NCBI RefSeq assembly: GCF_011058215.1
Contig: NZ_JAALFG010000002.1
Span: 186,001 to 250,000, forward strand
Length of the DNA: 64,000 nt
From: Devosia aurantiaca
GTDB lineage: Bacteria > Pseudomonadota > Alphaproteobacteria > Rhizobiales > Devosiaceae
Reading direction: 5' to 3'
The notes below the pieces were generated by a model that was not told the DNA's origin, searched no databases, and saw only the letters and a list, made by a program, of their open reading frames with translations. Of this stretch, positions 1 to 64,000 are shown in pieces; positions within the stretch are counted from its first letter, which is position 1, and each line of letters starts with the position of its first letter. The translations under genes were made by a program, and so were the position numbers.

Positions 1-40
1 GGTGTGAAGACGTAGAGAAGATGTAAAGACCGGAGCCGCC

Positions 41-457
41 ATGACCTACGACCCGACCAACATCTTCGCCAAAATTCTCCGCGGCGAAATTCCGGCCCAC
101 AAGGTCTACGAGGACGATACCGCCCTCGTCATGATGGACATCTTCCCCCAGTCTCGCGGCCACACCCTGGTCATCCCCAAGGCGTCATCGCGTAACCTCC
201 TCGATGCCGATCCGGCAGATCTTGCTGCCGTCATCCCCCTCGTTCAGCGCGTCGCCAAGGCCGTCCAGACCGCGACCGGCGCCGACGGTATCCGCCTTGC
301 CCAGTTCAACGAAGCAACGGCTGGCCAGACGGTCTTCCACCTCCACTTCCACATCATCCCCGCTTACGAGGGCACTCCGCTGGCCAGCCATGGCGGCGGA
401 CAGGCCGACGCACAAGACCTCGCCGCCCTCGCCAAGGCCATCGCCGCGGCGCTCTAG
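41..457 (+). CDS. HIT family nucleotide hydrolase/transferase
   Basis: A 138-residue protein of the histidine-triad superfamily, of the length usual for stand-alone HIT proteins. The signature HLHFHIIP (about residues 100-107) carries the H-x-H-x-H triad, whose middle histidine forms the nucleotidyl intermediate in this family. The N-terminal NIFAKILRGEIPAHKVYEDD is also typical. Members are cytosolic hydrolases of nucleoside phosphoramidates or dinucleotides; the actual substrate cannot be told from sequence. GGAG lies 5 nt before the ATG. It stands alone, with only a repeat remnant between it and the convergent monooxygenase gene. Confidence 0.93.
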   Translation: MTYDPTNIFAKILRGEIPAHKVYEDDTALVMMDIFPQSRGHTLVIPKASSRNLLDADPADLAAVIPLVQRVAKAVQTATGADGIRLAQFNEATAGQTVFHLHFHIIPAYEGTPLASHGGGQADAQDLAALAKAIAAAL

Positions 458-465
458 CTGCTGAA

Positions 466-508
466 CCTCATGGTGAGGTGCGAAGCGCAGCGAAGCCTCG
501 AACCACGA
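466..508. repeat. Intergenic palindromic repeat remnant
   Basis: Between two convergent genes lies CCTCATGGTGAGG, then GCGAAGCGCAGCGAAG, then CCTCGAACCACGATG. Outer arms of the type cctcatggt...accatgagg around a GC-rich centre resemble the short dispersed palindromes common between Rhizobiales genes. Only one copy of this type is seen in the window and its arms are imperfect, so this assignment rests on resemblance alone. Confidence 0.45.
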
Positions 509-528
509 TGTGGGCGAGTGCAGCGCTG

Positions 529-1716
529 CTACGCCCCGTAGTCCGGCAACTCGATATCCTTCGACTTGCCGCCAAGAACCTTGGCAAAGACGTCGCGGAC
601 ACCCGGCGCGCTCGCAAGCTTCAGCGTGCCGTGCAGCACTGCCAAGCCGAATTCGCTATGCGGATTGGCGAGCCGTGGCGCGATCTTGGGGATCTTCTGC
701 GCATTCTCGACAAAGTCGCGCAGATGCTCGTCATAGCTGCGGAGAGCCGTCCCGATATCATCGGTCTGCGACAGCTCACCAGCGAGGATATAGGCGCCGA
801 CAACAGCCAGCGTCGCGCCCACCCCGCCCATTGGCGTCACGCACCAGGCTGCGTCGCCGGTCAGGACCACGCGGCCATTGGACCACCGTGGCATCTGCAC
901 CTGTCGCAAGGCATCGAAATAGAAGTCATTCGTCGCGTCCATGCCCGCAAGCACGCGTTCGGACTCCCAGCCTGCGTCACCGAACTCCTCGTGCAGCCAC
1001 GCCTTCTGCCGCTCGACCGGCCAATCCTGCTCGCCCTCGGTCGGCCTCTGCACGGAAAGCATGGCCCGCGTCGTTCCATTTCGGTCCGGCCGCAGCGACA
1101 CCCCGCGGCCGCCGGTCGTGTGATACCAGCGCCAAAGCTTGTCATCGTCCGGCGTGCGCGGGATGGTAAAATAGGCGATGCTCATATCGAGCCAGCGCGG
1201 CTCGTTCTCACCCGGAAAGACCAATTCGCGCGTCGGAGAACCAACACCCTCGGCGACGACCACAAGGTCGAACGCGTCCGTGTCTCCGCTCTCGAACACG
1301 ACCCGTGCCCCTTGCTCGGTCTGCTCGATGGATTTGATCGTGTCACTGAACCGGTACTCGGCCCGATCCTTGCTGCGATCGAACAGCAGCCGCGCAAGAT
1401 CGCCGCGCAGGATCTCCATCTCCGCCGTCGGCCCGTCCGACCCATCCTCGGTCTGGCCGAATTCGGCAACCACGCTGCCATCCTCTCGCACCCAGGCGGT
1501 GCCCTCTTCGCCCGTACCCGCAGCGAGCGCCGCATCCTCCAGCCCCATGCGCATGAGCACTTCGCGCCCGGCACCACGCACGTCGATATTCTGCCCGCCA
1601 TCCCGAAACTCTGAGGCTTTTTCGACCACGACCACATCGAAGCCGAAACTGGTCAGCCACCACGCTGCCGCACAGCCGGCAATGCTGGCGCCCGAAACGA
1701 GAATTTTTCTTGTCAT
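529..1716 (-). CDS. FAD-dependent monooxygenase (PHBH fold)
   Basis: A 395-residue flavoprotein of the UbiH/PHBH aromatic hydroxylase group. The start MTRKILVSGASIAGCAAAWW is the dinucleotide-binding GxGxxG-type fold in the variant GASIAG. RVVLTGDAAWCVTPMGGVGA (about residues 285-304) is the second FAD contact (GD motif) of this family. It probably uses NAD(P)H and O2 to hydroxylate a small aromatic or xenobiotic; the substrate is unknown. The ATG is preceded by AGGA at good spacing. It lies 53 bp downstream of the YCII-type gene on the same strand, so the two are probably co-transcribed. Confidence 0.88.
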   Translation of the reverse strand: MTRKILVSGASIAGCAAAWWLTSFGFDVVVVEKASEFRDGGQNIDVRGAGREVLMRMGLEDAALAAGTGEEGTAWVREDGSVVAEFGQTEDGSDGPTAEMEILRGDLARLLFDRSKDRAEYRFSDTIKSIEQTEQGARVVFESGDTDAFDLVVVAEGVGSPTRELVFPGENEPRWLDMSIAYFTIPRTPDDDKLWRWYHTTGGRGVSLRPDRNGTTRAMLSVQRPTEGEQDWPVERQKAWLHEEFGDAGWESERVLAGMDATNDFYFDALRQVQMPRWSNGRVVLTGDAAWCVTPMGGVGATLAVVGAYILAGELSQTDDIGTALRSYDEHLRDFVENAQKIPKIAPRLANPHSEFGLAVLHGTLKLASAPGVRDVFAKVLGGKSKDIELPDYGA

Positions 1717-1769
1717 GTTCTATCCTGACGTGGTGCTTACAATCACAACGTCAGGACAGCGGCTGCGGA

Positions 1770-2135
1770 TCAGTAATTCACCCCGCCAGCGATCTCACGC
1801 ACCTCCAGAGCCACACCGGTCAGCCCATTATCGATATGCAGCTGCAGGAACTCCCTTGCCAGCGCCGTCGCCGCCTCGAGATCCACAGCCTCAAGTACAG
1901 CATAGCCGCCGATGATCTCCTTGGCCTCGGCATAGGGCCCATCGGTCACCGCTACGCTACCGCCCTGCCCCGAGAGCCGCTTCCCCTCTTTCACCGGCTT
2001 CAACCCGCCGGTCGAAACCAGACTCCCCTCCCCAAGCGTCCTTTCCATCCACGGCCCCATCGCATCCATGAGGCTCTGCGGAACGTCCTCCGGCTTGAGA
2101 TCGGCGGGTGGAATGATGCTCATGAAATAACGCAT
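1770..2135 (-). CDS. YCII-related (DGPF) domain protein
   Basis: A 121-residue protein with the YCII/DGPF fold. MRYFMSIIPP at the start and VTDGPYAEAKEIIGGYAVLE (about residues 62-81) hold the DGPF-like motif (here TDGPY) and the following E-x-x-G-G-Y-x-x-x-E pattern of the family. Such proteins are often encoded beside ECF sigma factors or oxidases and their biochemical role is mostly unknown. I chose the internal ATG because it has AGGAG 6-7 nt upstream; a longer in-frame extension exists but has no ribosome site. Gene order suggests a two-gene operon with the monooxygenase downstream. Confidence 0.85.
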   Translation of the reverse strand: MRYFMSIIPPADLKPEDVPQSLMDAMGPWMERTLGEGSLVSTGGLKPVKEGKRLSGQGGSVAVTDGPYAEAKEIIGGYAVLEAVDLEAATALAREFLQLHIDNGLTGVALEVREIAGGVNY

Positions 2136-2223
2136 GTCTTTTCTCCTGATCGAAGGTGATCGCTTACCATCAAGACGAGCACCACCGCCCAGCTTCGACA
2201 AATTTCCTGCCGCCACGCAAAGA

Positions 2224-2252
2224 AAAAGGCCCGGATCGCTCCGGGCCTTTTC
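2224..2252 (-). terminator. Rho-independent terminator after clpA
   Basis: AAGGCCCGGA and TCCGGGCCTT pair around a GCGA loop, directly after the clpA stop codon and followed on the minus strand by TTTTCTTT. The A/T-flanked stem could also work in the opposite direction. Confidence 0.85.
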
Positions 2253-4592
2253 TTATTCCTTGTCGGCAGTCGCCTTGGGCTTCTTCGGCTTGGGCAGCGC
2301 CTTGGGCTTGGCCGGGCGCGGCGGCGTCGCCACCAATTCCAGCTTTGCCTCGCTCCCCTCGCCCACCACGGCCACGGTGACATTGCCACCATTCACCAGC
2401 TCGCCAAACAACACCTGGTCGGCCAGCGGCTTCTTGACGTGCTCCTGGATCACGCGGCCCAGCGGGCGCGCACCCATGCGTTCGTCATAGCCATGCTCGG
2501 CCAGCCAATCGGCCGCTTCCGGCGTGAGGTTGATCGTGACGCCGCGTTCGGCCAATTGGCCCTCGAGCTGCAGCACGAACTTCTCGACCACGCGACGTAC
2601 GACTTCGCGTGGCAGCGGTGCGAACGAGATGATCGCATCGAGACGGTTGCGGAACTCGGGCGAGAAGGTGCGGTTGATCGCCTCTTCGTCGTCCCCCTGC
2701 TCGCGCTTGCGGCCAAAGCCGATCGGCGAACGAGCGAGCTCTGCAGCACCCACGTTGGACGTCATAATCAAAATAACATTGCGGAAATCGACCGCCTTGC
2801 CGTTGTGATCGGTGAGCTTGCCGTGGTCCATCACCTGCAACAGGATGTTGTAGAGATCCGGGTGAGCCTTCTCAATTTCGTCGAGCAGCACCACGCAATG
2901 CGGGTTCTGGTCGACGCCATCGGTCAGCAAACCGCCCTGGTCGAAGCCGACATAGCCCGGAGGGGCACCGATCAAACGGCTGATCGTGTGACGCTCCATA
3001 TATTCGGACATGTCGAACCGCAGCAGTTCCACGCCGAGCGTATCGGCGAGCTGCTTTGCGACTTCGGTCTTGCCCACGCCGGTCGGGCCGGTGAAGAGGT
3101 AGGAGCCGATCGGCTTTTCCGGTTCGCGCAAGCCGGCACGCGCCAGCTTGATCGCCGAAGACAGGGCCGTGATCGCCGCGTCCTGACCGAACACCACCGT
3201 CTTAAGGCTGGTTTCAAGGCTCGACAGCAGTTCGGCATCGGACTTGGAAACCGACTTTGGCGGGATGCGCGCGATGGTCGCAATCGTCGCTTCGATATCC
3301 TCGACGTCGATGATTTCCTTGCGCTCGTCCTCTGCCAGAAGCTTCTGGCTCGCGCCCGTCTCGTCGATCACGTCGATCGCCTTGTCGGGAAGCTTCCGAT
3401 CATTGATATAGCGCGCGCTCAACTCAACAGCTGCGGTAAGCGCTTCATCGGTATACTTGATCTTGTGGAAGTCCTCGAAATAAGGACGCAGTCCCTTGAT
3501 GATCTCGATCGCATCCGGAACGCTTGGCTCGTTGACGTCGATCTTCTGGAAGCGACGAACCAGCGCGCGGTCCTTTTCGAAGAACTGGCGATATTCCTTG
3601 TAAGTGGTGGAGCCGATGCAGCGGATCGCCCCGGAAGCCAGAGCGGGCTTGAGGAGGTTCGACGCATCGAGCGCACCGCCTGAGGTCGCGCCAGCGCCGA
3701 TCATGGTGTGGATTTCGTCGATGAACAGCACGGCATTGGGCTGCTTTTCGAGTTCCTTCATCACCTGCTTAAGGCGCTCTTCGAAGTCGCCGCGATAGCG
3801 CGTGCCGGCGAGGAGCGAGCCCATGTCGAGCGAGTAGATGACCGCTTCCTTGAGCACTTCGGGCACATCGCCTTCAATAATCTTGCGGGCAAGACCTTCC
3901 GCGATGGCCGTCTTGCCGACGCCGGCGTCACCCACGTAGAGCGGGTTGTTCTTGGAGCGGCGGCACAGCACCTGGATAGTGCGGCGCAGCTCGGCATCGC
4001 GCCCGATCAGCGGGTCGATCTTGCCGGCCTTTGCCTTCTCGTTGAGGTTGACGCAAAAGTCGGCCAGCGCCGAGCTCTTCTTGCCTTCGGCGCCACCCTC
4101 GGCACCGCCTTCACCGTCTTCGGCACCACGCACTTTGCGTTCCTCGCTGGGACCCGATTTGGTGATCCCGTGACTGATGAAATTGACGGCGTCGAGCCGG
4201 CTCATGTCCTGCTGTTCGAGGAAATAAGCGGCATGGCTTTCGCGTTCCGCAAAAATCGCAACCAGCACGTTTGCACCGGTCACTTCTTCACGGCCCGAGG
4301 ATTGAACGTGGATCACCGCGCGCTGAATGACGCGCTGGAATGCAGCGGTCGGGCGCGCATCTTGGCCGTTCTGCACGACCAGGGTGTCCAGTTCTTCATT
4401 GATGAAGTCTTCGAGATCGCTCTTGAGCGCGTCGATGTCGACATCGCATCCGGTCAAGACGGCGATCGTTTCGCGGTCGTCGGTCAGCGCCAGAAGCAGA
4501 TGTTCGAGCGTGGCGAACTCATGATTGCGCTCACGGGCCAGGTTCATCGCCTGGTGCAGGGCCTTTTCGAGTCCGCGCGAAAATGAGGGCAT
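2253..4592 (-). CDS. clpA: ATP-dependent Clp protease ATP-binding subunit ClpA
   Basis: A 779-residue AAA+ unfoldase that feeds substrates, including N-degron proteins delivered by ClpS, into the ClpP peptidase. The N-domain with two repeats spans about residues 1-145. The first AAA module has Walker A GDAGVGKTAIAEG and Walker B VLFIDEIH; the second has GPTGVGKTEVAKQ and VVLLDEIEKAHPD. The C-terminus ends in a lysine- and proline-rich tail longer than in E. coli ClpA. The acidic-glycine linker after the N-domain is typical of alphaproteobacteria. The gene starts 10 bp after clpS ends, with AGGA before its ATG, so clpS-clpA form an operon. Confidence 0.97.
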   Translation of the reverse strand: MPSFSRGLEKALHQAMNLARERNHEFATLEHLLLALTDDRETIAVLTGCDVDIDALKSDLEDFINEELDTLVVQNGQDARPTAAFQRVIQRAVIHVQSSGREEVTGANVLVAIFAERESHAAYFLEQQDMSRLDAVNFISHGITKSGPSEERKVRGAEDGEGGAEGGAEGKKSSALADFCVNLNEKAKAGKIDPLIGRDAELRRTIQVLCRRSKNNPLYVGDAGVGKTAIAEGLARKIIEGDVPEVLKEAVIYSLDMGSLLAGTRYRGDFEERLKQVMKELEKQPNAVLFIDEIHTMIGAGATSGGALDASNLLKPALASGAIRCIGSTTYKEYRQFFEKDRALVRRFQKIDVNEPSVPDAIEIIKGLRPYFEDFHKIKYTDEALTAAVELSARYINDRKLPDKAIDVIDETGASQKLLAEDERKEIIDVEDIEATIATIARIPPKSVSKSDAELLSSLETSLKTVVFGQDAAITALSSAIKLARAGLREPEKPIGSYLFTGPTGVGKTEVAKQLADTLGVELLRFDMSEYMERHTISRLIGAPPGYVGFDQGGLLTDGVDQNPHCVVLLDEIEKAHPDLYNILLQVMDHGKLTDHNGKAVDFRNVILIMTSNVGAAELARSPIGFGRKREQGDDEEAINRTFSPEFRNRLDAIISFAPLPREVVRRVVEKFVLQLEGQLAERGVTINLTPEAADWLAEHGYDERMGARPLGRVIQEHVKKPLADQVLFGELVNGGNVTVAVVGEGSEAKLELVATPPRPAKPKALPKPKKPKATADKE

Positions 4593-4601
4593 ATGATGTT
4601 C

Positions 4602-5024
4602 CTACTGTTTTTCCATCACGCATTGCAGCGGATGCTGGTTCTTGCGTGCCGTATCCATGACGCGGGTGACCTTGGTCTCGGCCACTTCATATGGATATAC
4701 GCCGCACTCACCGACCCCCTTTTGGTGAACATGCAGCATGATCTGGAGAGCGTCTTCGCGTGACTTGTTGAAGACGTCCTGCAAGACCAGAACGACGAAT
4801 TCCATCGGCGTGTAGTCGTCGTTGAGGAGCAGCACCCGGTAAAGGTTCGGGCGCTTGGTTTTGGGACGCGTTTTGGTCACCGTCCCGGATTCGAAATCGC
4901 TGTCGTCACCGCCGCCGCGGCGTCCGCCGTCGTCGTCCTGCGGGCCGGCGTGGGGGCGCAGAGGCGCGCCTTGCTCGGTCGCAAGCGGCAGGAAAGCGGG
5001 AGAAATTGAGGGAGTCTTGATCAT
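4602..5024 (-). CDS. clpS: ATP-dependent Clp protease adaptor ClpS
   Basis: A 140-residue adaptor that binds N-terminal destabilising residues and hands substrates to ClpA. The core [20 protein letters not shown] (about residues 61-80) and [20 protein letters not shown] contain the conserved binding-pocket elements (the [10 protein letters not shown] stretch and the H-x-x-G patch). The first 55 residues are low-complexity and disordered, longer than in E. coli ClpS but common in this order. It is directly upstream of clpA. A TTAACA/TACATA pair 16 nt apart upstream (about 5078-5105) is a possible promoter. Confidence 0.96.
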
Positions 5025-5102
5025 TGGGTCGACTGTCGCGGAAGGAAACGAAGCAGCGTGGCTGGACCCATTATGTAGGCAAAAAACACGCGCTGTTAAG
5101 GC

Positions 5103-5891
5103 CTATCGCTTCCCGAAAGTGTGAGTGCGATAGAACCGGGGCTGCTGGGCCCGCGCGACCGCCGTTGCAGCGCCGAGCGCCGCTGCGCTCGAGAGTGCCG
5201 CCAGCAATACCTTTTGCCGCTTTTCGCGCTGCGCCCTCAGCGCAATGCCGCCCAGGCCCCAAAGCGCAACACCCGCATAGGAAAGGTTGCCGCGGCTCGC
5301 CAGTGCTACCACACTGGCCGCCACCCCTGCTCCCGCAACCAGCACCGCCGCGCGATCCTCTTCGTGCGCCGGCTCCAGGCGTTTGCCTTCCCGATTGAAA
5401 GTCGCCTCAAGATTGGCGAACAGCGCCACGGTCAACCATCCGGCAAGCCCGCCGATCCAGTCTGCTGCGAACCGCATGCCCTTCGAGCCGGGCATGCCGC
5501 GTGCCGCAACGATCAAGGCCGAAACGGCGCTCGTTGCTGCCGCACCGATGATCCCGAAACTGGCCCAGCCCAGTCCACGCGTCTGGGCATGCACGCTCCA
5601 CAGCGCATCGGCTAGAAACGCACCCGACGCCAGTTCCTCCACATGCTGAAGGTTCGGATGCTCGCGATAGTCGGGCCGCGCCAGGCCGACGCTGAAAATC
5701 ATGGTGGAGGCAAAGAGCGGCACCCAGATTGCGAAGGCGCCATCGGCAGGTGTGACCGGACCGGTATAGGTGGCGACCTCGCCCTCCTCTTCACTCTGTG
5801 CCGTGCTCGCGACACGGTAAAACTGGGTGGCAAGTGGCTGCGCGAGCGCAAGAGCGCCCAAGGCCGCGCGAGGATCGATCCGAGCCGTCAT
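5103..5891 (-). CDS. Multi-pass membrane protein, TspO-like motif
   Basis: A 262-residue inner-membrane protein with about six or seven hydrophobic segments. The stretch VTPADGAFAIWVPLFASTMI (about residues 49-68) resembles the PAxxAFxIWxxIY hallmark of tryptophan-rich sensory (TspO/MBR-related) membrane proteins, but the protein is longer than classical TspO, so the assignment is tentative. I start it at the ATG with GGAGGG just upstream; an upstream TTG is less likely. A perfect palindrome lies immediately before the ribosome site and suggests repressor control. The substrate or ligand is unknown. Confidence 0.7.
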   Translation of the reverse strand: MTARIDPRAALGALALAQPLATQFYRVASTAQSEEEGEVATYTGPVTPADGAFAIWVPLFASTMIFSVGLARPDYREHPNLQHVEELASGAFLADALWSVHAQTRGLGWASFGIIGAAATSAVSALIVAARGMPGSKGMRFAADWIGGLAGWLTVALFANLEATFNREGKRLEPAHEEDRAAVLVAGAGVAASVVALASRGNLSYAGVALWGLGGIALRAQREKRQKVLLAALSSAAALGAATAVARAQQPRFYRTHTFGKR

Positions 5892-5905
5892 TTGTCCCTC
5901 CAAAT

Positions 5906-5922
5906 GTTAGCAGTCTGCTAAC
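5906..5922. promoter_or_regulatory. Perfect 17-bp palindrome, candidate repressor operator
   Basis: GTTAGCAG-T-CTGCTAAC is a perfect inverted repeat with 8-bp arms, ending 14 bp before the start codon of the minus-strand membrane protein gene and just outside its Shine-Dalgarno site. The form resembles TetR-family operators. No TetR gene is encoded nearby, so the regulator would act in trans. Confidence 0.6.
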
Positions 5923-6140
5923 CGATGGCCGGCAAGTGCGGTTCCAGCACGATCAACAATCACGTGAAGTGTCCTGGTCTCCACATTCTCCCCAAAAAAT
6001 CCTTCGCATTTTACAAATTCGTAACGGCAGCCGGGTAGCTTGCGACAGGTCGATCGTCAGGGTTGGAGGGCTCCCCGGCGATCTCAGTCACTTGTTGCGT
6101 ACGGATGCAGAAGCGTCCGATCAGTAAATTGGAGTTCCGG

Positions 6141-7660
6141 GTGATTTCCCTGGCGAAGACCCCTGGCGCACTCTTTCTCGCGCCGCTGCTGCCTTCTTCC
6201 TTGTGTTCACCGTCAGCCTTGCTGCTGCCGCTCCGACGCAAGCCATTGAAAATCTGCGCAAATATGCTGGCATCGTGGTGGACGCGAAGTCCGGCGAAAT
6301 CCTCTACGAGGACAATGCCGACTCCAAGCGCTACCCGGCATCGGTTGCCAAGGTGATGACGCTTTACGTCCTGTTCCAGGAGTTACAGGCTGGAAATCTC
6401 AGCCTTTCGAGCAAGATGACTGTCTCGCGCCACGCCGCTTCCGCCGTTCCCACAAAGCTCGGCCTGCGCGCCGGCTCGACCATCGCGGTCGAAGACGCCA
6501 TCAAGTCGCTGGTCACCCTTTCGGCCAATGACATGGCCCGCGTCATCGCCGAGCATATTTCCGGTTCGGAAAGCAAATTTGCCGAGCGCATGACCGCCAC
6601 GGCCCGTGCCATGGGCATGTCCAGCACCACCTACCGCAACGCCTCGGGTCTCCCCGATGGCGGCCAGACCACCACGGTGCGCGACCAGGCGATCCTTGGC
6701 ATCGCCATCTACCAGCACTTCCCGAACTACTACGAATTCTTCCAGACCACGTCCTTCCGCTACAACGGCAAGACCTATGGCAACCACAACCGCGTGCTGG
6801 GCTATATGGGCGCGGTCGACGGCATCAAGACCGGCTACATCAACGCTGCCGGCTCGAACCTGCTGACCGCCGCCCGCAAGGACAATCGCCACATCGTCGT
6901 CGTCGCCTTCGGCTTCAACTCGGCCGCTTCGCGTGACGAAAAAGTTCGCCAGCTCGTCGCCAACTACCTGCCCAAGGGCCGTCGCGGCGATTACCTGCAG
7001 CAGGCCATGGTGCCGCAGCCGGGCCGCCAGAGCACGACGCAGTTCGCCCTGGCACAGCCGCGCAAGCCCACCTTTGCCATGCCGACGCCGATGCCCGACT
7101 TCCGCCTCGCAGCCTTGGTCGCCTCCAATGGCTCCCAGCCGCAGGCACAGCCGGCCCAGCCTCAGGTTGCCGTGGCCGCCGCCATCGCGCCTGCTGCAAT
7201 GCCCGCCCCGATCCCGTCGGCTGCCGAGGCCGTGACCGCACTTGCCGCACCGACCCAGGCTGCGCCTGCCTATCCCAGCCAAGACGTCATCGGCGCATGG
7301 CTGAGCGAGACCTACAATCTCGGCGCCCCGCCATCGGCACTTGGCCAGACCGCGCCTTCCGCCCCGCTCGGCTTCGACGTGACGCAGACAAACTCCGTCT
7401 CCCAAGCCACCCCGATCAGCGGCTGGATCGTCCAGATCGGTGCCGGCCCGTCCGAAGACAGTGCCCGCTCCATGCTCTCCGATGCGGCGGGCAAGGTCGG
7501 TAGTCTTGGTGACTTCCGCTCCTATGTCGAGCGCTTCGAAAAGAACGGCCAGACCTTCTATCGTGCCCGTTTCGTCGGCTTCGGCGATCGCGATGACGCC
7601 AACGCCATGTGCAGCCGTCTCAAGGACCAGAACCTCTCCTGCCTCGCTATGCAGGGCTGA
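6141..7660 (+). CDS. D-alanyl-D-alanine carboxypeptidase with SPOR domain (frameshift near start)
   Basis: A low-molecular-weight penicillin-binding protein (S11 family) that trims the terminal D-Ala from peptidoglycan in the periplasm. Catalytic motifs are SVAK (SxxK), SAND (SxN) and KTGY. After an Ala/Pro/Gln linker, the last 80 residues (GWIVQIGAGPSEDSARSML...) form a SPOR domain that binds denuded septal glycan. The uninterrupted frame begins only at a GTG at 6203, inside the signal peptide. A better start is the GTG at 6141 (GGAG 6 nt upstream, MISLAKTP...). Its frame joins WRTLSRAAAFFLVFTVSLAA if one C is restored in the C4 run at 6160-6163. That is probably a sequence error. Confidence 0.88.
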
Positions 7661-7670
7661 CAAAGACGAC

Positions 7671-7701
7671 CCGGCGCTGCGGGGGCAATTCGCAGCGCCG
7701 G
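7671..7701 (+). terminator. Stem-loop after the carboxypeptidase gene
   Basis: CCGGCGCTGCG pairs with CGCAGCGCCGG (11-bp perfect stem, 9-nt loop) ten bases after the stop codon. No T-run follows, so it may be an mRNA 3'-end stabiliser or a weak terminator. Confidence 0.5.
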
Positions 7702-7778
7702 TACATAGGGAAAGCGACGTGTGTTTGTCGCGATCCTCCAGGGGAAGCCCCATTGGTGCTTGTGTATGGAGTAGCCCA

Positions 7779-8047
7779 ATGAGTGACCGTAATGCTCTGG
7801 TCGAGCTCGCCAACTTTTTGGCCGCTCGCCGCTCGCCTCGCCGGACATGAGGGCGCGCAATCGCGCACTGGCCGGTATCACCGAACGCATGCTGCCGCGG
7901 CAGCAGCGCTCCGTCGGCGACCTTCTCGCCGTCGTCATGACCCTATCCGCCCGCACCCGCCGCATGGCGCAGGAGCCGGTCCGGGTCGAGCTCGATGTCT
8001 TCGCGCCGGGCGGCAAGCGCGCCATCCAGCTGACCTTAGGGAAATAA
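7779..8047 (+). CDS. Small hypothetical protein (probable frameshift)
   Basis: Not recognised. A start with GGAG 7 nt upstream (MSDRNALVELANFLAARR) stops early at 7850, while an overlapping frame from 7847 encodes MRARNRALAGITERMLPRQQ and continues to residue 66. Adding one base near 7836-7843 joins both into a protein of about 89 residues, which fits the one-base deletions seen elsewhere in this sequence. The product is basic and helical in its middle, without signal peptide or membrane segment. It is followed by a good terminator shared with the convergent MATE gene. Confidence 0.5.
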
Positions 8048-8051
8048 AGAC

Positions 8052-8080
8052 GTGGCGCTCAAACGAGCGCCACGATCTTT
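8052..8080 (+). terminator. Rho-independent terminator overlapping the MATE stop codon
   Basis: GTGGCGCTC-AAAC-GAGCGCCAC followed by GATCTTTTT. The stem contains the stop codon of the convergent MATE gene, so it serves the plus-strand transcript. Confidence 0.75.
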
Positions 8081-9420
8081 TTCCGCTTCCAGACGAACTG
8101 ATACCAGCTCGCCTGCAACACCAGCATCATCACGAAGCTCGCCGCATAAGCGACCCAGATGCCGGAAAGTCCAAGCCCCGTCTGGCTGAGCCAGACCGCG
8201 CCGGGGAGCTCGATCAGGAGAATACAGGCAAGCGACAACAGCATTGGCGCATAGACCGTGCCGCTGGCCCGCATGATGCCGGAAAAGACCACGCTCCACC
8301 CAAAGAACAGGATGCTCCACAGCACCACATGGAGCAGCGTCTCGGCGAGGTCGATCACCGCCGGATCGGTGATAAAGAGCGCCACCACGTGCTGGCTGAA
8401 AAGATAGGCAAGAACGATCAGCCCGCCGGTGATGACGAGATTGAGCACCAGCGCCGTCCGCGTGATCGCCTGCAGCTGTTCTTCATTGCGCGCGCCGATT
8501 GCCTGCGCCGCAAAGATCGAGGCCGCAATACCGATCGACATGGCCGGAAACTGCACATAGCTCATCACCTGCCCCAGCGCCCCATAGGCCGCCGTCGCAT
8601 CCGAGCCGAAGCGGTTGACCAGCCCCACGACCACGATACCGGCGATGGACGAAATTACCATCTGCAGCCCCGCCGGTACGCCGAGCTTGAGGATCAGCCC
8701 AAGCAGTTTCAGATCCGGCCGCAGCATTGCCCCGAGCAGCACCCGATCGGGTGCCAGCGGCATTTTCCGCGCGCGCATATAGATGAAGAGGAAAATCAGC
8801 ACGGTCATGAAGCCGGCAATCATCGCGACCGCAGCGGCGCGCACGCCAAGCTGCGGCAAACCTAACCAGCCCTGGATCAGCGCCGGCGTCACGAGAAGAC
8901 TGACGACCATGGACATGATCAGCGAGAACAGCGGCGTCACCGTATCGCCCACGCCGCGCAGGACCGAGGTCACGACGAGAAACAGGAAAAAGCCCGGCAT
9001 ACCGATCAAGACGATCCGCGCATAGCCCACCGAAAGCTCGCGGATATTGTCCGGCGCTCCCAGCACATTCATGATCTGCTCGGTCCAGATCCCGCCGGCG
9101 ATCGCCACGATCAAACCGAGCACCAGGGTTGCCACCAACGTCGTCCCGGCCACTTCCTTGACCTTGTCGACATTACGCGCGCCCCAGGCCTGGCCAATCA
9201 AAATCGTCGACCCGGCCGAAAGCCCGATGATGAAGCTCATGAGGAAGAACATGATCGGGAAAAACGTCGCCGTCGCCGCCAGCGCCTCGACGCCGATCAT
9301 CTGGCCGACATAGATCGAATTGACCGTGCCCGACAGCGCCTGAAGAATGTTCGAAGCCATCAGCGGGATCAGAAAGAAGCTGAACCGCTGCCACAGCGGC
9401 CTTGTTAATGTGTCGTTCAT
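8059..9420 (-). CDS. MATE family efflux transporter
   Basis: About 453 residues with twelve hydrophobic segments in two related halves, as in multidrug and toxic compound extrusion antiporters (NorM/DinF group). The N-terminal half shows the typical IPLMASNILQALSGTVNSIY and the second half LGVPAGLQMVISSIAGIVVV. These proteins export cationic drugs or metabolites in exchange for H+ or Na+; the substrate here is unknown. I use the ATG at 9420, which has GGAG 7 nt upstream, over an upstream ATG without one. Transcribed divergently from azlCD across a 187-bp gap. Confidence 0.93.
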   Translation of the reverse strand: MNDTLTRPLWQRFSFFLIPLMASNILQALSGTVNSIYVGQMIGVEALAATATFFPIMFFLMSFIIGLSAGSTILIGQAWGARNVDKVKEVAGTTLVATLVLGLIVAIAGGIWTEQIMNVLGAPDNIRELSVGYARIVLIGMPGFFLFLVVTSVLRGVGDTVTPLFSLIMSMVVSLLVTPALIQGWLGLPQLGVRAAAVAMIAGFMTVLIFLFIYMRARKMPLAPDRVLLGAMLRPDLKLLGLILKLGVPAGLQMVISSIAGIVVVGLVNRFGSDATAAYGALGQVMSYVQFPAMSIGIAASIFAAQAIGARNEEQLQAITRTALVLNLVITGGLIVLAYLFSQHVVALFITDPAVIDLAETLLHVVLWSILFFGWSVVFSGIMRASGTVYAPMLLSLACILLIELPGAVWLSQTGLGLSGIWVAYAASFVMMLVLQASWYQFVWKRKKIVALV

Positions 9421-9607
9421 AGAAGGGCTCCAGGACCTCAAAAAGGGTGTCATGCGGATGGCCCCAAAGGGACCTTTTCACACCTTCAAAAAGAGGTGCC
9501 GGCTGGACGGGCGCTGGAGGCTTGGCAATGACATGGCTGCTCTACGCTCCACTTTCCAGCACGTCAATCGCGCTGGAACGCTCCGGTTGCCATGCTAGAC
9601 AACGCTC

Positions 9608-10336
9608 ATGACGCAAGCCGCAAACCCCTTTGATTCCCGACGCAGTCAGTTTCTAGCCGGCGCCCGCGCCTGTCTTCCCGTGGCCATTTCAGTCGCCGCA
9701 TACGGCCTCGTCTGGGGCGTTCTGGCCCGCGGCGCTGGGCTGACCTTGACCGAGGCGGTGCTGATGAGCGGCCTTGTTTTCGCCGGCTCCGCGCAGTTCG
9801 TTGCACTCGATCTATGGACCGCGACACCCGCCACCCTGCCCATCGGCCCCATCGTCATCGCCACTTTGATCGTCAACCTTCGCTACCTGCTGCTGACCGC
9901 AACCCTGCGCCCGCTATACCCCAAAAAAGGCGTCTGGCGCGGTGCGCTCAGCATGTATCTCGTCACCGACGAAAACTGGGCCATGACCGTCGCTGCCATG
10001 CAGCGCGGCGGTGGCTCCGTCGCATTCCTGATGGGCGGCGGCGCCCTCGCCTGGATCTCCTGGATGAGCACCAATCTCATTGGCTATGGGCTGGGATCGG
10101 CCATCGACGACCCAGCCCGCTGGGGTCTCGATTTTGCCTTCACCGCCACGTTCCTGGCCCTATTGCTGGGCATGTGGAAAGGCCGCTCCGATCTCATTCC
10201 CTGGCTGGTCGCAGCACTTGCCGCCATCTTGACCTCTCGCCTCGTCGACGGCAGCTGGCACATCCTGGTGGGAGGACTTGCCGGTAGCCTCGTCGGCGCA
10301 GCATTGGAGACGCGCAAGCATGCTCACCAGTTCTGA
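9608..10336 (+). CDS. azlC: AzlC family branched-chain amino acid exporter, large subunit
   Basis: A 242-residue inner-membrane protein of the AzlC/YgaZ family. With the small partner AzlD it exports branched-chain amino acids or their analogues. The segment ISVAAYGLVWGVLARGAGLT near residue 30 and SGLVFAGSAQFVALDLW are typical. Several hydrophobic helices follow (LRYLLLTATLRPL is the conserved cytoplasmic loop). The stop codon overlaps the azlD start by 17 bp, so the pair is translationally coupled. No clear Shine-Dalgarno site is seen before the ATG. Confidence 0.93.
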   Translation: MTQAANPFDSRRSQFLAGARACLPVAISVAAYGLVWGVLARGAGLTLTEAVLMSGLVFAGSAQFVALDLWTATPATLPIGPIVIATLIVNLRYLLLTATLRPLYPKKGVWRGALSMYLVTDENWAMTVAAMQRGGGSVAFLMGGGALAWISWMSTNLIGYGLGSAIDDPARWGLDFAFTATFLALLLGMWKGRSDLIPWLVAALAAILTSRLVDGSWHILVGGLAGSLVGAALETRKHAHQF

Positions 10337-10628
10337 GGCGCTCGCCGCCATCATCGGAATGGCGCTGGTGACCATCGCCATCAAGGCCAGCGGCCTGCTC
10401 CTTGCCGATCGCTTGCCGACCCAAGGCTTTGCCGCCGCCTGGCTCCGTCACATTCCCGGCGCCGTGCTCGCGGCACTCGTCGCGCCCGCGATCGCCACCG
10501 GCAGCCCAGCCGAACTCGTGGCCGCCCTGGCCACAGGCCTCGTCTTCATCATTACCAGAAACCTCTTTGCCGCCATGGCCAGCGGCGTTCTCGCCGTCTA
10601 CCTGATGCGTCTGTGGCTCGGCGCCTAA
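10320..10628 (+). CDS. azlD: AzlD family transporter small subunit
   Basis: A 102-residue membrane protein with about four hydrophobic segments, the usual size for AzlD (YgaH-like). It forms the small subunit of the AzlCD branched-chain amino acid exporter. The motif AAWLRHIPGAVLAALVAPAI (about residues 37-56) matches the family's conserved RxxPxAVLxAL pattern. It starts inside the end of azlC. The tRNA-Leu gene follows 54 bp downstream. Confidence 0.92.
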   Translation: MLTSSEALAAIIGMALVTIAIKASGLLLADRLPTQGFAAAWLRHIPGAVLAALVAPAIATGSPAELVAALATGLVFIITRNLFAAMASGVLAVYLMRLWLGA

Positions 10629-10682
10629 AACCGGTCGAGACCAGTTGCGCGGATCAGCACTCTCGGCTAACACCCTAGCCGT

Positions 10683-10765
10683 GCCCCTCTGGCGGAATGG
10701 TAGACGCAGAGGACTCAAAATCCTCCGTCGCAAGACGTGCCGGTTCGAGTCCGGCGGGGGCACCA
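10683..10765 (+). tRNA. tRNA-Leu (anticodon CAA)
   Basis: A type II tRNA with D-arm GCGGAATGGTAGACGC, anticodon stem GAGGA/TCCTC around loop CTCAAAA (anticodon CAA, reads UUG), long variable arm CGTC-GCAA-GACG, T-arm GCCGG-TTCGAGT-CCGGC, and an encoded CCA end. The 5' acceptor strand GCCCCTC needs seven partner bases, but only six (GGGGGC) lie between the T-stem and the ACCA end. One G is therefore missing from the G5 run at 10756-10760, probably by sequence error. Confidence 0.95.
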
Positions 10766-10815
10766 TTCATTTCAATGATGTGCTCTGTGCCGCCGGTCAC
10801 CCATAAGGACGGACC

Positions 10816-11049
10816 ATGCCGACTCTGTTCTATGCGCAAGGTTTCCGGCAGAAAGGTCGCGCCGTAGAGCCCGACGCGCCACAGCAGTATAAAAGCGCCG
10901 AGAAGGCGATTGCCGCAGCCGAGCGGATCGCGCCCTCACGTGTCGGCGTCTGGGCCTATTGCGCCAATGTGGACGTCGAAGCTGACACCTACGACGAGCC
11001 GGTCGTGCTCTTCAAAGCAGGCACCCTGCCCGATGGCGTCGCGGACTGA
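10816..11049 (+). CDS. Small hypothetical protein
   Basis: Not recognised by function. A 77-residue soluble protein (MPTLFYAQGFRQKGRAVEPD...) with AAGGACGG before the ATG. A helical stretch SAEKAIAAAERIAPSRVGVW is followed by a beta-like end (VDVEADTYDEPVVLFKAG). The layout, in which an alpha-helical segment is followed by a strand that reports a value or flag, recalls small conserved Rhizobiales proteins of unknown role. It has no signal peptide or cysteine motif. It converges on another small gene only 2 bp away. Confidence 0.75.
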   Translation: MPTLFYAQGFRQKGRAVEPDAPQQYKSAEKAIAAAERIAPSRVGVWAYCANVDVEADTYDEPVVLFKAGTLPDGVAD

Positions 11050-11051
11050 GC

Positions 11052-11273
11052 TCAAGCCGCGAGGCGCTGCTTGGCTTGGAGATAGGCGAGGATTCGCTCG
11101 GCACCGATTTCATCGAGCAGGTGCCGGCACGGGCGCCAGATCGCATCGACAGGATTGGCCGCGCGCATCACCAGACGTCCATTGACGAGGTCAAAATGGA
11201 CATTGGCAGACTCAGCCAGATCGAGGAATTCGGCGACGAACTGGTCCGGCATTTCTTGGGTTGTAAGGGACAT
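11052..11273 (-). CDS. Small hypothetical protein
   Basis: Not recognised. 73 residues (MSLTTQEMPDQFVAEFLDLA...), soluble and mildly acidic at the N-terminus. The middle reads FDLVNGRLVMRAANPVDAIW, suggesting a small beta-hairpin, then a helix (LDEIGAERILAYLQAKQRLA). GAGG lies 6 nt before the ATG. Gene density and the ribosome site support it as a real gene; nothing in the neighbourhood suggests a role. Confidence 0.65.
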   Translation of the reverse strand: MSLTTQEMPDQFVAEFLDLAESANVHFDLVNGRLVMRAANPVDAIWRPCRHLLDEIGAERILAYLQAKQRLAA

Positions 11274-11360
11274 TGCTTGCCTCGCATTTGATGCAAAAAC
11301 AATGTGTCTGATGCCGCTTCTGCTCCGGCAGATCGCTGAACATGGTTAGCGAAGGGTAAA

Positions 11361-11390
11361 CGCCTGCCGAGGGCATCTCTTCGGCAGGCG
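11361..11390 (-). terminator. Terminator after the secreted protein gene
   Basis: CGCCTGCCGA and TCGGCAGGCG form a perfect 10-bp stem with a 10-nt loop, 10 bp after the stop codon on the minus strand; TTTACC follows. Confidence 0.7.
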
Positions 11391-11399
11391 CTGTTTGTC

Positions 11400-11885
11400 T
11401 TAGTTCATCAACACGCCGTTTATCGTCAGCGAACCGGCCGTCAACGACAGCGCTACACTTGGTGCGCCATAGGTCGACTGCGAGAACGACACCGAAGTCA
11501 CCTTGGCGTCGGTGATCTCATAGGTGACTTCTTCGCCCGCTTCCGAACCATCGGTGCCGATAATGGTGATCGTGCGGGTCTCGTTCTTGTCCTTGCCTTC
11601 CGTCTGCGACGTCCATTCCAATAGGTCGGCGTTGATCGGCGTGATCGCTGAAAGCGACAGCGAGAAGTCGATCGAGGACGGAACGTCGTCATAGCCTTCG
11701 ATAGTCGAGACATAGAAGGATGCATCGCCGACTGTATATTCGAGTTCCTCGCCGTCGGCGGAGGAAACGATCAGCTTGGCAGGCGCGAAAGTCGCGGTAT
11801 CCTGCGCCACGGCAATCGGGGCGGTGGCAAGTAGGCTCAAAGCCATGGCAGCAGCGCCAAGGGGCAGAGTCAGTCGGCTAAACAT
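11400..11885 (-). CDS. Secreted beta-rich hypothetical protein
   Basis: A 161-residue exported protein. The N-terminus MFSRLTLPLGAAAMALSLLA continues to a signal-peptidase site near TAPIAVAQ-DT. The mature part is acidic, rich in Ser/Thr and lacks cysteine. Alternating strands such as EEVTYEITDAKVTSVSFSQS and a C-terminal SLTAGSLTINGV suggest a beta-barrel or beta-sandwich. The pattern of strands loosely recalls Hcp or tail-tube proteins, but no secretion genes are nearby, so this is only a fold guess. AGGGAG precedes the ATG and a terminator follows: a monocistronic gene. Confidence 0.72.
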   Translation of the reverse strand: MFSRLTLPLGAAAMALSLLATAPIAVAQDTATFAPAKLIVSSADGEELEYTVGDASFYVSTIEGYDDVPSSIDFSLSLSAITPINADLLEWTSQTEGKDKNETRTITIIGTDGSEAGEEVTYEITDAKVTSVSFSQSTYGAPSVALSLTAGSLTINGVLMN

Positions 11886-11956
11886 CAGTGTTCTCCCTAT
11901 GATGTTGGCCAAGACATGCGAGAGCTTGCGACCGGAAGTCAAGCAACCGATTTATG

Positions 11957-14410
11957 TCACTGAAAGCCGAGGAAAGTTCCGTTGCCGGTGGGCTGGGTCA
12001 TGTAGCCAGCGCCATACTGCTGCTGCATCATCTGCTCGCGCTGCATCTGGTCGAACGAGGCTACGTCGAGGCCGATTACCGACGTCATCGAGTTCGGCCC
12101 GGTACCCGGCTTGAATGCCTCGGCAATTGCAGATTCGCCCTGGTAAGCCTCGACACCGGTATTCGGATTGATCCAGGCCGTCTGCATGCCAGAGGGCACG
12201 TTGAACGGCGTCGCCGGCTTGCCTTGGAGCGCCTTCGCCATGAATTCGGTGAAGATCGGCACAGCCATGCCGCCGCCGGTCGAGGCCGAACCCATGGACC
12301 GCGGCTGGTCGTAGCCGACATAAACGCCGACCGCCATTTCGGGCGTGAAGCCCACGAACCAGGCGTCCTTATAATCGTTGGTCGTGCCGGTCTTGCCGGC
12401 CACCGGACGGTTCAGCGACTTAGCAGCCGTACCGGTGCCGCGCTGGACCACGCCTTCCATCATCGACGTAATCTGGTAGGCCGTCATCGGATCCAAAACC
12501 TGCTGGCGATTGTCAATGATTCGTGGCTCGCCCTGGCCATGCCAGTCCGTCGCGACGCAGCCATCGCAGACACGCTCGTCGTGGCGATACACGGTCTTGC
12601 CATAACGGTCCTGGATGCGGTCGATGAGCGTCGGCTGGATCTTTCGACCGCCATTGGCGATCGTTGCATAGGCCGAGGTCATGCGCATTGCGGTGGTTTC
12701 ACCGGCACCCAGCGACATGGCGAGAACCGGCTGCATGTCGTCGTATATGCCGAAAAGCCGGGCATAATCAGCAATCAACGGCATGCCGATCTCTCGTGCC
12801 AGGCGCACCGTCATGACGTTACGGCTGCGCTCGATACCGCGGCGCAGCGTCTGTGGACCATAAAACTCTTGGGCATAGTTCTCCGGACGCCACACCGAAC
12901 CGTCAGCCATGCGCACTTCCACCGGTGCGTCGAGCACGACCGACGCCGGCGTATAGCCATTGTCGAGAGCCGCTGCATAAACGAAGGGCTTGAACGATGA
13001 CCCGGGCTGCCGCAGAGCCTGCGTGGCGCGGTTGAACTCGCTTTCGGCAAAAGAGAAGCCACCAACCATGGCCAGGACACGGCCCGTGCGGGGATCCATG
13101 GCTACCAGCGCGCCTTCAACCTCAGGCACCTGTTCCAGCGTGTAAATTCCGTCCTTGCCGTCCACCGGAGAGACGTACACAACGTCGCCAACCTTGAGGA
13201 GGCTCTGGACCGGCTGCGAAACCCATTTGATCTCGGGGCCCGACAACGTGCCTTCGACACGCGAAGACGAACTGCGGCCATCCACATCGCTTTCCGGGCG
13301 AAGCCCAATGCGAGCCGAGTTGTTGCCCACCTCCAGCACAACGGCCAGCTGCCATTCGGGAACGTCGCTCAGCGGCTGGACGGTGGTGACCGCAGCGCCC
13401 CAGTCCTCGCCGAGCTCAACGCTCGCGACCGGTCCACGGAAGCCGCGACCGTGATCATAGCTGATCAAGCCATCCATCAAGGCGCGGCGCGCATATTCCT
13501 GGAGGCGCGGCTCGAGCGTCGTGCGAACGGAGAGCCCACCGCCATAAAGCTGGTCTTCGCCATAGAGCTTGGCCAACTCGCGGCGCACTTCCTCGGTAAA
13601 ATACTCCGCCGAATAAAGCTGGCTGCCTGCGGCACGCGGAATGACGTTGAGCGGCTCCTGCTTGGCGAGCGAAGCTTCTTCGTAGCTCACATAGCCATTC
13701 TCGACCATACGATCGATCACCCAGTTCCGTCGCTCGATCGCTTGCTCGGTGCGGCGGAACGGATGGTAATTGTTCGGCCCTTTGGGGAGCGCGGCGATAT
13801 AGGCGGCCTCAGGCAAGGTGAGCTGATAAAGCGCCTTGTCGAAGTAGTTCAAGGCCGCAGCTGCGACGCCATACGAGTTCAGCCCCAGAAAAATTTCGTT
13901 GAGATAGAGTTCGAGAATTTTGTCCTTGGTGAAGGTCGACTCGATGCGCAGCGCCAGGATCGCTTCTTGGATCTTGCGGTCCCAGGTCTGCTCCGAGCTG
14001 AGCAGAAAGTTCTTGGCGACCTGTTGCGTAATTGACGAGCCGCCGCCCTGGATCGAGCTGTCGCCATCCATCCGCGCCATGAGATTGTCGCGCAGGGCAC
14101 GGACAATACCGTCGACGGCGATGCCGCTATGCTTGTAGAAATCCTTATCTTCCGCCGAAAGAAAAGCATTCACGAGCAGCGGTGGCACCGTTTCGACCGG
14201 CTGGAACAGCCGGCGCTCGCGCGCGTATTCGGCAAGCAATGTTCCGTCAGCGGCGTGAACGCGCGTCGTCACCGGCGGCTGATAGTCCTTGAGCACGGTA
14301 TAGTCCGGCAGCTGTGCCATTACGGTGATCAAATACACCGCGGCTGCCGCAACACCACCCAGCGCCACGAACATGCCAAAACCGAACAGCCAACCGAGCA
14401 AACGAAACAT
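11957..14410 (-). CDS. mrcA: Penicillin-binding protein 1A (bifunctional)
   Basis: An 817-residue class A penicillin-binding protein that polymerises and cross-links peptidoglycan. A single N-terminal membrane anchor (about residues 8-32) precedes the GT51 glycosyltransferase domain (EDKDFYKHSGI, then GGSSITQQVAKNFLL). The transpeptidase domain has the active serine in SSFKPFVYAAALD (SxxK), SRNVMTVRLA (SxN) and KTGTTND (KTG). An OB-like insert lies between them, as in the PBP1A family. It is encoded in the same direction as the amidase gene 95 bp upstream, so both may be expressed together for cell-wall growth. Confidence 0.96.
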   Translation of the reverse strand: MFRLLGWLFGFGMFVALGGVAAAAVYLITVMAQLPDYTVLKDYQPPVTTRVHAADGTLLAEYARERRLFQPVETVPPLLVNAFLSAEDKDFYKHSGIAVDGIVRALRDNLMARMDGDSSIQGGGSSITQQVAKNFLLSSEQTWDRKIQEAILALRIESTFTKDKILELYLNEIFLGLNSYGVAAAALNYFDKALYQLTLPEAAYIAALPKGPNNYHPFRRTEQAIERRNWVIDRMVENGYVSYEEASLAKQEPLNVIPRAAGSQLYSAEYFTEEVRRELAKLYGEDQLYGGGLSVRTTLEPRLQEYARRALMDGLISYDHGRGFRGPVASVELGEDWGAAVTTVQPLSDVPEWQLAVVLEVGNNSARIGLRPESDVDGRSSSSRVEGTLSGPEIKWVSQPVQSLLKVGDVVYVSPVDGKDGIYTLEQVPEVEGALVAMDPRTGRVLAMVGGFSFAESEFNRATQALRQPGSSFKPFVYAAALDNGYTPASVVLDAPVEVRMADGSVWRPENYAQEFYGPQTLRRGIERSRNVMTVRLAREIGMPLIADYARLFGIYDDMQPVLAMSLGAGETTAMRMTSAYATIANGGRKIQPTLIDRIQDRYGKTVYRHDERVCDGCVATDWHGQGEPRIIDNRQQVLDPMTAYQITSMMEGVVQRGTGTAAKSLNRPVAGKTGTTNDYKDAWFVGFTPEMAVGVYVGYDQPRSMGSASTGGGMAVPIFTEFMAKALQGKPATPFNVPSGMQTAWINPNTGVEAYQGESAIAEAFKPGTGPNSMTSVIGLDVASFDQMQREQMMQQQYGAGYMTQPTGNGTFLGFQ

Positions 14411-14505
14411 CTAGACGCATACCTCTGGCCGCAGAAGGTGCAGCCACCCAGAATCATACCAGAAGCGAACTGACGGGCGGATTACATTGGCTTGATCAAG
14501 GAAGC

Positions 14506-15768
14506 TCACGGCTCTCCCTCGAGACTGTCGAAATAAGTGGAGATACCCCGCGCGATCGCTTCCGCAGTGCGGTCGCGCCAATCTGATTGCATCAGGTTGG
14601 TTATGTCGTCGGCATTGGAGAGAAAACCAAGTTCCACCAACACCGATGGCACGTCCGGCGCCTGAAGCACGAAGAAGTCTGCCTGTCGCACCGGGAAGCG
14701 CCGCAGCGCGACGCTCGGCTCCAGTTGGTGCACGATCGACTGGGCCGCCTGGAACGACTGAACCCGCATTTCTCGCCGCATCAGGTCGAGCAGGATGTCG
14801 ACCACCTCCGGCGCCATCAGCGGCACTGTAAAGCCCGCGATCACATCCGACTTGTTCTCGGTATCGGCTAGGACTTTGTCGAGCACGTCGGTGGCATTCT
14901 CGTCGCGGGTATAGACGGAAGCACCTCGGATCTCCGGCTGTTGGAAACTGTCAGCATGAACGGAGATAAAGATGTCAGCTTTGTTGGTCCGCGCGAGCGC
15001 GACGCGCTCCTCAAGCCGCAGATAAGTGTCGTCCTCACGGGTCAGGGCGACATCGAATCGACCGGACTCGACCAGCAACTCCTGCAGCCGCAGCGAGAAG
15101 GCGAGAACGATATCCTTCTCCTTGACCCCCTGCGCCGTCTCGGCACCGCTGTCGATCCCACCATGCCCCGGATCGATCACCACCAAAGGCCTTGTATCGG
15201 CAGGCAGTTCCGAACCACCCGGCGGCGTCTGCTCCGCCGTCACGACCGTCGCGGTAGCCGCCTGGTCGCGCTCGACATTGGTCGCGAACTCTTCAGCCGT
15301 CGCCGGAATGATGTCGACGACAAGCCGCGCCGGCTGCCCCTCGAACGGGTCCAGCACATAGGCCTGCTGCACCTGCGCCGGAGACGAAAGCGTCAGCGTC
15401 GTGCGCACCCGGTCGGCCGCAGCTTGCTCGATCGTGTAAGCCGAGACCAGGCCTTCACCGGAAGGCACGCCTTCAGGCGCAACCGAAAAGGTCCCTGCCC
15501 TGACATCGATCGAAAGCCTGTCAGGCCCACTGAGCGACACGAAGGAATATTCAGTCTTGGCGGCCAGATCGATCACCAGTCGGGCGCGATCCGCCGTGGC
15601 CGTGACACGCGCGTCGATCACATTGGGCAGAGGCGGCAGGGCCGCCAGCTGCGCCACAATTGCGGGAACTTCCGACGCTGGCGCCGCCTCCTGGCCCAAC
15701 GCCGAAGCGGACAAAAACAACGTGGCGCAGAGCGTCAGTGCAAGGCGAATGGATATGTGCTTGGCCAA
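14506..15768 (-). CDS. N-acetylmuramoyl-L-alanine amidase (AmiC type)
   Basis: A 420-residue periplasmic zinc amidase that cleaves the bond between muramic acid and the stem peptide at cell division. A signal peptide (LALTLCATLFLSASALGQ) is followed by an AMIN domain (about residues 45-150), which targets the septum, and an Amidase_3 domain. Zinc ligands are visible in VIDPGHGGIDSG, in the glutamate of LRLEERVALAR, and in ISVHADSF. The only well-placed start is a TTG with GGGGA upstream. In E. coli, AmiC activity depends on NlpD; no such activator is in the window. Confidence 0.93.
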   Translation of the reverse strand: MAKHISIRLALTLCATLFLSASALGQEAAPASEVPAIVAQLAALPPLPNVIDARVTATADRARLVIDLAAKTEYSFVSLSGPDRLSIDVRAGTFSVAPEGVPSGEGLVSAYTIEQAAADRVRTTLTLSSPAQVQQAYVLDPFEGQPARLVVDIIPATAEEFATNVERDQAATATVVTAEQTPPGGSELPADTRPLVVIDPGHGGIDSGAETAQGVKEKDIVLAFSLRLQELLVESGRFDVALTREDDTYLRLEERVALARTNKADIFISVHADSFQQPEIRGASVYTRDENATDVLDKVLADTENKSDVIAGFTVPLMAPEVVDILLDLMRREMRVQSFQAAQSIVHQLEPSVALRRFPVRQADFFVLQAPDVPSVLVELGFLSNADDITNLMQSDWRDRTAEAIARGISTYFDSLEGEP

Positions 15769-16361
15769 GCTTGGACCGGTCCCCGAAATCTCTGATCAGC
15801 TTTGCCGTCACCTTGCGGCGATTCTTCGGCGAATGCGCCTTATGCGATGATTTGCGGTCCCGGCCAATAAAGCCTGCCGCAAATCCGTGTGCGCACTGCC
15901 CTTTTGACTTTCCTGTTGCCAATCTGGCGCAACTTTCCTACACGCTTATAAGGCAAGGCGCGTGTGCGCCATGATCGTTTTCAGGGCATCTCGTCGCTCT
16001 CTATGGCATGGCGCAGATCGGACGGAGTGGCTTAGGCCCGAAGTTCGGAACGATAGTTGCGGTTCAGCGCCTGCGACGAAGAATTTCGGCTCCCAACGAG
16101 CCGGACGGTGGCTCGAGTAGCGTCAGCCATCCAAATGGAAGAGGTCATATGGCCCGCAGACGAACAAAGCGCGATGCGATCGAAGCAGTCGATTGCCGTT
16201 TTGTTTCGCCTTCGATGCCGGCCGTGACCGTCAATACCCGAGCGCTGAACGTGACAGGTTCGCGCCCATCATCTCTCAACCAATTCGCCCCGCAATGCGC
16301 CACACCCAGGATGCCGCCTATTCGGCGTCCCTTGTGGGCGCGCGGGTGCGCGGAGTTCATT
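15769..16361. other. 593-bp intergenic region, amiC/rne divergent control and rne leader
   Basis: No credible gene is present. The region separates the amidase gene (minus) from rne (plus). It contains A/T-rich TTATAAGG at 15946-15953 behind TTGCCA at 15917, a possible promoter facing rne. That would leave a leader of about 400 nt. Long rne leaders are used for autoregulation by RNase E in enterobacteria; a comparable role here is only an inference. Confidence 0.5.
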
Positions 16362-19040
16362 ATGGCGACCAAAGAATGCTGGTGGATGCCATCCACCCGG
16401 AAGAAACACGGATTGTCGTTACCGCCGGTAACCGCATTGAGGAATTCGACTTCGAGTCGGCCCAGCGTCAGCAATTGCGGGGCAATATCTATCTTGCAAA
16501 GGTAACGCGCGTTGAGCCGTCGCTGCAGGCGGCCTTTGTGGAATATGGCGGCAACCGCCACGGCTTCCTCGCTTTCAGCGAAATCCACCCAGACTATTAC
16601 CAGATTCCCGTGGCCGACCGCGAAGCCTTGCTGCGCGAAGAAGAGCACGAGGACGAGCATCACGAAGAAGCCGAAGAGGCTCCTGCTCCGGCTGAAGCCA
16701 GCAGTGAAGAGCCCGACGCCGAGGCTGCCGATGGCGAAGAAAGCCACATCGAGCAGGCCCCTGCCAACTCCGAACCGGTGGAATCGATCGGCGGAGCCGA
16801 TGCGCTCGAGGAAGTGCCGGAACGTCGCCGCTCCAGCCAGCAGCGCCGCCATCAGTACAAGATCCAGGAGGTCATCAAGCGCCGCCAGGTCATGCTGGTA
16901 CAGGTGGTCAAGGAAGAGCGCGGCAACAAAGGCGCAGCCCTGACGACCTACCTCTCGCTCGCCGGCCGCTATTCGGTGCTTATGCCCAACACCGCTCGCG
17001 GTGGTGGCATTTCGCGCAAGATCACCAACGCTGCCGATCGCAAGCGCCTCAAGGAAATCACGTCCGACCTTGAAGTGCCGCAGGGCATGGGCGTCATTCT
17101 GCGCACGGCCGGTGCCTCGCGCACCAAGGCCGAGGTCAAGCGCGACTTCGAATACCTGATGCGCCTCTGGGAATCGGTGCGCACGCTGACGCTGCAAAGC
17201 TCGGCGCCATGCCTCGTCTACGAGGAAGGCTCGCTGATCAAGCGGACCATCCGCGACCTTTACAACAAGGACATCGATGAAGTGTACGTGGCCGGCGAAG
17301 ACGCCTTCCGCGAAGCCAAAGACTTCATGAAGATGATCATGCCGAGCCACGCCAAAAACGTGGTGCTCTACAAGGATGATCAGCCGCTCTTTTCCAAATA
17401 CGGCATCGAAGCGCAGCTCGACTCGATGTTCTCGCCGACGGTCACCCTGCCCTCCGGCGGTTACATTGTCATCAACCCAACCGAGGCGCTGGTCTCGATT
17501 GACGTGAACTCTGGCCGTTCCACCAAGGAGCACAATATCGAGGACACGGCGCTCCAGACCAACCTGGAAGCCGCCGACGAAGTTGCCCGCCAGCTTCGCT
17601 TGCGTGACCTTGCCGGCCTCATCGTCATCGACTTCATCGATATGATGGAAAACCGCTCCAACCGTGCAGTCGAGCGCAAGCTCAAGGATTGCCTCAAGGA
17701 CGATCGCGCCCGCATTCAGGTCGGCCGCATTTCCCACTTCGGCCTCATGGAAATGAGCCGCCAGCGCATTCGCTTCGGCGTGGTCGAAAGCTCGACTCAC
17801 AAGTGCCCGATCTGCGACGGCACCGGCCTCGTGCGCTCCACCGAAAGTCTGGCGCTGATGATCATGCGCCACATTGAAGACCACGTGTTGCGCAAGCAGG
17901 GTCAGTCGATCAACGTGCGCGTGCCGGTTGAAGTCGCGCTCTACATCCTCAACTACAAGCGCGACACGTTGTCGATGCTCGAAGCGCGCAATCAGCTCTC
18001 GATCACCATCACCGCCGACAGCACCGTGACGGGCCACCAGTTCACGATCGAAAAGGGCGAAGCCCGCGTCATGGCCTATGCCGACCAGCGCGCCGCGGCC
18101 CACGTTCGCGTCGATAGCGCCGTGATCGAAGACGTCATCGAGGACGAAGAAGAAGACGTCGAAGTCGAGGCAGAAGCCGAAGAGGGCGAAGAAGCGGAAG
18201 CGCGTACTGCTGATGCGAACGAAGGCGAAGGCAACGGCCGTCGTCGCCGCCGTCGCCGTCGCCGCGGTGGTGACCGCGGTGGCGAACGTCCACAGCCGCA
18301 GGTCGCGGCTGAAGGCGAAGGCGAACCGGCGGAAGCTGGCGAAGCCACTGACGCGGACGAAGGTGAGGAAGCTCCTGTCGGCGAGAGTGACGCCGATGGT
18401 GAAAACCGCCGTCGCCGTCGCCGTGGCCGCCGTGGCGGACGTCGCAATCGCCGCGAAGACAACGGTGGTGCGGTCGCCGCACCCGCTTCTTACGAAAGAG
18501 TTGGCCGAATCAGCCGACGCCTCGCCAGACGCGATTGTGGATCATGTCGAGCTGAACCCGGCTTCCGTGGTCGAAGAGGAAGCCGCTGCCGAACCGGCGC
18601 CGGTCGAAAAGCCGAAGCGCAGCCGCCGCAAGAAGGTTGTCGAGACCGAAGAATCGACTCCTGCCGAGACCACCCCGGTAGAAGCCATCACGGCTGAAGA
18701 ACCGACTGCGGAAGAAAAGCCCAAGCGCAAGCCACGGGCCCGAAAACCCAAGGCGGAAGCTGCGGAAGCGGCTTCCGAGGCTGCAATTGCAGAGCCTGTT
18801 TCAGCTGATGCAGCGGCAGAAGAAGCGCCGGCGGCGCAGCCGATCGTCGAAACTCCCGAAGTTGGAGAGGCTTCAACTGAAGAGGCCGCATCTCGTCCGC
18901 GCCGCGTCAGGAAGGAACTTCCGCCTGAAGGCGTCGTCGTGTCTTCTAGCGCTGCGCCTGCGGCTGAGGGCCCGGCTGAAGGCGAAGAGCCACCGAAGAA
19001 AAAAGCCGGCTGGTGGCAGCGCCGCCTGGGCCTAGGCTAG
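16362..19040 (+). CDS. rne: Ribonuclease E (two frame breaks)
   Basis: Endoribonuclease of the RNA degradosome, about 890 residues. After MATK(R)MLVDAIHPEETR comes an S1 domain interrupted by an acidic insert (EEHEDEHHEEAEEAPAPAEA), as usual in alphaproteobacteria. The RNase-H and DNase-I-like parts hold the catalytic VSIDVNSGRSTKEHN and the zinc link CPICDGTG. The C-terminal half is disordered, with arginine blocks (RRRRRRRRRRGG) for RNA binding and a conserved end KKKAGWWQRRLGLG. The ATG at 16362 has GGAG upstream; its frame meets the main frame if one A is added to AAA at 16371-16373. Near 18480-18496 there is a net extra base. Both look like sequence errors. Confidence 0.93.
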
Positions 19041-19048
19041 TACAATGA

Positions 19049-19077
19049 GGGCGGCCTCCGGGCCGCCCTTCTCTTTC
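19049..19077 (+). terminator. Rho-independent terminator after rne
   Basis: GGGCGGCC-TCCG-GGCCGCCC forms a perfect 8-bp stem eight bases after the rne stop, followed by TTCTCTTTC. Confidence 0.8.
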
Positions 19078-19086
19078 GCGAAGAAA

Positions 19087-19458
19087 ATGCGAATGGCCAT
19101 CATGCTCCGCTCAATCACCCTCTTTGCCGCCGGTTTGTTCGGTCTGGCAGGCGTCGCCATGGCCGCTGCCGCATCGCATGGTGCCGATCCAAGGCTGCTA
19201 GCCAGCGCTTCCGCCATGTGCCTCGCCCACGCCCCAGCGCTGATCGCCATTTATGCCGCTTGGCCCATATTGCGCACGGCCACAGCCGCGGCAGTTCTCC
19301 TTGTCATCGGCACAGCAATGTTTGCCGGAGACCTGCTGACCCGGCAATTTGCGGGACATGGCCTTTTTCCGATGTCTGCCCCGATCGGCGGCTTCCTGAT
19401 GATGGCCGGCTGGCTCGCAATTGCCTTGGGCACTTTTCTCAAGCACCGCGTAGCTTAG
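19087..19458 (+). CDS. DUF423 family membrane protein
   Basis: About 123 residues with four hydrophobic segments, the size and layout of DUF423 (YgdD-like) inner-membrane proteins of unknown function. Typical features are the first helix with a small-residue GLAGVAMAAAASHG end and the later LLTRQFAGHGLFPMSAPIGG loop before the last helix. I place the start after the rne terminator at one of three close ATG codons (19087, 19093, 19102); none has a strong ribosome site. Its end overlaps by 4 bp that of the convergent aminotransferase gene. Confidence 0.8.
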   Translation: MRMAIMLRSITLFAAGLFGLAGVAMAAAASHGADPRLLASASAMCLAHAPALIAIYAAWPILRTATAAAVLLVIGTAMFAGDLLTRQFAGHGLFPMSAPIGGFLMMAGWLAIALGTFLKHRVA

Positions 19459-20606
19459 CCGCCAGCGGCCAGGAACACCCTCAACCGCTCAAGCCCCTCT
19501 TCGATGCTCTGCCGTGTTCCGGCATAGCTGAAGCGGATAAAGCCATTGCCATCCACCCGATCGAAATCGACGCCCGGGGCGGAAGCGACACCTGCACGCT
19601 CAAGCATGGTTTCGCAGAACGCCAACGAGTCGTTCGAGAAGCGGCTGATGCCGGCATAGGCATAGAATGCACCATCGCCAGGGCTCGGCAGATCGAAGCC
19701 AAGTTCCCGCAAGCCGCCGCTTAACACCGCCCGGTTTTGCGCATAGCTTGCCTTCTGCGCCTCCGAATAGTCGCGCTCATCGAGCGCCGCAGTGGCCGCA
19801 ATCTGGCTAAGGGTCGGTGCGGAGATGAAGAGGTTTTGCTGCAGGATCTCGGCGCGGCGGATCAATGCCTCCGGCAGCACCATCCAGCCGATCCGCCATC
19901 CCGTCATGCAGTAATATTTCGAAAAACTGTTGATGACGATCGCATCGCGCGTTAGCTCAAGGGCGCTGACGGAAGGTCCGCGATAATCGAGCCCGTGGTA
20001 TATTTCGTCGGAGATAAATGTAACGCCGAGGCGCGCACAGGTCTCGACGATATCGGCCATGCCGGCCCGGTCCACCGACGCCCCCGTCGGATTTGCCGGG
20101 CTCGCAAACAGCAGGCCCTCGAACGGCTGCCGCGCATGTGCCGCGGCGATCTCTGCTCCCGTAAGATGCCAACCGTGGGCGGCGTGAACAGGTATCTCGA
20201 CGACGCCAAATCCCAGCCCGGCCAAGGTGTTCACGTAAGCTGGATAGCCTGGCCGGGTAATTGCAATCTTTGCACCAGGCCGGAAGGCCGCGTGAAATGC
20301 GAGGATGAAACCGGACGACGAGCCCATCGTCGCCATGATCAGGTCGGGGTCAACATCGACGCCATGCTGTTCGGCATAGTACCGCGACAACCGCCGGCGC
20401 AGCTCGAGCAGCCCCTTGGCATTGGTATAGCCCTGCGGCGACGGCAGTGCCTTGGCGACTGCATCGATCACGCCCGGCGCCGGAGGCTGGCCCGGCTCAC
20501 CGATCTCGAGGTGGCAGATGCTGCGGCCCTCGCTTTCGAGAACTTTGGCGCGCTTGAGGATATCCATAGCCAGGAATGGCCTGATTCCATCTTGTGTGTC
20601 GGTCAT
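19455..20606 (-). CDS. Class I/II pyridoxal-phosphate aminotransferase
   Basis: A 383-residue fold-type I aminotransferase of the aspartate/aromatic group. The Schiff-base lysine lies in NSFSKYYCMTGWRIGW (about residues 230-245); ASPANPTGASV carries the N-x-T-G substrate/cofactor contact; SDEIYHGLDY gives the Asp and Tyr that hold the PLP ring; GFIRFSYAGT includes the arginine that binds the alpha-carboxylate. The substrate cannot be fixed: aspartate, alanine, or aromatic amino acids are all possible. It is transcribed divergently from the DsbA-like gene. Confidence 0.9.
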   Translation of the reverse strand: MTDTQDGIRPFLAMDILKRAKVLESEGRSICHLEIGEPGQPPAPGVIDAVAKALPSPQGYTNAKGLLELRRRLSRYYAEQHGVDVDPDLIMATMGSSSGFILAFHAAFRPGAKIAITRPGYPAYVNTLAGLGFGVVEIPVHAAHGWHLTGAEIAAAHARQPFEGLLFASPANPTGASVDRAGMADIVETCARLGVTFISDEIYHGLDYRGPSVSALELTRDAIVINSFSKYYCMTGWRIGWMVLPEALIRRAEILQQNLFISAPTLSQIAATAALDERDYSEAQKASYAQNRAVLSGGLRELGFDLPSPGDGAFYAYAGISRFSNDSLAFCETMLERAGVASAPGVDFDRVDGNGFIRFSYAGTRQSIEEGLERLRVFLAAGG

Positions 20607-20751
20607 ACTGTCTCCGTCGTCATGCCCGGACTAGCCCAGCGATGTTTCGACCTCAACTACAATTGAAATCCTGACGAAGCGCCCATTCAGAACTGGCTGC
20701 TAGGATGAAGAAGGTCTGCTAAAAGGCCGCGACTGTGTTTGGAGCCTGTTG

Positions 20752-21606
20752 ATGAATCGCCTGTCCATCGTTCTTGCTGCCCTGGCCGGCATATTTGCCG
20801 GTGCTTTGGGCTTTTCGGTGCTGAACAGGCCAGAGCCCTCGACCGACACTGTCGCAGTTCGAAACATCGTAGAGCAGGTTCTGGCAGAACAGGCTGCTGC
20901 CGCAGAGCCCGCGCCTGTCGCCACTGCCGAGATCGATCCGGCAGTGATCAACCCGATGATCGAAAGCTACCTCCTGAGCGACCCAAAACTTCTCCAGCGC
21001 ATGTCCGATGCGCTGGAAACGACCATGCGCTCGGAAGCGGCAGAAACGACCCGCGCGGCAATGGCAGAGTACCGTACGGCCATCTTCGAATCACCGACCG
21101 ATGTCGTTCTCGGCAACCCCGAAGGCGACGTCACGCTGGTCGAATTTTTCGACTATAACTGCGGCTATTGCCGCTCGGCCCTCCCCGACATGGCTGCTCT
21201 TCTCGCTGAGGATCCCAATCTCAAAGTTGTCCTCAAGGAGTTTCCGATCCTCTCCAACGAGTCGATTGATGCGGCGCGCGTTGCCGTCCTGGTCGGTCAG
21301 GAAGACGTCGATTATTGGCAGTTCCACGAGGCGCTTTTTTCGAGCCGTGGCAAGGTGGACAAGGAAACCGCGCTCACTGCAGCTGCCGATCTCGGCCTGA
21401 GCCAGATCGATCTGGAACTGCGCATGGGCGAGCCTTCCGTGGCCCAATCGATCCAGAAATCCTATGAAATCGCCCAGGCGCTCGGCATCACCGGCACGCC
21501 CACCTACATCATTGGCGACGAGATCATCCCGGGGGCGATCGGCGCCGACGAACTGCGCTCCCGCATTGCCGACATGCGCGAATGCGGCAAGTCACAATGC
21601 AGCTAA
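20752..21606 (+). CDS. DsbA family thiol:disulfide oxidoreductase
   Basis: A 284-residue exported thioredoxin-fold protein. An N-terminal signal or anchor (MNRLSIVLAALAGIFAGALG) is followed by a helical region and a DsbA-like domain with active site FDYNCGYCRSALPD (C-G-Y-C). The cis-proline loop is GITGTPTYIIGDE. The fold resembles ScsC/BdbD-type proteins that handle disulfides of exported proteins. The ATG with GGAG 7 nt upstream is preferred to a TTG one codon earlier. It precedes the aroQ-acc genes; a stem-loop lies between them, so it is probably a separate unit. Confidence 0.91.
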   Translation: MNRLSIVLAALAGIFAGALGFSVLNRPEPSTDTVAVRNIVEQVLAEQAAAAEPAPVATAEIDPAVINPMIESYLLSDPKLLQRMSDALETTMRSEAAETTRAAMAEYRTAIFESPTDVVLGNPEGDVTLVEFFDYNCGYCRSALPDMAALLAEDPNLKVVLKEFPILSNESIDAARVAVLVGQEDVDYWQFHEALFSSRGKVDKETALTAAADLGLSQIDLELRMGEPSVAQSIQKSYEIAQALGITGTPTYIIGDEIIPGAIGADELRSRIADMRECGKSQCS

Positions 21607-21653
21607 GGCGCGGGCGTCTCTAGCCTTTCCGGTGCATTTCGTGTAACCGCCCT

Positions 21654-21678
21654 TGCACTGGCCGAAACTGCCAGTGCA
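21654..21678 (+). promoter_or_regulatory. Stem-loop in the dsbA-aroQ gap
   Basis: TGCACTGGC and GCCAGTGCA form a perfect 9-bp stem with a 7-nt loop. The stem ends two bases before the AAGG ribosome site of aroQ. No T-run follows, so it may act on aroQ translation or be the 3' end of the upstream transcript. Confidence 0.45.
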
Positions 21679-21690
21679 CAAGGTTTGATC

Positions 21691-22242
21691 ATGGCTAACC
21701 GCGTTCTCGTCCTCAATGGCCCGAACCTGAATCTGCTCGGCACGCGCGAGCCGCAGACCTATGGGTTCGAGACGCTCAAGGACATCGAGATCATGTGCCG
21801 GGCTACGGCAGAAGCGCTTAACGTCGACCTCGACTTTCGCCAGTCAAACCATGAAGGCGAATTGGTCACCTGGATACAGGAGGCCCGAGGCACGGCCGAC
21901 GCCATCCTGATCAATCCGGCAGCCTATTCCCATACTTCGGTCGCCATCCACGACGCCCTGCGCGCTGCGGACCTGCCGGTTGCCGAGGTTCATCTTTCCA
22001 ATATTCACCAACGCGAAGCGTTCCGGCACCACTCCTATGTGTCGTCGGTCGCCTATGGCGTTATTTGCGGCTTCGGCTCCTTGGGGTATAAACTAGCCCT
22101 CGAAGCCTTGGCCCAAAAACTGAAATATCGCTTCGACGCGAAGCCGGGAGACCGACAGAATGACCAAGTCATCGCAAGTGGATCAGGACTTGATCCGTGC
22201 CATTGCCGAACTCTTGAACAAGGAAAACCTTGCCGAGATTGA
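21691..22242 (+). CDS. aroQ: 3-dehydroquinate dehydratase, type II
   Basis: Type II dehydroquinase of the shikimate pathway, forming 3-dehydroshikimate. [18 protein letters not shown] holds the catalytic Arg/Tyr region, [13 protein letters not shown] the substrate Asn/His/Glu, and [17 protein letters not shown] the catalytic histidine and lid residues. The ATG with AAGG 7 nt upstream is used, not the TTG two codons earlier. The family normally ends near residue 150, but this frame runs on and overlaps accB by 83 bp. One added A in the A5 run at 22115-22119 would end it at 22163 in an ATGA overlap with accB. Another indel is therefore possible. Confidence 0.93.
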
Positions 22243-22660
22243 AATCGAGCAGGAAGACCTCCGGGTCCGCGTCACGCGTTCCTACCCCAATGAAGCGCCC
22301 GCTTATGCGCCTGCGCCGATGCACTATATGGCGCCTCCTGCAGCGCCCGCCGCACCGGCAACACCCAGCGCACCCGCCGGCTCAGTGGCCGCCGCTCCCG
22401 CCAAGGCAGAAGATCTTGCCTCCAATCCCGGCACACTGACTTCGCCCATGGTCGGCACCGCCTATCGCTCGCCCGAACCGGGCAAGCCGACATTCACTGA
22501 AGTCGGCAGCAAGGTGACGGAAGGCCAGACGGTCCTCATCATCGAGGCGATGAAGACCATGAACCAGATCCCGGCGCATCGCTCCGGCACCGTCACGCGC
22601 ATCCTCGTCGACGATGCCCAGCCGGTCGAATATGGCGAGCCGCTCGTCGTTATCGAATAA
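22160..22660 (+). CDS. accB: Biotin carboxyl carrier protein of acetyl-CoA carboxylase
   Basis: A 166-residue carrier that moves carboxybiotin between AccC and the carboxyltransferase in the first step of fatty-acid synthesis. An N-terminal region ([20 protein letters not shown]) is followed by an Ala/Pro-rich flexible linker (about residues 50-85) and a biotinyl domain. The biotin-accepting lysine is in [12 protein letters not shown] (about residue 131). It is followed 12 bp later by accC, so accB-accC form the usual operon, here led by aroQ. Confidence 0.96.
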
Positions 22661-22672
22661 GGAGGGCTTCTC

Positions 22673-24019
22673 GTGTTTCAGAAAGTCCTGATCGCCAATC
22701 GCGGCGAAATCGCGCTTCGCATTCTGCGCGCCTGCAAAGAACTCGGCATCCAGACCGTCGCGGTGCACTCCACCGCCGACGCCAATGCCATGCATGTTCG
22801 CCTTGCCGACGAATCGGTCTGCATCGGCCCGAATGCCGCCAAGGACAGCTACCTCAACATTCCGTCGATCCTCGCGGCCTGCGAAATCACCGGGGCTGAC
22901 GCCGTTCACCCCGGCTATGGTTTCCTCTCCGAGAACGCCCGCTTCGCCAAGATCCTGACCGAGCACAAGGTCACCTTCATCGGCCCTTCGGCGCACCATA
23001 TCGAGATCATGGGCGACAAGATCACGGCCAAGAAGACGGCTGTGGAGCTCGGCATCCCTGTCGTTCCCGGTTCTGCCGGTGCCGTCGACACTGAGGAAGA
23101 AGCACTCTCGACCGCCAAGGGGATCGGCTACCCCGTCCTGATCAAGGCGACTGCCGGCGGCGGTGGTCGCGGCATGAAGGTCGCCAAGTCGGAAGGCGAC
23201 CTGCTCGAAGCCTGGTCGACCGCCCGCAGTGAGGCCAAGGCCGCCTTCGGCAATGATTCCGTTTATATGGAAAAGTACCTCGGCAAGCCGCGTCACATCG
23301 AGGTTCAGGTTCTCGGCGACGGCAAGGGCAATGCCGTTCATCTGGGGGTTCGGGACTGCTCCCTACAGCGCCGCCACCAGAAGGTCTGGGAAGAAGCCGG
23401 CGGTCCAACCATCACCGTGGAAGAACGCGATCGCATTGGCGGAATCTGTGCCGCCGCAATGCGTAAGCTCCAGTATTCCGGCGCCGGGACCATCGAGTTC
23501 CTATACGAAAATGGCGAGTTCTATTTCATCGAGATGAACACCCGCCTGCAGGTGGAGCACCCCGTCACCGAGCGCATTACCGGCATCGACATCGTCTACG
23601 AACAGATCCGCGTCGCCTCGGGCGAAACGCTGTCGATGACGCAAGACAAGGTCAACTTTGTCGGTCATGCCATTGAAGTGCGCATCAATGCCGAAGATCC
23701 GCAGACCTTCGCGCCATCGCCCGGCACTATTACCTTCTACCACCCGGCAGGCGGCGTTGGCATCCGCGTCGACTCCGCAGTCTACCAGGGCTACAAGATT
23801 CCGCCCTACTACGACTCGCTGATCGGCAAGTTGATCGTCTACGGGCGTACGCGCGAAGAGTGCCTGCAACGCCTGCGTCGAGCCGTGGACGAGTTCGTCA
23901 TCGATGGCGTCAAGACCACCCTGCCCTTGTTCCAGCGCCTCATCAAGGAGCCGGACATCATCAGCGGCAACTATGACATCCATTGGCTGGAAAACTATCT
24001 GGCCAACAACAAGGTCTGA
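22673..24019 (+). CDS. accC: Biotin carboxylase subunit of acetyl-CoA carboxylase
   Basis: A 448-residue ATP-grasp enzyme that carboxylates biotin on AccB with bicarbonate and ATP. It begins FQKVLIANRGEIALRILRAC; the glycine-rich ATP loop is KATAGGGGRGMKV; EMNTRLQVEHPVTE supplies the Mg/ATP glutamate and the catalytic R-x-x-x-E-H segment. The length equals that of E. coli AccC. The start is GTG with AAGGAGG upstream. It lies directly behind accB, and aat follows after 37 bp. Confidence 0.97.
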   Translation: MFQKVLIANRGEIALRILRACKELGIQTVAVHSTADANAMHVRLADESVCIGPNAAKDSYLNIPSILAACEITGADAVHPGYGFLSENARFAKILTEHKVTFIGPSAHHIEIMGDKITAKKTAVELGIPVVPGSAGAVDTEEEALSTAKGIGYPVLIKATAGGGGRGMKVAKSEGDLLEAWSTARSEAKAAFGNDSVYMEKYLGKPRHIEVQVLGDGKGNAVHLGVRDCSLQRRHQKVWEEAGGPTITVEERDRIGGICAAAMRKLQYSGAGTIEFLYENGEFYFIEMNTRLQVEHPVTERITGIDIVYEQIRVASGETLSMTQDKVNFVGHAIEVRINAEDPQTFAPSPGTITFYHPAGGVGIRVDSAVYQGYKIPPYYDSLIGKLIVYGRTREECLQRLRRAVDEFVIDGVKTTLPLFQRLIKEPDIISGNYDIHWLENYLANNKV

Positions 24020-24056
24020 ACATTGAGGGCGCGTCGGCGCCCCGTATCTCTTTCCC

Positions 24057-24689
24057 ATGTCCCGCCCCGACCCATTCGCCGTCGAAATCACGCCTGAACT
24101 GATCCTGCGCGCCTACCGCGCCGGCATCTTCCCCATGGCTGAGGATGCCGCAGACGAAGACCTCTTCTGGGTCAGCCCCGAAATGCGCGGGATTATGCCG
24201 CTCGATGGTTTTCACACGTCGAAAAGCCTGCGCAAAGCTTTGCGCAAAAGCCGCTGGGCGATCCGCGTCGACACGGATTGGGACGGCATCATCGAAGGTT
24301 GCGCAACCGTCGGCGAGGACCGTCACACAACCTGGATCAACAGGACCATTCGCTCGGTTTACGGCGAACTTTTCCGTCGCGGCTTTGCACACACGGTTGA
24401 AGTCTGGGACGGCCCGGAACTGGTCGGCGGCCTCTATGGCTTGGCGATCGGCGCGGCATTCTTCGGCGAGTCGATGTTCCACCGCCGTACCGACGCCTCC
24501 AAAATGGCCATGGCGCATCTCGTGGAGCGGCTGAACGTCGGCGGCTTCCAGTTGCTCGACACTCAGTTCGTGACCGATCACCTGGCCTCGCTCGGCGGGA
24601 TCGAAATACCACGCGCCGAATACGAAGATCGCCTAAGCCGCGCCACTTTGCTGTCTGCCGATTGGCACGCCTGGGACAAGAATCAATGA
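24057..24689 (+). CDS. aat: Leucyl/phenylalanyl-tRNA-protein transferase
   Basis: A 210-residue cytosolic enzyme that adds Leu or Phe from aminoacyl-tRNA to N-terminal Lys/Arg, creating N-degrons recognised by ClpS (encoded at 4.6-5.0 kb). Conserved parts are AYRAGIFPMAEDAADEDLFW, WVSPEMRGIMPLDGFHTSKS, and the GNAT-like core VGGLYGLAIGAAFFGESMFH with DTQFVTDHLASLG. It follows accC and overlaps the next gene by ATGA, so the phosphotransferase downstream is translationally coupled to it. Confidence 0.96.
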   Translation: MSRPDPFAVEITPELILRAYRAGIFPMAEDAADEDLFWVSPEMRGIMPLDGFHTSKSLRKALRKSRWAIRVDTDWDGIIEGCATVGEDRHTTWINRTIRSVYGELFRRGFAHTVEVWDGPELVGGLYGLAIGAAFFGESMFHRRTDASKMAMAHLVERLNVGGFQLLDTQFVTDHLASLGGIEIPRAEYEDRLSRATLLSADWHAWDKNQ

Positions 24690-25456
24690 ACTTTACCCTG
24701 CCCCCAGCACTGGCCAGCCTGGCCGAGCGCCCGATGGACGAGATTGCCATCGGCGAGTCCGGCGCCTCGGTATGGCGCATCGAGCTTAGCGCCGAGACTT
24801 CGGTCTTTCTGAAGTCCGAGCCTGCCGGACCACATGCCGAATTGCCCGGCGAGATTGAGCGGCTGAATTGGCTGACCCGCATGGGCTTCAAGGCACCGCG
24901 CGTGGTTGAAGCGCTGAAAGCAGAAGGTCGGCATTGGCTGCTGATGCCGGCCGTGCCCGGTGAGGACCTGACGCACTATACGAGCGGGCCGGCAGAATTT
25001 GTCCGCATCTTTGCCCAGGCACTAAAGCGCATCCACGCGCTCGACCCACGCCAGTGCCCCTTTGACCACAGCATGGACGCTCGCCTCGCCGCAGCGAAGC
25101 TGCGTGTTGACGCCGGCCTGGTCGACGAAACCGACTTCGACGACGAACGTGCAGGCTGGCCCGCACAGCAAGTGCTGGACTGGCTTTACGCCAACCGTCC
25201 CGCAGAGGGAATTCAGATCGTCACTCATGGCGATGCTTCGACACCCAACATCATGGCGCTCGACGGTCGCTTTTCAGGCTTCATCGACTGTGGCCGGGTT
25301 GGCACTGCCGGTGTCTGGCAAGATCTCGCCCTCGCTTGCCGATCGATCATTTTCAACATCGGCGAAGCACATATCGCCCCGTTTCTTGCCGCCTATGGCG
25401 CTGAATGGGACGAGGCGCAATACCGCTTCTACTGCGCCCTCGACGAGCTGTTTTAG
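24686..25456 (+). CDS. APH(3')-II-like aminoglycoside phosphotransferase
   Basis: A 256-residue kinase-fold protein close in pattern to APH(3')-II (NptII of Tn5). Shared blocks are LDPRQCPFDH, the AGLVDETDFDDERAG region, VTHGDASTPNIM (catalytic HGDxxxxN loop; Tn5 has a Cys where this has Ser) and GRFSGFIDCGRVGTA (Mg-binding D with the G-R). The C-terminal ALDELF matches the family's LDEFF end, which forms part of the aminoglycoside pocket. It would phosphorylate the 3'-OH of kanamycin/neomycin-type drugs if active. It sits in core genes, coupled to aat, with no insertion sequence. The native substrate is unproven. Confidence 0.85.
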   Translation: MNFTLPPALASLAERPMDEIAIGESGASVWRIELSAETSVFLKSEPAGPHAELPGEIERLNWLTRMGFKAPRVVEALKAEGRHWLLMPAVPGEDLTHYTSGPAEFVRIFAQALKRIHALDPRQCPFDHSMDARLAAAKLRVDAGLVDETDFDDERAGWPAQQVLDWLYANRPAEGIQIVTHGDASTPNIMALDGRFSGFIDCGRVGTAGVWQDLALACRSIIFNIGEAHIAPFLAAYGAEWDEAQYRFYCALDELF

Positions 25457-25947
25457 GCGAGCTTGAACGCCAGGGTTGTCACCCAGTCGTTCATGTCCGG
25501 CACCTCTGCTGGATCACTTTGATAAATCTCGAGCCGGCAGGCGAAGTGATCGCCATCAGCCCTCTCCTCGACATCGAGTTTTTGGCCCGTCTCCTTGAGC
25601 CAGCCAATCAGCATGCCGGTAACTGTTATCAGTTGATCAGGATGCCCGGTATAGCTCAGCTCCACAAACCGCCCTGCCGGCAGGATGCCGTTGCGAACCG
25701 AGCCGCCGTCCGGACCTGCGACTTCGACGGCGATGCCGGCTTCGACATCGAGCGTGGACGACATATCGATGCGCCGGTAGTTGTAGAAGGCTTCGCCGAC
25801 AGGCTTGAGCCTGTGCTGTTTGATAAAAGCGAAGATCTGCGGAAAACCCTCATTCGCAGGTCTCTGCATCTCGTTCATTGGCACCGTGAACGGCACATAG
25901 ATATAGGCTTGGGCCGTCCGCTCCGTGATCTTTGGCAGCGTCAACAT
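25453..25947 (-). CDS. GyrI-like small-molecule-binding domain protein
   Basis: A 164-residue protein with the GyrI-like/AraC effector-binding (SRPBCC-duplicate) layout: LTLPKITERTAQAYIYVPFT at the start, then the mid-repeat GEAFYNYRRID and GPDGGSVRNGILPAGRFVEL. The latter resembles the ligand-binding half with the LPAGxF pattern, followed by a C-terminal EIYQSDPAEVPDMNDWVTTL. Such domains bind drugs or lipophilic ligands. It lacks an HTH domain, so it is not itself a regulator. GGAGG precedes the ATG. It converges on the phosphotransferase gene with a 4-bp overlap. Confidence 0.82.
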   Translation of the reverse strand: MLTLPKITERTAQAYIYVPFTVPMNEMQRPANEGFPQIFAFIKQHRLKPVGEAFYNYRRIDMSSTLDVEAGIAVEVAGPDGGSVRNGILPAGRFVELSYTGHPDQLITVTGMLIGWLKETGQKLDVEERADGDHFACRLEIYQSDPAEVPDMNDWVTTLAFKLA

Positions 25948-26041
25948 CGATCGTCCTCCTCGTCGGCATCATAGCTATTGCGAGACAAGACGAGCGGGAT
26001 CGGATTGCTTTGACACGGCTCCGCTAAATTATTCGGGCGCC

Positions 26042-26066
26042 GCCCGCCTCGACCAGCGAGGCGGGC
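26042..26066 (-). terminator. Terminator-like hairpin
   Basis: GCCCGCCTCG and CGAGGCGGGC form a perfect 10-bp stem with a 5-nt loop, 11 bp after the stop of the small minus-strand gene. An A/T-rich stretch follows but no clean T-run. Confidence 0.65.
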
Positions 26067-26077
26067 ATCGATCCCGA

Positions 26078-26392
26078 TCAGGCCTGTTCCAGGCCTTCGG
26101 CGACGCCGGCCAGCTGTTCGGAAACCTTCTGGTCTTCCACGCGGCCGCTGATGTTCTTGGTCTTCTCGGCAAGCGAAGCGAGCACCTTCTTGACGGCTTC
26201 GCCATCGATTGTGTCGGCCGTCAGCTTGCTTTTGAGCGAATGAAGATCGCCCTGGATGCCCTTGACGCCGGTGACATCGACATCCTTGAGCTGCTCTTCC
26301 CAGTATTCGATCTGGCTGACTGCGCTCTTGGCAGCCATCGACGAAAGGCCCTTGCTGATTGCATTGTTGAGGGTCGTAAAACGTGCCGGCAT
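26078..26392 (-). CDS. Small helical hypothetical protein
   Basis: Not recognised. A 104-residue, all-helical soluble protein (MPARFTTLNNAISKGLSSMA...) without cysteine, signal peptide or membrane segment. Charged heptad-like stretches (IEYWEEQLKDVDVTGVKGIQ, VKKVLASLAEKTKNISGRVE) suggest a helical bundle or coiled coil, as in small stress or bacteriophage-like accessory proteins. The start with AAGGAG 6 nt upstream is clear. It is a single gene with its own terminator in an accessory stretch between aat and DUF2155. Confidence 0.72.
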   Translation of the reverse strand: MPARFTTLNNAISKGLSSMAAKSAVSQIEYWEEQLKDVDVTGVKGIQGDLHSLKSKLTADTIDGEAVKKVLASLAEKTKNISGRVEDQKVSEQLAGVAEGLEQA

Positions 26393-26510
26393 GTTAGCTC
26401 CTTGGCTTGCCCGGGCGCCCAACTCCACAGCGGAGCAGGCGTGCCAGCGCGTTAATGCACTGCGGAGCGAATCAGATGCTGGGAAGCCAACAATAAAATA
26501 GGTTAATCAG

Positions 26511-26927
26511 TTAGCGCTGATCAGGCGGTGGAACGTTGGTCGAGGTTTTACACTCAATCAGCCACACATCATAGACCGCGTGGTCCACTGCGTTGAGCGC
26601 CGGCGCATCGGCAAACATCCAGCCAGTGAATATGCGGTCGGCGGAGCCGTCGAGGCTGCGCTGGTCCACTTCAAGGAAAACAGAAGACCGCTGAAGCGTG
26701 TCGCTCGCGGGCCGATCGTAGCAGGCGCGAGGCGTCATCTCGAGCGCCCCGAAGAGAACGGTCTCGTCAATATAGACGTCGAAGCGGGTAATGCGGCCCG
26801 TGATCTTGTCGAGACCGGCAAAAGTAGCCACCGGATTGGCCACCGGCTGCGCCATTGCTGGTGAAGCAGAGGCTAACACAGCCGCTGCCACCAGCGGCCG
26901 CATCAAAAGCTTGAATATCGAGACCAA
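26511..26927 (-). CDS. DUF2155 domain exported protein
   Basis: About 138 residues. A signal peptide (FKLLMRPLVAAAVLASASPA, cleaved after AMA) precedes a DUF2155 domain: ATFAGLDKITGRITRFDVYI, FGALEMTPRACYDRP with a paired cysteine near the end (WLIECKTS), and DRIFTGWMFADAPALNAVDH. The function of DUF2155 is unknown; it is periplasmic and in Rhizobiales sits next to the NDUFA12-like gene, as here. I use the TTG start at 26927 (AAGG upstream), which gives a full signal peptide; the ATG at 26903 is the alternative. The stop of NDUFA12 lies 11 bp upstream. Confidence 0.85.
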   Translation of the reverse strand: MVSIFKLLMRPLVAAAVLASASPAMAQPVANPVATFAGLDKITGRITRFDVYIDETVLFGALEMTPRACYDRPASDTLQRSSVFLEVDQRSLDGSADRIFTGWMFADAPALNAVDHAVYDVWLIECKTSTNVPPPDQR

Positions 26928-26937
26928 AGGCCCGGCC

Positions 26938-27336
26938 TTATTCCGGCGACCAGGCTTCGTAGTCGCCGGACACACGCGGACGTTCGCCCTTGTTGAGCAA
27001 GCTGCCATCAGGACGATAAGCGTTTGCCGTGCCGGTCTGATTGGCGACGTGGGGCTTCTGCCAGTCGCGCGCGACGTAAGCACTGTCTGTCGGCACCACG
27101 TCATGCGTGTGATGCAGCCATCCGCGCCAGCCCGGCGGAACAGCGGAAGCGTCCGCTGGACCGTTGTAGGTCACATAGCGTCTGTTCGCCTTCTTGTCCT
27201 GGTAGTAGCGATTTCCGAACTCGTCCGAGCCGACATAGGCGCCGAAGCGCTTCACCCAAAGGCGCGTGCCCCAGGTATTGCCGCTCCACCAGGAAAAAAT
27301 TTCGGTCAGGAACTGCTTGATACCGGGTTTGGCCAC
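26938..27336 (-). CDS. NADH:ubiquinone oxidoreductase subunit NDUFA12-like
   Basis: A 132-residue homologue of the complex I accessory subunit NDUFA12 (17.2 kDa), found in alphaproteobacteria and mitochondria, where it binds at the peripheral arm near NuoE/F/G. Conserved blocks: IFSWWSGNTWGTRLWVKRFG, VGSDEFGNRYYQDK, RRYVTYNGPADASAVPPGWR, GWLHHTHD. The GTG start has GGAA at good spacing and gives the family length. A longer frame reaches upstream (ATG at 27378) without a ribosome site. It pairs with DUF2155 downstream. Confidence 0.93.
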   Translation of the reverse strand: MAKPGIKQFLTEIFSWWSGNTWGTRLWVKRFGAYVGSDEFGNRYYQDKKANRRYVTYNGPADASAVPPGWRGWLHHTHDVVPTDSAYVARDWQKPHVANQTGTANAYRPDGSLLNKGERPRVSGDYEAWSPE

Positions 27337-27458
27337 GTCACGATTCCGAAAGTTGGCGAATTGCCAGCGATCTAGCATGGCTCGGCGGGTGAGCCTAGAG
27401 CTTGTTCGCTTCTGTGATGGTCGATGGCTGCCAAGATGCTCGGCAGCCATCCTGTCGA

Positions 27459-29273
27459 TCAGTGATTATCGCGCGGAATGCCTTCGGTCTGGGCAATGCG
27501 CTGGTAGTTGACGGCCGGCCGCAAGACGGCGCCGCTGCCCAGTTGGTCCACCAGATTGCGCTGGATTTCCTGCCATGGCGTCTGATGGCGTGGGAACTTG
27601 TAGCCACCGTCCGCTTCAAGCGCGGCGCGACGCGACGCAATTTCTTCGTCCGAGATCAGAATGTTGGCGTCGCCCTTGTTAAGGTCGATGCGAACACGAT
27701 CACCGGTGCGCAGGATGGCAAGGTTGCCGCCTGCCGCCGCTTCCGGCGATGCGTTGAGGATCGACGGCGATCCGGACGTGCCGGACTGGCGGCCGTCCCC
27801 GATACAGGCAAGCGAATGAATGCCCTTCTTGATGAGGTAGTCAGGCGGCCGCATATTGACGACTTCGGCAGCACCCGGATAGCCGATCGGACCGGCGCCG
27901 CGCATGAATAGAAGAGTATTTTCGTCGATCTCGAGCGACGGATCGTCGATGCGATGGTGGTAGTCCTCGGGACCGTCGAACACCACGGCCTTGCCCTCGA
28001 ACATGCCGGGATGCACCGGATCCGAAAGGTAGCGCTCGCGGAACTCCGCCGAGATAACGCTGGTCTTCATGATCGCATTGTCGAAGAGGTTGCCGCGCAG
28101 CACGAGGAAGCCGGCTTCGGCCTTCAACGGGTTGTCGAAGTGACGGATGACCTTATCGTCCTCGATGGTGGTCGAGCGGCAATTCTCGCCGATGGTCTTG
28201 CCGTTGACGGTGGGGGCGTTCTCGTGGATCAGGCCCTGCTTCATCAGCTCGTTGACCACTGCAGGCACGCCACCTGCATGGTAGTAGTCCTCACCGAGAT
28301 ATTCGCCGGCGGGCTGCAGGTTCACCAGCAGCGGCACCTTGTGCCCGTGCTCCTGCCATTCATCGATGTTAAGGTCGACACCGATGTGGCGGGCGATCGC
28401 ATTGATGTGGATCGGCGCATTGGTAGAGCCGCCGATCGCCGAGTTGACGACGATGGCGTTTAGGAAGTTTTCCTTAGTGAGGATATCGGAGGGCTTGAGG
28501 TCCTCGTGCACCATTTGCACGGCGCGCTGGCCGGTGCGATATGCCATTTCCTGACGATCGCGATAGGGCGCCGGGATAGCGGCCGAGCCGGGTAACTGCA
28601 TGCCCAGCGCTTCGGCAAGCGAGTTCATGGTCGAAGCCGTGCCCATCGTGTTGCAATAGCCTGTCGACGGCGCCGACGAAGCCACGAGTTCGATGAACTT
28701 GGGATAGTCGATCTCGCCAGCCGCCATCATCTGGCGTGCCTTCCACACGATCGTGCCCGAACCTGTCCGTTCGCCCTTGTGCCAGCCATTGAGCATCGGG
28801 CCAACCGACAGTGCGATAGCGGGTATGTTGACGGTCGCCGCGCCCATCAGCATGGCTGGAGTGGTCTTGTCGCAACCGATCGTCAGCACGACACCATCGA
28901 GCGGATAGCCGTAAAGCACTTCCACAAGGCCGAGATAGGCCAGATTGCGGTCGAGTCCAGCAGTCGGGCGCTTGCCGGTTTCCTGGATCGGGTGGACCGG
29001 AAATTCAATGGCGATGCCGCCAGCTTCACGGATGCCTTCGCGCACGCGCTCGGCGAGCACCATGTGGTGGCGGTTGCAGGGGCTAAGGTCCGAGCCGGTT
29101 TGGGCAATGCCGATGATCGGCTTGCCGGACTGCAGTTCCTCGCGCGACACGCCGTAGTTCATGTAGCGCTCGAGATAAAGCGCGGTCATGTCAGGATTGT
29201 CGGGGTTATCGAACCACGCACGCGAGCGTAGCTTGCGGCCGGCGGTGCCGCCGTTCTCTGCAGTCATCTTCAT
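27459..29273 (-). CDS. IlvD/EDD family sugar-acid dehydratase (probable D-galactonate/L-arabonate)
   Basis: About 604 residues of the dihydroxy-acid/6-phosphogluconate dehydratase family, which uses an Fe-S cluster. Cluster cysteines lie in [20 protein letters not shown] and [25 protein letters not shown] carries the catalytic serine. Length and the [20 protein letters not shown] start match the sugar-acid branch (arabonate/xylonate-type), not true IlvD. Beside dgoK and dgoA it most likely dehydrates D-galactonate to 2-keto-3-deoxygalactonate, replacing the enolase-superfamily DgoD. L-arabonate or D-fuconate is an alternative. The start is ATG at 29273 or 29267. It is divergent from dgoK. Confidence 0.88.
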
Positions 29274-29364
29274 TATCCTTACTGGTCCGCAACGCGAACA
29301 CGAGGGGCCTTCTGAGGATCGTTTTAGCACGATGAACGGCAGAGGGAATGCGCTTGGAGCAAAA

Positions 29365-29376
29365 AATCATACAATT
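29365..29376. promoter_or_regulatory. Candidate GntR-type operator in the divergent promoter region
   Basis: AATCATACAATTG (TTGTATGATT on the other strand) lies in the 270-bp gap between the dehydratase gene and dgoK. TTGTATGAT-like words are half-sites of FadR-subfamily GntR repressors that control sugar-acid genes. Only one clear half-site is seen and no regulator gene is nearby. Confidence 0.35.
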
Positions 29377-29543
29377 GTTTTGCGTCGATCTGATTTCTGT
29401 AGCGGCCAATCTTACCGGAGTGGCGGCACCAATATCCGCTTCACGCTAAGCGGTGGTCGAGCAGGCAGGGAATCGCACTGGCATAATCAATCCTTGCCGC
29501 TTAGGGTCGCGCCGCATCTGCTGCGCTGAGGTGAGGAACAAGA

Positions 29544-30461
29544 TTGACGGACAATGTCGCATGGATTGCGGTGGATTGGGGCACTTCCAATTTGCGCGCC
29601 TGGGCCGTGGACCATAACGGTGATGTCGCCTCGTCTTCGACTTCAGACAGAGGCATGGGCAAGCTCTCGCCAGCCGACTTCCCTGCAGCCCTTGATGCAG
29701 TAGCGACCGAACTCGGCGTGGGAGGCTCAGCGGCAGACGTTCTGATTTGCGGCATGGCTGGTGCGCGCCAGGGTTGGCTCGAAGCACCATACCTCGACGC
29801 CCCTACGGATCTGCGTGGCCTGGCAGCCGGAGCAGTGCACCCCGCGATGCCCAGCTCCGGCTTACGCGTGTCTATTCTCCCCGGCGTGTGCCAGCGCCAG
29901 GGTGGTGAAAACGTCATGCGGGGCGAGGAAACCCAGTTGCTCGGGCTCGCGTCGCTGATGCCTGGCTATGACGGGTTGGTCTGCATGCCTGGGACGCATT
30001 CGAAATGGGCGCTGTTGCACGGCACCCGGATCGAGCACTTCTCGACCGCAATGACCGGCGAAATGTTCGAACTTCTCAAGACGCACTCCGTGCTCCGCCA
30101 TTCGCTCAACGGTCCGCTCGATGGGCCTGCGCGGGATGAAGGCTTCAGCGCCGGTGCCGAAGATGGGCTGTCAAAGCCTGCAGACCTATTGGGCCAGCTG
30201 TTCCGTGTTCGAGCAGCATCCTTGCTTGCCGGCCGCGGACCGGATTGGTGCGCCGGGTACCTTTCCGGCCTTCTGATTGGGACGGATATTGCGGCGAACC
30301 GTAACCGGATCGGCACGGATGCAGTGCCGCTGATCGGATCGGCAGGCCTGGCCAGGCTCTATGAACGGGTTCTGAACATGGCCGGAGTCAAAGGGCAGCC
30401 GGTGGATGCGACCGATGTCGTGCTGGCCGGACTTAAAGCCGCGCGAGCTGCGGCAAACTAG
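29544..30461 (+). CDS. dgoK: 2-dehydro-3-deoxygalactonokinase
   Basis: A 305-residue ASKHA-fold kinase that phosphorylates 2-keto-3-deoxygalactonate at C6 with ATP. AWIAVDWGTSNLRAWAVD is the first phosphate-binding motif, PGTHSKWALL the second (GTHSKW is a hallmark of DgoK) and LIGSAGLARLYERVL part of the adenosine motif. RGEETQLLGL supplies the conserved R-G-E-E-T-Q. The start is TTG with AGGAA upstream. It is followed by dgoA after 9 bp, giving the kinase-aldolase pair of the De Ley-Doudoroff galactose pathway. Confidence 0.95.
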   Translation: MTDNVAWIAVDWGTSNLRAWAVDHNGDVASSSTSDRGMGKLSPADFPAALDAVATELGVGGSAADVLICGMAGARQGWLEAPYLDAPTDLRGLAAGAVHPAMPSSGLRVSILPGVCQRQGGENVMRGEETQLLGLASLMPGYDGLVCMPGTHSKWALLHGTRIEHFSTAMTGEMFELLKTHSVLRHSLNGPLDGPARDEGFSAGAEDGLSKPADLLGQLFRVRAASLLAGRGPDWCAGYLSGLLIGTDIAANRNRIGTDAVPLIGSAGLARLYERVLNMAGVKGQPVDATDVVLAGLKAARAAAN

Positions 30462-30470
30462 GAAATGACA

Positions 30471-31082
30471 ATGGATCATCGCCATATCATCGCGATCCTG
30501 CGCGGCATCACGCCCGAGGAAGCCGTGCCGATCTGCACAGTGCTGGTCGATGCAGGCATCACTCTCATCGAGGTGCCACTCAACTCTCCCGACGCTGTCG
30601 ACAGCATCGGTCGCGCCGCGTCAGCGCTTGGCGGTCGTGCCGAGATCGGCGCTGGCACGGTGCTCACCGAAGAAGATGTGCGCGCCGTGGCGAGTGCCGG
30701 TGGCACCTTCATCGTCTCGCCCGACACCAACCCGGCTGTTATTGGCGAAACAGCGCGGCTTGGGCTGAAATCCTACCCCGGCGTCTTTTCCCCCACCGAT
30801 GCCTTCGCCGCTATTCGTGCCGGTGCCACCGGCCTTAAATTCTTTCCGGCCGAAGTGCTTGGCGCCAAGGGCATCAGGGCAATGAAGGCAGTGCTGCCGC
30901 CTGCCCTGCCACTCTACGCCGTCGGTGGGGCAAACCCCGACAATTTCCATGAGTTCTTCGACGTCGGCTGCGCCGGCTTCGGCCTCGGCACCTATATCTT
31001 CAAGCCCGGCATGAGCGCCGACGACGTCGCCGAGCGCGCGGCGCTTGCCGTGGCGGCATATGACAAAGGACGTCCGCAATGA
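30471..31082 (+). CDS. dgoA: 2-dehydro-3-deoxy-6-phosphogalactonate aldolase
   Basis: A 203-residue class I aldolase (KDPG/KDPGal aldolase TIM barrel) that splits KDPGal into pyruvate and glyceraldehyde-3-phosphate. The general-base glutamate is in LIEVPLNSPDA, and the Schiff-base lysine in GATGLKFFPAEVLG. IGAGTVLTEEDV and the phosphate-binding VGGANPDNF are family motifs. ATG at 30471 has AGGA 7 nt upstream; an ATG two codons earlier is too close to it. It overlaps the lactonase gene downstream by ATGA. Confidence 0.95.
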   Translation: MDHRHIIAILRGITPEEAVPICTVLVDAGITLIEVPLNSPDAVDSIGRAASALGGRAEIGAGTVLTEEDVRAVASAGGTFIVSPDTNPAVIGETARLGLKSYPGVFSPTDAFAAIRAGATGLKFFPAEVLGAKGIRAMKAVLPPALPLYAVGGANPDNFHEFFDVGCAGFGLGTYIFKPGMSADDVAERAALAVAAYDKGRPQ

Positions 31083-31953
31083 CCCAGACTGCGCAGCTTC
31101 TTGTGGACAGCCAATGCGCGCTTGGTGAAGGCCCGGTCTGGCACGTCGAACGCCAGCAACTCTTCTGGGTCGACATCAACAACAAGGAGCTCTTTGCCGC
31201 TTCTGCCGATGGCGAAATCCAGCAAAGCTGGGCTTTTGACGAGATGATGGCCGCCATCGCCATCGTCGATCGTGACACCTTGGTGCTCGTCGGCGAAACC
31301 GGCCTCAAGCGTCTCGACCTGCAGTCCGGCGCCGTCGAGCACTTCTTTGATCTCGAGCGCGACGTGCCAACCAATCGCGGCAATGACAGCCGCGTTCATC
31401 CATCGGGCGCCTTCTGGATCGGCACCATGGTCAAGGACGAAGGCCCAAAGGACGGCGCCGTCTACCATTACCTGGCCGGCAAGCTGCAGCGGATATCGCC
31501 GATGCCGCCATTCCGAACGCGACGAGCTTCACTGCTGATGGTCGCCGCGCCTATTGGACCGACACCCCGACCAGTCGCATCCTGACCCGCGAAACCGACC
31601 CGCAAACCGGCCTGCCGCTCGGCGACTGGACGCTGTTTGCCGATACTTCGGATCTACCCGGACATCCGGACGGTGCCGTGGTCGACAGTGAAGGTTACCT
31701 GTGGAACGCCCGTTGGGGCGGCTCATGTGTCATTCGCTTCTCTCCTGATGGCAGCGTCGATCGCACTATCGACGTTCCGGTCAGCCAAGTCACCTGCCCC
31801 GCTTTCGGCGGCCCTGACTTGAAGCGCCTGTTTCTAACCACCGCCAACAAAAACCTGTCGCCTGAACAGCTGGCCGAGGAAAAGGTCGCCGGCGGCATCT
31901 TCTTTATCGACCTCGATGTTGCCGGCTTGCCGGAAGCCAAGATCAAACTCTGA
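31079..31953 (+). CDS. SMP-30/gluconolactonase family sugar lactonase (frameshift)
   Basis: A six-bladed beta-propeller lactonase, about 290 residues. Metal-site and fold motifs: the GEGPVWHVERQQLFWVDI start (metal glutamate), NDSRVHPSGAFWIGTM, and NATSFTADGRRAYWTDTP and GHPDGAVVDSEGYLWNARWG in the second half. It probably hydrolyses galactono-1,4(1,5)-lactone to galactonate ahead of the dehydratase. The frame breaks near 31491: the upstream frame reads KLQRIS, while the downstream frame reads IADAAIPNATSF. One added G (GG to GGG at 31491-31492) joins them. It is an operon member between dgoA and the GH42 gene. Confidence 0.88.
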
Positions 31954-31963
31954 GTTGACCCAA

Positions 31964-33918
31964 ATGAACCCCGCGATCGGCGTCTGCTACTACCCTGAAC
32001 ACTGGCCCGAGGACTGGTGGGAAATCGACGCCGCATGCATGGCCGAGGTCGGCATCAAGGTCGTGCGGATCGGCGAGTTTGCTTGGTCGAAACTCGAGCC
32101 GACACCAGGCGACCTGCAGCTCGACTGGATGATCCGAGCGATGGATGTGCTTGGCCGTCACGGCCTCCAAGTCATCGTCGGCACACCCACCGCAACGCCT
32201 CCCCGCTGGATGATCGACAAGCATCCGGACATGCTCGCAGTTGACGGACAGGGCCGGCGAAAGGGCTTTGGCTCACGCCGCCACTACGACTTCTCCCATC
32301 TCGGCTATCGCGAAGAGTCCGCTCGCATCACGCGCATCCTGTCCGATGCCTTGAGCGGCCACCCTGCCCTCGGCGGCTGGCAGACCGACAACGAATATGG
32401 CTGCCACGGCACTACCTATTCCTATTCTCCGGCCGCCTTGGACGGCTTCCGGCTCTGGCTGGAACACAAGTACGGGACGATCGAGGCGCTGAACGAAGCG
32501 TGGGGCACGGTGTTCTGGTCGATGGACTACAATAGGTTCGATCAGATCGAGCTGCCAAACCTGACTGTCACCGAAGTCCTGCCGATCCACGATCTCGACT
32601 TCCGGCGCTATAGCTCAGACCAGGTCGCGGCCTTCAACAAGGTTCAGTACGACATCCTCAAGGCCGCGCGTCCCGACCTTCCGGTGATCCACAATTTCAT
32701 GAGCCGCTACACCGAGTTCGACCATTATGACGTGGCCGAAACCCTCGATGTCGCCAGCTGGGACTCCTATCCGATCGGCCATCTGGCGGTGAGCGACGAA
32801 CCGGAAGAAACCAAGCGCGCTTATCTGCGCCAGGGCGATCCGGACAACGCCGCATTTCATCACGATCATTATCGCACTGTCGGCCATGGCCGCTGGTGGA
32901 TCATGGAACAGCAGCCCGGCCCGGTAAATTGGGCGCAAGCCAACCCCGATCCCCTGCCCGGCATGGCACGTCTTTGGGCATGGGAGGCCTTTGCACACGG
33001 TGCGGAAGTGGTCTCCTACTTCCGCTGGCGTCAGGCACCCTTTGCACAAGAACAAATGCATGCGGGCCTGCATCGTCCCGATCGCGAGCCGGCTCCCGCA
33101 TACTTCGAGGCCAAGCAGGTCGCCGAAGAACTTGCCGCCACCGGTATTGGCGGCACGGCTGCCAAGGGCCGCATTGCGCTTGTCTTCGACTATCAGAGCG
33201 AATGGGCTTGGGATGTCCAGCCGCAAGCAGCCGGCTTCAAGCACGGCACGCATGTGCGGGCGCTCTACGCCACCTTCCGCAAGCACGGGCTCGACGTTGA
33301 AATCCTGTCCCCCAAGACCAAGACCTTCGACGGCTTCGACATCGTTGCCATCCCGGGTCTTTTCGCCTGGACCGATGAATTGCGCGAAGCGATCAGCAAT
33401 TTCGATGGACATCTGCTGCTCGGCCCGCGGACGGGATCGAAGACGCAGAATTTCTCTTTCCCCGCGCGGCTTGGACCCGATCTTCCGCAAAACCTGCTCG
33501 ACCTCAAGGTCGCGCGCGTCGATAGCCTTCCCCTGGCATCGAAGTGCCGGTAAAGGGCGGCGGCTCGGCCCGCCTCTGGCGCGAAAAGACCGAGGGCGGT
33601 GCCGAAATCATCATCGAGGACGTCGAAGGCGTGCCCGTGCTGGTCTCGCAGGGCAAGGTCTTCTACCTCACCGCCAGCGGCGATCGGGCCCTGATGCAGC
33701 GGGTCGCCGACTACCTCATCGCCGAGGCCAACATACCGGTCCTCACCATTCCGGCAGGCGTTCGCTGCCGCGTGCGCGGCGGCTTCCGCATCTATGTCAA
33801 CTACGGTGCAACAGCCCAAGTGCTGACCAAGGCGGATGACGAAACCGCCTATGTTGTCGGCGGCGCAGATATTGCTGCGGCGGGGGTCACCGTGGCGAAA
33901 CTCGCCAAGGCCGGGTAG
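31964..33918 (+). CDS. Beta-galactosidase, GH42 family (frameshift)
   Basis: About 650 residues. GH42 TIM barrel begins GVCYYPEHWPEDWW; the acid/base glutamate is in GGWQTDNEYGCHG, and the nucleophile in WIMEQQPGPVNWA. A trimerisation/Rossmann domain (DIVAIPGLFAWTDELREAIS) and a small C-terminal beta-domain follow. There is no signal peptide, so it is probably cytosolic and cleaves imported beta-galactosides to supply galactose. The frame breaks at the C4 run 33530-33533; one added C turns SLPLASKCR-stop into SLPPGIEVPVKGGGSARLWR. Last gene of the plus-strand operon. Confidence 0.92.
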
Positions 33919-36043
33919 AATTGGGGATAGCCGGGCGAACGTCGAACCGCCCGGCATTTGTGTCCCAATGCAGCCAGTGCACTCCGCCGTAGCAGTTCGG
34001 ACGGACCGATATAGACACCATCCGGATTGCAATTTTCCGGTGCATAGACGCGGGCAATCACCAGGTCATGCGCGCCACAATCCTCGGCAAAGGCCGCAGC
34101 ATTCGCAACGATCGCTATCGAATAATCCGGCGTCTCTACGATGCAGCCAAGACTGTCGCACCGCACGCCGCTATGCACCGCGGCGATCTCCGTCTGGTAG
34201 TTTTGGCTCCAGACATCGACAGCAAAACTTCCCGTCCGGCCCGTCGCCAGCGCCATGCCGTCTCCATCCCGAACCGCAACGGCTTGCGTCGTGTCCGAGA
34301 TCAGGACGTCGGGACGTGAATCGAAACCCAAGGTAAGGATAAGCGCAGCCGCCACAGCCGGACCCAGTAGGCGCCACCGGTTTTCAAAAAGGAAAACCAC
34401 GCGAGGGCGCCAAGGCCACAGACAATCGTCCAACCGGAAAGTAGCGGGTTACCGGTTATGCCCGCGCTCCAACCGGCCACGAGCTCAGCAACATCGACCA
34501 TCCGGTCGATACCCCACCCCATGAGCAGTAAAGCCGGTGCTTCGAGGTTAAACGGCATCAGCAGCACGGAAAGAGCGCCAAAGGGCATGATCACCAGCCC
34601 AACGAAAGGCAGGGCCAGCACATTGCCCACGACGCTGAGCGGCGATGTTTGCTGGAAATGATACGCCGAAAACAGAAGCGTAGCCGCGCCCGCGATAAGA
34701 CTCGTCCAGCCCGTAGCGACTACGGTCCGAACAATCCGGCCAACGCCGCCAGTCGCAGCATTTCCCCAGCGCTGAGGCATTTCATAAATGCCGATCAGCC
34801 CGACCACGGCGGCAAACGACAGCTGAAAGCTGGGGCGGAAGACGCTGGCCGGGTCGATCAAGATGATCAAGATCGCCGCGATCGCAACATTGCGCATGGT
34901 CAATGCCCGGCGGCCTGCAAGCACGGCACCAAAGATCAGAGCCAGCATCAGCGTCGACCGGAATGCCGGCACGTTGTCTACGCCGCCTGCCAGCAGCAGG
35001 TAGAGAAACGCTGCAATGATGCCCGCGACCGCGGCGATGTGCTTTGCCGGCCAACTCACCAGCAGCGGTATTGACGCCAGCAACAGGCGAACCAGCCAGA
35101 ACACGCCTCCGGCGACGATCGACAGGTGAAGGCCGGAGATGGAATAGATGTGAGCGAGGCCCGACGCAGCCATCACATCTCGGATTTCGTCGCTGATGCC
35201 GCTCTGGTCGCCGACGACCATGGCCTTGCCGATTGCGGCAGTGTCGTCGTCGAGCACCGCATCGATGCGCGCCGCGATGCGGTCGCGCAACGCTTGCACC
35301 TGCCGGCCCAGATTGGCTGCCTCCCCTTCCACGATCCGCTCCACAGAGCCAATAGCGGAACCATAGGCACCGATGCCGATAAAGTAGGCGTGAAACTGGC
35401 TATCATGCGCCCCAGGCAATATAGGTCCGGGAATGGGAGCCAGCCGAAGTTCGGCCCGCATTCGGTCGCCAGGTTGCAGATCGACATCGGCAGGCAAGAG
35501 CAACCGCGCGCGGCGGATATCGACAGGGCGCGAGTCGCCGATTGGTAGAAGACCGGAGGCCACGAGGCGCCGCTCCTCGCCATCCGAGGAAATGATCTCG
35601 TCAACCTGCGCCTCGTAAATGCCATAGGCCGGGTAGGCGAGCATGGATGTGCCAAACAAGGCGGCATGGATCGGCAGCAGGCAGAAGCCGAGCCAGAGCG
35701 CCGCGAGCTGCGTGGCCCATCGGAGCTGGCTCAATGACCGCTGCCAGAGAGAAAGCGCCAAGGTCCCCAGCGTCAGCGCCGTGCCAAGCGCAAACAGTTC
35801 CGGAGCAGGCTCATTGGGGAGCACGGCATAGATCGTTAGTCCGGCGATAAGGCTGAACGGCAGCAGAACAAAAAGCCGGCGATTGTCCGTTGCCTTGAGG
35901 AGCGCCTGGCAAAAACTTCGGGGCAGGCTCCAGACTGGCGACGCGGCCACGGCATTGGGCGGCCATTGTCGACGCGCCCTGCAGGCCGCACCCTCCAATG
36001 TCTGCTCACCTGACGTCACGCATGCCCCCGCCCTTGCGCTCAC
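33887..36043 (-). CDS. comEC: ComEC/Rec2-type DNA uptake channel (frameshifts)
   Basis: About 715 residues, a polytopic membrane protein thought to pass single-stranded DNA through the inner membrane. The N-terminal OB-like DUF4131 part ([20 protein letters not shown]) is followed by the competence domain ([48 protein letters not shown]). The C-terminal metallo-beta-lactamase-like part is short and lacks the metal ligands, as often in this order. The frame breaks at the A5 run 34386-34390 (one base missing). A second break near 33970-33990 is likely: the shifted frame reads [16 protein letters not shown]...RPWR and stops at 33887. The start codon (GTG at 36043) is uncertain. Confidence 0.82.
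33930..33955. terminator. Hairpin at the convergent GH42/comEC ends
   Basis: GCCGGGC and GCCCGGC pair with a 12-nt loop, 12 bp after the GH42 stop, followed by ATTTGTGT. It may end the galactoside operon, though it seems to lie inside the comEC coding end. Confidence 0.4.
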
Positions 36044-36093
36044 CCCCGCCTATGCTACACACGGCCCGCCCATCCTCATATCCCCGGTTTTCT

Positions 36094-37509
36094 ATGTCTC
36101 AGGTCGTCACCCGCTTTGCCCCGTCTCCCACTGGGTACCTCCATATCGGTGGCGCCCGTACGGCTTTGTTCAACTGGGCATTTGCGCAGAACCAGGGCGG
36201 CAAGATGCTGCTCCGTATCGAAGACACCGATCGCGAGCGCTCCACCGAAGCTGCTGTCACGGCGCTGATCGACGGCCTGAAATGGTTGGGCCTGGAATGG
36301 GACGGCGAGCCCATCAGCCAATTTGGCCGCGCTGCCCGGCATGCCGAAGTGGCGCACGAACTGGTCAAGATCGGCCACGCTTATTACTGCTACTGCTCGC
36401 CGCAGGAACTCGACCAGATGCGGGAAGAAGCGCGCGCCGCCGGTAAGCCGCCGCGATACAACGGTTTTTGGCGCGACCGCGACCCCTCCGAAGCGCCGGA
36501 AGGCGTGTCCCCGGTCATTCGCATCAAGGCTCCGCTGTCGGGCGAGATCGTGGTCAAGGATCACGTGCAGGGCGACGTGGTCTTCAAGACTGAAAACCTC
36601 GACGACTTCATCATCCTCCGCTCGGACGGCACGCCGACCTATATGCATGCCGTGGTGGTCGACGACCACGACATGGGCGTCACCCATATCATTCGCGGCG
36701 ACGACCACCTCACCAACGCGGCCCGCCAGATCGTCATCTACAATGCCATGGGCTGGACCGTGCCGGAGATGGCGCATATTCCGCTGATCCACGGTCCGGA
36801 TGGCGCCAAGCTTTCAAAGCGCCATGGTGCCTTGGGGGTCGAAGCCTATCGGCAGATGGGATACCTGCCCGAAGCGCTCCGCAACTATCTTGCGCGTCTT
36901 GGCTGGAGCCATGGCGACGAAGAAATCTTCTCGACCGATCAGCTCGTCGAGTGGTTTAGCCTCGAAGCGCTCAACAAGGGTGCGGCGCGGTTCGACTTCG
37001 TCAAACTCGAAAACATCAACGGCCACTACATTCGCGAGGCCAAGCCGGACTACCTTTACGCCATCATGGTCGACACCGCCCGTGAAGTGGGACGCGACGT
37101 CGATGTCCAAGGCCTCACCGCCAACATGGACACCGTTCTTGCCGCCCTGCCCGAGCTTCAGCCCCGCGCCAAGACGGTGCTGGAGCTGATCGACCTTGCG
37201 CAGTTCATCTATGCCGTGCGACCCATCCAGCCGGACGCCGCCGCCGCAGCTTTGCTGACTGAAGAGAGCCGGGCCGTGCTCCGCAGCGTTGCCGAAACGT
37301 TAGGGGGCCTTGCTGAATGGTCAGTTCCGGCGATCGACACGGCCATGCGTGCCTTGGCTGAAGAAAAGGGCCTCAAGCTCGGCAAGCTGGCGCAGCCGCT
37401 GCGCGCTGCGCTGACCGGACGCACCGTTTCTCCGGGTATTTTCGAGGTCATGGTGCTGATCGGGCGCGATGAAAGCCTCGCTCGACTCGGCGACCAGACC
37501 GCCGCCTGA
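36094..37509 (+). CDS. gltX: Glutamate-tRNA ligase
   Basis: A 471-residue class I aminoacyl-tRNA synthetase that charges tRNA-Glu. [20 protein letters not shown] contains the HIGH motif as HIGG, and [11 protein letters not shown] holds the KMSKS loop as [15 protein letters not shown] and [13 protein letters not shown] are typical of the bacterial GluRS core; the C-terminal third is the anticodon-binding helical cage. The ATG beginning MSQVVTRF is chosen from family alignment; the open frame runs further upstream. Divergent from comEC across about 50 bp. Confidence 0.97.
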
Positions 37510-37690
37510 CAACGGAAACAGCACATGCCGCCGCGTGGCCGATAGATAAGTCGTACTTACCTATTGGTTGCTTGGTGTGGCCAAGACCTGATACCTCTCA
37601 CATCGATAATCGGCGCTTTCCTAGCGCCGGCCGGCGCCCGGACAAGTCTGTCCCTTCCCTCGGCGCCCGGGGCAAATCGAGGAGAGCCTA

Positions 37691-38955
<1,265 letters not shown>

Positions 38956-38980
<25 letters not shown>

Positions 38981-40103
38981 TTGCGCCAAAGGGAGAGGAT
39001 CTGCTCAGCTGGGTCCTCCTTCCCATGCGGCGGCTGCCCCGCCTCCATAAGTTCTGCAAGCTCGCTAAAGGCATCCACTTGTGCCTGGCGGGCTTTTTTG
39101 TTGCCGATGAGATCGAGCAAAGTGGTTCCGACCATTTCACTCGACAGATCGCGAGACACCAGCTCCGGCACCACGTTTCTGCCAAGGATGATATTGGGCA
39201 ACGAAACGGCCGGCTTTCCAAGCCTCTCGAAGACACGCGCCTGATGAGCGTCGAGGGCGTAGATAACGGCCATTGGCACGCGGGCCATAGCCAGTTCCAG
39301 CGTCACCGTGCCTGAAACGCAGACGGCCGCTATGGCTTTGCTGTAAAGCTGCTGTCGCTTTACACGATCGTCTACCAAGGTCACCGCCGTCGGCCAGCTC
39401 TGGATTTCCTGGGTAAGTCGGGCCCGCAAACTGGGCAGAGTTGGCAGCACCAGCTCGGTGACATTCGGCTGTTTAGCGAGCTCCAGTGCCAGTTCCCTCA
39501 TGATGGGCAAATGACGCCGCAGTTCCCCTCCCCGGCTGCCGGGAAGCAAGATCAGCGGTCCGCTATCGTGGACCTCGCCGGTTTTCGAACTCTCCCCCAA
39601 AGAGGGATGGCCAACATAGACGGTTGGTGGCCCCCAAGACGCTCCATGACCGACGGCTCGAAAGGAAGGACGGCGAAAACGGCATCGAAGAGCGGCTTTA
39701 GCCTTGCTGCCCGTTCCGGATTTCGAGCCCAGACCGAGGGCGCGACATAGAGGATGAGCGGCTTGCTATAGCCTCTTGAGCGCAGGCGCCGAGCGAGGAG
39801 CTTGGAAAAATCCTGAGCATCCACGAGCACGACAATGTCCGGTTGCGCCCGCAGGATGGCGCGCGCCGCTTGCTCCAGGCGCCACAGCAATCGCGGCAGG
39901 TTCAGAAGGACGTCGGTAACGCCCATCACCGCCAGGTCCGACATAGGAAAGAGCGGATGGAGCCCCTGCCCCTGCAATTCGTCTCCGCCCACGCCAGAAA
40001 GCTCGAGTGGAACGCGCTGTTTCAACCGCCTGACGAGATCAGCCGCGATGCGATCGCCGGAGGGTTCGCCGGCCAGGATGAAGAGGCGCAGCGGCGTGCT
40101 CAT
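38956..40103 (-). CDS. lpxB: Lipid-A-disaccharide synthase (frameshift)
   Basis: GT-B glycosyltransferase (GT19), about 382 residues. It joins UDP-2,3-diacylglucosamine and lipid X to form the lipid A disaccharide at the inner membrane. The N-terminus [20 protein letters not shown] and [30 protein letters not shown] are diagnostic; the second half has [19 protein letters not shown] and [20 protein letters not shown]. The frame breaks at the C5 run 39631-39635 (plus strand). One added base restores [15 protein letters not shown]. Its start lies 6 bp after lpxA, where many relatives have lpxI. Confidence 0.95.
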
Positions 40104-40109
40104 TGCGCC

Positions 40110-40921
40110 CTATTCGGCTTCTTGCCCGTTGCGCGGCAGAAGGATGGGGCGATCACTGGCCTCGGCAATGAAACGGACGACGTCCTGCACCAGGAAATCG
40201 TCTTTGAACAGCTCCGCTGCGTCTTCCACCCGCTCGCGCAAAGTGCCCTCGCTCGCAAAAATCTGGCGGTAGGCAGCGCGCAGGCGATGGATCGACTCGC
40301 GTTCGAAACCGCGACGCTTCAGGCCAACAAGATTAAGACCCGTGAGGTGAGCGCGATTGCCGATTGCCATGCCGTAAGGAATGACGTCGCCGTCGACCAT
40401 GGATTGCGCGCCGATAAAGGCATGCGAGCCAATGCGGCTGAACTGGTGGATCACGCAAGTGCCGCCAAAAATGACATTGTCGCCGACGTGAACGCGTGGC
40501 CGGCAATGCCAACGTAATTGGCCATGATGACATTGTTACCCACGATTGCGTCATGGGCAACATGGGCATTTGCCATGATCAGGCAGTCATTGCCGATCTT
40601 GGTCAGCATGCCGCCATTTTGCGTACCAGGGTTGATAGTGACGCTTTCACGGATCGTGCAGCGTTCACCGATCTCGAGGCGCGAGTCCTCGCCGTGGAAT
40701 TTGAGGTCCTGCGGCTCGTGGCCAACCGACGCGAAGGGGAAGATCCGCGTGCCCTTGCCGATGACCGTATTGCCTTCGACGACAGCGTGGGAGACGAGCT
40801 CGACGTCATCGCCGAGAACGACATTAGGACCGACGATGCTGTAGGGCCCGATGCGAACGCTGCTCCCGAGCCGCGCGCTTTCCGAGACGATCGCCGTCGG
40901 ATGGATACTCGCGTCGCTCAA
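40110..40921 (-). CDS. lpxA: UDP-N-acetylglucosamine acyltransferase (frameshift)
   Basis: Left-handed parallel beta-helix acyltransferase, about 270 residues. It places the first 3-hydroxyacyl chain on UDP-GlcNAc in lipid A synthesis. Hexapeptide repeats run through the N-terminal part ([40 protein letters not shown]). The catalytic-His region is [16 protein letters not shown]. The C-terminal helical part is [20 protein letters not shown]. The frame breaks near 40491-40497: one added base restores [19 protein letters not shown]. It overlaps fabZ by ATGA. Confidence 0.95.
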
Positions 40922-41394
40922 GATTCGGCCGGCACGATCATTGCGGTGATTTCCGCTTCGGCAATGATGTTGCCGTCGACCTTTGCGGTCGCCTGGTAGC
41001 GGCCGACATTGCGGCGGCGCTGAATCTTGGCAATGTGGAACTCGATCTTGTCGCCCGGACCGGCCGGCTTGCGGAACTTGGCCTTGTCGACACCGAGCAT
41101 CAGGACGATGTTTTTCCCGCCCTTGTCAGCGTCGTGCTTGATGACGATGGCGCCAGCGGTTTGTGCCATGCCTTCGATGATCAGCACACCCGGGAAAATC
41201 GGATTGCCCGGAAAATGGCCGAGGAAGATCGGCTCGTTATAGGTGACGTTCTTGATGCCGACGGCAGACTCGTCGGTGTCGATGTCGACGATGCGGTCGA
41301 TCATCAAGAAGGGATAGCGGTGTGGAAGCGCCTCAAGAATCTCGCCGATGCTCATGGCATCAAGTTCAGTCGCCTTGGCGATGGTCTCGGTCAT
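40918..41394 (-). CDS. fabZ: 3-hydroxyacyl-ACP dehydratase FabZ
   Basis: A 158-residue hot-dog-fold dehydratase that converts 3-hydroxyacyl-ACP to trans-2-enoyl-ACP and thus competes with LpxA/LpxD for 3-hydroxyacyl chains. [16 protein letters not shown] contains the catalytic histidine and [18 protein letters not shown] the catalytic glutamate. A short N-terminal extension ([14 protein letters not shown]) is usual in this order. It is coupled by ATGA overlaps to both lpxD upstream and lpxA downstream. Confidence 0.97.
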
Positions 41395-42419
41395 CCCCGC
41401 TTTTCCCCCTTGGACAGTTTCCGCATCACGGCGATTTCACGCCAGAAGTCTCTTATATCTTGCGCCGGCGCGCCAGCAAGCTTGGAGCCGGCCGGCCAGT
41501 CCTTGGTCACTGCGGCACGGCCATGGACCACCGAGCCAGAACCGATGGACATGTGTCCGGACGTGCCGACCCCGCCGCCGACCAGAACGCCGTCGCCCAA
41601 AACGGTCGAGCCTGACAAGCCGCTCATGGCCGCGATCAGGCAGTTGCGACCGATGCGGCAGTTGTGGCCGATCTGGACGAGGTTATCGATCTTGGTTCCG
41701 TCGCCGATCACGGTGTCGCCAAGCGCGCCACGATCCACAGTGCTGTTGGCGCCGATCTCGACACGATCCTGAACGATGACGCGGCCGAGCTGAGGAATCT
41801 TCCGGTTGCCACGCCCGAGGTCGAGCCAGCCAAAGCCCTCCGTACCGATCCTGACACCGGAATGAAGCACCACTTCGTTGCCAAGGTGCGCGCAATCGAT
41901 GCTGCAGTTGGCAGCGATCGTGCAGTTGCGCCCGATGGTCACGCCCGGGCCAATGACCGTGTTAGCGCCAATGACCGTACCGCGACCGATTTCGACGCCT
42001 GCACCAATGACAACATTGGCGCCGATCGTAACGTCGCGCTCGATCAGCTTCTCGCCAAGGTCTTCGCGTGTGCCAGCAATGATGTTGCGGGTGCTGTCGG
42101 GATAAAGGAAGTCGAGGAGGTCGGCGAAGAGGTTGTGCGGCTTGTCGGCAACCACAGCGACGCTGGCTTCCGGCACGGCCTCGCGCAACGCCGCCGATAC
42201 CACCACGACACCAGCGGTGCTGCGGCGCAGTTCCTCGATATAGCTAGGCTGGGCAGCAAGACCGATTTCATTAGGCCCCGCCAGATCGAGCTCGGCCACA
42301 CCTTTAATGACTAGGTCTGGGTTTGCCAGCTGCGAAACAAGATCGGGCTGCCCGACCTGTGCCAGCAGGTTACCGAGGGCGATAGGGCCGGCAAAGCGAT
42401 GAAATCGGGTGTCGACCAT
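41391..42419 (-). CDS. lpxD: UDP-3-O-(3-hydroxyacyl)glucosamine N-acyltransferase
   Basis: About 342 residues; adds the second 3-hydroxyacyl chain in lipid A assembly. The N-terminal uridine-binding domain (NEIGLAAQPSYIEELRRSTA) is followed by a long run of hexapeptide repeats (GANVVIGAGVEIGRGTVIGA; NCTIAANCSIDCAHLGNEVV) with the catalytic histidine in LVQIGHNCRIGRNC. The ATG beginning MVDTRFHRF is preferred; a TTG four codons earlier is possible. bamA lies 72 bp upstream, fabZ overlaps downstream. Confidence 0.96.
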   Translation of the reverse strand: MVDTRFHRFAGPIALGNLLAQVGQPDLVSQLANPDLVIKGVAELDLAGPNEIGLAAQPSYIEELRRSTAGVVVVSAALREAVPEASVAVVADKPHNLFADLLDFLYPDSTRNIIAGTREDLGEKLIERDVTIGANVVIGAGVEIGRGTVIGANTVIGPGVTIGRNCTIAANCSIDCAHLGNEVVLHSGVRIGTEGFGWLDLGRGNRKIPQLGRVIVQDRVEIGANSTVDRGALGDTVIGDGTKIDNLVQIGHNCRIGRNCLIAAMSGLSGSTVLGDGVLVGGGVGTSGHMSIGSGSVVHGRAAVTKDWPAGSKLAGAPAQDIRDFWREIAVMRKLSKGEKRG

Positions 42420-42490
42420 AAAGCCACTCAAAATACCAGAGCCGCGGCGCTACCGCCCCGCGGCTCTAAAAGTCTGTCACGCTGCTCTTA

Positions 42491-44606
42491 TTAGAGCAAG
42501 GTCGAGATGGTGAACTGGAACAGCTGCGTCCGATCGTCCGTCGACTTGTTGAGCGTCTGCGCAACGTCGCCACGCAGCGGACCGAACGGTGAATCCCAGA
42601 TCAGCGATGCACCGACCGACGTGCGGAGCGGCTGGTCGTTGCTGGTCGCAGTCTGAAGGCCGCCATTGAGGATCTCGCTGGCATCACCCACCCAACCAGC
42701 ATCGGCAAACACCGCACCGGACAGGCCGTAGTTTTCCGGCAGGCCGGGGATCGGGAACTCGATTTCAGCCGAGATACCAGCAAACATCGTGGTGCCGATG
42801 AACTCGCCAGCGGCCGTCCGCGGGCCAAAGCCACGACCTTCAAAGCCACGCACCAGCTGGGAGCCGGGCGAGAAGGCTTCAACGACGTTGACGCCTTCGC
42901 CATCGAGGCTGTTGATCATGCCGGCCTGACCACGGACGCTGGCAACGATGCCGCTATCCTGGATCAGAGGCACGAAGTAACGGCCACGCGCTTCCGACTT
43001 GATCAGGTTGTGATCCCAGCCAATGTATTGCTGGCTGAAGGTCGCATAGAGACCCTCGGTCGGGTTCTTGATGTCATCGAGGCCATTCCAGGTCAGCGTA
43101 TAGCCGATGAACGCCTTGTTGAATTCCTGACCATCGGCCACGAACTGCGAGATCGGACCCGTATTGTCCGTGATCACCTTGCGCTCATAGCCACCGAAGA
43201 AGCTGGCATTGAGCGAGCTGGTGAGCGGCACGCCAAGACGGAGCTGACCACCGGTCGACTGAGCACCGTAGAAGCTGCTGTCGGTCTCTTCGTAGATGCG
43301 GTGGTACGCGTCGACGCCTGCCGCCACCTTGAGGCCCATGAAGCGGGGTTCGGTGAAGGAGAAGTCGAAGGTACGGCCGCTCTGCGAGGCGCCGATGGCA
43401 GCACGCAGGTATTGGCCGCGACCAAGGAAGTTGCGTTCGGTCAGCGAGACTTCGCCCAGGATGCCGTCGCTGGTCGAGTAACCGGCCGTCGCACCGTATT
43501 CACCAGTCGACTTTTCCTCGACATTGATGTTGAGCACGATCTTGTCGGGCGCAGAACCCGGACCGGTCGTCACGTTGACGCTGGAGAAGTAATCGAGAGC
43601 CTGGATGGCCGTACGGCCCCGGATGACCATGGAGCGGTTGAAGGGGTCGCCTTCGGAGAAGTTCAGCTCACGACGAATAACGAAGTCGCGCGTCTTCTCA
43701 TTGCCGGTGATGTTGATGCGCTCGACGTAAACACGAGCACCTTCATCGACGAGATAGGTGACGTTGAACTTGCCGGTGGCAACATCGCGGTCGAGACGGG
43801 CACGGACGTCGGCGAAGGAATAACCCTGAGCCGTGGCTTCGTAGGCCATGTCTTCGATCGTGGCCTGCAGGTCCTGCATCGAGTAGGTGCGACCCTGCCC
43901 GGTGCGAACCGTGCTGCTGCAGCACATCGGTGTTGAGACCGTCGATGCTGGTTTCGATACCGACATTTCCGAAATCGTAGCGCTGGCCTTCGTTCACCGT
44001 GAAGTTGATGAAGTAGCCGTTACGGGTAGGATCATACTCGGCCACAGAATTGACCTGCACGTCCGGATAGCCGCGATTGGCATAGTAGCGACGAACCAAC
44101 TCGCGGTCGGCTGCAAGCTTCTGCTCGTTGTACATGTCATCGCGCAGCAGCCAGCTCAGAATGCCCGATTCCTTGGTGAGGATCGCGCCCTTGAGATTGT
44201 TGGAGCCGATGGCATTGTTGCCCGTGAAGTTGATGGCCGCGATACCGGCGCGATCGCCTTCGTTGACTGTGAAGATCACGCGGACACGACCATCCGCCAC
44301 GGCTTCGGTGCGAGCGGTGACGCCGACCGACATGAAGCCTTCGCTATCATAGGCCTGACGAATGCTTTCGATGTCAGCGTTGAGACGCTGCTGGGTGTAG
44401 ACGCCAGAGGCGGAGACATCGACCATCTTGAGAAGGTCAGCGTCCGAGAAGCGGCGATTGCCCTCGAACAGCACCGAAGCAACCAACTGCTCCTGAGCCT
44501 GAACTGCCACGACGCCAAGAACAGGCACGCCTGCAACCATCGGGGCCGCGCCCAGAAGGGCGATCGCGGAAACCGCGCCACGCAGCAGCTTGGTGGGGTG
44601 AGTCAT
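42491..44606 (-). CDS. bamA: Outer membrane protein assembly factor BamA (frameshift)
   Basis: Essential Omp85 insertase, about 705 residues. A signal peptide (LRGAVSAIALLGAAPMVAGV) is followed by POTRA domains (EGNRRFSDADLLKMVDVSAS; FTVNEGDRAGIAAINFTGNN) and a 16-strand barrel with TLTWNGLDDIKNPTEGLYAT, a VRGFEGRGFGPR loop (the VRGF/Y-like L6 motif) and SFSPFGPLR-like end strands. It ends in TISTLL, not the usual terminal aromatic. The frame breaks at 43911-43920 (net one extra base): the first frame reads LNTDVLQQHGSHRAG, the second TVRTGQGRTYSMQD. The start is ATG at 44606. Confidence 0.95.
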
Positions 44607-44788
44607 ATTGTTGTTTGCCTTCTGCGACCGGCCCAGGGAATCGCCATGCACAGCGCTCCCCCAAGCTAACTCCATTGGAGTGTTTTACTTTTTTTAACCA
44701 GGAACAAGGCGCCTTTGTCGACGCGGTTAGCAATTCCTTGGTCCGTTGGTATTCGTGCAACACCTCGCGAACCAAGGTTAACAAGGGG

Positions 44789-45921
44789 TTAGCGCAAGAT
44801 GCCGAAATGCGCGAAAACCGTGTCATTGAACAAGGTGAATACCATCAGCCCCATCACCAGCGCAAACCCGAAACGGAAGCCGATCTCCTGTGTCCTCATG
44901 CTGAGGGGTCGCCCGCGGACGGCTTCGATCAGGTAGTAGAGGAGATGTCCGCCGTCGAGCATCGGCACCGGCAGGAGGTTGAAGATGCCGATGTTGAGCG
45001 ACAAGAGCGCCATCAGGTTGATCAAAGCGACGATGCCAAGGGTTGCCACCTCGCCGGAAACCTTTGCGACCTTGACCGGGCCGCCCAGTTGCTCGACATC
45101 GCCGCGGCCGACGAAGAAGTCGCCGAGAAAAGCCGCCGTGCGCTGGATGATGAAGCGAATCTCCTGGACGGTCATGCCGATGGCTTCGAGCGGACCCGGC
45201 CGATAAAGCGTCACATCGGTTTCCGACACATCGCGGGTGACACCGATGCGGCCAATGCGCTGGTTGTTGCCGAAACGATCCTCTACATCGACGGCTTCGG
45301 GCACCAGCGTCAGCGTCTGGGAGGCGCCGTCGCGCTCCAGTTCCACGGCGACCTGCCGCTCCGGGCTGGTCGCGACATAGCGCTGGAAATCCTCAAAGCC
45401 ACGAACGGCATAACCGTCCACAGCAAGGATGCGATCGCCGCTTTCGATACCGGCGGTGGCCGCGACCGATTCTGGCAAAACCTCGCCGATGACCGGGGGG
45501 AATAGCGGCCATAGCCGAGCAGCAGCGCGTAAAGGATCAAGAAGGTCAGGATGACATTGGCGATGGGTCCCGCGGCGACCACAGCAATCCGTTGCCACAC
45601 GGACTTGTTGACGAAGAGGCGCGGCGCAAGGGCCGGATCGATCTTGGCTGAGGCTTCAGGATCCGGGACGCTGGCTTCGTTCATGTCGCCCAGGAACCGA
45701 ACATAGCCGCCGAGCGGAATGGCCGAAATGCGCCAGCGCGTGCCATGGCGGTCGTTCCAGCCGACCAATTCCCGCCCGAAGCCGATCGAAAATGTCTGGA
45801 TCGCTACACCATTCCAGCGTGCCACCAGATAATGGCCCATCTCGTGCACGAAGACGATGACGGTCAGTACCGCAAGAAACGGCACGACATAGGAAAGCAG
45901 CCAATAGGCGAAATCGATCAT
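44789..45921 (-). CDS. rseP: Site-2 protease RseP (frameshift)
   Basis: Intramembrane zinc metalloprotease, about 378 residues, which cuts anti-sigma factors and signal peptides within the inner membrane. VHEMGHYLVARWNGV holds HExxH, and NLLPVPMLDGGHLLYY the third ligand (LDG). One PDZ domain is clear in the middle (GDRILAVDGYAVRGFEDFQR). Four membrane segments fit the family. The frame breaks at the G6 run 45495-45500 (plus strand); one added base restores GRYSPPVIGEVLPESVAATA. In many relatives dxr lies upstream of this gene; here cdsA is its direct neighbour. Confidence 0.95.
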
Positions 45922-45961
45922 CGACAGTCCAGACACTGGCGCAGCCCGGACCGGAGCAGCG

Positions 45962-46820
45962 CTACCAATAAAGCAGGCCTTCAGCTACCGAGCCGAAGCC
46001 GGCATGCAAGAGACCAACGATTACCACCACGAAGACGCCAAATGTGAGGCTATCGAGACGATCCATCAGCCCGCCATGACCGGGGATAAGATCACCGCTA
46101 TCCTTGATGCGGAAGTGGCGCTTGATGGCGCTTTCGGTGAGATCGCCAGCTTGGCCCAAAATGCTGATGGCGCAGGACAGGGCCAGGCCGATCCAGATCG
46201 GGGAATCGGTCAGGACGGTCCACGCGATCAGCCCCGCTCCGGTGCCGAGTGCGAGCCCGCCCAGCGCACCGGACCAGGTCTTGGAAGGAGAAATCTCTGG
46301 AGCAAGCTTTTCTCCACCGATCTGACGCCCGGTGAAAAAGGCAGCCGAATCCGTCATCCACACGACGACGCCGAGATAAACCCCGGCCCAGATGCCTGCC
46401 GTGGAGGTGTTGCGGATCAGCAGCAAGCCAGAATCAGCAGGCCGAACAACAGGATGCCTGCGGCCCGCCACAAAAATCTTCCCGCCCCATGGTTGCCGCG
46501 ACCACGAGCGCAACCGCTATGGCAGCAGCCAGCCCCGCCAAGCCGAAGACCGGGTACAGCAACCCGGAAATAGCAACCAGGCCGATGATGACCATGCCCC
46601 GCGGCGTCAGCGGTGCGCGGGAGACCATGGTCTCCCATTCGCGATAAGCGCCGGCATAGACCGCACCCACCACGGCCGCAAAGAAGTAGCCGCCGAAATA
46701 CAAGGCTGCGACCGTCAGTGCCACGAGGACCGCCGCGGAAGCCAGGCGTGTTCCGACATCCGACCAGGAGCGGCGGGCGGCGGAGATTGGCTCGGGAGAT
46801 TGGCCCTGTGGCGCGCTCAC
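45962..46820 (-). CDS. cdsA: Phosphatidate cytidylyltransferase (two frame breaks)
   Basis: Inner-membrane enzyme making CDP-diacylglycerol from phosphatidate and CTP, about 286 residues with about eight membrane segments. The signature is [20 protein letters not shown] followed by [16 protein letters not shown]. The start GTG AGC overlaps the uppS stop (GTGA). Two breaks lie close together: one missing base near 46481-46483 and another at 46425-46426. Restoring both gives [30 protein letters not shown]. Both are in short homopolymers. Confidence 0.93.
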
Positions 46821-47577
46821 CGTCCGACCGCCTCTACACCGCCGAAGCGCCGCTCTCTCGTCGAGAACGTCTCCAGCACCCGCCTGAACGTTGCCTCGTC
46901 GAAATCGGGCCAGTGTTCCTCGACGAAGACGAACTCGGCATAAGCAGCCTGCCAGAGGAGGAAATTGGACAGCCGCTGCTCGCCGCTGGTGCGGATGATC
47001 AGATCGGGATCGGGAGTCCGGCGGTGAAGAGAGCATTGCCGATGGCCGCTTCATCGATCGCTTCCGGCGACAGCCGACCGGCGGCAACTTCGCGCGCAAG
47101 ATGGCGGGCAGCCTCAGCGATCTCGGCCTTGCTGCCGTAGTTGAACGCGACAACGAGGTTGAGGCCGGTATTGTGCGCGGTCTTGGCCTCGGCATCATCG
47201 ATCAGCCGCACCAAGGAAGGTTCGAGACCCCGGCGAGTGCCGATGATGCGGACGCGCACATTGTTGCGGATCAATCGCTGCAGATCGGACGCCACGAAGC
47301 GCCGCAGCAGATTGAAGATAAAGGAGATTTCGTCTGGTGGACGGGTCCAGTTCTCCGACGAGAAACTGAAAACCGTCAGGGTGCCAACGCCGTAGTTGAT
47401 GCAAAGCTCGACGAGGTTGCGGAGGGTCTTAACGCCCTCGACATGGCCTTCGGTGCGTCGCTTGCCGCGCATCTTGGCCCAGCGGCCATTGCCATCCATG
47501 ATGACGCCAAGGTGCAGCGGAATGCGAAGTCCGCTGCCTGTGTCAGGCTTCAAACTGGTGGCGGGTTCCCCGGCCAT
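46817..47577 (-). CDS. uppS: Undecaprenyl diphosphate synthase (frameshift)
   Basis: Cis-prenyltransferase, about 252 residues, that makes the C55 lipid carrier for peptidoglycan and O-antigen. [20 protein letters not shown] is the substrate-binding signature and [14 protein letters not shown] the second conserved block; the frame-corrected end reads [20 protein letters not shown] and [17 protein letters not shown]. The frame breaks at 47012-47014: one added base turns LPIPI-stop into [12 protein letters not shown]. The stop overlaps the cdsA start, as expected of the uppS-cdsA operon. Confidence 0.95.
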
Positions 47578-47611
47578 CGACGCCCTCCCGGCGCGAGATC
47601 AGCGGGCCGTC

Positions 47612-48165
47612 TTAGACCTGCATGATCTCCTTTTCCTTCTGTGCCACAATGGTGTCGATCTCGCTTACCATTTCATCGGTGGCCTTCTGCACAAGCTCGG
47701 ACTGCTTCTTGACGTCGTCCTGGCTCATGTCGCCGTCCTTCTCCGCCTTTTTCAAGGCGTCCATGCCGTCGCGACGGATATGGCGAACGGCAACGCGGGC
47801 GGCTTCGGCGTAATTGTGCGCGACCTTGGAAAGTTCCTTGCGGCGCTGCTCGTTGAGCTCCGGCAGCGGCACGCGGATGATCTGCCCTTCGCCCATTGGA
47901 TTAAGGCCAAGGCCGCTATCACGGATCGCCTTTTCCACGGCATTGGCCAGCGAGCGATCCCAGACCTGTACAGACAGCATGCGCGGCTCGGGAACGGTGA
48001 CCGTCGCGACCTGGCTCAGTGGCGTGCGCGACCCATAGGCATCAACCGTCACCGGCTCTAGAAGGGTCGCACTGGCACGACCGGTGCGAAGGCCGCCCAG
48101 TTCATCCTTGAGCGAAGCGATGGTCTTTGCATGCGCTGCTTGAGATCGTTGAGATTGTAGGCCAT
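47612..48165 (-). CDS. frr: Ribosome recycling factor (frameshift)
   Basis: A protein of about 185 residues that, with EF-G, splits post-termination ribosomes. The body has [62 protein letters not shown] and the helical end [16 protein letters not shown]. The true start is the ATG at 48165 (AAGGAG 7 nt upstream, [13 protein letters not shown]). Its frame meets the body if one base is added in TTT (plus strand) at 48126-48128, giving [14 protein letters not shown]. pyrH is 53 bp upstream. Confidence 0.95.
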
Positions 48166-48218
48166 GGCCAGTCTCCTTCCAGTCGCTTGCCGGCTTGATG
48201 TGCCAGCAGGTGTGTTCG

Positions 48219-48938
48219 TTAAAGCGGATTGCCGACGCGCGTCGAAAGGCCCCTGCCCTCCAGAACACCCGACAAGCCCGCTTTGTCATCGAGTGCATAT
48301 ACGATTATCGGCATGGCGTTGTCGCGGGCAAGCGCGAATGCGGCCGTGTCCATGACCTTGAGATTTTGGCTGATGACTTCGTCATAGCTGACGGCTGTGT
48401 AGCGCGTCGCGGTCGGGTCCTTCATCGGATCGGCCGTATAGACGCCGTCGACCTTGGTACCCTTGAGCACCACGTCGCATTCGAGCTCGATGGCGCGAAG
48501 CGTTGCGGCCGTATCGGTGGTGAAGAACGGATTGCCGGTGCCACCACCCAGGACGACAACGAAGCCTTCCTCGAGCGCCTGCTTGGCATCGCGCGCCGTG
48601 AAGGTATCGGCAACGGAGGGCATGGTAGCCGCACTGAAGGGCTTGGACTTCATGCCTTGCCGGCTGATGGCATTACTGAGGGCCAGGGCATTGATCATGG
48701 TGCCCAGCATGCCCATGAGATCGGCGGTGACGCGATCGGTGCCATCCGCTGCACCTGCCATGCCGCGGAAGATGTTGCCGCCGCCAACGACGATGGCGAC
48801 CTGCGTTCCGGTGCGCGCCACGTCGGCGATCTGCTTGGCAATGCCCTGGAGAAAAGGCGGTTCGATGCCGAAGGAATTGTCTCCCGCCAGCGCCTCGCCC
48901 GAAACTTTGAGCAGTATGCGCTTATAGGCAGACGGCAT
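48219..48938 (-). CDS. pyrH: UMP kinase
   Basis: A 239-residue hexameric bacterial UMP kinase of the amino-acid-kinase fold, making UDP from [23 protein letters not shown] gives the phosphate-binding lysine; [11 protein letters not shown] is the glycine-rich loop; [20 protein letters not shown] the second loop; [20 protein letters not shown] the nucleotide-binding part. The ATG with AAGGGG upstream is used over a TTG two codons earlier. Placed between tsf and frr as in most proteobacteria. Confidence 0.97.
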
Positions 48939-49089
48939 CGGCAAACCCCTTAGAAAATGCTTGGAAGGCCGCCGACTCCGGAGACCGGCCGACCCTATGG
49001 CAAATCAACCCTCAACAGAAGGCGAAGATGCATAAGAAAAGAAGAGATAGTAGCGCTCGATTTTATCCCTGGGGATAAAAGAGCAGCAA

Positions 49090-49107
49090 GCGGGCCCGGA
49101 GGCCCGC
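49090..49107 (-). terminator. Terminator after tsf
   Basis: GCGGGCC and GGCCCGC pair around a 4-nt loop about 10 bp after the tsf stop; on the minus strand TTGCTGCTCTTTT follows. It would separate rpsB-tsf from pyrH. Confidence 0.7.
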
Positions 49108-49118
49108 CTGCAAAAAGC

Positions 49119-50048
49119 TTACTTGACGCCAGCGGTAGCAGCGACTTCGGCAGCAAAGTCGGTCTCGACCTTCTCGATGCCTTCGCCCAGGGCATAACGC
49201 ACGAACTGGGTCAGCTTGATCGGCGCGCCGACATCCTTTTCCGCATTCTTGATGGCGTCGGCGACCTTGGTCTCGCCGTCGATCACGAACACCTGGCTGA
49301 GGAGCGTTACTTCCTCGAAATACTTGCGCATGCGGCCTTCGACCATCTTGTCGGCGATCTCGGCGGGCTTGCCCGATTCCTTGACCTGCTCGAGGATGAT
49401 GGCGCGCTCGCGGGCAACAACGTCCTGGTCCAGTTCGTCAGGCGAAATAGCCTGCGGCTGCGCAGCAGCGATGTGCATGGCAAGCTGCTTGCCGAGGGCG
49501 GAGAGAGCAGCAGCCTTGTCGCCGGTCGATTCCAGCGCCACCAGAATGCCGATCTTGCCCATGCCGGACTTGACCGCATTGTGGATGTAGCTTTCCACGA
49601 CGCCATCCGAGACCGAGACGGTCTTGGTGCGGCGCAGGTTCATGTTCTCGCCGATCTTAGCGATGGCTTCGGTGAGCTCGGCGGAAACCGAGTGGCCCGT
49701 GCCGGGGAACGGCATTTCGCCGAGCTTGACGACGTCGCCATCGGCGTCGAGGGCAAGCTTGGCAACCGAGCCGACGATGTTTTGGAACTGCTCGTTGCGG
49801 GCAACGAAATCGGTTTCCGAGTTGACTTCGACGACAGCAGCCTTGGTGCCGGCGGTTGCGACACCGACGAGGCCCTCAGCGGCGACGCGATCCGCCTTCT
49901 TGGCGGCCTTGGCGAGGCCACGGGTGCGCAGCCAATCGACCGCAGCTTCCATGTCGCCATTGGTTTCGGCCAGAGCCTTCTTGCAGTCCATCATGCCCAC
50001 GCCAGTCGACTCGCGGAGCTGCTTGACCATTGCAGCAGTGATTTCCAT
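49119..50048 (-). CDS. tsf: Elongation factor Ts
   Basis: A 309-residue nucleotide exchange factor for EF-Tu. The N-terminal [40 protein letters not shown] (the TDV-F-like and DCKKAL contact motifs), [13 protein letters not shown] and the coiled-coil [20 protein letters not shown] are diagnostic. GAGGTG lies before the ATG. It follows rpsB after about 100 bp that hold a strong stem-loop. Confidence 0.98.
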
Positions 50049-50115
50049 GGGTTCACCTCTTGGCGGCCCCTCGCGGAGCCACGTGTGTGTAGGGGATAGT
50101 CCGGCAGGCGGACGC

Positions 50116-50141
50116 GGCGTGCCTCCGCAGGAAGGCACGCC
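50116..50141 (-). terminator. Stem-loop (attenuator) between rpsB and tsf
   Basis: GGCGTGCCT and AGGCACGCC pair around an 8-nt loop, 10 bp after the rpsB stop codon. No T-run follows directly. A partial terminator at this position would set the S2 to EF-Ts ratio, as known for this operon in other bacteria. Confidence 0.6.
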
Positions 50142-50151
50142 TTGACGAAAG

Positions 50152-50925
50152 TTAGTTGACGGCGGCTTCGCCTTCGGCCGGCAGATCTTCAGCCGGAGCT
50201 TCCGAGGAAGCGCCAAGATCGGTGCCGAGAGCGCTCGAAGAGCGGCCGATGCCGTCAAGGGCAGCGCGCGAGATCAGCGAGACATAAAGCTCGAGGGCAC
50301 GCGAGGCGTCGTCGTTGCCAGGAATGGCGTAGTCGACGGTGTCCGGATCGGAGTTGGTGTCGACGATGGCGATCACCGGAATGCCGAGGCGACGGGCTTC
50401 CTTGATGGCGTTCGCTTCCTTGTTGGTGTCGATCACGAACAGGAGGCTCGGAACGTTGCCCATGTCCTTGATGCCGCCCAGGTCGCGCTCGAGGCGTTCC
50501 TGTTCACGGGACATCATCAGGCGCTCTTTCTTGGTGCGGAGCGCCAGGTCGGCGTCGCTCATCGATTCCAGTTCGCGCAGACGCGAGATGGAGTTCGAAA
50601 TGGTCTGCCAGTTGGTCAGCGTGCCACCGAGCCAACGCGAGTTGACATAGTATTGTGCCGACTGCTTGGCAGCGTCGGCAACGAGCGGGGCAGCCTGGCG
50701 CTTGGTGCCGACGAAGAGGACGCGGCCGCCATCGGCGACGGTGTCGCTGACGAGCTGAAGAGCGCGCTGCAGAGCCGGGACGGTCTGCGACAGGTCGAGG
50801 ATGTGAATGTCGTTGCGAACGCCGAAAATGTGGCGTTCCATCTTCGGGTTCCAGCGGTGCTTCTGGTGGCCGAAGTGCACGCCAGCTTCGAGAAGCTGAC
50901 GCATGGAGAATTCTGGCAGTGCCAT
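50152..50925 (-). CDS. rpsB: 30S ribosomal protein S2
   Basis: A 257-residue small-subunit protein. [20 protein letters not shown] and [20 protein letters not shown] form the conserved N-terminus; [17 protein letters not shown] and [20 protein letters not shown] follow, then [20 protein letters not shown]. The C-terminus is extended by an acidic, alanine-rich tail ([12 protein letters not shown]), common in alphaproteobacteria. AAGGAG is present before the ATG. A 369-bp gap upstream holds the dnaE terminator and presumably the rpsB promoter. Confidence 0.98.
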
Positions 50926-51234
50926 GATGGGCTGCTCCTTTACCGGTTGATGCCTCCACGAAGCCTTGCGACGGACGAACCGCCACCGGATGGATTTCCG
51001 CGGGGGAAAGCCTGCTTCATGTGTGAAATCACGTGCGGCACGATGCCGAACGCAGGGGCGATATAGGGGAAGGCTCCCGTTTTGGCAACCCACCATGCCC
51101 GAGCCTGCGGCAGACACAGTGCCGTGAGGCGCCGCCACAATCGTTAACGCGTCACGGAACTGCCGCAAACCGACTTACATTAATCAGGCATAGACCCGCG
51201 CCAATGACGTGGGGACAGGGGTGAAAGCCCTCAA
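50926..51234. other. Intergenic region upstream of rpsB
   Basis: No gene is credible here. It should contain the rpsB promoter and leader. On the minus strand a TTGCGG word and TTAACG lie 15 nt apart near 51135-51160, a weak promoter candidate. I see no conserved riboswitch or leader fold that I can name. Confidence 0.4.
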
Positions 51235-51271
51235 GCAGGAGAGGATGGGCTGGCCGGCTCGCCTCTCCTGC
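51235..51271 (-). terminator. Stem-loop after dnaE
   Basis: GCAGGAGAGG and CCTCTCCTGC form a perfect 10-bp stem around 17 nt, about 25 bp after the dnaE stop codon. Followed on the minus strand by TTGAGGGC, so the T-run is weak. Confidence 0.6.
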
Positions 51272-51294
51272 GTTTATGTTCGGTAAGCGCCTGG

Positions 51295-54749
<3,455 letters not shown>

Positions 54750-54822
54750 GAAGATCTCCTGATCCGACTCTGTTGGACTGAGCGCGCCGGGTCAAACCGC
54801 GCCGCGATCAATCCACAGACGA

Positions 54823-54921
54823 TCACGCGAGGTGGGTCAGCAGATCCATCCAGGTCAGTGAGCCAATGGTGAAGGCGCTGAGGGTAACGAAGGCGGCAGC
54901 GTCCTTGATGAAATCCAGCAT
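54823..54921 (-). CDS. Candidate SOS-regulated 32-residue membrane micropeptide
   Basis: A 33-codon frame with ATG, GGGAG 6 nt upstream, and TGA stop. The peptide starts MLDFIKDAAAFVTLSAFTIG and ends SLTWMDLLTHLA: a short amphipathic start with one lysine, then one hydrophobic helix of about 17-20 residues, so it is probably a single-pass inner-membrane peptide. Its promoter carries an exact LexA-type box in the -35/-10 spacer. dnaE lies 73 bp downstream on the same strand and could be co-transcribed. No function can be assigned by family. By concept it resembles SOS-induced division inhibitors such as SidA of Caulobacter or TisB-type peptides, without clear sequence similarity. Confidence 0.6.
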   Translation of the reverse strand: MLDFIKDAAAFVTLSAFTIGSLTWMDLLTHLA

Positions 54922-54948
54922 CTTGATCTCCCTTGTTGCTATAATGTT

Positions 54949-54977
54949 CTTATACGTTCCATGTTTGTTCTCGTCCA
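54949..54977 (-). promoter_or_regulatory. Sigma70-type promoter with LexA box in the spacer
   Basis: On the minus strand TGGACG (54972-54977), a spacer of exactly 17 nt, and TATAAG (54949-54954) fit a sigma70 promoter. The spacer contains GAAC-AAACATG-GAAC (54956-54970), i.e. GTTC-N7-GTTC on the other strand, the direct-repeat LexA operator of alphaproteobacteria. The -10 ends 27 bp before the start codon of the micropeptide gene. Confidence 0.7.
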
Positions 54978-55112
54978 GGGATGATAACGATGATAGTGGG
55001 GGAGACCGGCATAGTGGTTAGCGTTTCGTTAGGAGAGGTTGGCCGACGTTAAGGATTCGCAGGCGTGCGAAGTGTCCGGGCAGCCCATGGGCTTCCGGTT
55101 CGAACACGGTGG

Positions 55113-55165
55113 GAAGCGGCTTTCGCCTCGAAGAGTTTGGGAAGTGAAGAGGCGAAAGCCGCTTC
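55113..55165. repeat. Perfect 17-bp inverted repeat
   Basis: GAAGCGGCTTTCGCCTC (55113-55129) and GAGGCGAAAGCCGCTTC (55149-55165) are perfect reverse complements separated by 19 nt. No T-run follows and no gene end is close, so it is not a standard terminator. Confidence 0.8.
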
Positions 55166-55443
55166 GCACGATCGGGATTTTGTGCGCACGCCTCGAGCAG
55201 CCCACCCAATGGTGACGGCGATTGCTTGATTTCGAGGCGGGTGCGCGAGTTCCCATTTCCCCAAAACCGCACGCTCACCTGGCCGGTGTCGGCATCCACG
55301 CATCCCTCCAGGCGACCCCGGACGGCCCGTCTCCCCGCCCGGCACTTCGTCGGTACCGCGTGTGTGGCGGGGATATGGGGAGAATGGCACGGGGGCTTGG
55401 GTGTGGGGATAAGAGGGATAGATCGGGAATGTGGAGGCTCCGA

Positions 55444-55625
55444 CACCCCCTTCCGAGCTTCGCTAAGCCTAGCGGCTAAGCTGCGCTTGCCTTCCCCCTG
55501 AGGGGGAAGGTGGGACTGAGTACGTGGCACCTTCTTTTGACACTTACCGGCCTCACCTTCCCCTCAGAGGGGAAGGCAAGCAGAGCTTGGCGAGGAACGA
55601 GCCTAGCGGCGCTCGGAAGGGGGTG
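55444..55625. repeat. Two inverted copies of an intergenic palindromic repeat
   Basis: Copy one (55444-55512) reads CACCCCCTTCCGAGC...GCTTGCCTTCCCC...GGGGAAGGTG; copy two (55554-55625) is the reverse complement of the same plan. Each ends in a hairpin core (CCTTCCCC-loop-GGGGAAGG at about 55490-55510 and 55557-55577). Arrangement and size resemble dispersed REP/BIME-like elements. Confidence 0.7.
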
Positions 55626-55709
55626 CCTTTCTTCCCGTTCGCAGAAAGAAAGGGGGCGGCACCCAAAGGCGGGTTCGTGCGTTATCTCCGCACAACCATG
55701 GAGACCAGA

Positions 55710-55967
55710 ATGGCCATTGCAGATCAGATCAAGGAACATGCCGAAGTGATCGGCGCGGACGGCGTGCATGTCGGCACTGTCGACCATGTCGAAGGCGATC
55801 GCATCAAGCTGACCAAGAAGGACAGCGGCGAAGGCAGCCATGAAGGCCACCATCACTATATCTCGCTCGGCCTCGTGGCCGAAGTCGAAGGCGACAAAGT
55901 CCGGCTCTCCGCCAATGGCGATGTCGCCGTGACCTTTGAAGAGGAAGAAGACGGCAAGACCGCCTGA
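55710..55967 (+). CDS. DUF2171 domain protein
   Basis: An 85-residue protein with the DUF2171 pattern: MAIADQIKEHAEVIGADGVH, VGTVDHVEGDRIKLTKKDSG, then HHHYISLGLVAEVEGDKVRL. It resembles PRC-barrel-like small beta folds that report or buffer conditions. The function is unknown. A histidine cluster (HEGHHHYI) could bind metal, but this is not proven. ATG with GGAG 6 nt upstream was chosen. A bidirectional terminator lies between it and the convergent gyrA. Confidence 0.88.
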   Translation: MAIADQIKEHAEVIGADGVHVGTVDHVEGDRIKLTKKDSGEGSHEGHHHYISLGLVAEVEGDKVRLSANGDVAVTFEEEEDGKTA

Positions 55968-55988
55968 TCCCGCTTCAAAAACAAACGA

Positions 55989-56012
55989 AAGGGGCGCCTG
56001 AGCGCCCCTTTT
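55989..56012. terminator. Bidirectional terminator between DUF2171 gene and gyrA
   Basis: AAGGGGCGC-CTGA-GCGCCCCTT with TTTTT on the plus side and, on the minus strand, AAAAAAGGGGCGC...CCCCTTTCGTTTG. It serves both convergent genes. Confidence 0.85.
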
Positions 56013-58775
56013 TTATTCCCCGGCCGGTGCGATCGGTTCGCCCCCTTCGGGGGCGATATCGCCGGGCTCATCGCCCTCCGGCTCGCTGATCCGTTCGACG
56101 GAAACCACCTTCTCGCCCTCGGCCGTATCGAAGATCGTGACGCCCTGGGTGGAGCGACCCTTGATGCCGATCGGCTTGTCGCCACCCACCGGCAGGCGGA
56201 TGGTCTGGCCGCCATTGCTGATCAGCATGATCTGGTCGGTTTCTTCCACCGGGAAGGACGCAATCAGGTTGCCATTGCGCTTGTTGACCGCCATGGCGAC
56301 GATGCCTTTACCGCCGCGGCCGGTGATCCGGTATTCGTGGCTCGAGGTGCGCTTGCCATAGCCGTTTTCCGAAATGGTCAGGATGAACTGCTCGGAGGCG
56401 CCCATCTGCGCATAGCGTTCCTGGCTAAGTTCGCCGGCGACCACATCGCCTTCGTCGCCTGCCCCGGCTTCCTCGACCTCGCCGCGCATTGCCCGGCTCA
56501 TCTTGAGGTAGGCCGCGCGCTGTTCGGCATCGGCGTCGGAATGGTTGATCACCGCCATGGAGATCACCTTGTCCTTGTCGGCCAGCTGAATGCCGCGCAC
56601 GCCCATCGAGTCGCGGCCCTTGAATAGGCGCACGTCGTCGACGCGGAAGCGGATGGCCTGGCCGAGTGCGGTAGTCAACAATAGGTCGTTGTTGACCGTG
56701 CAGGTCTCGACGCCGACGATCTCGTCGCCCTCGTCCAGCTTCATCGCGATCTTGCCGTTCTGGCGCACTTCGACGAAGTCGGCGAGCGAGTTGCGGCGCA
56801 CGGTGCCGCGCGTCGTCGCGAACATGATGTCGAGATTGCCCCAGGAGGCTTCATCCTCCGGCAGCGGCATGATCGAGGTGATGCGCTCGCCCTGTTCGAG
56901 CGGCAGAATATTGATCAGCGCCTTGCCCTTGGCATTGGCTGCGGACAAGGGCAGCCGCCAGACCTTGAGCTTGTATGCAATGCCGCGGCTGGTGAAGAAC
57001 AGCACCGGCGTATGGGTATTGGCGACGAAGAGGCGCGAAACAAAATCTTCCTCGCGCGTCGACATGCCGGAGCGGCCCTTGCCGCCACGGTTCTGCGCCC
57101 GATAGGTCGATAGCGGCACGCGCTTGATGTAGCCGGCATGGCTGACGGTAACGACCATGTCCTCGCGGGCGATGAGGTCTTCATCTTCAAAATCGGCAGC
57201 GTTATCCGAGATTTCCGTGCGGCGCGGGGTGCCGAACTGGTCGCGAATTTCCTCGAGCTCGGTGCGGATGATGTCGCGGACGCGATCGCGCGAGCTGAGG
57301 ATATCGAGATAGTCCTCGATCTCGGCGCCGAGGCCATTCAGTTCGTCACCGATTTCGTCGCGGCCCAGCGCGGTCAGGCGAGCGAGACGCAGTTCGAGGA
57401 TGGCGCGTGCCTGTTCCTCGGACAGGTTAAACGTGCCGTCCTCGTTGATGCGGTGACGCGGATCGTCGATGAGGGCGATGAGCGGCGCCACATCGGCGGC
57501 GGGCCAACGGCGGGTCATCAGCTGCTCGCGCGCCGTCGCCGGATCGGGCGCGGTGCGGATCAGGGCAATGACCTCATCAATATTAGCGACGGCAACGGCA
57601 AGGCCGACCAGGACATGGGCGCGGTCGCGCGCCTTGTTAAGGAGGAACCGCGCGCGCCGCGTCACCACTTCCTCGCGGAAGGCGATAAAGGCGTCCAGAA
57701 TCTGCTTGAGGTTCATCAGCTCCGGCTTGCCGCCATTGAGCGCAACGAAGTTGCAGCCGAAGGAGGACTGGAGCGCGGTGAAACGATAAAGTTGGTTCAG
57801 CACCACGTCCGGCAAGGCATCGCGCTTGATCTCGACAACGATGCGCATGCCCTCGCGGGAGGATTCGTCGCGCAGGTCGGCAATGCCTTCGATACGCTTT
57901 TCGCGCACGAGCTCGGCGATCTTTTCGACCATCGCCGCCTTGTTCACCTGATATGGGATCTCGGTGATGACGATGGCTTCGCGTTCCTTGCGCACTTCCT
58001 CGATGGTCGAGCGCCCGCGCACGACAATCGAGCCGCGGCCGGTCTCGTAGGCCTGGCGAATGCCGGCCCGGCCGAGGATCACGCCGCCGGTTGGGAAATC
58101 AGGACCCGGCAGGAATTCGATCAGCTCTTCGGTCAGGATCGAGGGGTTATCGAGCACGGCAAGCGCGGCGTTGATGGTTTCGGTCAGATTGTGTGTCGGG
58201 ATATTGGTCGCCATGCCGACAGCGATGCCGCCGCCGCCATTGACGAGCATATTGGGAAAGCGCGCCGGCAGAACCGTCGGCTCCTGCTCAGAGCCGTCAT
58301 AGTTCTCGCGAAAATTGACGGTATCCTTGTCGAGGTCGTCGAGCAGCGAATTGGTGATGCGCTGCATGCGCACTTCGGTGTAGCGCATAGCTGCGGGCAT
58401 ATCGCCATCGACCGAGCCGAAATTGCCCTGGCCTTCGACCAGCATCTCGCCCATGGAAAATTCCTGGGCCATGCGCACCAGCGCCATGTAGACGGCGCCA
58501 TCGCCATGCGGATGGTACTTACCGATAACGTCGCCGACGACGCGGGCCGACTTGCGGAACGGCTTGTTGTACTCGTAGCCGTTCTCGCTCATCGAAAAGA
58601 GAATACGCCGGTGCACGGGCTTGAGGCCGTCGCGCACGTCGGGCAGCGCGCGGCTCACGATCACGCTCATGGCGTAATCGAGGTAGCTCTTGCGCATCTC
58701 GTCGGTGATAAAGATCGGGGCGATATCGGAAGGCGGAAGGCTCCCGCCGCTCACGTCGTCAGGCGTATCTGTCAC
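56013..58775 (-). CDS. gyrA: DNA gyrase subunit A
   Basis: A 920-residue type II topoisomerase subunit that breaks and rejoins DNA to introduce negative supercoils. The active tyrosine is in [11 protein letters not shown]; the winged-helix region is [20 protein letters not shown]. The C-terminal beta-pinwheel has the GyrA-box variant [13 protein letters not shown], which separates it from ParC. In the quinolone-resistance region it reads [19 protein letters not shown]: positions equal to E. coli Ser83 and Asp87 are Gly and Met. The C-terminal tail is acidic. The start is GTG; no ATG is near. No gyrB is present in the window. Confidence 0.97.
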
Positions 58776-58858
58776 GTTGTGATTCTACGTTGGTTTTCGT
58801 GACACATAGATAGGTCATTTCGCGCCAGAATGCTAATTTGTGGCGGAAAAGCTGTGAA

Positions 58859-59224
58859 TCAGCGCTCCTCATTGCCGATCAGGCGCAGAAGCGTTCCATC
58901 CTCGTCAATCAGCGCGCCGACGCGTCCGCCCCAAGCTTCAACGCGCGGGGAATGCACACGTGGCCAGCCGGTGCGCGTGTCGGCGATGCCCGCAACGAGG
59001 CAGGTCTGGTAGAACGTATCGAGATCGTCGAGCCGAAGGCAGCAGCTGAACCAGCTTGTCGCAGGATCGACATCGGGATGCGAAAAGAACTCGAGCGAAA
59101 CCGTCCCGCGTTTGAGGATCATCCAGCCCTCGTCACGCCAGCTGCGGGCGAAGCCCAGGGCCGCGTAGAAGCGCTCGGTGCGGTCGAAATCGGCTGAGGG
59201 CAGATTGGGCGTCGCGTGATCCAT
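58859..59224 (-). CDS. Bleomycin-resistance protein homologue (VOC fold, Tn5 Ble-like)
   Basis: A 121-residue protein of the vicinal-oxygen-chelate fold. Long blocks match the Tn5 bleomycin-binding protein Ble in pattern: ATPNLPSADFDRTERFYAAL, WRDEGWMILKRGTVSLEFF, ATSWFSCCLRLDDLDTFYQ, and the end GALIDEDGTLLRLIGNE. Ble binds the drug as a dimer without modifying it. The ATG with AGGAGG upstream is used. It stands alone, divergent from the HhH-protein gene; no insertion sequence or transposase is near, so it is a chromosomal member of the family. Confidence 0.9.
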   Translation of the reverse strand: MDHATPNLPSADFDRTERFYAALGFARSWRDEGWMILKRGTVSLEFFSHPDVDPATSWFSCCLRLDDLDTFYQTCLVAGIADTRTGWPRVHSPRVEAWGGRVGALIDEDGTLLRLIGNEER

Positions 59225-59295
59225 GGGCACCTCCTGTGAAACCTTCGGGCTCCAGGGTGCTTGAACTCGGACGGCTGCGGCAAGAGAAGAAGTAG

Positions 59296-59589
59296 ATGGC
59301 AGACACCTATCGCGCCTGGCTGCGCGGCGTTCAGACCTGGCAGGATATCGCCGTCATCGATCTTCGCGATGTCGATGGAATCGGCAAGCGGCTTCAGGTT
59401 GCGGGCCTTAAGTCGCTGGGCGAAATTGACAAGATGGACGGCTCCGACTTGCTCAAGCTCGAGGGCATTGGCGTCGGGGTTCTGCGCCGGGTGCGCGGGA
59501 TCATTCGCACATGCAAGGCGGCGGAGCGCCAGCGCAAGCAGGCGGTCTCCCCTGCCGGCCTGCGCCAGCACCGGGTGTTTCCGAGCTAG
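59296..59589 (+). CDS. Helix-hairpin-helix domain small protein
   Basis: A 97-residue protein with two helix-hairpin-helix-like segments: [20 protein letters not shown] and [20 protein letters not shown], each with the hydrophobic-G-hydrophobic-G turn (DGIG, EGIG) of non-specific DNA/RNA binders. The C-terminus is basic ([10 protein letters not shown]). Similar stretches occur in DUF4332-type and competence-related proteins. The precise role is unknown. The end overlaps that of the convergent HxlR gene by 4 bp. Confidence 0.7.
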
Positions 59590-59993
59590 CTCACCTGGTC
59601 GAAATTGCTGCGCGAGGCCTCGATCTTGGGAATGCTCTTGTTGGCCCATTCGATCAGGGTACCGAAGGGCACGATCAGCGACTGGCCGAGATCCGTCAGC
59701 CGGTATTCGACCGAAGGCGGTTTTGTGTCGAAAACCTGGCGGGCGACAAGGCCGTCGCGCTGCAGGTCACGCAGGGTTTGCGTCAGCATCTTCTGCGAAA
59801 TGTCGGGTACTTCGCGATGCAGCTGGTTGAAGCGCTTGGGACCGGCTGCAAGCGTCATCACCAGGAGCATGCTCCACTTGTCGCCGATCTTGTCGAGCAC
59901 GTCGCGCACCGGGCAAGGTCCAGCAGCGGGCGCAAGCACGGCTTCATTCCAGCGCGCAACGTAGATTGCGGCGGTGTCTTGACCTTCAAACAT
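59586..59993 (-). CDS. HxlR family transcriptional regulator
   Basis: A 135-residue winged-helix regulator. [20 protein letters not shown] is the family hallmark (a conserved cysteine, then GDKW), and [20 protein letters not shown] the recognition helix; [20 protein letters not shown] is the wing. Many members sense quinones, electrophiles or disulfide stress through the N-terminal cysteine and control adjacent oxidoreductases. It is divergent from the NAD(P)-binding gene; a palindrome at 59998-60011 is a likely operator. Confidence 0.94.
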
Positions 59994-59997
59994 GCAC

Positions 59998-60011
59998 TTA
60001 CCTCCAGGTAA
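59998..60011. promoter_or_regulatory. Palindrome before the HxlR gene, probable operator
   Basis: TTACCT-CC-AGGTAA is a perfect inverted repeat starting 4 bp before the HxlR start codon in the divergent promoter region. A second ACTTACT word lies about 75 bp further on, closer to the divergent gene. TAC-N-GTA-type palindromes are usual HxlR/DUF24 sites. Confidence 0.55.
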
Positions 60012-60138
60012 CGTATTGCCGAAAAGGTGCCTCCTTTTCTTTGCCTCGACGGCAGCCTAGATAGACACTCTCTTTTCGATACTTACTCTCCCGGTTCCGG
60101 CGAGACAAGCGTCGATGCAGCCAAGATTGGATGAGACT

Positions 60139-61017
60139 ATGACCGACTTCAGCAATTCCACCCTGCTCGTTACCGGCGCCAACGGCAATCTCGGCCGCAT
60201 CGTCGTCGAAGAGCTGCTTGCCCGTGGCGCCAAGCACATCGTCGCGGGCACGCGCGACACCGCAGCACTTGCCGGCTTTGCCGACCGCGGCGTCGACGTA
60301 CGCCGCCTCGATTTTGACGACGCCGCCTCGCTCCAGTCGGCCTTCGCCGGCGTCGATCGGGCGCTGATCATCAGCACTGTTGCGGCAAACCGCACCGAGC
60401 AGCAGAGCGCTGCCATTGCCGCCGCCAAGGCTGCCGGGGTTAGCTACCTCGCCTACACGTCTGCGCCAAACGCCCGTCCCAACGCGGATGCCGGCGGCAT
60501 TGCCGATCATTACTGGACCGAAGTGGCAATCGCTGCTTCCGGCCTCGACTTCACCCTGCTGCGCAACCACATCTATGCCGACATGACCATCGTTGGCGCC
60601 GGTTCCGCTCTTGCCAGCGGCCAGCTCTTCGAGGCCACGGGCGGCAAGGGCCGCAACTACGTAACCCGCGCCGATGCGGCCCGTGCTGCGGCCGGCGCGC
60701 TGCTGACCGCTACGGGAAAGCAGATCCTCGACATCACCGGCCCAGCACCCGTGCAACAGGCCGAAGTCGCCGCGCTCTATACCAAGCTCACAGGCAAGCA
60801 GGTGACCGCAGTGACCCTCACCGGTGAGCAATTGTTGGGTGGCCTTCAGGCGGCAGGCGTGCCGAGCTTCATGGCCCAGCTTCTTGTCGCCTTCGATCTC
60901 GACGCTGCCCAGGGCCACCATGCCGTGGTAACCGATGCGGTCAAGCAGTTGACCGGCCGCGAGCCCGAAAGCCTCGAAGCTTTCCTTACCGCCAACAAAG
61001 CCGCCCTTGCCGGCTAA
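60139..61017 (+). CDS. NAD(P)H-binding atypical SDR (NmrA/QorB-like)
   Basis: A 292-residue Rossmann-fold protein. LLVTGANGNLGRIVVEELLA is the GxxGxxG motif of atypical short-chain dehydrogenases, followed by HIVAGTRDTAALAGFADRGV (the Arg suits NADP binding) and VSYLAYTSAPNARPN. No canonical Tyr-x-x-x-Lys is seen in the usual place, as in NmrA/QorB-type quinone reductases. Pairing with an HxlR regulator is typical for the quinone-stress gene pair. A clear terminator follows. Confidence 0.88.
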   Translation: MTDFSNSTLLVTGANGNLGRIVVEELLARGAKHIVAGTRDTAALAGFADRGVDVRRLDFDDAASLQSAFAGVDRALIISTVAANRTEQQSAAIAAAKAAGVSYLAYTSAPNARPNADAGGIADHYWTEVAIAASGLDFTLLRNHIYADMTIVGAGSALASGQLFEATGGKGRNYVTRADAARAAAGALLTATGKQILDITGPAPVQQAEVAALYTKLTGKQVTAVTLTGEQLLGGLQAAGVPSFMAQLLVAFDLDAAQGHHAVVTDAVKQLTGREPESLEAFLTANKAALAG

Positions 61018-61024
61018 TAATTCG

Positions 61025-61055
61025 GGGACCCGCTGCAACAGGCGGGTCCCTTTTG
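61025..61055 (+). terminator. Rho-independent terminator
   Basis: GGGACCCGC and GCGGGTCCC pair around an 8-nt loop, then TTTTGCTT; begins 8 bp after the stop codon of the SDR gene. Confidence 0.85.
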
Positions 61056-61153
61056 CTTGACCAGACATAGATTTGTTTTGCCGGTGCTGGACGCAATCCG
61101 CGCAAAACCTTAGAACCCCGCCGGATTGTCGCCTCATTTGCGAGTGGGTTTAG

Positions 61154-63534
61154 GTGTCTTCTGGTTCTTTTTTGAAGCGGGCTCTGGACCGCGTTACCCA
61201 CAAGCGCTCCATCGGCTTCGGCCTTGAATATATTGGCCTGACGACCCTGCGGTTTCCGCGCCTCGTGGCGCTCGCAATCCTCGCCTTCTCGATCCTTGCC
61301 TTCAGCCAGATCCCGCGCGCCAATGTCGACGGCGACCTGCTGCGCGTCTATGCCCATTCCGGCCAATATTACGACGCCTACGAACATCTGTCGGAAACCT
61401 TTGGCACGTTCGAGAACGATATCTACGTTCTCGTCAACTCGCCCCGCCTCGCCGATCCTGACGTGATCGAGCAGGTGCGTAACCTCGCCTTCGATCTCGA
61501 GCTCAGCGACTATGCCGTGGGCACCATGTCGCCCTTCACCATGCGCCAGCCCACGGCCGACGGCGGCTCCGTGCCCGCCGTGCCCGAGGGCATGCTGACG
61601 GCCGACGAGGTCGCCATGGCGCTGATGAACCTGCAGCAGAACGATCCGATGATGCGCAACCTGATCACGCCCGACCTCAGCGGCGTGGTGCTGATCATGT
61701 TCCCCAATCAGGAAAAGGTGCGCCAGGATGGCGCCAAGGCGATGATCGCCAACCTGCGCGAGACCATCGCCCCCTACCAGACCGAAGACGTGCAGATCGA
61801 GCTGACCGGCCCGCCGGTCTGGAGCTCGGAAATGCTCAACGCGGCGGTCGACGACCAGGTCAAGTTCACCGTCTGGGGTTTCGGGCTCGGCTCCATCATT
61901 GCCCTCCTCGCGCTGCGCTCCTTTTTCGGTGCCATCATCGTCGCCGCGACGCCGTTTCTTGCGGTCATGTGGTCGATGGGGATCATTCTCCTCACCTTCG
62001 GCTCCTTCTCCTTTCTTACCATCATCGTCACGACCCTCGTGCTGGTGATCTCCTTCGCCGAATCCATGTTCTTCGTCTTCAACTGGCTAGCCTTCTGGCG
62101 GGACGGCATGGAGCCCAACAAGGCAGTCGATGCCACGGTCAAGCTCGTCGGCCCCGCGGCGGCGCTGACCATGCTCACCACCTTCGTGAGCTTTGCCTCG
62201 CTGTCGCTCACCCCCGGCCAGGGTATTCGCGAATTTTCGATGGCCGGCGCTATCGGCACCTTGTTGCTGTTCGTGTGCCTGATGACGTTCTTGCCGCTGC
62301 TGCTGAAATTTGCCGTGCGCATGGGTTTCAAGGCGCCACCCAAGTCGAGCATGGTGCTGACTGCCCCCTGCCCCTGGCCTGGTTCATCGCCAGCAGGTTC
62401 GGCCGCCCGGTGTCGATCGCCGCCATCGTCGTCACCGTGCTGCTGCTGATCCCCTACGCGCTGATCCAGCCGCGTTTTTCCTTCGAGGATTTTGTTGCGA
62501 CCAACTCCACGGCGCTGACGGCGGCGGAGGAGATCGACAGCGGCGTCGGCGGCGTTGCCCCGCTCTATGTGCGCGTGCCGCTGACTGAGATGGACCCCAA
62601 TGTCGGCCCGCAGGATTTTGAAAAAATCCGCAAGGTGCATGAGATCGTCGAGGCGCGGCTGGGCGAGAACAAGGTCATCTCTGCGGCCAGCATGACCAAT
62701 TACACCGACAATGGTTTTACCCGCGAAGAGGTATTCGAGGCTGTCGGTCCGTTCATGAAGCAGCGGTTCGTTACCGACGATGGCTCGCAAGGTCTTGTCA
62801 CCGGCTTCATGCCCACGATCATCGAGTCCGGTGTGTTAAAGCAACTGGTCTCTGACCTGCAGTCCGACCTGCGCGCCGCCGGCATCACCGATGCCGAGGT
62901 CGGCGGCTTCCGCATCCTCACCACCTTTGCGACCGATGACATCGTGCGCGGCCTCCAGCTCGATCTCACCATTTCGGTTTTGGTCAATCTTGGACTCATC
63001 GGCTTCGCCTTCCAAAGCTTCCGCGTGGCGCTGGCTTCGGCCATTCCCAACCTCTTCCCGGTGCTGGGCACCGAGACGTGGCTTTACTTTACTGGCCAAG
63101 GCCTGCAACTCACGACGGTGATTGCGCTCACCATCGCCTTCGGTGTGGCGGTGGACGATACCGTGCATTTCCTTTCGCACTATCTCCACTCGCGGCGAGA
63201 CGAGGGACTGGCGCATCTCGACGCCGTCAAGCACACGCTGGAGCGGATCGGGGGCGCCATAGTCGCCACGACCATCATCCTTTGCGCCGGTGTCATCATC
63301 GTCACCTTCTCCGAGCTGCCGCAGGTGGCGCTGTTTGGAACGCTCTTTGTCTCGACATTGGCCTTTGCGGTGATCGGCGATCTTTTCATCCTGCCGGCGC
63401 TCCTGGCGGCAGGTGGCAAGTTCTTCCATCCGCTCGGCAAGATCGGCGTTCGCATGGCCGACGAAGACCCGACGCCAGACGATCCGACGGCCGACACTCA
63501 CACCACCGGCGGGCCGGCGACACGGCCCACCTGA
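61154..63534 (+). CDS. RND/MMPL superfamily exporter (frameshift)
   Basis: About 790 residues with two repeats of one plus five membrane helices and two periplasmic loops, the layout of RND/patched-like exporters (COG1033). First core: SIIALLALRSFFGAIIVAAT and VLVISFAESMFFVFNWLAFW; second: VIALTIAFGVAVDDTVHFLS with the GVAVDDT motif of the proton relay. Such single-subunit pumps export lipids, hopanoids or hydrophobic compounds. The substrate is unknown. The start is GTG. The frame breaks at the C5 run 62364-62368: one added C restores LTAPLPLAWFIASRFG. No membrane-fusion protein is adjacent. Confidence 0.88.
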
Positions 63535-63652
63535 ACAGGTGTCGCCGATCGTTCACTTTCAGGAGAATCCCTGCGCAACGCCCCGTTGAATTTGTTATGC
63601 GAGAGTCGCTGAACAGCCGGGGGCTTGTTTGCTTTTTGGAGGCGCAAAGCCA

Positions 63653-64000
63653 ATGACCACTTTCGGACCGATGACCCGCGCCTTCGCCTTGGCAGCGTTC
63701 GTGTTTTCCGCTGGCGCGGCGGCGCCGGCCATGGCTGCGCCGGCTGACGTGGCGCTGCTAAAATCCTATGTCGGTGAGTGGCGCGGCCGCGGCGTCGTGA
63801 CCGGCGCCGAAAAAGAGACCATCGTCTGCCGCCTGTCGCTGAGCGACGGCAACCAGGACAAGGTCAACTATAGCGGCCGATGCACCCTGGCCGGCACGAC
63901 CCTCTCCATCGCTGGCACGCTGGCCTATGTCGATGCCAACAAGCGCTTCGAAGCGGCGATGACGTCCAATGCCACCTTCTCCGGCGTCGCCGTGGGCCAG
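63653..64000 (+). CDS. Secreted hypothetical protein, cut by the window edge
   Basis: The first 116 codons of a gene that continues beyond the window. A signal peptide (MTRAFALAAFVFSAGAAAPA, cleaved near AMA-AP) is followed by LLKSYVGEWRGRGVVTGAEK, a repeated beta-rich pattern (IVCRLSLSDGNQDKVNYSGR; TTLSIAGTLAYVDANKRFEA), and one pair of cysteines, suggesting a small lipocalin- or calycin-like periplasmic fold. The function is unknown. GGAGG lies 10 nt before the ATG. Confidence 0.8.
   Translation, partial: MTTFGPMTRAFALAAFVFSAGAAAPAMAAPADVALLKSYVGEWRGRGVVTGAEKETIVCRLSLSDGNQDKVNYSGRCTLAGTTLSIAGTLAYVDANKRFEAAMTSNATFSGVAVGQ

Follow-up and report, generated by a model that had tools for sequence, protein, structure and literature searches.

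The locus considered here raises a simple question: is the very short reading frame that lies just before dnaE in the 64,000-nt stretch of Devosia aurantiaca DNA that we analysed (hereafter, the window) a true gene and, if so, could it be a relative of the Caulobacter SOS gene sidA? The frame occupies positions 54823..54921 of the minus strand and consists of 32 codons, from an ATG at 54921, followed by a TGA ending at 54823. A ribosome-binding site, GGGAG (54932-54928, i.e. 54928..54932, minus strand), stands 6 nt before the ATG. Its 32-residue product, MLDFIKDAAAFVTLSAFTIGSLTWMDLLTHLA, can be described from its genus counterparts, the selection acting on it, its hydrophobicity and a helix model as a candidate SidA-type peptide with one predicted helix. 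The gene for the DNA polymerase III alpha subunit, dnaE (Pfam; 51295..54749, minus strand), starts with an ATG at 54749, leaving a gap of 73 nt after the peptide stop, and the gyrA region lies upstream of the peptide gene. A preliminary description of this DNA had proposed a SidA-like, LexA-controlled membrane micropeptide at this place; the frame with its GGGAG, the TGGACG-17-TATAAG promoter with GAAC-N7-GAAC inside its spacer, and the distance to dnaE were all found as it had given them.

The reading frame is widely kept among relatives. Counterparts of the peptide occur in 74 of the 75 genomes of the genus, counting a copy in genome G031 that is broken by an insertion sequence, and the sole genome without a counterpart (G041) is an assembly of 500 contigs and 85 percent completeness. 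A family profile built from 15 rows matches 132 of 136 family genomes at E <=1, covering 15 of 16 genera, a count that includes at least one doubtful match (G386, E 0.46). Among the 71 genus ORFs of equal length, the first, second and third codon positions are variable at 21, 12 and 30 of the 32 codons, respectively, and dN/dS is ~0.15 for the genus ORFs (393 of 400 sampled pairs usable). Because of this distribution of variability over codon positions and of the dN/dS value, we conclude that the ORF encodes a protein under purifying selection. Searches against Pfam and NCBIfam assigned no family to the window peptide; YmiC, an NCBIfam model for a small membrane protein, gave weak matches to 7 of 15 relatives (best E 0.0043) and left the window peptide unmatched. 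The insertion in G031, IS3-like by our reading of its frames, splits the peptide gene after codon 7 (L176 1449-2719), is flanked by GAC on both sides and leaves the promoter and box of the gene intact. Since the insertion breaks it, the peptide gene is dispensable in this genome.

On the same strand upstream of the frame, a -35-like hexamer TGGACG (54977-54972, i.e. 54972..54977) and a -10-like hexamer TATAAG (54954-54949, i.e. 54949..54954) are separated by a 17-nt spacer, which is filled by a putative LexA operator, O1 (GAACAAACATGGAAC, 54956..54970, minus strand). A strict sigma-70 scan, in which the final base of the -10 has to be T, does not call this promoter. Across 74 genus promoters, 71 located automatically and three by hand, the T, G, A and C of T.GAC in the -35-like hexamer are each conserved in >90 percent, and the positions of the -10-like hexamer all in >60 percent and mostly in >90 percent. 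The first half-site of O1 is GAAC in 73 of the 74, and the second is GAAC in 59, AAAC in 8, GAAT in 4, CAAC in 2 and GTAC in 1; both half-sites are strict in 58 promoters, and in 15 the second half is not GAAC. The region also contains a second, degenerate LexA-like site that was absent from the preliminary description. This site, O2 (GAACATTATAGCAAC, 54935..54949, minus strand), covers the -10 and the start region and consists of a third GAAC (54949-54946) and, 7 nt on, a CAAC (54938-54935). The third half-site is GAAC in 70 of the 74 promoters and the fourth is [CAG]AAC in 67 (CAAC 38, AAAC 28, GAAC 1). The four half-sites lie at 0, 11, 21 and 32 nt from the first GAAC, with spacings of 11, 10 and 11 nt, an arrangement which suggests that the third and fourth could accommodate a further LexA dimer, covering the -10 and the start site. 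GTTCN7GTTC is the published LexA motif of Caulobacter, and a single box is reported at ~97 percent of Caulobacter SOS promoters (PMC12700426), so that a double LexA site would be unusual.

The significance of the box comes from its conservation in relatives and not from its count in the window. The window contains 3 box matches against a computed expectation of 1.95, in line with the roughly two random matches per 64 kb anticipated beforehand, and a count of 3 is attained in 31 of 100 shuffles; in the whole genome there are 96 matches, versus 108 for the reversed pattern. Taken by itself, the box count carries no weight. The 25-nt pattern GAACN7GAACNTATAAGAAC occurs exactly once per genome in 49 of the 75 genus genomes, and its reversed-pattern control has no occurrence in the 75. 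In 48 of these 49 genomes the pattern precedes the peptide match by 23-26 nt, and in G031 it stands before the IS-broken copy. Together with the 58 of 74 strict promoters and the counts for the frame given above, this means that relatives retain both the frame and the box, a point that the preliminary description had left to be established.

The same type of box is found at other genes of the source genome. Boxes of the form GAACA[AT]A-N4-GAAC make up 13 of the 93 recovered genome matches, against 1.3 expected from base composition, in a set that excludes the window's own box. They precede lexA (two boxes), an imuA-like gene, ssb/uvrA, radA, a spore-photoproduct-lyase-like gene, a dnaE2-like fragment and others, several of them genes without a known SOS tie. 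Pfam backs lexA, ssb and a RadA-type zinc ribbon among the boxed genes, and gave no match for the pieces that we take, by reading alone, to be imuA-like and dnaE2-like. The LexA-type control put forward in the preliminary description gains support from this sharing of one box type between the peptide and lexA, ssb/uvrA and other SOS-type genes. Judging from sequence, it is very likely that the ORF is at once a real gene and under LexA control. Boxes of the GAACAAA/GAACATA type lie near a spore-photoproduct-lyase-like radical SAM gene and another radical SAM gene (L099 and L123; names by reading), and near proteins of 145 and 134 residues without known function (L109 and L035). At locus L046 (C1:297581), a LexA-type box stands 20 nt before an apparent dnaE2 start that soon loses frame and that is distinct from the PF07733 gene lying close to the imuA-like gene.

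Within the genus, 71 of 74 loci have a match to the DnaE start pattern downstream of the peptide, with a gap of 7-168 nt (automatic start choice), and in G129, one of the three loci without a pattern match, the DnaE start is still readable in the sequence. Among 20 loci from other genera of the family, 15 show the peptide and dnaE with GAAC boxes upstream, and five are unmatched by the patterns. In the intergenic region (54750-54822 in the window), 56 of 71 genus loci have TGTGGATT or TGTGGAATTC immediately behind the stop codon of the peptide gene, and 29 of 71 have TTTGACC before dnaE; these are possible parts of a separate promoter or control region of dnaE. A simple terminator scan detected none between the peptide gene and dnaE, and Rfam at the gathering threshold returned a single match in the window, a tRNA far from the peptide gene. 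In the present assembly, dnaE is split over two frames at 54567-54585, near a run of A, yielding two DnaE pieces; in G027, whose peptide is identical to the window's, it reads through. dnaE is expected to be essential, and the split is for this reason perhaps a sequencing error. An identity of the downstream gene as the dnaE2 of an imuAB operon was considered and, although Pfam cannot separate the two, rejected, because a second PF07733 gene exists elsewhere (C1:435961-436725, ~3.3 kb from the LexA-type box of the imuA-like gene) and because a search with the DnaE start from the corresponding locus of G027 yields a single match, of 46-50 percent identity and beside sidA, in every one of the 18 Caulobacter and Phenylobacterium genomes.

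Comparable peptides occur beyond the family. Profile A2, which has 23 rows, three of them from Caulobacter or Phenylobacterium, matches 165 of 397 genomes of the order Hyphomicrobiales at E <=0.02, in 56 of 141 genera. We checked 20 of these matches, chosen from 18 families outside the window's own: a strict GAAC-N7-GAAC is present in the 150 nt before the match in 16, a degenerate one in G425 and G193, and no LexA box in G498 and G162. dnaE was recognised downstream in 15 of the 20, and in these other families the DnaE motif can lie as far as 695 nt after the match start. The match in G162, which has no box and no recognised dnaE, looks false; that in G498, which forms the tail of a longer frame ahead of dnaE, is an ambiguous case. 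In family f10 (G498, G329, G508, G360 and G441), the profile matches fall within frames of 109-169 codons, where the peptide may be fused to, or overlap with, another frame.

At the level of the class, a profile search gave matches in 33 of 385 genomes at E <=0.05. A boxed small ORF followed by dnaE is present in 11 of the 28 class loci examined (10 with a strict box by our reading), two others have boxed ORFs without a recognised dnaE, and 15 show neither the boxed ORF nor the dnaE arrangement. A second class sample was anchored on dnaE and comprised 90 regions, the 30 best DnaE matches and 60 regions chosen blind to peptide and box; it omits G532, a known positive. Seven regions, the window's own genome among them, were dropped because the dnaE pattern was unmatched, leaving 83. 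A strict box in coding orientation occurs in 11 of these, against ~0.8 expected at equal base frequencies, and in reverse orientation in 5; a control pattern is found in 2, both orientations included. All 11 boxed regions have a hydrophobic ORF of 24-38 residues between box and dnaE, whereas a hydrophobic small ORF follows 243 of 1660 random positions of those regions (~15 percent) and 2 of 95 boxes of the source genome. Four of the 11 positives (G155, G671, G538 and G592) were previously known from the class profile search. The 72 regions without a strict coding-orientation box count against a universal claim; beyond the order, the locus is real but patchy.

The link to sidA was sought in 18 named genomes, 14 of Caulobacter and 4 of Phenylobacterium, taken from 80 loci, a set of which the C. 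crescentus type strain is not part. In all 18, dnaE was found and is preceded by a 29-codon ORF. The first box is GAAC-N7-GAAT in 16 and GAAC-N7-GAAA in two, and a second site follows 17-18 nt after the first in all 18 (GAAC-N7-GAAC in 5, GAAC-N7-CAAC in 10 and GAAC-N7-GAAA in 3). Four Caulobacter promoters (L334, L339, L342 and L343) have an extra strict GAAC-N7-GAAC, GAACATCTTGTGAAC, which lies 16 nt upstream of where the first box begins, making three sites in a row. The divergent neighbour of the 29-codon ORF, read in four loci, is an inosine-uridine nucleoside hydrolase (IU_nuc_hydro; Pfam, one scanned). In the published accounts, sidA is CCNA_02004 (PMC10769358), CCNA_02005 is a nucleoside hydrolase (PMC3667746), dnaE is CC1926 (PMC1839093) and SidA is an inner-membrane protein of 29 residues that acts on FtsW (PMC4211646). 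Since the nucleoside hydrolase neighbour, dnaE and the locus numbers agree with these four papers, as does the size, we identify the 29-codon ORF as sidA.

Sequence similarity between the window family and SidA is weak and confined to the first 18 residues. A profile of 18 window-family peptides scores seven of eight SidA variants at 8.6-11.5 bits and the eighth at 3.7, against a maximum of 5.2 bits in 2569 small ORFs (loci L250-L347) from which ORFs bearing the SidA core were excluded. The scores of the seven better variants are reached by 2-29 of 16000 shuffles, and that of the eighth by 7 of the 2569 null ORFs and by 549 shuffles. Profile-profile comparison of the window family with SidA gave P 0.00032 over residues 1-18, with a probability of 39 percent. 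A wide profile scores SidA at 22-26 bits, against maxima of 8.5 for the null ORFs and 16.4 for shuffles, a result that is partly circular, some of its rows having been found via A2 with its three Caulobacter/Phenylobacterium sequences, and on which we do not rest the case. Because the same place, size and promoter type add to this thin similarity, we consider orthology of the window peptide with SidA highly probable. The initial idea of a SidA-like, LexA-controlled membrane micropeptide thus appears well founded, given the conserved frame and box and the position of sidA, likewise before dnaE.

For the window peptide, AlphaFold2 predicts one helix spanning residues 2-31 with a mean pLDDT of 94. 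The best 19-residue mean hydrophobicity is 1.39, versus 1.9 in SidA, and the hydrophobic moment is 0.10 (0.08-0.31 across 12 peptides). Because of the low moment and the moderate mean hydrophobicity, the modelled helix would be more like a transmembrane helix than like an amphipathic surface helix, with the window peptide near the lower edge. SidA is reported to bind FtsW and is thought to hold FtsW/FtsI/FtsN inactive (PMC4211646), and AlphaFold3 models by others place it, not with high confidence, at FtsW TM7 (PMC13396833); by analogy, the window peptide may act on FtsW like SidA. We infer LexA binding, induction, membrane insertion, the FtsW target and division arrest, which would follow one another in this way: in an undamaged cell, LexA would sit on O1 in the promoter spacer and block RNA polymerase, and would probably occupy O2, over the -10 and start site, too. 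Upon DNA damage, RecA would trigger LexA cleavage and the promoter would open; derepression would then lead to the synthesis of a 32-residue, single-helix inner-membrane peptide that, presumably through FtsW, would arrest division. Taken as a whole, a LexA-repressed SidA ortholog that delays division via FtsW/FtsI is a likely reading of the ORF.

Other readings of the locus deserve consideration. The box might mainly serve dnaE, supplying extra polymerase in the SOS response, with the peptide as a secondary passenger. For Caulobacter, dnaE is cited as an SOS-regulated gene, and a LexA comparison in alphaproteobacteria recovered it once more (PMC3323433); the lack of a terminator between the two genes in the simple scan would suit such a role. 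However, the peptide is conserved as a protein, the TGTGGATT/TGTGGAATTC motifs found after its stop in 56 of 71 loci could be a separate dnaE signal, and the published Caulobacter dnaE box may simply belong to sidA; we regard this explanation as unlikely. Translation of the ORF could alternatively regulate dnaE in cis, as a leader peptide or uORF whose product has no role in trans. Whereas dnaE is indeed the next gene wherever it is recognised downstream, and the authors of a Sinorhizobium ribosome-profiling study consider a uORF role possible for 5'-UTR sORFs including sORF25, before dnaE1 (PMC10117765), the amino-acid sequence is under strong purifying selection and the gap to dnaE is not fixed, varying over 7-168 nt in 71 of 74 genus loci, with the DnaE motif at up to 695 nt in other families. 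The Caulobacter counterpart, moreover, is reported to work from a plasmid (PMC4211646), and a purely cis-acting role seems to us quite unlikely.

The peptide might also be a membrane toxin of the TisB/DinQ type, which would depolarise the membrane and impose dormancy after damage. LexA-type control, a size of ~30 residues and a hydrophobic helix would all agree with this. Nevertheless, the TisB helix is amphipathic, in contrast with the hydrophobic moment of 0.10 of the window peptide and the range across the 12 peptides, and both position and profile point to SidA, so that a toxin appears very unlikely. A chance ORF beside a chance box is hardly conceivable: the window alone would hold such a box about twice, but frame, residues, box and place are all conserved, and we count this reading as refuted.

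The new element would be the wider point, namely that SidA is a widespread SOS gene linked to dnaE. Among the literature matches listed, none described SidA homologs outside Caulobacter, in a search whose reach excludes most subscription papers and the founding SidA paper as well. A broader and tentative proposal, which could well prove right although we hesitate to favour it, is that sidA-dnaE forms an ancient alphaproteobacterial unit: the inhibitor and its LexA operator would predate the radiation of the class and have been kept before dnaE where retained, the SOS response braking division while read-through supplies polymerase alpha. If true, SidA would be the general alphaproteobacterial counterpart of SulA, overlooked because annotation seldom includes ORFs as short as ~30 codons and because the box had been assigned to dnaE. 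For many genomes of the order, the analysis provides a candidate gene, and the natural sequence variety across relatives indicates which residues of SidA are important. Two published observations can likewise be read in another way: the control of dnaE by the SOS response in Caulobacter (PMC3323433) and the translated sORF before dnaE1 in Sinorhizobium (PMC10117765).

Among known systems, TisB and DinQ of Escherichia coli resemble the window peptide as SOS-controlled membrane peptides of similar size. They differ from it in that TisB is a membrane toxin controlled by antisense RNA, and DinQ is described in the same terms. YneA, SosA, ChiZ and DidA are small membrane proteins reported to block late division after damage (PMC13396833, PMC4211646), but they belong to other lineages or regulators, and YneA and ChiZ carry a LysM domain (PMC13396833). 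In Sinorhizobium meliloti, sORF25 is a translated small ORF in the 5' UTR of dnaE1, for which its authors suggest a possible uORF role (PMC10117765); its position fits that of a window-family peptide before dnaE, and it may be a member of this family. The comparison with SidA (CCNA_02004) reveals both differences and shared features. Identity is low (14-21 percent), and SidA lacks the conserved W-x-D, which in the window's family takes the form W-M-D or the like and lies close to the C terminus. A nucleoside hydrolase lies upstream of sidA and the gyrA region upstream of the window peptide; the first box is strict in 58 of 74 genus promoters but ends in a GAAT or GAAA half-site in Caulobacter and Phenylobacterium, and the tandem sites are spaced by 21 nt in the window's family and by 17-18 nt at sidA. 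Despite these differences, the two peptides are close in size (32 and 29 residues), each would form a single hydrophobic helix, they share the start pattern [KR][DE]xxA[LF]x[ST]xxxF, and both are encoded directly before dnaE, behind a LexA-type promoter with two tandem sites.
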